IMG/VR virus record: IMGVR_UViG_3300028045_002445
Span: 1 to 24,536 of that record
Source of the DNA: a virus
Reading direction: 5' to 3' (one strand)
Length of the DNA stretch: 24,536 bases
The notes under the pieces are model-generated. The model worked only from the letters and a program-made list of their open reading frames with translations. It was not told the DNA's origin and searched no databases. Positions 1-24,536 of the stretch are shown here, in pieces. Position 1 is the stretch's first letter, and each line of letters starts with the position of its first letter. Both the position numbers and the translations under genes were made by a program.

Positions 1-2331
1 ATTGAGTATATACTACTTAACTGGGACGTTCTTAATTATTGTCATGAAAGTGGCATACCCACAGGCCCAGGTCGTGGCTCCGCTGCTGGCTCACTGGTTT
101 TGTACCTTCTTCGCGTTACAAATGTTGATCCAATTAAGTACGATTTGTTTTTTGAGCGATTTGTATCTAAGAGCCGAGCCAAACAAATAGTATCTGATGG
201 TATTACATATCTCGACGGATCGCTTCTGGCTGATGTCGATAATGATATTTCTTATGACCGAAGAAAAGAGGTCATTAAGTATATTGAGAAAAAGCACGAA
301 GGTAGAACTTGCAAAATTCTCACCTTGAACACTTTGAGCAGTAAGCTATGCATAAAAGAGTGTGGTAAGATTGTCGGAGAGTTGTCGGAAGACGATGTAA
401 ACAGTATTGGAACTCATATTCCGAAACAATTCGGCAAGGTAGCTAAGTTAGATAAAGCTTACGAAGAGAGTGAAAAATTTAAAGAATTTGCAGATAAAAA
501 TCCAAAAGTATTCAAAATAGCTAAAAAGCTAGAAGGATTAAATAAAAACACAGGAGTCCACCCATCAGGCATCGCTATTAGCTTCTATAATATTGAAGAA
601 ATTATGCCAATGCAGAGGACAAGTGATGGCGATCTTATATCAGCTTATGACATGAACGATGTCGCATCTCTGATGGTTAAGTTCGATATCCTTGGATTAC
701 GCACTCTTTCGGTCGTCCATGAAACCTGCAAACAATTAGGTATTAAAATGGAAGACGTAGACGTGGAACTACCAGAAATTTATGAAAACTTTAAAAATAT
801 CGAAGCCCCGAAGGGGTTGTTTCAAATTGAAGCGGACACAAATTTCAAGGTATGCAAAAAAATATCTCCAAGAAATTTGGAGGAGCTTTCAGCCGTTGTT
901 GCTATTGCTCGCCCTGGCGCACTTGACTATCTTGATGTGTATGGAGATTATACCAGCACTGGCGAGTTCCAGTCTGTTAATGAATATTTTGACGACATTC
1001 TCTCTTACACTGGTGGTATTCCACTATACCAAGAGCAGTTGATGAAAATGGCTGTTAAGGTAGGCTTTACTTTAGACGAATCAGAGCAACTGAGACGTAT
1101 TGTGGGTAAGAAGAAAGTTGACCAGATGGCTACTTGGAAGATTAAAATTGAGGACAAGATCAAAGAAAACGGACTAGACAGCCAAGTTGGAGATGTTTTA
1201 TGGAAAGTGGCAGAAGACTCAGCCAACTATTCGTTTAATAAATCGCACTCAATTAGTTACGCTATCTTAGCTGCAATAACAACTTATCTAAAGTTCAAAT
1301 ACCCACAGGAGTTCTTCTTGAGTTTATTAAAGATGACAAAGCACGAGCCAGACTCTCATGCAGAAATAGCGTTAATTAACCAAGAACTTTGCCTATTCAA
1401 CATGAAGCTGCTACCGCCCGACCTATCTAAATCTGATGTGTATTTTGAGAAAGAGGGTCGAAACATCAGATTCGGGGTTAACAGTATTAAGGGAGTGTCT
1501 GAGAAAACACTAGAAAGCTTAGTGGAGTTTAGAAAAGCCCAAGAAACGAATCAAAACAAATACGACATCTTCTTAACAGCAAAGCAAGCTGGAGTTAATA
1601 TCGGAGTTCTGTCTGGATTGATTCAAGGAGGCATGATGGATTCCTTTTGCGATGATGATCAAGCCACACCAAACCGTTGCCGCTTGGTATTAGAAGCTCA
1701 ATCTTTTAACATCCTAACTGAAAGAGAGAAGCGTAATATAATACAGCTTGGCGAAAAGTTCGACCACGACGTTTTGAAAGCTATTCATTCTATTGTCAAA
1801 GATAGCTTGGTTGCCGATGACGCTAAACCAATAATGAAGCCATCCCGTTTTGAAACATTCAAAAGAAAATACTCTTCTTACAGAAAAATTTACGACAAAA
1901 ACAAAGATCACCTCAAGTTTGCGAACTGGTTTTTTGAACGTAAGTATCTCGGCTACAGCCACTCTACTCAAATCAAAGATGTCTTCAAGGACTCTGGGGA
2001 CTTAAACAATAGTCTTGAATTAAAATCAATAAACAACAATGACAGAGTAAAGCTTGTTGGCGTGGTCACTGACTGCATTTCTAGAACAAGCGCAGCGGGG
2101 AATAAGTACATGAGAGTAGAAGTGCAAGATGACTTCGGTAAAATTAATTTCATGCTTATGAATAACAGGCGAGCCGCCACACTAGATAATTATATAAATA
2201 ATGGAGGCAAAAAACCAAAAGAAGATCAAATTGTTTTTATCTATGGAAGCAAAGGCGACGATGTCATTTTCGGGGATAGAATTTCTATTCTTGACGAAAA
2301 AATCTACACAAAACTATCTGAAATCAAATAA
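1..2331 (+). CDS. dnaE: DNA polymerase III alpha subunit (family C, DnaE type), 5'-partial
   Basis: Replicative polymerase that extends the primer strand at the fork. The frame is open from base 1, so the start, the PHP domain and the beginning of the palm lie outside the window; the 776 codons present begin just before PGRGSAAGSLV. The palm motif ADVDND (codons 77-82) carries the paired catalytic Asp (D78, D80), and the third Asp is D229 in KFDILGLRTL. Other family C landmarks follow in order: HPSGIAIS, GLFQIEAD, ARPGAL, PLYQEQLMKMA, RRIVGKKK and SFNKSHSISYA. An OB-fold-like stretch (VKLVGVVTD to KINFMLMNN, about codons 680-720) lies after the catalytic core, which is the DnaE order rather than PolC order. 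All catalytic residues visible are intact. The stop overlaps the next ATG (TAATG), so translation is probably coupled to the Clp-like gene. Family assignment is sure; presence of a PHP exonuclease cannot be judged. Confidence 0.96.
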   Translation: MEYILLNWDVLNYCHESGIPTGPGRGSAAGSLVLYLLRVTNVDPIKYDLFFERFVSKSRAKQIVSDGITYLDGSLLADVDNDISYDRRKEVIKYIEKKHEGRTCKILTLNTLSSKLCIKECGKIVGELSEDDVNSIGTHIPKQFGKVAKLDKAYEESEKFKEFADKNPKVFKIAKKLEGLNKNTGVHPSGIAISFYNIEEIMPMQRTSDGDLISAYDMNDVASLMVKFDILGLRTLSVVHETCKQLGIKMEDVDVELPEIYENFKNIEAPKGLFQIEADTNFKVCKKISPRNLEELSAVVAIARPGALDYLDVYGDYTSTGEFQSVNEYFDDILSYTGGIPLYQEQLMKMAVKVGFTLDESEQLRRIVGKKKVDQMATWKIKIEDKIKENGLDSQVGDVLWKVAEDSANYSFNKSHSISYAILAAITTYLKFKYPQEFFLSLLKMTKHEPDSHAEIALINQELCLFNMKLLPPDLSKSDVYFEKEGRNIRFGVNSIKGVSEKTLESLVEFRKAQETNQNKYDIFLTAKQAGVNIGVLSGLIQGGMMDSFCDDDQATPNRCRLVLEAQSFNILTEREKRNIIQLGEKFDHDVLKAIHSIVKDSLVADDAKPIMKPSRFETFKRKYSSYRKIYDKNKDHLKFANWFFERKYLGYSHSTQIKDVFKDSGDLNNSLELKSINNNDRVKLVGVVTDCISRTSAAGNKYMRVEVQDDFGKINFMLMNNRRAATLDNYINNGGKKPKEDQIVFIYGSKGDDVIFGDRISILDEKIYTKLSEIK

Positions 2332-3827
2332 TGGACTTATCTAACTTTAACCTCACTCCTTCTGCAAAAAAAGCAATTAGAGACTCAGTCTCTATCGCCA
2401 AAGACTTTGGCCACCTCAAGGTTATAGACTTGCACCTAACACTATCTATATTAACATTAACGCACAGTAGTATTGATTTTGCTTTTGCCTCTAATGACTT
2501 AATTAAAGATGGGGTTGCGAAGGGTATCGAACACGCAATTACTTCTTATAAAGAGCCAAAAAGAAAAAAAGCTATAATCGCTCCAGAGATATATGAAATC
2601 TTGGAGAACTCACAAACACTAGCCTCCAGACTCAAAGACGAGTTTATTGGCATAGATCATATCTTGGTTTCCATACTCAGCACTAGAGCAGAAATTGCTG
2701 AATTTTTGATTCATTTAGATGTAGACTTATCTAAGCTCATTGACGATTTAAAAGAAATTATAAAAGAAGGTATTCCCAGAGAAAAGGTTCCATCGACTAT
2801 TGGTTCAAATGGGAAACAACAAGAAGCTCCTTCGTCTGAAATGGATGCATGGTGCGAAAATCTGAATGAAAAAATAGCTGAAAAAAATGAGTTTGAAATT
2901 TTTGGTAGAGATAAAGAAATTGAAAGGATTTTTGAAGTACTGCTTCGTAGAAACAAAAGCAATGTCATTCTGGTCGGTGAAGCGGGTGTAGGAAAAACGG
3001 CCATTGTAGAAGGTATGGCAGAAAAAATCATAAAAAGAGAATGCCCAGACCTTTTGCTTCATAAAGAAATCCTGTGCTTAGATCTTACTTCTGTTTTAGC
3101 TGGTACTATTTACAGAGGGCAGATGGAAGAAAAATTAAAAAAGATTCTAGACCACTTATCGAAAGAAGATCACTATATTTTGTTTATCGACGAAATTCAC
3201 ACTATAGTTGGAGCTGGCAGCTCGGAGGGTAGTTTGGATCTTGCTAATATATTGAAGCCAGCCTTATCAAGAGGAAACATATCTTGTGTTGGGGCTACTA
3301 CGAAAGATGAGTATGATCGCTTTTTCAAAAAAGATTCAGCTTTAAATCGCAGGTTTGAAAAGATAGATGTCTGTGAACCAACTAAGGAAGAAACTTTTCA
3401 ATTGTTAAAAACAGCAAAGAAGTCTTATGAAAAATTTCACCAAGTAGGGTATACGGACGAATTAGTAGAAAAAATTGTAGAACTGTGTGATATTTATTTA
3501 AGTGATAAAAAATTTCCAGACAAAGCTTTTGATATCTTAGATGAATCGGGAGCAAAAACAAAAAAAATAAACATCGTGCGGCCTCAAAAAGCGAAAGACA
3601 TGGAGGCAAAATTATCTGATCAAGATTTCCAACAAACTCCTGCGTATGACAAATTAGAAAAGAAGTATTCTAAGATTATACAAAAATGGGGAAAAAGTTT
3701 AGAAAATAAAGTTTTTAATGTTGACATGGAGACTATATATGATATATTTGCAAGTAAGCTAAACGCTCCAAAAGAAAACATCAAACAAAATAAAAATGTG
3801 CCATCTTCTGGCAGAATAGGATTTTAA
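2331..3827 (+). CDS. ClpA/ClpC-like AAA+ unfoldase with N-domain and D1 only
   Basis: Hsp100/Clp unfoldases thread substrates through a hexameric ring, usually into ClpP. This 498-residue protein has a Clp N-domain (about 1-150) and one AAA+ module: Walker A GEAGVGKT (216-223), the pore-type segment YRGQMEEKL, Walker B ILFIDE (D287, E288), sensor-1 region GATTKDEY and arginine-finger pair R340-R341 in LNRRFEK. It stops just after the place where ClpA/ClpC enter the D1-D2 linker, so the second ATPase domain is absent (full family members are roughly 750-850 residues). No frameshift remnant of D2 is present: the next gene begins 16 bases on. The last residues are SSGRIGF; an IGF/IGL/VGF tripeptide is the ClpP-docking motif in ClpX, ClpA and ClpC, where it sits on an internal loop. 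The gene overlaps the polymerase stop by one base. Fold assignment is secure; partner and substrate are unknown. Confidence 0.93.
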   Translation: MDLSNFNLTPSAKKAIRDSVSIAKDFGHLKVIDLHLTLSILTLTHSSIDFAFASNDLIKDGVAKGIEHAITSYKEPKRKKAIIAPEIYEILENSQTLASRLKDEFIGIDHILVSILSTRAEIAEFLIHLDVDLSKLIDDLKEIIKEGIPREKVPSTIGSNGKQQEAPSSEMDAWCENLNEKIAEKNEFEIFGRDKEIERIFEVLLRRNKSNVILVGEAGVGKTAIVEGMAEKIIKRECPDLLLHKEILCLDLTSVLAGTIYRGQMEEKLKKILDHLSKEDHYILFIDEIHTIVGAGSSEGSLDLANILKPALSRGNISCVGATTKDEYDRFFKKDSALNRRFEKIDVCEPTKEETFQLLKTAKKSYEKFHQVGYTDELVEKIVELCDIYLSDKKFPDKAFDILDESGAKTKKINIVRPQKAKDMEAKLSDQDFQQTPAYDKLEKKYSKIIQKWGKSLENKVFNVDMETIYDIFASKLNAPKENIKQNKNVPSSGRIGF

Positions 3828-3843
3828 CAAATAAATAAATAAA

Positions 3844-4062
3844 ATGAACAAAATGAATAAGACAAACCGTATTGTAAAAGCAATCAGCGCAAGTAAGGGC
3901 CGTTTTTTTGGCCTCACCACTCGGCAAGGAGAAACACTTAACGCACAATTCGTGCGCGAGACGCCTAAGTACGTGGTGGTTCGAGATCGAAACGCAAGCG
4001 TAATGCGAAAATTCGCTAAGACGAGCCTTGAAACGCTCTCAATGGGTAAGACACAGATCTAA
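3844..4062 (+). CDS. Small basic protein of unknown function
   Basis: A 72-residue Lys/Arg-rich protein. Its core (residues 12-50: AISASKGRFFGLTTRQG, then YVVVRDRN) has the look of a small beta-barrel nucleic-acid-interacting phage protein such as the DUF2693 group, but that is a resemblance only. It has a second in-frame ATG three codons in (3853), and neither start has a clear Shine-Dalgarno; the preceding bases are AAAT repeats. Base composition (G+C-richer, CG-containing codons) contrasts with the AT-rich Clp-like gene before it. It ends 3 bases before a strong intrinsic terminator, so it is the last gene of the polymerase-Clp transcript. Confidence 0.75.
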   Translation: MNKMNKTNRIVKAISASKGRFFGLTTRQGETLNAQFVRETPKYVVVRDRNASVMRKFAKTSLETLSMGKTQI

Positions 4063-4065
4063 AAC

Positions 4066-4093
4066 AAAAGGCGGTAGAAATACCGCCTTTTTT
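4066..4093 (+). terminator. Intrinsic terminator with GAAA tetraloop
   Basis: Perfect 11-bp stem (AAAAGGCGGTA pairing with TACCGCCTTTT) closed by a GAAA tetraloop and running into a T6 tract (4088-4093). It ends the polymerase/Clp/small-protein transcript. The next -10 box starts three bases later. The opposite strand also has a T-rich tail but no gene there needs it. Confidence 0.93.
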
Positions 4094-4096
4094 GTG

Positions 4097-4108
4097 TACA
4101 ATATTGTC
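4097..4108 (+). promoter_or_regulatory. -10 box directly before the kinase-like gene, overlapping a palindrome
   Basis: TACAAT at 4097-4102 lies 6 bases before the ATG at 4109, so transcription would start at about the start codon. No convincing -35 box is seen; the terminator stem occupies that place. The 10-base palindrome ACAATATTGT (4098-4107) covers the -10. Confidence 0.45.
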
Positions 4109-5251
4109 ATGGCAACAACAAGCAAACAAGTTAAATTGAATAATTATTCAGTTGTAGACACCAACCCAAATGAAAATTCTCTAGAAGCTTCAAGATTTGA
4201 AAAAGATTTAATTAAAAAATTCATCAATGAAGTTTACAAGGATAAAGTGGGGGAAGTCGAGATTTCAAAAGTGTCTTCTAATTTTTTCTATGAGAGCTAC
4301 GGTTTAGTTATTGATAATAATAAGTTTTTACTAAAAATTAGCCTAGACCCAGAGAACCAAAAACTATCTGCAGAAAAAAATGCCCTACAACACATCCCTA
4401 ATAATATAAGCCCCAGTATCATAGCTCATAAGAGTAACAAGAAAGACGGTATTGAATTTTTGCTAACAACATGGGAAAATGGAGATAGTTTTGAAGATTT
4501 TGGAATTGATGATTTGATATATAATTTAGGCACTCTTTGTTCTGTTATCGACGGCGTTCATGAAAGTAAAAACGAAGATGCCGCGAGTTTTAAAAGCAAA
4601 TTCCTGCAAAACGAATCCATCTCATCCTTATTCGAGATGGTAGACCCAAAAGAAATACTTATTTTTGAAAAGTTGGTCGATTTAAATATAGAAGATCTCC
4701 AAAAAATCTTTTTAAAAATCAGGAAGGAATACCTACCAAAGTATAAAGAAGATGTACCTGTACTGTCTCACGGAAATATAAAAAACTCTAATGTCTTATA
4801 TTTAGAGGGTCATATAAAGTTAATTAATTTTGAGAACTGCCATAGGTGTGATTTGTATTACAGCCTCTTAAAGACGGTGACCGACCTGTACTTATACCAT
4901 AACGAGAAAACCGTAAAGGAATTTTTGCAAAAATACTATAACTCATCTAGAATATTGGGAGATATAACCCTTGATGAATTCCTACATAACTTTCAGGAAA
5001 AGAAAGAGCTTAACATGCTTTTCTTGTTTCAAGATTTATTGCATAAAATTTTATTTCATTTTATAGCTTATGGAGCTTACTACAAATCAGAGTATTTAAT
5101 TAAGTACATGAATACGTACTTAAATTTAAAACCAGTCATTGAAGAGGTTTTCCCAGAATACATGAAGTCTTTTGATAAACTATTCTTTACTGTGATGCCT
5201 ACTGTCGAAACTTATGATATAGAGCAGTTGGAAATCATTAAAAACATGTGA
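4109..5251 (+). CDS. APH/choline-kinase-fold protein, probably catalytically dead
   Basis: 380 residues from the ATG at 4109; the frame is open further upstream, but only through the terminator hairpin, so the longer start is rejected. The protein has the aminoglycoside phosphotransferase/choline kinase layout: a Lys-containing strand FLLKIS (K76) for ATP, an AEKNAL helix, a hinge around LTTWENG, and the catalytic loop followed by a metal-binding strand. Normal family members read HGD-x4-N and (I/V)DF(D/E). Here they read HGNIKNSN (H221, G222, N223, N228) and INFENC (N240, E242). Both aspartates needed for phosphotransfer are therefore asparagines, while the structural His, Gly, second Asn and Glu are kept. 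It stands alone between a terminator and the next promoter. A role as a small-molecule or glycan sensor, or inhibitor of a host kinase, is conjecture. Confidence 0.85.
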   Translation: MATTSKQVKLNNYSVVDTNPNENSLEASRFEKDLIKKFINEVYKDKVGEVEISKVSSNFFYESYGLVIDNNKFLLKISLDPENQKLSAEKNALQHIPNNISPSIIAHKSNKKDGIEFLLTTWENGDSFEDFGIDDLIYNLGTLCSVIDGVHESKNEDAASFKSKFLQNESISSLFEMVDPKEILIFEKLVDLNIEDLQKIFLKIRKEYLPKYKEDVPVLSHGNIKNSNVLYLEGHIKLINFENCHRCDLYYSLLKTVTDLYLYHNEKTVKEFLQKYYNSSRILGDITLDEFLHNFQEKKELNMLFLFQDLLHKILFHFIAYGAYYKSEYLIKYMNTYLNLKPVIEEVFPEYMKSFDKLFFTVMPTVETYDIEQLEIIKNM

Positions 5252-5265
5252 TTATGTAGTTAAGT

Positions 5266-5303
5266 TTGTAGAATTTGCTGTAGTTAGCTATATAATAGTG
5301 CAA
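5266..5303 (+). promoter_or_regulatory. Promoter with TATAAT seven bases before the ATG
   Basis: Consensus TATAAT at 5291-5296, 7 bases before ATG 5304, giving a predicted leaderless or nearly leaderless mRNA. The best -35 candidate, TTGTAG at 5266-5271, has a long 19-base spacer, so the -35 is weak. Confidence 0.6.
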
Positions 5304-5765
5304 ATGAAACAGCACGATATTTACAAACCGAACTCCTTTAATACAGGATGCGCCTTCTCTTTTAAAATCTTAGAACAAGATAAAGAGGGTAATAAAATGA
5401 AACCGAGTCTACTTGTGCAATCTATCAAGCAGGCATCGTGGAATGATAAAACTAGAAATGGATCATTTAGTGCTAATGCTAAAGACCCAGAGAAAAATAT
5501 TTATTTTAAACTAAGCGAGAATGAAGTTGGCGGTATGCTAAACGCTATCGAAAACTACGGTGAATTTTCTGCCTTCCATAGTTACAACGATGATAAGACT
5601 ATAATCTCATTTAAACCTTATACAAAGAAGGACGGTAAGAAAGCTTTCTCATTGAGTGTCGTAAAAAATTCTACATTGAAATTCGGCATGGGAATGGAAC
5701 TTGGTGAAGCTAGAACACTTAAAGGGTTATTTGATCTATTTCTGTTTAAATATTTTAACTATTAA
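5304..5765 (+). CDS. Conserved phage-type protein, possible ssDNA-binding (Whirly-like) fold
   Basis: 153 residues from ATG 5304, preferred over an in-frame GTG at 5298 because the -10 box ends at 5296. The second half alternates short strands: NIYFKLSENEVGGMLNAIE, EFSAFHSYNDDKTIISFKPY and KKAFSLSVVKNSTLKFGMG, then a C-terminal helix-like GEARTLKGLFDLFLF. A strand-strand-helix pattern with a KxSENEV...FSAFH core recalls phage ssDNA-binding proteins of the Whirly/PurA-like superfamily, but I do not recognise the family with certainty. Its Lys-rich middle (KPYTKKDGKKAF) would suit nucleic acid. The stop overlaps the next ATG (TAATG). The gene is real; the function is a guess. Confidence 0.8.
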   Translation: MKQHDIYKPNSFNTGCAFSFKILEQDKEGNKMKPSLLVQSIKQASWNDKTRNGSFSANAKDPEKNIYFKLSENEVGGMLNAIENYGEFSAFHSYNDDKTIISFKPYTKKDGKKAFSLSVVKNSTLKFGMGMELGEARTLKGLFDLFLFKYFNY

Positions 5766-7453
5766 TGAAAAAGAAGATATTATTCCACTCAAATGGAGCT
5801 AAAGCGTTTACAGGATTTGGTAAAAACGCAAAGAATATACTCCGCCACCTTTATTCAACAAAAAAGTATGAGCTGATTGAATTTGCTAATGGTACTCAGT
5901 GGGATGATCCATCTTTAAAAACAAGGCCGTGGCAAGCGCAAGGTTCTCTTACCAATAACCAAGCAGCGTTACGTCAGCTTAATGCAGATCCCCAAAAGGC
6001 TCGCGAAGCCAACTATGGCGGCGGGACAATAGACCAAGCTATAAAGCAATACAAACCAGACATCTATTTAGGCGTAGAAGATATTTGGGCTTTTGGTGGG
6101 TTCTGGGAAAAGCCTTGGTGGAATAAGATCAATAATATGATCTGGACTACCTTAGATAGCCAACCCATATTGCCACAAGCTATTGAAGCGGCGAGTAAAA
6201 CAAAAAACTTTTATACATGGTCCTCTTTCGCAGAGAAAGACTTAAAAGAAATGGGTCACGATCACGTTGACACTTTACACGGCACTGTAAACACTGAGGA
6301 TTTTTATAGACACAGCGAAGTGTATCGTGAAGGACTTAGGAATGAATTCAAATTGTCTGATGAATTTATTATTGGCTTTGTATTTAGAAATCAACTTAGA
6401 AAAAGCGTACCCAATTTACTGGAGGGTTTTAAAATATTTAAAAAAGATTGCCCTAAAGCAAAACTCCTTCTACATACTCACTGGTCAGAAGGTTGGGATA
6501 TCCCTAGACTTATAAAAGAAAAAGATATTAACCCAAACGATGTCCTTACTACTTATTTTTGTTCTGCTTGTGGTCGGTATGAAGTTAAATCTTTCGTTGG
6601 GCAGGAACAGAAATGCAGGTTTTGCGGAACCGAGAAATCTCTTAATACCACTAACGTCAAAGCTGGAGTTAACGAATCTCAGCTTAATGAAATTTACAAC
6701 CTAATGGATGTTTATTGCCACCCATTTACTAGCGGCGGTATGGAAATACCCATCTTTGAAGCTAAGATGACCGAACTAGTTACTCTTGTTACTAACTATT
6801 CCTGTGGCGAAGATTCCTCTAGCCAAGAATGTGGTAGCTTTGCTCTTGATTGGTCAGAATACAGAGAGCCAGGTACGCAATTTATTAAAGCCTCCACCTA
6901 TCCATCAAGCATAGCAAAGCAACTTAAAAAAGTTTGGCAAATGGATAAAAACAAGCTTCGTGAAATGGGTAAAAGAGCCAGAGAGTGGACTATTGAGAAT
7001 TATTCAACAACTGCTGTTGGTAAAAAATTAGAATCAATCCTTGATGCTATGCCTAGTATAGATTATGATTATGATTTTGGTGAAGAAAAAAAGGGTTTAA
7101 ATTTAGAAGACCTTCTTGATAGTGGAAAACGAATAGCTGTAGTAATGCCTGGATCTGCTGGTGACGTTCTATGGTTGAATTCTTTAATGGACAACCTTAA
7201 AGATCTCTACCCTGATCACGACATTTACGTTTTCACAAAAAACCAATTCTTTGATTATATTGAGGATCATCCAAAAGTTTATAAAGTATTACCCTACTCA
7301 AAAGAAATTGATAATCCGCATTTTCTAGAGGGAAAGGGTGAATATAAAGGGTTATTTGATATGGCTTTCTTGCCTCATTATGGAACTCAGGTTCTTATCA
7401 ATTACCACCATAACGGCAAAGCCAAAACACAATTTAAATTATATGAAAATTAA
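5765..7453 (+). CDS. GT4 glycosyltransferase fused to the N-terminal half of a GT9 domain
   Basis: 562 residues. Residues 1 to about 435 form a GT-B glycosyltransferase (GT4-like): N-terminal HSNGAKAFTGFGKNAKNIL, the linker strand FIIGFVFRNQLRKSVPNLLEGF that opens the donor-binding domain, and a nucleotide-sugar loop SGGMEIPIFEAKM. The first Glu of the usual E-x7-E motif is Gly here. A zinc ribbon (C266, C269, C284, C287; CxxC-x14-CxxC) is inserted before the donor loop. From about residue 453 a second domain begins, with RIAVVMPGSAGDVLWLNSL and HDIYVFTKNQFFDYIEDHP. This is the start of a GT9 (ADP-heptose:LPS heptosyltransferase-like) Rossmann domain, but the protein ends at LYEN after only that half. 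The other half is in the gene at 7840. The stop lies 11 bases into the DUF6165 gene. It probably transfers sugar to a surface or virion glycan; donor and acceptor are unknown. Confidence 0.92.
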   Translation: MKKKILFHSNGAKAFTGFGKNAKNILRHLYSTKKYELIEFANGTQWDDPSLKTRPWQAQGSLTNNQAALRQLNADPQKAREANYGGGTIDQAIKQYKPDIYLGVEDIWAFGGFWEKPWWNKINNMIWTTLDSQPILPQAIEAASKTKNFYTWSSFAEKDLKEMGHDHVDTLHGTVNTEDFYRHSEVYREGLRNEFKLSDEFIIGFVFRNQLRKSVPNLLEGFKIFKKDCPKAKLLLHTHWSEGWDIPRLIKEKDINPNDVLTTYFCSACGRYEVKSFVGQEQKCRFCGTEKSLNTTNVKAGVNESQLNEIYNLMDVYCHPFTSGGMEIPIFEAKMTELVTLVTNYSCGEDSSSQECGSFALDWSEYREPGTQFIKASTYPSSIAKQLKKVWQMDKNKLREMGKRAREWTIENYSTTAVGKKLESILDAMPSIDYDYDFGEEKKGLNLEDLLDSGKRIAVVMPGSAGDVLWLNSLMDNLKDLYPDHDIYVFTKNQFFDYIEDHPKVYKVLPYSKEIDNPHFLEGKGEYKGLFDMAFLPHYGTQVLINYHHNGKAKTQFKLYEN

Positions 7454-7856
7454 AACACCTATATCAGTTGGGGAGTTGATTGATAAACTAACTATTTTGG
7501 AGATTAAAATGCAAATGATTTTCGATCTCAAAAAGCTCAAAAATATTACAGTTGAGTATAACCAATTAAAAGAACTCTACGAACGTTTTATATTAAAAAA
7601 TGAAGAATTTGCAGATATAGACTCTCTTAAACTTATCAGTCTGAAAGCTGACCTCTTTGAGCTTAATAGGTCATTGTGGATTATCGAAGATAATATAAGA
7701 GAAATGGAACGTGAAAAAGATTTTGGTCCAGAGTTCATTAGATTAGCCAGAGACGTTTATCACGCCAACGACATGCGTTTTTCTTTTAAGAGCGAAATAA
7801 ACATGCTTTCGAATTCAGAAATCAAAGAGGTAAAATCATATGAGTCATATAGCTGA
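7443..7856 (+). CDS. DUF6165 family protein
   Basis: 137 residues, starting at the ATG inside the end of the glycosyltransferase gene. Family signature blocks are all present: ISVGELIDKLTILEIKM at the N terminus, a charged helical middle, LNRSLWIIEDNIREME, then FIRLARDVYHANDMRFSFKSEIN and a terminal SEIKEVKSY. DUF6165 has no known biochemical activity but is commonly found among glycosyltransferase and LPS/capsule genes. Predicted largely alpha-helical and cytoplasmic, with no signal peptide or membrane segment. The gene overlaps both neighbours (11 bases upstream, 17 bases downstream) and sits exactly between two halves of a GT9 domain. Its complete family length indicates it is functional rather than debris. 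Confidence 0.9.
   Translation: MKIKTPISVGELIDKLTILEIKMQMIFDLKKLKNITVEYNQLKELYERFILKNEEFADIDSLKLISLKADLFELNRSLWIIEDNIREMEREKDFGPEFIRLARDVYHANDMRFSFKSEINMLSNSEIKEVKSYESYS
7826..7839 (+). promoter_or_regulatory. Ribosome binding site of the GT9 C-terminal-half gene
   Basis: AGAGG at 7826-7830 lies 9 bases before ATG 7840. It is notable because most + strand starts in this window have no Shine-Dalgarno, and it supports this ATG as a real, independently initiated start inside the end of the DUF6165 gene. Confidence 0.55.
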
Positions 7857-8967
7857 AGTTTACGCAAAAGATTTGGGGGTTAAAATTGGCCGCCCACAAA
7901 TAACTGACCATTTTTTTCCAGGTCTTCCTAATAAGTATATTACCATACAGTCTTCCAACAAGATGCCTGGGGCTGTGTACAAATACTGGGATATCGTGCT
8001 GAAGCTAGTCAAGCCCTACCTACAGAAGGAGGAGGTGAAAATCATCCAAATAGGAGGTCCAGAAGAACAGGAAATTCAAGGCGCAGATTATTATTTCTTG
8101 GGATCGACTTACAAGCAAATGAATTATATAATCAAAAAAGCTTCGACACATGTTGGGTGCGATAGTCTTCCTGGGCATATTGCAGGAGCTTATGATGTAC
8201 CCTGTGTAATTGTACATTTCAACTTATATCCAGAAAACTCAAAACCCCTTTGGCATAAGCAAAATAAGTCCATCAGCATCTCTCCAGATTTTTCTGAAAT
8301 AAAACCTTCGTTTAGTACTACCTGCGATAGAATAAACGAAATTAAACCAGAAGTAATAGCTCAAAACATTTTAGATCAATTGGGCATCTCAAATAAAATA
8401 AAATTTAAAACAATCAAAATAGGCAAGCATTTTCATAACGAATGCGTAGAGATTGTCCCAAACTTTTTTGCCTTCTCCCAAAAACTACAAGGAAAACCTG
8501 TAAATATCAGAGCGGATATTCATTTTGATATCAATCACATTATTAAGTGGTGTCAAACTTGTATTGTGAGCCTGCATATTGAACAGCATTTCGACGTTAA
8601 GATTGTAAATGCGCTGACCAATGTAAAACAAATTATCTTTAAATATAAAAAATGCCACAATGACTTAGATTTAAATGAGTTTTTTAATTTTATTAAAAAC
8701 AAAAAAATTAGGCTTTTGATCGTTTGCGAGGACGAAGAGAACATTTCGGACATAAGATTCAAATATTTTGATTTTGATATTATAGAAGACATCAAGCCCG
8801 AAAAACAAATAAATAGCGAGAAATTCTTTTCAAAGAAGCTGTTCATATCTAATGGCGATACATACTCTTCAGAATCTTCCGCAAATAGACTTGACAAATC
8901 TCATAACTTCGTTTATGATGATGCCTCATCTAAAGAATTAGAAAGTTTATACCTATATGAAGAATAA
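7840..8967 (+). CDS. C-terminal half of a GT9 (heptosyltransferase-like) domain plus a second uncharacterised domain
   Basis: 375 residues. Residues 1 to about 185 match the donor-binding half of GT9 glycosyltransferases: KYITIQSSN, then VKIIQIGGPEEQE, the FLGSTYKQMNYIIKKAS helix, and the family hallmark VGCDSLPGHIAGAYDVPCVIV (compare VGNDSGPMHLAAALGxPxVALF). It lacks the acceptor half, which is found at the end of the protein encoded at 5765; together they would make one full GT9 enzyme. Residues about 190-375 are a separate alpha/beta region (ECVEIVPNFFAF, VNIRADIHFDINHIIKWCQ, IRLLIVCEDEENISD) that I do not recognise. The tail is acidic. It overlaps DUF6165 by 17 bases and the next gene by 11 bases. 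Confidence 0.86.
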   Translation: MSHIAEVYAKDLGVKIGRPQITDHFFPGLPNKYITIQSSNKMPGAVYKYWDIVLKLVKPYLQKEEVKIIQIGGPEEQEIQGADYYFLGSTYKQMNYIIKKASTHVGCDSLPGHIAGAYDVPCVIVHFNLYPENSKPLWHKQNKSISISPDFSEIKPSFSTTCDRINEIKPEVIAQNILDQLGISNKIKFKTIKIGKHFHNECVEIVPNFFAFSQKLQGKPVNIRADIHFDINHIIKWCQTCIVSLHIEQHFDVKIVNALTNVKQIIFKYKKCHNDLDLNEFFNFIKNKKIRLLIVCEDEENISDIRFKYFDFDIIEDIKPEKQINSEKFFSKKLFISNGDTYSSESSANRLDKSHNFVYDDASSKELESLYLYEE

Positions 8968-9715
8968 TAAATTATACGGCCCAGATCTCTGGAAGCGCAA
9001 CGAACATGGACTCCTAGAGTCTGTTGATTACGAATTCAATAAAGATGGCTCCGTCAACTGGCGAGCTATGATTAACCCAGAGCATCTTTACCCTAATAAG
9101 GATCACTTTGAGATGCGCAAGATGCCCGTCCCAGAATCTATTGAAGGGTTAGAGGATAACCAGCTTTTAATTAAGCTTAGTGGGATTAAGGAGCTTGCGA
9201 AGCTTAGGGGTATCGACACTGTTAATTATGACATTGTTGAGTCTTCCGAAGAGAGATCTGTCGTCAAGTGCGTTATCACTTTTATTTGCAATTATGAAAA
9301 TCCAACACACCTTTGCGGTGATCATGGTGCGAAGTTCTCCTCCATTGCTAATGCGACACTTCATAACACAAACGGATTCGCCGCAAAGTTTTTAGAATGT
9401 ATTGCTGAGAATCGCGCTTTTGTCCGTACTGTTCGTAATTTCTTGGGTATTCACATTGTCGGAGCGGATGAAATTGACTCGTCTAAGAATAAAGCTCCTA
9501 TCGTAACTCCGCCATCATCCTCTGGAGCTAAGGATATTAGCCCACAAGGCATTTTAAAAGAGAAAGCAGGTACAGACTTCAATTCTTTTCTAACTAAGCT
9601 ACGTAAGCTTTACGCGGACGGTAAATACGAGAACGATCCAGAAGTTATTAAAACCTGGAAAGATTACAAAGATGTCCCAGCGAAAGAATGTCGGAAACTT
9701 CTAAAGCTGGTTTAA
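8957..9715 (+). CDS. Putative phage recombination / ssDNA-annealing-like protein
   Basis: 252 residues, starting inside the last codons of the GT gene. The central segment NATLHNTNGFAAKFLEC followed by ENRAFVRTVRNFLGI and VGADEID resembles the conserved 'A-x-TRA-x-x-RA-LR-x-x-LGI...EE' block shared by phage Rad52/Erf-type annealing proteins. A Pro/Ser-rich linker (about residues 175-190) separates it from a C-terminal helical domain (TDFNSFLTKLRKLYADG to RKLLKLV). This layout, a DNA-binding core with a flexible linker and a short interaction domain, would suit a recombination mediator in a phage with its own polymerase. No nuclease or helicase motif is visible. The gene is certain from composition and overlaps; the function is tentative, and an unknown structural or regulatory protein is the alternative. 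Confidence 0.6.
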   Translation: MKNNKLYGPDLWKRNEHGLLESVDYEFNKDGSVNWRAMINPEHLYPNKDHFEMRKMPVPESIEGLEDNQLLIKLSGIKELAKLRGIDTVNYDIVESSEERSVVKCVITFICNYENPTHLCGDHGAKFSSIANATLHNTNGFAAKFLECIAENRAFVRTVRNFLGIHIVGADEIDSSKNKAPIVTPPSSSGAKDISPQGILKEKAGTDFNSFLTKLRKLYADGKYENDPEVIKTWKDYKDVPAKECRKLLKLV

Positions 9716-10167
9716 AAAACGGCCTCTATAAAATAGGGGTAATCGAAGATTTGGTTTCAATAACAGAAGAAATGTATGCTAAAATCGACAAGCATACTCA
9801 TTTCGGATGTGAATTGAACGTGTCTTCTTTTACCTCTTATTTTTCTAACCCGCAAAGATTTAAAGATTGTTTTTGTTTCGGATACTTTGTTAATGGCGAA
9901 TTAGCTAGTTATATAGTATGGATAAAAACTTATGACGCTAGAGTTAATAAAAAAATTATACAAGAATATATGTGGGTATCCGACCCCAAGACAAAAGGCT
10001 ATGGCATTAAATTATTTAAAAAAAGTTTAGAGTATATAAAAAATATATACAAATTTGAAATAATTTTAGTGGGTAATAGTGAGAAAAATCCTAAGATAGA
10101 AAAATTCTATAAAAAAAATGGCTTCAAATTGGAGGGCGATCTGTTTTACAGCTCAGATATAATGTAA
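9688..10167 (+). CDS. GNAT-family N-acetyltransferase
   Basis: 159 residues; the ATG lies 28 bases inside the preceding gene. The acetyl-CoA-binding signature is present: strand EYMWVSDPKT, then the pyrophosphate loop KTKGYGIKLFKKSLEYI (fits [RQK]-x-x-G-x-G), and the C-terminal GNAT ending NPKIEKFYKKNGFKLEGDLFY. The N-terminal half (residues 15-70) with GELASYIVWIK matches the substrate-binding strands. The likely reaction is acetyl transfer from acetyl-CoA to an amine. Being directly downstream of the glycan module, an amino-sugar substrate is plausible, but host-protein acetylation is equally possible. It converges on the tail operon: its last 22 bases overlap the end of the - strand gene at 10146. 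Confidence 0.85.
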   Translation: MSETSKAGLKNGLYKIGVIEDLVSITEEMYAKIDKHTHFGCELNVSSFTSYFSNPQRFKDCFCFGYFVNGELASYIVWIKTYDARVNKKIIQEYMWVSDPKTKGYGIKLFKKSLEYIKNIYKFEIILVGNSEKNPKIEKFYKKNGFKLEGDLFYSSDIM

Positions 10168-11042
10168 GCCTCTCTTTGCCCACTTACGTTCAATAAAGAA
10201 TCGATTGAAAATTCTCCCAATTCATTTCCAGCAGGAATTGTAATAACGCCACCACCATTAACTGGGAAAGAGGAAGAGCTGCTTTGTAGTATCGCTCCTC
10301 CACTTGGTGAAATAGAAATCTGCTCTGAGGCCGTTCTAACTCTAAACGAAGCTGAGAAATCTAAAGGTATATTTTCTGTTAAAACAATATTAGTGCCTGT
10401 GAAAATATCAGTAATACCAGCATTAACAGAAAACCTTAGATCATTTGCATTAGATCTATCAATAATAACCTCTGGTTCTGTTATAGCGGCAAAAGAATCG
10501 AAACCAGTAAACAGTATTCCACTTACTGCATCTGAAGACTCCCCAAAAGTTAAATAATCCAGCGGAATAACTTTGTAGAATATATTCTGTACCCCAGTTT
10601 GTATATCTAAATCGAGTATATTAAAGGTTATAAATGGATCATCTTTATCTACATTAACAATACCGCCTTTGACAAAATTTGTTAAACCAATTGTGTCTGG
10701 TTGAAATTCAGCATAGTCCCCAGTGAAGACATCTAGTAGTTTTATGTTCTCTTTAGCGAGTCCAGTCACCCCATTCAAATCTCCAGAAAAGAAGCATCTC
10801 AATTCAATTAAGTCTTCAATTATCTCTATATCGGCCATTAACTGTAAGTCTGCCCCAGTTGGCGCAAAAACTATATTTTGCCCTCTAAATTCAAGTCCAG
10901 TGACAGCAAACTTAGGGAATTCGACGAAGAACGAGCCAGACCCACTCAAAAAATCTGATTCTTGATTATTCTGCACGAAGCATTCAAGCTCGTATCCAGC
11001 CGATGCTGGGTGAAGACCAATTACTGCTTCATTAAACCTCAT
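10146..11042 (-). CDS. Beta-rich tail-tip accessory protein, unknown function
   Basis: 298 residues, start overlapping the stop of the J-like gene (ATGA), so it is the last gene of the tail operon. The sequence is beta-strand-rich with many short Gly/Ser/Thr turns (FLSGSGSFFVEF, GDLNGVTGLAKENI, ILFTGFDSFAAITEP) and has no enzyme motif, signal peptide or membrane span. It ends in a Ser/Gly-rich stretch and VSGQREAYIISEL. The style, with recurring TG and SG turns, is the same as in the C-terminal half of J, which fits a fibre or tip component assembled with J. It is in the position where lambda carries side-tail-fibre genes. No family recognised. Confidence 0.75.
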   Translation of the reverse strand: MRFNEAVIGLHPASAGYELECFVQNNQESDFLSGSGSFFVEFPKFAVTGLEFRGQNIVFAPTGADLQLMADIEIIEDLIELRCFFSGDLNGVTGLAKENIKLLDVFTGDYAEFQPDTIGLTNFVKGGIVNVDKDDPFITFNILDLDIQTGVQNIFYKVIPLDYLTFGESSDAVSGILFTGFDSFAAITEPEVIIDRSNANDLRFSVNAGITDIFTGTNIVLTENIPLDFSASFRVRTASEQISISPSGGAILQSSSSSFPVNGGGVITIPAGNELGEFSIDSLLNVSGQREAYIISEL

Positions 11043-14000
11043 AATATTCCAGTTACTCCTATTTGTATAAAATTAAAATTCGGGTTTGTTGAAACTCCGT
11101 TTGATCGTTGCAACGCATCTGCTCTAATCCTCTCTCTTAAATTTGGTTGAACGTTTTTGTAAATCAAGACTTCTTGAAATTTGCCATCAAAACTATTAGC
11201 TGAAATTTGTTCAGATCCTATAGTACCAATGGTATTATTTTTTTGCCCCGTCACTGTATAACCAGATATATAAGACCCATCAAAAGTCATACCTCTAAAT
11301 CCAGAAGTAATCGAATCATCAAAACCTATAAAGCCATTAACTACATATTTTGTATCATAAGCTATTTCAGCGCCAGTGACACCCCAGCCATCTTTAGATA
11401 TATCTCCAGGAAAATCAAAACCACCGAAACCATTACTTGTTCCGCTTTCGGCAAATAAGTATTGATATGGTTGTCCTGCTATTTTACCAGCTCCAAAACT
11501 CACACCACTTGCAAGGTCTAGGAGGTTTTCCGATACAATATAATCTCCTGACCACGAAACGGTGGGAGTTAAATCCCTATTGACCGTATCAAACGAAACA
11601 GTAGCAAAAATTTCAACACCATCAACTCCAGTAATTCTCGCTCCATTATCAATTGTATAATAAACAGCGTTGTCGGGGCCAGAAGCTGTTCTAACGAAAT
11701 CTAAAGCTGGGCTACCATCCAAAATAACCATAGATCCTCCAGTTATAATTTTACCTTGAATACCTGTGATATCTTGAGTAGCATCTTTGCTTCCAAACTG
11801 ATCATGTATTTTACTAACGCGGATGTCGCCTCCACCAGCAAAGGCTAACAATGTACCATCGCTGATCTCTTTTGAAGTAAAAGACCCAGTTACGTTTGAA
11901 TCGTTAGCTCCATCTATTACTAATTGATTTACATCCCCATTAGTGTTGAACAAGCTATAAGCATGGTCGGGCAATTCAATAGATCCTGGTTGCAGTGAAT
12001 GTTTAGAAAGTTTGTTTTTACCATCTCCAGTTGATTGAACTGCAAAAAAGTTATTTTCAAACAATTCATCATCTCCGTATCGCTGGTAAAGAACAGCGTA
12101 TTGGTCGTTATTAAATCTGTACCCAGCGTTATTTGTGCCATTTACCTGCTCTAAAATACTATCTACATTCAAATTAAAATCAAATTCTCCAGTACAAGAA
12201 TAATTTAGAGTTCTTACAGGCAAATCACTAGAATCGGCTACATTAAAAATATTTTGATTTGTGGATAAATATGCAAATGCTCCAGTGCCGCTAGCAGGAG
12301 ATAAATCACCCTGAAAAGAGTTAAAGTAAAACCCGCTGACAGATACTCCAGTTATAGAAGTTTCTGAAAAATAACTCTCTTCGCCAATCTCAGGTTCCTG
12401 TGATTGTATGAAAACCTCTGGAATAGAATCAAAATTTTCTGAGAACTCTACAAAGCGATAGCCAGATTCATTATTTTTTGTTGTTATACCTACTTCAATT
12501 CTATCTTTTTTATTATCAAATATAAAATTACCAGTTTTAGTGGCTATATATATATGATTACTGGTCGAATTTGAAGTTCCAGTAACATAAAAACCGCCAC
12601 TAGCAGAAAGAACTCTGCCTATTTTATCGTAGTTATTTTCAAACTCACCAGTTATCAATTGAGAAGTGAAAACAGCTAGAGATTCAGATCCAGAAAATGA
12701 CTTATCAAAAGAAATAAATTGATTGGTTGTTAAATCCCCACTTCCGCTAAGTAAAAAACTACCAACTTCAAAATCCAAATTCGCAGGCATTCTGTACTTG
12801 TCTTCCCCAGTATAACCAAACGCAATATTTAATTCTTCATTTGTAACAGAGAAAAATTCTTCTTTTTGTAAAAGTTTAAAACCTGTTTCAACTAAATTAC
12901 CCTCATAGTCCTTCAAATTAATAACTTGCCCAGATACACTTTGTATAACTTCAGCCCCTTGACTACCAAAAATATCTTCAAAAGATAAATTAAAAGTGGC
13001 ATTTATAGCGCTGTCGTTTTCGATAAAGGAAACTTGTCCAGTGCCTTCGTTTTCTGAATTATTAAAAGAGGTTTGATATGAAGTATTAATGGAAATATCA
13101 CTGTACTCTAAAAAAGAATTAGTTGCTGAATTAAAATTAAAATCAGCCGCCTCAGTAACAAAAGATGTTGTTGCGGCTAAATCGCTTCTTATTTTTGTAG
13201 TAGCTGTAGATAGCTCTGAAAATACATTAATTTGATAAGAACCTATTTGATCTATCCTAGCAGCTCCAGACAAAACAACATTTGTAACTGAAGTGGCGCT
13301 TTTATTAAATTCGGCAACCACTATATTTGTATTCGGCTCCTCGATAAATACTATGTACTTGTCTCCAACTTTAGTAGCTGGATCGCCAATACTTAATGAC
13401 AAATTCAAAGATGCATCTAAATTTTGCGAAAAAGCTCCAGTGGTTACACTGCTTGGAGGGTTTGGTTTAACTAGCTGGGTAGTAATTAAATCTGGCTGGA
13501 AAGAGTCTGGGTTTACATCAAAAATAGTATTTTCTTCTACAAATTTAAATTTACCAGTGTGGTGGATCGTAGCGGTTACGTTATAACCCATCTCAGCATC
13601 TTCTTTAATACCAAGCACTCTAAAATATTTAGGCTCTCTTCCGCTCACATCTACGCTATAAGAAGAACCAAAAACAGTGTTTGCGTCGTTATTAGAAAAC
13701 CATTGGCTAGAAGCGTTACCTAGGCCACCAACTGCCGTACCCGTTACCTGCTCGTCTATAAAAATAAAGACACCGCTATCTGTATGCTGGTAACTGAAGC
13801 CAGATCCTCCAGAGTTTATTTTTAAACTTATAACTTGTGGGTTGTTTAATTCTTTGTAAAGATCTTGGCTTATTTTACCAGGAAATTTATCAAACTGATC
13901 TGTTCCGCTTGTGCCTACTGGATTAAATATATTTAAAACTCCGCCAGTTAGATTTTCAAATTGATCGCTTTTGAATGCGGGTTCCACCAAAATAGCTGCT

Positions 14001-16621
14001 GGACCTTCTTGATAATCGCTCGATCCATTTGGATTATAATACGCGACAGTTCCGCTAGTACCCACTACTGTGCCAAAGTTTTTGCTGAAATTTCTCATTT
14101 CGTCGTCAACTCTTATAATATCCCCAGGCTCTATCAATAAAGCTTCTAGCCCAGCACCGAAAGATACAGTTTCTGTGGTGTATAAGGACTCAAAAAGTAT
14201 ATATTTAGCCAAACGATGAGCTTGCCCCCTAGAAGTGACGCCAATTCCATCCAACTGCTTAAAATTCAGCCCAACTTGTTTAATAGCTTCTGTGTCTTCT
14301 ACGTATTCTGTTGCTGATGTGAAATTTTTAGTCCTATCTAAGAACGAAACCTCTACTGCAGAAAGTTTTGTGCTTCTATCTACATCAGCATAAGCAAAAG
14401 CTCCTCCTTTGACGTTTAAATTATTAAAAATTAAATGAGGGGCAAATTCTAACTCTGATGGTGGTCCTTGTGGGCTAAGCTTGCCTTCTTTGAAGTAGGG
14501 CTTGTCAACTTTTATATTAACAAAAGAATTGCTAAAATAAGCCATAGCTCTAAAAGTTCGCGCTATATCTTGTATAGCTTCAAAAGCGCTATTCTGATCC
14601 TTAATCGTTATATTGCAACTGAATCTAGGCTCTAAACCTCCAAACCCGTCACTTAGACCTATAAATTCGCCCTTATTATCAACCGCATCGCAATATCTAC
14701 CTATTTCGTATAACGACCATTTATCTACTATACCGACATCCCTTAAATAAGATCCTATTCCGTATCTAGTATTTATTAATAAATCATAATAAATCCAAGC
14801 AGGGTTATCCGTCCAACCTAATTTAAATGTACCATCCCAATTTCTATTAGGTGATAGTTCTGTTCCGATCATATCTTCTAGAAAACCAAATATAATATCC
14901 GATACAAGATCCTCTGGAGGATCTCCAGCTACCCAGTAAGTAAGTCCTGGGGTAGCAACGGCGGCTAGGTTATTGCCTGCAGCGCTTTCTTCTGTTACGG
15001 CTATACCTAAAGTAGCTATAAACACACCATCGCCTTTCAAAACATCAGCGACAATCGACGCACTACCAACATCCCCGTCACTTAATGCAAAAATAAACTT
15101 TGTGAGGTCTGTGTTTTTTATATAAGAATCTTTTATCAACGTTAAGCCCGAAGTCATATTCGTGCCGCCACTAGCATTAAGATTATTTACCGCTGTTATC
15201 ATATCTGGTAAGCTAGTACCGTAATCAGTGACCAAGCTGCCGACATTGCCGTATTCCAAAATAGCTATACTATCTACTGGAAGTCCGTCCGCTACTAAAG
15301 ATGTTAATGCCTCAATAATAGCTGTTTTTGACGAAGACAACCTACTTCCACCCATTGAGGCAGAAGTATCTATTAAAAATATTACTTCAACATCTGTTAT
15401 TTTTAAGGTACTAGGTCTAAAATATAAATCTCCATAAATAATCCTCCCAACAGAACTTCCATTGTCAGAAAACCTTCTATCTCTTAAGTTATTATTTACT
15501 GGAAAATAATTACTTGGGATTAAAACTTTTTTACCTTTTAATTTAAACGTTCTACTAGGGACTTGAGGAAAATATTTTGAATCAATAGCTGTTCCAACGT
15601 AAGCCGAATTTGGGTAAAGGTATGTTTCTGAGTTTATTTCGGAAATAGTACCAACGCCGATTTCTCTTTTTACTATACTGGAAGTGGTCTCTGCTTGAAG
15701 TTTTTTAATTCTGACAAAACTATTAATATCTGTATTTAACAGATTAGGGAGTCTTACATTCTCTAAAGTGAATGTGTACGGCGCTGTTATAACTCCAGTT
15801 ATAGCTATTCTTCCGTTTGCGTTTCCTAGTGTCACTCCTTTGCCAGCTCTAGTGGTAAAAGACGCGAAGGACACCTCGTCCTCTAAGCCTGATGCGTTGA
15901 TTTTTCCTACCGTCACTTCAATAGTAACTGTGGCGGGTAAATTTGTTCCAAGCCTGCTTTTCCCTCCCGAAGTTTCATTTTTATTGGCGTAACTTTTTGT
16001 ATCAAACAACCCGTCAACCTGTAGTCCGATATTTAATAAACTGACATTCTTGTCGTAATTTTCATAATAAAAAGGTTTTTCTAATACTTCTCTAGGTATA
16101 TAATTTTGCCAATTAACAAAATCTCGGTTACCGCCTATTGTTCTAGTATCATAACTACCACTACCATCTCTAGCTCCATTTTTATTTACCCAAGCGCCTC
16201 TAATAGCTACGCCATATTTTTGCAATCTTTGGGGGGTGGCTAATATCTCTGAGCGGGTTTGGAATTCCGAACCGTCTCGAAAAATACAATTATATTTTGA
16301 TACAGTTGGTTTATGAGTACTCTCTCTTAGGGGTATATTGTCAAAATATATACCTTGATCTATGCCGCCCTTAGAAACTCCAACAACATTGTTGTCGCTA
16401 GAAAAATCTTTAATAACCTGATTTGGGTTTAATATATAACCATTCTTATCTACTAATCCAGCAATTGGCCCTTCGCATAACAAGTCCAAAGCTTCATAAA
16501 TCTGAAAACCGACCTTCCCGAATGTGGAAGATGGAGGCATCAAATAAGAAGGTTTCTCTCCTTTCGCCCCAGCGATGGTTAGCTCTTTTTTCCGTTGTAG
16601 GATTTTTTTATAGTAATTCAT
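11039..16621 (-). CDS. J: Tail-tip host-specificity protein J (TipJ-like) with inserted von Willebrand A domain
   Basis: 1860 residues, against about 1130 in lambda J. It forms the tip of the siphovirus tail and contacts the receptor. N-terminal tip domain: FQIYEALDLLCEGPIAGL (about 39-56). A vWA domain occupies about residues 410-585, with a complete MIDAS site: DTSAS (D418, S420, S422), the Thr loop GGTNMTSG (T487, T490) and LSDGD (D515). The canonical J core resumes right after it: NRNWDGTFKLGWTDNPAWIYYDLL (W595), WSLYEIGRYCD, GGLEPRFSCN, RTFRAMAYFSN and IEPGDIIRVDD (to about 850). The remaining ~1000 residues are beta-rich repeats with SG/TG turns. The C terminus (about 1600-1860) looks like a LamG/concanavalin-type lectin domain, ending with DGKFQEVLIYKNV and a terminal helix. 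It overlaps I by TAATG. J identity and the vWA domain are secure; LamG is probable. Confidence 0.95.
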   Translation of the reverse strand: MNYYKKILQRKKELTIAGAKGEKPSYLMPPSSTFGKVGFQIYEALDLLCEGPIAGLVDKNGYILNPNQVIKDFSSDNNVVGVSKGGIDQGIYFDNIPLRESTHKPTVSKYNCIFRDGSEFQTRSEILATPQRLQKYGVAIRGAWVNKNGARDGSGSYDTRTIGGNRDFVNWQNYIPREVLEKPFYYENYDKNVSLLNIGLQVDGLFDTKSYANKNETSGGKSRLGTNLPATVTIEVTVGKINASGLEDEVSFASFTTRAGKGVTLGNANGRIAITGVITAPYTFTLENVRLPNLLNTDINSFVRIKKLQAETTSSIVKREIGVGTISEINSETYLYPNSAYVGTAIDSKYFPQVPSRTFKLKGKKVLIPSNYFPVNNNLRDRRFSDNGSSVGRIIYGDLYFRPSTLKITDVEVIFLIDTSASMGGSRLSSSKTAIIEALTSLVADGLPVDSIAILEYGNVGSLVTDYGTSLPDMITAVNNLNASGGTNMTSGLTLIKDSYIKNTDLTKFIFALSDGDVGSASIVADVLKGDGVFIATLGIAVTEESAAGNNLAAVATPGLTYWVAGDPPEDLVSDIIFGFLEDMIGTELSPNRNWDGTFKLGWTDNPAWIYYDLLINTRYGIGSYLRDVGIVDKWSLYEIGRYCDAVDNKGEFIGLSDGFGGLEPRFSCNITIKDQNSAFEAIQDIARTFRAMAYFSNSFVNIKVDKPYFKEGKLSPQGPPSELEFAPHLIFNNLNVKGGAFAYADVDRSTKLSAVEVSFLDRTKNFTSATEYVEDTEAIKQVGLNFKQLDGIGVTSRGQAHRLAKYILFESLYTTETVSFGAGLEALLIEPGDIIRVDDEMRNFSKNFGTVVGTSGTVAYYNPNGSSDYQEGPAAILVEPAFKSDQFENLTGGVLNIFNPVGTSGTDQFDKFPGKISQDLYKELNNPQVISLKINSGGSGFSYQHTDSGVFIFIDEQVTGTAVGGLGNASSQWFSNNDANTVFGSSYSVDVSGREPKYFRVLGIKEDAEMGYNVTATIHHTGKFKFVEENTIFDVNPDSFQPDLITTQLVKPNPPSSVTTGAFSQNLDASLNLSLSIGDPATKVGDKYIVFIEEPNTNIVVAEFNKSATSVTNVVLSGAARIDQIGSYQINVFSELSTATTKIRSDLAATTSFVTEAADFNFNSATNSFLEYSDISINTSYQTSFNNSENEGTGQVSFIENDSAINATFNLSFEDIFGSQGAEVIQSVSGQVINLKDYEGNLVETGFKLLQKEEFFSVTNEELNIAFGYTGEDKYRMPANLDFEVGSFLLSGSGDLTTNQFISFDKSFSGSESLAVFTSQLITGEFENNYDKIGRVLSASGGFYVTGTSNSTSNHIYIATKTGNFIFDNKKDRIEVGITTKNNESGYRFVEFSENFDSIPEVFIQSQEPEIGEESYFSETSITGVSVSGFYFNSFQGDLSPASGTGAFAYLSTNQNIFNVADSSDLPVRTLNYSCTGEFDFNLNVDSILEQVNGTNNAGYRFNNDQYAVLYQRYGDDELFENNFFAVQSTGDGKNKLSKHSLQPGSIELPDHAYSLFNTNGDVNQLVIDGANDSNVTGSFTSKEISDGTLLAFAGGGDIRVSKIHDQFGSKDATQDITGIQGKIITGGSMVILDGSPALDFVRTASGPDNAVYYTIDNGARITGVDGVEIFATVSFDTVNRDLTPTVSWSGDYIVSENLLDLASGVSFGAGKIAGQPYQYLFAESGTSNGFGGFDFPGDISKDGWGVTGAEIAYDTKYVVNGFIGFDDSITSGFRGMTFDGSYISGYTVTGQKNNTIGTIGSEQISANSFDGKFQEVLIYKNVQPNLRERIRADALQRSNGVSTNPNFNFIQIGVTGIL

Positions 16622-17205
16622 TATCCTAAATCCTCACTAACAACATTTGTAGCTATTATATTTGAACCAATCCGCATCTCCCCATAAACCAAAGGAATAG
16701 GAAAACCTTGAATGGCATTGTTTTGTAAATTTGTAAAAATATAACTAGAAGTATCTATCTTTGTCTCTGTTGTCTGAGCCGATGTTTTTGGCAACTCCAC
16801 AGGAAAAAGAAGACTCATGATGCCTTGTATCAACAAACCGACAGCAAGATTAGTTAAAATTCCCGCGACAGCAGTGAATCCGAAAGTAGTTGCAACTACA
16901 CTAACCGCATAAACTGCAACAGCAGCAGCAACACCACCAGCCCCAGCTATTTCTGGGACTAAATGAAGTTCATCGGGAGCTTCTTCTTTTGAATAATCGT
17001 CAATGGAGTCCCATTTTTGATTTGGTTTTTTTAGGTTAACCATATTATAATTAACTCCCTTTTGAAACAAAGAAAGAATATGCTCTTTAAATCCTGGGTT
17101 GTTTGCATTTATAGCCTTCACAACATCAATTAGTCTTTCTAATTTGAATGTATGATTTGCCCCAAATATTTTTCCTAGTTCTCCGTGAATAATTACGTTA
17201 GTCAT
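16621..17205 (-). CDS. I: Tail assembly protein I (TipI-like)
   Basis: 194 residues, close to lambda I in size and in the same place between K and J. N-terminal beta-grasp-like region (VIIHGELGKIFG...LERLIDVVKAINANNPGF), a middle PDELHLVPEIAGAG, then a long Ala/Gly/Val hydrophobic segment (about 88-135) ending SLLFPVELP, typical of this family. The C-terminal part NNAIQGFPIPLVYGEMRIGSNII is strongly conserved in TipI proteins and is thought to be needed for assembling the J trimer. The start has GAGG upstream within the end of K, the frames overlap by 8 bases, and the stop shares a base with the J start. Confidence 0.93.
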   Translation of the reverse strand: MTNVIIHGELGKIFGANHTFKLERLIDVVKAINANNPGFKEHILSLFQKGVNYNMVNLKKPNQKWDSIDDYSKEEAPDELHLVPEIAGAGGVAAAVAVYAVSVVATTFGFTAVAGILTNLAVGLLIQGIMSLLFPVELPKTSAQTTETKIDTSSYIFTNLQNNAIQGFPIPLVYGEMRIGSNIIATNVVSEDLG

Positions 17206-17590
17206 TTATTGCTTCCCTCAGCATATTTACACCATTTTCTGGTCCTTTAAATTCAGGCATATCGAATAAATTGAATTTTTTAGTTTCCAAAGAATAAATC
17301 AAAAAAGGATAAAGACAGTTTTTTGAATTTTGTATATCGTATTCCGAAGGGTATTCTTCTGAATCTACGTGGGTATGGAATATAGCCACAAGCTCATTAC
17401 TCAACGATCTTTCTAAAAAAGATACAGGGTCAACTTTAAAATAATCATCATTATGGGAATGATTAATCATTTTTTCAAAAAATAGAGTACCATCTTTATA
17501 CATTATAAAGCCGCAGACCTCTCTCAAAGGGGAGCTTTCCGAAAATTCTATTATTTCTTTTGTCAAGTTATTGTTTTGGTGGGTACTCAT
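17198..17590 (-). CDS. K: Tail-tip K-like protein, JAMM/MPN metallopeptidase domain only
   Basis: 130 residues from the ATG at 17590. A TTG seven codons upstream is possible but the ATG has AGGA and GGAGG upstream. The zinc-peptidase JAMM signature is complete: E24 in REVCGF, H72 and H74 in FHTHV, and S82 and D85 in PSEYD, exactly H-x-H-x7-S-x2-D. In lambda K this domain is followed by an NlpC/P60 cell-wall hydrolase domain; here the protein ends about 30 residues after the JAMM motif and no NlpC/P60 catalytic Cys/His follows. It probably acts in tail-tip assembly or at the cell wall during entry. It overlaps L by 23 bases and I by 8 bases. Confidence 0.93.
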   Translation of the reverse strand: MSTHQNNNLTKEIIEFSESSPLREVCGFIMYKDGTLFFEKMINHSHNDDYFKVDPVSFLERSLSNELVAIFHTHVDSEEYPSEYDIQNSKNCLYPFLIYSLETKKFNLFDMPEFKGPENGVNMLREAIND

Positions 17591-18539
17591 GCGTTCCTGG
17601 AAATCCTCCAAATCTTAAATTATTAGTATATCTAAATTTACAGTCAGATATTTTCTTTGAGCATTCATCTTTTTGCCAATTTGCGGAAATTGACGGATTA
17701 GTTTCATTTCCAGACACGCTATCAGCCACACAAACGTAAAAAGTCTTTAATCTTTCTGCTGGTGCAGATAAATCCGTCTCTATATCGCTTCTGAGTATAA
17801 AATTCTCTATCTCTAGGAAGATATAGTCTCCTTTATTGTATGTGGTTAAGTTTGACCATAAACCTTTATTGGTTGTTGGTACTACAACAGCCCCGTCAGT
17901 ATCGGTAAAGTCTTGTGAATTTCCTGTCTTTTTTGGGACTCCAGAATACCTACAGCCATGACCTCTGTATATCCATGTGCAATATCTAGCATAAACATTT
18001 CTGTTCGGCAAATAAACATTATCTAATTCAAAAACCGAAGAAAGTTCTAGTTCCACTAATTCTTTTGTTTCGCTTACTCTTCTATTTATATAAAAAGTTT
18101 GATCTGGTAAAAAGGAAGTCTCTGAGGCTGATGTTACCTGTTCAAGGACATTAAAAAATGGATTTTGCCCACCTTCAAAATTTACATCATCTAAAAATTT
18201 TGCAAATGTTCTTTTTCTAACTACTTTAGCTCCTATTAGATTATCATGAACTTTCAAATATTTTGAAATGGCGTAGTCTTTGTTTGAAAGCACTATCCTT
18301 GGTCTAGGTAGCGTATTATCTCCAGCTGATTCAAATCCAGTAACCTCCAAAGGATAAGAAAGATAAGGTTGCCCTTGCCAAACAACTTGGATATTTATAC
18401 CTTTCTGTATCGGGGTTAATGCAAGAACATTACTCTGGTCTTCTGGCCAATCATAATAGATCAGATAAAACTCTATTAGCTGACTAGGCTCTAGAGATGT
18501 AGCCTCTCTTGCTGTATTTTTATCTATGCCTTGACCCAT
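17568..18539 (-). CDS. L: Minor tail protein L-like, iron-sulphur tail-tip protein with carbohydrate-binding-like insert
   Basis: 323 residues, against about 230 in lambda L. First gene of the tail-tip run. The N-terminal domain (to about 175) has the family look (LIEFYLIYYDW, PLEVTGFESAGDNTLPRPRI). The C-terminal domain has the four cysteines that bind a 4Fe-4S cluster in lambda-type L proteins: C187 and C196 in ARYCTWIYRGHGCRYSG, C293 and C300 in ECSKKISDCKFRY, followed by LRFGGFPG. Spacings 9 and 7 within the pairs fit the family. Between the pairs there are 96 residues instead of the roughly two dozen usual. The extra piece has W-x5-YNKGDYIFLE, FYVCVADS and NPSISANWQKD, the pattern of CBM5/12-type carbohydrate-binding modules. 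It probably docks the tip and may touch surface glycans. Confidence 0.92.
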   Translation of the reverse strand: MGQGIDKNTAREATSLEPSQLIEFYLIYYDWPEDQSNVLALTPIQKGINIQVVWQGQPYLSYPLEVTGFESAGDNTLPRPRIVLSNKDYAISKYLKVHDNLIGAKVVRKRTFAKFLDDVNFEGGQNPFFNVLEQVTSASETSFLPDQTFYINRRVSETKELVELELSSVFELDNVYLPNRNVYARYCTWIYRGHGCRYSGVPKKTGNSQDFTDTDGAVVVPTTNKGLWSNLTTYNKGDYIFLEIENFILRSDIETDLSAPAERLKTFYVCVADSVSGNETNPSISANWQKDECSKKISDCKFRYTNNLRFGGFPGTHEYPPKQ

Positions 18540-18579
18540 AATTTACTTTACACTTTTAAATATAATGTTATTATAAAGA
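18540..18579. promoter_or_regulatory. Divergent promoter region between tail operon and + strand block
   Basis: A 40-base AT-rich gap between divergent starts. On the + strand, TTTACA (18547-18552), a 16-base spacer and TATTAT (18569-18574) place the -10 five bases before ATG 18580. On the - strand, TATAAT (complement of 18570-18575) and TATATT lie 20-30 bases before the L start; its -35 is unclear and would fall inside the 18580 gene. Confidence 0.5.
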
Positions 18580-19122
18580 ATGTTGGAAGAAAATAAATAT
18601 AAATTTTCAAATGAAGAAAGTTTTGATGATGTTCGCAAAATAGCATCCATACAATTCAGAAAAATAATTAAAAATTTTAATCAATCTAGTTTTAATACAG
18701 ATTTGAGAGGACTTTTTTGTGGCAGCAATGATTGTTACAAACTATTTTTAAGAAAAAACGATTCAATATTATGTGGTAATCTTTCTTACATATTTGAAGA
18801 TTGCGTCATAACAGATATATATTTTTGGAATGACATTTTGTTTTCTAGAAATAACGAAGAGGTTAGACTTTTTCATGAGAAATTTTTCAAGGAAACTTCT
18901 TTATTGGGGATAAATAACACAATAATGCCCTTAGATAAGTTCAGGTTTAAACATGAGTCATTTAAAAAATACTGCCAAAAAATGTTTTTTTCAAACACTG
19001 AGTGTAAGATAAGCGACCCTTTAATCAACAAAGAATACAAAGATCATTATCTCTTGAAAATAAATCATAAAAATTATTTTAAAAAAGCAGGAGAAGCCAA
19101 CGTCAGGATTTTGCATGAATAA
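18580..19122 (+). CDS. Hypothetical protein
   Basis: 180 residues, strongly AT-rich codons (Lys, Asn, Phe, Ile), preceded by a sigma70-like promoter five bases from the ATG. No signal peptide or membrane segment. Visible features: N-terminal helix with FDDVRKIASIQFRKIIKNF, a strand-like region YKLFLRKNDSILCGNLSYIF, seven cysteines scattered without a CxxC pair, and a C-terminal LLKINHKNYFKKAGE. The strand-turn-strand middle could be part of an acyltransferase-like fold but nothing diagnostic is present. It overlaps the sulfotransferase start by 8 bases, so the two are co-transcribed and may share a pathway. Function unknown. Confidence 0.75.
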   Translation: MLEENKYKFSNEESFDDVRKIASIQFRKIIKNFNQSSFNTDLRGLFCGSNDCYKLFLRKNDSILCGNLSYIFEDCVITDIYFWNDILFSRNNEEVRLFHEKFFKETSLLGINNTIMPLDKFRFKHESFKKYCQKMFFSNTECKISDPLINKEYKDHYLLKINHKNYFKKAGEANVRILHE

Positions 19123-19762
19123 AAAAAAGTTTACCTTTGGAGCTAATAAGAAGGTCAATTTTATTCGCATCCCCAAAAATGCCAGCACATCTCTCTATAA
19201 TTATTTCGGTGCAACAAATACAATTAGAGACAACTACCTTAATGTAGATAACGAAGTTTATAAAAATATATTTGCTCCATCTCACTGCCGCTTAGATTTT
19301 GCAGTTAAAGAATTTGGCGAAAGAATTTTAGATTTACCCACGTTAGCAGTAATAAGAAATCCATACGACAGGATGGTCTCGATGTATTTTTTCGCTCAAA
19401 AATTCAAACTAAACAAAATATACGATGTCAATATAGATAATTTCTTAAAATTCTGTGAGGATTTTGAATCTTTATGCTCGGATGAAGATTTTTTTCATGG
19501 TTGGACTCAAAAATCTTTTATAGAGCTTGAGGGCAATATTTCAGTAGGTAATTTGATTAGGTTTGAAAATTTAGAAGTGGAATTTACTAAGTTTTTACAC
19601 GAACATAATTTGAAAAAATTTTATAAAAAAGCTGGAATTGAACTCAAAAAAGAGAACCAAACAAAGCACAAAGCTTATCAAGAGTACTTTTGCCCCAAAT
19701 CTAAAAACATTATTAACAAAATCTGGGGAGAAGATGTGGATTATTTTGGATATCTGTTTTGA
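19115..19762 (+). CDS. Sulfotransferase (Sulfotransfer_2 / carbohydrate type)
   Basis: 215 residues. Uses PAPS to sulfate a substrate, typically a sugar hydroxyl in this subfamily. The 5'-phosphosulfate-binding loop is FIRIPKNASTSLYNYF (about residues 16-31; family IPKTAGTS), and the 3'-phosphate-binding motif is LAVIRNPYDRMVSMYFF (about 76-92; family RNPYDRLVS). Further family features are the FxxW/T-x4 region HGWTQKSFIE, the strand NLIRFENLEVEFTKFL and a C-terminal HKAYQEYFCPKSKNIINKIWGEDVDYFGY, which is the usual ending. Complete, with no missing motif. Starts inside the last codons of the gene at 18580. Together with a second, unrelated-subfamily sulfotransferase at 21784 it brackets the LRR fibre genes. 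Confidence 0.92.
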   Translation: MNKKKFTFGANKKVNFIRIPKNASTSLYNYFGATNTIRDNYLNVDNEVYKNIFAPSHCRLDFAVKEFGERILDLPTLAVIRNPYDRMVSMYFFAQKFKLNKIYDVNIDNFLKFCEDFESLCSDEDFFHGWTQKSFIELEGNISVGNLIRFENLEVEFTKFLHEHNLKKFYKKAGIELKKENQTKHKAYQEYFCPKSKNIINKIWGEDVDYFGYLF

Positions 19763-19792
19763 TATTTGTGTAAATAGAGTGTAATACACTAT
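19759..19792 (+). promoter_or_regulatory. Sigma70-like promoter of first LRR fibre gene, with inverted repeat on -10
   Basis: TTGATA (19759-19764), a 17-base spacer and TAATAC (19782-19787), followed by only 5 bases to ATG 19793: a leaderless arrangement. The inverted repeat AGTGT-AAT-ACACT (19778-19790) covers the -10 box and could be an operator. Confidence 0.65.
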
Positions 19793-20668
19793 ATGGCAGA
19801 CAAAAAAATATCAGAACTTACGGAACTAACTTCAGCTAACGCGGTAACTGACTTCTTGCCAGTTGTTGACGCTAGTGCAAATGAGACTAAAAAGATTAGA
19901 CTTAGTAATTTGCCGTTGAGTGATTCGGCTCGAAATTCTGTATACCCCTACACTACGGACTTTCAGTCAGGAGTAGAGCAAACTAGAAACCTTACAAGTA
20001 TTGCATCTTCAGATGGGTATACTTATAATGGCAATTTAACTAGCATTCACGTTGGCAGCAACGTTACCAGCATCGGGTCGGACGCATTCCGTGACTGCAC
20101 TAGCCTGACGAGCATCATCATCGGCAACAGCGTGACCAGCATCGGGAATTACGCATTCTATTACTGCACTGGCCTGACGAGCATCACGATTCCCGACAGC
20201 GTCACCTATATCGGTAGTGAAGCATTCTATACCTGCTCTGGCCTGACGAGCGTCACCATCGGCAATAGTGTCACCAGCATCGGGGATTATGCATTCACTA
20301 ACTGCAGCGGCCTGACGAGCGCAACCATCGGCAATAGTGTCACCAGCATCGGGAGTTACGCATTCTATAACTGCAGCAGTCTGACGAGCATCATCATTCC
20401 CAACAGCGTCACCAGCATCGGGTTTGGCGCATTCCGAGACTGCAGCAGTCTGACGAGCGCAACCATCGGCAACAGCGTCACCAGCATCGGGATTGCCGCA
20501 TTTGCTCAATGCACTAGCCTTGCTACAATTAACTGCCTTGCTACAACTGCTCCAAGTCTTGGGGGTGGTGTGTTTAATAACGTAGCAGCTACAGACATCC
20601 ACGTTCCAGTAGGGGCAACAGGATACGGAACTACATACGGAGGTTTAATAGTTAAATTTGATTTATAA
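19793..20668 (+). CDS. Tail-fibre-like protein with BspA-type leucine-rich repeats (paralogue 1)
   Basis: 291 residues. Residues 1-43 (MADKKISELTELTSA, LPVVDASANETKKIRLSNLPLS) form the short N-terminal attachment motif common in phage fibre and tail-appendage proteins. Residues 82-242 are seven 23-residue LRR_5/BspA-type repeats of the form LTSxTIGNSVTSIGxxAFxxCxx. A capping segment follows (LATINCLATTAPSLGGG, DIHVPVGA, YGGLIVKFDL). Variable positions fall on two residues before AF and two after it, i.e. the same face of the solenoid in each turn. No signal peptide. BspA-type LRRs bind proteins or glycans on surfaces, so a receptor-binding role is likely but inferred. The repeat DNA is far more G+C-rich than the flanking genes. 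It is followed immediately by a longer paralogue. Confidence 0.88.
   Translation: MADKKISELTELTSANAVTDFLPVVDASANETKKIRLSNLPLSDSARNSVYPYTTDFQSGVEQTRNLTSIASSDGYTYNGNLTSIHVGSNVTSIGSDAFRDCTSLTSIIIGNSVTSIGNYAFYYCTGLTSITIPDSVTYIGSEAFYTCSGLTSVTIGNSVTSIGDYAFTNCSGLTSATIGNSVTSIGSYAFYNCSSLTSIIIPNSVTSIGFGAFRDCSSLTSATIGNSVTSIGIAAFAQCTSLATINCLATTAPSLGGGVFNNVAATDIHVPVGATGYGTTYGGLIVKFDL
20036..20518 (+). repeat. Seven tandem 69-bp LRR-coding repeats
   Basis: Seven in-frame 69-base units, each coding 23 residues. Constant blocks include AACAGCGTCACCAGCATCGGG and GCATTC, with variation concentrated in the six bases before GCATTC and the six bases after it. The units are G+C-rich compared with the AT-rich flanks. 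Confidence 0.93.
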
Positions 20669-20672
20669 TATA

Positions 20673-21749
20673 ATGGCAGACAAAAAAATATCACAACTAA
20701 CAGAATTAACTTCAGCTGATCCAGCAATCGATGTGCTGCCACTAGTAGACAGCGATTTAAATCAGACCAAAAAGATTAAACTGGCAAACCTTCCTCTGAG
20801 TGATGCTGCTTTTGAGCAGTCTTATCCATATACTGTTGACTTTCAGAATGGAGTGAAGCAGACGCGTGATTTAGCTTCGATTGCATTTTCAGATGGGTAT
20901 GGTTATACTGGCCAGCCAAGTAGTATTTACATTGGTAGTAACGTCACTACTATAGATGCTTTTGGTTTTTCTTTTTCTCCGCTTACGAGCATCACTATTC
21001 CCGACAGCGTCACCAGCATCGGGGATTTCGCATTCCAAAATTGCAGTAGCATAACGAACGCAACCATCGGCAACAGCGTCACCAGCATCGGGAGAAGCGC
21101 ATTCGATTCCTGCTATATAATGACGAGCGCGACCATTGGTAACAGCGTGACCAGCATCGGAGATTACGCATTCAAGAGCTGCACTGACCTGCAGAGCGTC
21201 ATCATTCCCGACAGTGTCACCAGCATCGGGTCTACCGCATTCAATGGCTGCAGCAGCCTGACGAGCGCAACTATCGGCAACAGCGTCACCAGCATCGGGA
21301 ATTACGCATTCGCTAGCTGCGGCAGCCTGACGAGCGTCATCATTCCCGACAGCGTTACTAGTATCGGGAATTACGCATTCGGTAGCTGCACTGGCCTGAC
21401 GAGCGCAACCATCGGCAACAGCGTCACCAGCATCGGGTCTTACGCATTCCAAAGCTGCACTGGCCTGACGAGCATCACGATTCCCGACAGCGTCACCAGC
21501 ATCGGGTCTTACGCATTCCAAAGCTGCACTGGCCTGACGAGCGCAACCATCGGCAACAGCGTCACCAGCATCGGGGGTTTCGCATTTGCTTACTGCGCTG
21601 GCCTTGCTACAATTAACTGCCTTGCTACAACTGCTCCTACTCTTGGTAGTAGTGCGTTCGCTAGCGTAGCCACTTCAGACATTCACGTTCCAGTAGGAGC
21701 AAATTACCCAGCGACATACGGAGGTTTGATAGTCGTCTTCGATTTATAG
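20673..21749 (+). CDS. Tail-fibre-like protein with BspA-type leucine-rich repeats (paralogue 2)
   Basis: 358 residues from ATG 20673; an in-frame ATG 15 bases earlier overlaps the previous gene and would break the MADKKIS start shared with paralogue 1. TATAAT at 20664-20669 lies 3 bases upstream, though read-through from the first fibre gene is also likely. N-terminal motif MADKKISQLTELTSA and NQTKKIKLANLPLSD match paralogue 1 nearly residue for residue. A degenerate repeat (82-103) is followed by nine 23-residue repeats (104-310), which in the second half strictly alternate between IPDSV and IGNSV types, a 46-residue higher-order unit. The cap LATINCLATTAPTLG to YGGLIVVFDL matches paralogue 1. 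A tandem gene duplication with differing repeat number. Confidence 0.88.
   Translation: MADKKISQLTELTSADPAIDVLPLVDSDLNQTKKIKLANLPLSDAAFEQSYPYTVDFQNGVKQTRDLASIAFSDGYGYTGQPSSIYIGSNVTTIDAFGFSFSPLTSITIPDSVTSIGDFAFQNCSSITNATIGNSVTSIGRSAFDSCYIMTSATIGNSVTSIGDYAFKSCTDLQSVIIPDSVTSIGSTAFNGCSSLTSATIGNSVTSIGNYAFASCGSLTSVIIPDSVTSIGNYAFGSCTGLTSATIGNSVTSIGSYAFQSCTGLTSITIPDSVTSIGSYAFQSCTGLTSATIGNSVTSIGGFAFAYCAGLATINCLATTAPTLGSSAFASVATSDIHVPVGANYPATYGGLIVVFDL
20982..21602 (+). repeat. Nine tandem 69-bp LRR-coding repeats
   Basis: Nine 69-base in-frame units. The seventh and eighth share an uninterrupted identical stretch of about 54 bases (21420-21473 and 21489-21542), including the normally variable codons TCTTAC and CAAAGC, which points to a recent unit duplication or conversion. 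Confidence 0.93.
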
Positions 21750-21783
21750 TTGACTTTTAAAGACCTAGATATATCATAAAAAT
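21750..21783 (+). promoter_or_regulatory. Sigma70-like promoter of second sulfotransferase gene
   Basis: TTGACT (21750-21755), a 16-base spacer and TATCAT (21772-21777), then 6 bases to ATG 21784. A leaderless arrangement, with no Shine-Dalgarno. Confidence 0.6.
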
Positions 21784-22584
21784 ATGAGTAAACAACTACA
21801 CTTCGTATCTGGTCTTCCACGAGCTTGCTCCACGCTGCTCTGCAATCTTCTCGCACAGAACTCAAGAGTTCACGCTACGCCTACTAGTGCCTTGCACGAA
21901 ATCGGGTATATAGCCCGCCAAGTCTTTCAAACAGAGGAAGCAAAAGCTGTAGATATGAAGAAAGTTCTTGAGCCTATGTATTTGGATTACGTCAAGGCTG
22001 GCTGTGAGAATGCTTTTAATAGCATTACAGACCGCCCAGTAGTTGTAGACAAATGCCGCTCTTGGATTGGTCACCTAGATCAACTTTTTAAGGTATGGCC
22101 AGACGCTAAGGTTCTTGTCCCAGTCCGTGATATACGCGGCATTCTTTCTAGTATGGAAAAGAAACGCCAGCAGCACCCAGAAGTTTTTAACGGAGCAGAG
22201 CAACAGAACCCTCAGAATTGGACAACTATTGATAAACGTGCCAACGGCTGGCTACAAAGCCCTCCAATTGGAATTGCTATCGAGAGACTACACGAAGCCA
22301 AGGAACGCTTTGGCGATAAGCTTATGTTCGTTCACGCAGAGGACTTAACAGAAGACCCACAAAGCGTAATGAATAATGTATGGGAGTTTCTTGGAGAAGA
22401 GCCTTTCATTCACAATACTTCCAACGTAGAACAATACACCAAAGAAAATGATGTAGGTTTCCCATATGGAGATCATGTCATTCGACAAGAAGTAAAACCA
22501 CTAAAAAAAGATTGGCACGAAACACTTGGTCGCCAACTCTCAGAACAACTTAACCAAAAATTTAACTGGATCAACGAATTATGA
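21784..22584 (+). CDS. Sulfotransferase (Sulfotransfer_3 / tyrosylprotein-sulfotransferase-like)
   Basis: 266 residues. The N-terminal PAPS loop is FVSGLPRACSTLLCNLLAQN (about residues 7-26; family GLPRSGSTLL), followed by the HATPTSALHE segment. The 3'-phosphate-binding strand and loop are VLVPVRDIRGILSSMEKK (about 109-126). LMFVHAEDLTEDPQSVMNNVWEFLGEEPF is the usual sulfotransferase C-terminal block. It differs in subfamily from the sulfotransferase at 19115: no IPKNAS/RNPYDR pair. Acceptor unknown; protein Tyr, glycan and small molecules are all possible. It has its own promoter directly after the LRR fibre genes, and its stop overlaps the DUF4376-like gene (ATGA), so the two are co-expressed. 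Confidence 0.9.
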   Translation: MSKQLHFVSGLPRACSTLLCNLLAQNSRVHATPTSALHEIGYIARQVFQTEEAKAVDMKKVLEPMYLDYVKAGCENAFNSITDRPVVVDKCRSWIGHLDQLFKVWPDAKVLVPVRDIRGILSSMEKKRQQHPEVFNGAEQQNPQNWTTIDKRANGWLQSPPIGIAIERLHEAKERFGDKLMFVHAEDLTEDPQSVMNNVWEFLGEEPFIHNTSNVEQYTKENDVGFPYGDHVIRQEVKPLKKDWHETLGRQLSEQLNQKFNWINEL

Positions 22585-23159
22585 AAAACGCCCTAATTAA
22601 CATCGAAACAAAACGAATCATCAAAGTGCAAGAAGATGCATACGAAGATGGTTATTATAATGCCGACTACAGAGAAGTAGTGCAAATTTCCAATGCAAAA
22701 GCTGCAACTTTTGAGGCTTCAGACGAACCACTTTTTCTGATTAACGGTAATCTTATCACTTTTGAAGGTAAGATGGAGATCGAACGACTACAGCGGCGGG
22801 AAGAAAGATTTGCAGAAAACACTGATATGTTTAAATCTCGAAAGTTGGAAGAGATTAAACAAGGTAGAAACGCAGAATATAACTCTATCCTCACAACTAG
22901 TGACGGTTTTCAATTTAAGGCCGACCTAGAAACAATCATCGACACCAAGACAATTATCGAAATTCTTCCAGACGGTGGATCTTTCGCAGATTACAAATGC
23001 GCTGACGGCTCATACAATACAATTTCAAAAGCTCAGTTCCAAACAGCAATTACAGAAGGTATTCAAAGAAAGTCTGCGGCTTTTGCTCTACAAAAACAAC
23101 GCGGCGAAGAAATTGCTAACGCCACCACTTTTGCAGAATTAGATGCTATTGTTTGGTAA
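22581..23159 (+). CDS. DUF4376-like tail-fibre-associated protein
   Basis: 192 residues. The C-terminal two thirds show the DUF4376 pattern seen in phage tail-fibre-assembly-type proteins: a charged helix SRKLEEIKQGRNAEYNSIL, then TTSDGFQFKADLETI, the NTISKAQFQTAITEG segment and the terminal ALQKQRGEEIANATTFAELDAI. Residues 1-60 (ALINIETKRIIKVQEDAYEDG, PLFLINGNLITFEG) would be a small beta domain. Such proteins are often encoded next to fibre genes and may act in fibre maturation, which fits the LRR genes two genes upstream. Start overlaps the sulfotransferase stop; stop overlaps the next ATG (TAATG). Confidence 0.8.
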   Translation: MKNALINIETKRIIKVQEDAYEDGYYNADYREVVQISNAKAATFEASDEPLFLINGNLITFEGKMEIERLQRREERFAENTDMFKSRKLEEIKQGRNAEYNSILTTSDGFQFKADLETIIDTKTIIEILPDGGSFADYKCADGSYNTISKAQFQTAITEGIQRKSAAFALQKQRGEEIANATTFAELDAIVW

Positions 23160-23404
23160 TGAGAATTACTATAAAAGCTGACCCCTCAAAATCGAGAGGT
23201 AAGTCTTACTACTGGAATTTAGCCGAGGCTATGTCGCAAGGACTAGCCTCGGTTTTCGGCTTAAATGCTAATTTAACCTTTTCTGCTTATTGCGGTTATT
23301 GGCAAGAATTGAATCTGCCAGTAAGAGGAAAATTTTATAAATTTATTAATTTTTTATTCCAAGACAAATATCACTGTCAGAATGCTTGGAAGAATTTAAC
23401 TTGA
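23159..23404 (+). CDS. Small hypothetical protein
   Basis: 81 residues from ATG 23159, overlapping the previous stop by one base; an in-frame TTG six bases earlier is less likely. Aromatic-rich (SYYWNLAEAMSQGLASVFGLN, FSAYCGYWQELNLP, KFYKFINFLFQDKYHCQNAW), two cysteines, no membrane segment. Its TGA lies inside the -35 box of the next promoter. Not recognised. Confidence 0.6.
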   Translation: MRITIKADPSKSRGKSYYWNLAEAMSQGLASVFGLNANLTFSAYCGYWQELNLPVRGKFYKFINFLFQDKYHCQNAWKNLT

Positions 23405-23435
23405 CAATGTAGTTTTGTGTGCTATAATCGCACAC
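23401..23435 (+). promoter_or_regulatory. Near-perfect sigma70 promoter with 7-bp inverted repeat around the -10
   Basis: TTGACA (23401-23406), a 16-base spacer and TATAAT (23423-23428), then 7 bases to ATG 23436, so the predicted +1 is the start codon. The arms TGTGTGC (23416-23422) and GCACACA (23430-23436) are perfect inverted repeats flanking TATAATC. This suits a dimeric repressor site over the -10, or a hairpin at the 5' end if transcription begins upstream. Confidence 0.82.
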
Positions 23436-23627
23436 ATGAATACTACATGGACTGACCAACAACGCGGCGCTTTCTGGAAGAAAGACGGAAAAAATGGCAA
23501 GTATCTCGCGGGATACGTTGTTATTGATGGCAAGAAGATGCCTGTAACCGTCTTCCCAAATAAGTACAAATCGAAAGATAACCAACCAGAGTTTATCATC
23601 TACGAGACTTTTGGACAAAATGGATAA
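23436..23627 (+). CDS. Small conserved phage-type protein
   Basis: 63 residues from ATG 23436, chosen because it follows the -10 box by 7 bases; the upstream in-frame ATG at 23415 lies inside the promoter. The sequence QQRGAFWKKDGKNGKYLAGY, VIDGKKMPVTVFPNKYK and PEFIIYE is a compact beta protein of the kind common in phage early regions (GA[LF]WKK...G family). Function unknown. Overlaps the next gene by 8 bases. Confidence 0.75.
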   Translation: MNTTWTDQQRGAFWKKDGKNGKYLAGYVVIDGKKMPVTVFPNKYKSKDNQPEFIIYETFGQNG

Positions 23628-23847
23628 CAATCTTCAATCAATCTACTGTATGCTTGATTCGTTCGTGCAATCTGGTGAAATAACAGATTTGCGCAAAACT
23701 TATTTTGAGAAGATAGCTCTTCCAGCAATGCGCGAAGTTAATTCGGCTTGGCAACCGAAAACAATACAAGACGCTTACATAATTTTAAAAAATTATCTTA
23801 ATAAAGAAAAGAGCAATAAACCAAACTTTTTTGTTGACATTGGTTAA
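23620..23847 (+). CDS. Small hypothetical protein
   Basis: 75 residues from ATG 23620, inside the end of the previous gene; an in-frame TTG at 23611 is an alternative. Mostly helical by appearance (LQSIYCMLDSFVQSGEITDL, YFEKIALPAMREVN, IQDAYIILKNYLNKEK). No motif recognised. Its last codons overlap the -35 candidate (TTGACA at 23834) of the next unit. Confidence 0.65.
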   Translation: MDNNLQSIYCMLDSFVQSGEITDLRKTYFEKIALPAMREVNSAWQPKTIQDAYIILKNYLNKEKSNKPNFFVDIG

Positions 23848-23868
23848 ATTTTAGGCATTATATGTGGT
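23834..23868 (+). promoter_or_regulatory. Candidate promoter of the three-gene micro-operon
   Basis: TTGACA (23834-23839), an 18-base spacer and TTATAT (23858-23863), 5 bases before ATG 23869. The -10 is imperfect; TATATG one base later is an equal choice. The geometry matches the other close-set promoters here. Confidence 0.5.
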
Positions 23869-24027
23869 ATGTCTAAAAAAACACTAAAAGGAAGAACGCT
23901 GCTGAAAAGCAACGTTGGTAAAACTTATGGCCGATCATACGGCGAAATGGTTCATAATGAACATGTTGGCCGCAAGGTTACACAGAAGATTGACGCCGCA
24001 ATCAAAAAAAATCTGGATAAGAAATAA
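23869..24027 (+). CDS. Small basic protein
   Basis: 52 residues, Lys-rich (KKTLKGRTLLKSNVGKTYGR, ending DAAIKKNLDKK). No motif beyond a high positive charge, which could mean nucleic-acid contact. Starts 5 bases after the candidate -10; its TAA shares a base with the next ATG. Real by its tight coupling to neighbours and promoter; function unknown. Confidence 0.6.
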   Translation: MSKKTLKGRTLLKSNVGKTYGRSYGEMVHNEHVGRKVTQKIDAAIKKNLDKK

Positions 24028-24182
24028 TGCAAGAAGCACTAAAACTAATCCTTGAAGCAATGGTCTACCGTATTCAGCGAGAGAAAGCATCTGAAGTGAA
24101 GTCTATTGATTCATTTGTATCTCATACTAAAGCAAAGAATATCGCGAGGGAGCGGATGATTAAAGCAATCGAAGAGCTATAA
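24027..24182 (+). CDS. Small helical protein
   Basis: 51 residues, two predicted helices (EALKLILEAMVYRIQREKAS and HTKAKNIARERMIKAIEEL), charged and soluble. TAATG junctions at both ends. Not recognised. Confidence 0.58.
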   Translation: MQEALKLILEAMVYRIQREKASEVKSIDSFVSHTKAKNIARERMIKAIEEL

Positions 24183-24307
24183 TGAAAAAATCATTCAATG
24201 AACCAAAGAGCGAATACGGCCCGCTTCAATTACACGAGAAGGTTATTATTGGCATATTTGGGGTAGCTTTTAGCGTCTGCCTCGTCATTTGGTTAAGCTA
24301 TCTATAA
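24182..24307 (+). CDS. Small single-pass membrane protein
   Basis: 41 residues: a polar N terminus (MKKSFNEPKSEYGPLQLHEK) and one transmembrane helix from residue 21 to the C terminus (VIIGIFGVAFSVCLVIWLSY). A short inner-membrane protein of unknown role, last of the three TAATG-coupled genes. Could act in lysis or superinfection control, but nothing in the sequence shows which. Confidence 0.6.
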   Translation: MKKSFNEPKSEYGPLQLHEKVIIGIFGVAFSVCLVIWLSYL

Positions 24308-24318
24308 ATTAAATCTGC

Positions 24319-24354
24319 TTGACAAGACAACCAAAACAATATTCAATACAAATT
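24319..24354 (+). promoter_or_regulatory. Sigma70-like promoter of the last gene
   Basis: TTGACA (24319-24324), a 17-base spacer and TTCAAT (24342-24347), then 7 bases to ATG 24355. Leaderless arrangement. Confidence 0.6.
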
Positions 24355-24536
24355 ATGAAAGAAACAATAACACAAGTAAGCATCACGAATAACGAAGCTG
24401 GAACTAATCCAGTTTATAATTGTATTAAGGTTGCGCCTCAAGATGAAGCGGCTGGATCGTTCCTTAAAATTACAGGAGAAGACGAGCAGAATGAGGGAGC
24501 TTCAATTAACTTAGATTGGGAAGAGTGGGATGCTGT
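24355..24536 (+). CDS. Hypothetical protein, 3'-partial
   Basis: 60 codons before the window ends without a stop. The visible part is acidic (KETITQVSITNNEAG, KVAPQDEAAGSFLKI, LDWEEWDA), with no motif recognised. The start is supported by a promoter 7 bases upstream. Confidence 0.55.
   Translation, partial: MKETITQVSITNNEAGTNPVYNCIKVAPQDEAAGSFLKITGEDEQNEGASINLDWEEWDA

Follow-up and report, generated by a model that had tools for sequence, protein, structure and literature searches.

A single-ring phage Clp ATPase with a conserved C-terminal IGF tail, a candidate recruiter of host ClpP

The clp gene, its product and its neighbours

The window analysed here is a stretch of 24,536 nucleotides from the IMG/VR virus record IMGVR_UViG_3300028045_002445. 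It opens with a gene for a DnaE-type DNA polymerase III alpha (1..2331, plus strand), truncated at the 5' end, whose mechanical ORF runs from position 100. Because the window edge cuts this gene, the N-terminal half of DnaE is out of view. The next gene (clp, 2331..3827, plus strand) starts with ATG and encodes 498 amino acids ending in ...NVPSSGRIGF*. The two genes are translationally coupled through TAATG at 2329-2333, where the dnaE stop codon TAA and the clp start codon ATG have one base in common.

Family matches, PDB matches and an AlphaFold2 model describe the clp product as an N-domain, a D1 AAA+ module and an IGF tail. The Clp N-terminal double-repeat domain covers residues 1-150 or so (2331..2780, plus strand). 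Its helices have a pLDDT of 82-97, and the Pfam family Clp_N (PF02861) matches residues 95-144 with scores over the cut-off. The D1-type large and small AAA+ domains follow at about residues 170-485 (2838..3785, plus strand; Pfam AAA 212-345 and AAA_lid_9 352-446). They hold Walker A (GEAGVGKT, residues 216-223), the pore loop (GT[IM][YF]RG, 258-263), Walker B (LFIDE, 284-288), sensor-1 (ATT, 322-324), the Arg fingers (RR, 340-341) and the lid motif PDKAFDILDE. The key Walker A/B, sensor-1, Arg-finger and pore-loop residues are invariant in an alignment of 60 single- and two-ring sequences. Residues 486-498 (3786..3824, plus strand) form a flexible tail without secondary structure. The tail ends in the putative ClpP-docking tripeptide Ile-Gly-Phe (3816..3824, plus strand).

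PDB homology pairs residues 12-482 with residues 10-489 of ClpC and finds nothing beyond. Hence there is a single AAA+ module and no second one, and the architecture read from the letters in the first-pass annotation (an N-domain plus one complete AAA+ module, no second ring) is confirmed by Pfam and PDB homology alike. The best family-model matches are to the D1 half of ClpA, ClpB and ClpV, and also to ClpK and ClpG. The ClpA equivalog model TIGR02639 scores 340 bits, over residues 11-465 only, against a cut-off of 993 bits. PF07724 (AAA_2, HCLR-type) is absent from the Pfam matches of the window protein and appears only below threshold on the D1 of relatives.

The AlphaFold2 model, built with 60 sequences, has a mean pLDDT of 84.9, with residues 486-498 as low-confidence coil. 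Searches of the PDB and with Foldseek place ClpC and ClpC-ClpP complexes at the top. The model aligns with ClpC to residue 490, the point at which the ClpC chain runs on into D2. A helical hairpin of about 40 residues, resembling a short M-domain, lies ahead of the last D1 helix (residues ~418-460, about 3582-3710). It is missing from one subclade of single-ring Clps (L015, L046, L047, L050, L051 and L057). Since this subclade does without it, the hairpin is dispensable, which the IGF is not.

Across the 29 single-ring loci described below, dnaE always lies directly upstream of clp and overlaps it. These loci were found via clp, so the linkage is unbiased. The overlap is one base in 21 loci, as previously noted for the window, but the remaining eight have a four-base ATGA overlap instead. 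The linkage suggests that clp is expressed together with the replication genes. It is also usual in two-ring loci, but most of those were found via dnaE. A small gene downstream (3844..4062, plus strand; 72 aa, RIVKAIS..GRFFGLTT) is conserved next to clp in 25 of the 29 single-ring loci and in 17 of 42 two-ring loci. It is followed at 4028-5251 by a kinase-like gene with a weak APH match (E 0.006). Loci of both the single-ring and the two-ring type keep this kinase-like gene downstream of clp, among them L058, L059 and L062.

Elsewhere in the window, two genes near the replication genes have glycosyltransferase matches: group 1 and, weakly, heptosyltransferase-like (GT9) (5765-7453 and 7840-8967). 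The adjacent genes 19793-20668 and 20658-21749 carry tandem leucine-rich repeats of 69 bp (23 aa) that resemble the BspA type (TSIGxxAFxxCTSLTSI). They have similar non-repeat starts (MADKKISELTELTSA) and are a recent duplication, possibly of receptor-binding or adhesion proteins. Sulfotransferase-like genes (Pfam Sulfotransfer_2 and Sulfotransfer_3) lie on either side of the pair, at 19115-19762 and 21784-22584.

The IGF tripeptide in single-ring and two-ring relatives

To collect homologues from IMG/VR we used the protein as the first query and a profile of D1 stretches as the second; IGF was never a search pattern. This yielded 29 distinct, complete single-ring proteins, the window included. 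All 29 carry IGF within the last five residues, at identities down to about 48%. The tripeptide is the exact C-terminus in 22 proteins, is followed by one residue (H, L or I) in six and by two (GV) in one. Because 7/29 have extra residues, the conserved item is an IGF tripeptide that ends a flexible tail rather than a free carboxylate. The first-pass annotation had proposed to ask whether homologues from related phages keep the IGF end, and they do without exception. The exact C-terminal GRIGF that it described stands for the window; in the clade, an exact IGF end holds for most members but not for all.

Conservation is confined to the tripeptide itself. Among 22 representatives less than 90% identical (farthest pair about 48%), the IGF columns have zero entropy and the five preceding residues have 1.4-2.8 bits. 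Such an ending is also beyond chance. Of the 712 closed ORFs in the fetched loci that reach 100 aa, 29 are the single-ring Clps. None of the other 683 has [LIVM]G[FL] within five residues of the C-terminus.

Beyond the single-ring clade, the relatives are two-ring Clp proteins, of which we collected 44 distinct sequences. The set was enlarged with a two-ring query and then by a dnaE-anchored search, which added many more; one member, L060, is an outsider without a neighbouring dnaE. L058 and L059 encode full two-ring Clps of about 800 aa in the gene order of the single-ring loci (dnaE, clp, small gene, kinase-like gene). The dnaE of L059 is interrupted by an insert (1869-2840) with a 323-aa ORF, which looks like part of an intein or homing endonuclease.

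[MIVL]GF follows the TSN/TGN strand in the D2 loop of every one of the 44 two-ring sequences, and no C-terminus among them bears the tripeptide. HMMER aligns the loop to its counterpart in S. aureus ClpC. The placement is thus complementary over 29 + 44 sequences: D2 loop if D2 is present, tail if it is absent. The D2 fold does not impose [MIVL]GF, since three phage isolates have LGM, MGM or IGV at this position.

In a maximum-likelihood tree of the N-domain and D1, the single-ring proteins form one clade (100/100) within the two-ring sequences. The DnaE tree, rooted on relatives without a nearby Clp gene (100/99), again nests the single-ring clade (100/100) among two-ring sequences, with some backbone forks moderately supported. 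This nesting in both trees indicates that the second ring was probably lost once. The docking tripeptide probably survived or re-arose as a tail after the loss. The tail may have come from a deletion that joined the D1 linker to the former loop, or it may have originated afresh. An earlier suggestion that the phage had moved the docking tripeptide to a C-terminal tail is supported by the invariant tail, the invariant two-ring loop and the single D2 loss that the trees imply.

Outside this family, bacterial genomes gave no close relatives of the single-ring Clp. The profile search returned only remote Clp proteins, mostly of two-ring length; in the 21 that we examined the tripeptide never forms the C-terminus. 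VIA-align and Foldseek brought up no closer one-ring relative, though one may still exist. In the open-licence literature we found nothing on a C-terminal IGF tail that docks ClpP or on single-ring phage ClpA/C.

Two further arrangements were considered and rejected. One is a split gene with D2 encoded elsewhere: in nine single-ring records of 31-113 kb no separate D2 scored above the cut-off, and matches below it were confined to D1 and a single weak, unrelated ORF (the two-ring record scored 186 bits). The other is a phage-encoded ClpP: none of 39 phage records, the window included and many of them fragments, has a ClpP family match. The nearest isolates are distant (DnaE about 24-31% identical, tail protein about 27-36%), and their hosts are mixed.

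A proposed route to host ClpP and its alternatives

We propose, with a probability of roughly 0.68, that the single-ring Clp works as an unfoldase, recruiting host ClpP through its C-terminal IGF tails and docking in an HslU-like manner. The Clp N-domain would pick the client. A hexameric D1 ring, hydrolysing ATP, would then draw it through the pore. Six flexible tails would insert IGF into hydrophobic clefts of host ClpP, which would degrade the client. The client may be tied to replication or host takeover at the time when dnaE is expressed. Feeding of a host protease is probable because the docking ring is gone but the Ile-Gly-Phe grip has been kept as a free tail.

In evolutionary terms, the ancestral two-ring phage Clp would have used the usual D2 loop to dock ClpP. 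Once D2 was gone, a tripeptide that had persisted or reappeared at the D1 terminus may have given an HslU-like arrangement.

Is such a machine plausible? The tail should exit on the D2/ClpP side of the ring, because the model follows ClpC up to the chain's entry into D2. The E. coli ClpAP complex engages ClpP through six IGL loops and leaves one cleft empty (PMC9663308); six tails on heptameric ClpP would likewise leave one empty. A linear IGF peptide is reported to have very little activity on ClpP (PMC8745299), although six tails per hexamer would give avidity. The ring is probably an active motor, given that its motor residues are invariant across the 60 sequences. It could nevertheless be a weak unfoldase, because E. 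coli ClpA relies mainly on its D2 ring as the motor, with D1 in an auxiliary role (PMC9663308).

Alternatively, the D1 ring may remodel an initiator, a helicase loader or the polymerase independently of ClpP, and the IGF tail may bind a phage partner, for example DnaE. The first-pass annotation had already pointed this way. ClpP is not needed when ClpA and ClpX remodel P1 RepA and Mu MuA, and the overlap of clp with dnaE in all single-ring loci, together with a linkage that holds in the two-ring relatives, is what a replication factor would lead us to expect. However, in the two-ring relatives this tripeptide sits on the ClpP-docking loop of D2. A tail that binds the polymerase would not predict this, and the coincidence of tail and loop motifs goes unexplained. 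Furthermore, phages with a related dnaE but no nearby Clp gene exist, so this dnaE lineage can do without Clp. The point is weak, as absence was scored in fragments: no Clp was detected in 16 such records, by a search without a positive control. Overall, we consider remodelling without ClpP unlikely.

The tails could also make the protein a decoy. They would fill the clefts of ClpP, block host ClpXP and ClpAP and shield phage proteins, with unfolding a secondary matter. Each subunit offers one docking tripeptide, and the ring that was lost is the main motor in ClpA (PMC9663308), both of which would suit a decoy. Yet a pure blocker would not need the Walker A/B, sensor, Arg-finger and pore-loop residues that are invariant here, which makes this quite improbable.

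We give still less credence to a tail that acts on its own protein, as a hexamer stabiliser or a degron, with no external partner. Disordered hydrophobic C-termini can be degrons or pack on neighbours, and the free HslU tail packs against its neighbour (PMC4106860). But the single-ring tail tolerates one or two extra residues in 7/29 proteins and shares its tripeptide with the docking loop of the two-ring proteins related to it.

Finally, the IGF codons might be kept as an AGG ribosome-binding site for the next gene rather than for the peptide. The Ile codon is ATA in 28/29, far over the background of 44% of Ile codons in these genes. ATAGG occurs in 28/29, in several members 6-9 bases from the next start. 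Some extra nucleotide constraint may act on these codons. Still, IGF is kept although GG lies anywhere from 6 to 31 bases ahead of the following start codon (14-31 bases for most representatives), the downstream gene differs in four members (L042, L047, L048 and L050), L042 encodes IGF by ATTGGCTTT with no AGG, and a ribosome site needs neither an in-frame Ile-Gly-Phe nor TTT; this reading is largely rejected as an artefact, and selection on the peptide appears the better explanation.

Returning to the recruitment of host ClpP, with slightly less assurance we favour a broader claim: that a viral lineage swapped its two-ring Clp for a D1 ring of the classic clade, which would drive host ClpP unaided through C-terminal IGF tails, docking by tail instead of loop. 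This would perhaps be the smallest degradation motor of the ClpA/C type. If so, the ClpP-docking tripeptide is portable, and an unfoldase can lose the ring that holds it and still dock from a free tail. With this protein one could test if ClpP can be driven solely by a D1 ring, which is regarded as auxiliary in ClpA. Designers of small degraders that work through host ClpP would also gain a natural template. For phages it would be a further route to redirect host proteolysis, by an unfoldase expressed beside the replicative polymerase.

Comparison with known systems

The single-ring Clp descends from ClpA/ClpC-type proteins. It has the N-domain, D1 module, pore loop and catalytic residues in common with ClpC and ClpA. 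These have a D2 ring with a docking loop, whereas the single-ring Clp has no D2 and carries the tripeptide on its C-terminal tail. Because D2 is missing, it lies outside ClpA/ClpC in the strict sense. An [LIV]G[FL] tripeptide on a flexible element characterises unfoldases that dock ClpP, and here it takes the form of IGF on a disordered tail in every member. ClpX likewise combines one ring with an IGF docking tripeptide. In ClpX, however, IGF sits on an internal loop of a different AAA+ type, and the single-ring Clp matches the D1 of ClpA/B/C.

HslU and the proteasomal ATPases dock from free tails. HslU docks HslV by its C-terminal tails, and an aromatic residue enters the peptidase pockets (PMC4106860). 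One ring and a C-terminal tail with an aromatic residue (Phe in the single-ring Clp) are common to both, a likeness in the proposed working only. HslU partners HslV, whereas the single-ring Clp combines a Clp N-domain with a D1 module of the ClpA/B/C type. Its family matches (ClpA, ClpB, ClpV, ClpK and ClpG) place it in a family other than HslU.

The phage two-ring Clp ATPases of PHROG 4871, such as those of Agrobacterium phage Atu_ph07 and Staphylococcus phage SpP, have a homologous N-domain and D1. Several have D2 loops of the IGF/LGF type. All seven that we examined are full-length (709-817 aa, in stop-to-stop frames) and none has the tail motif, in contrast to the single-ring Clp with its IGF tail.
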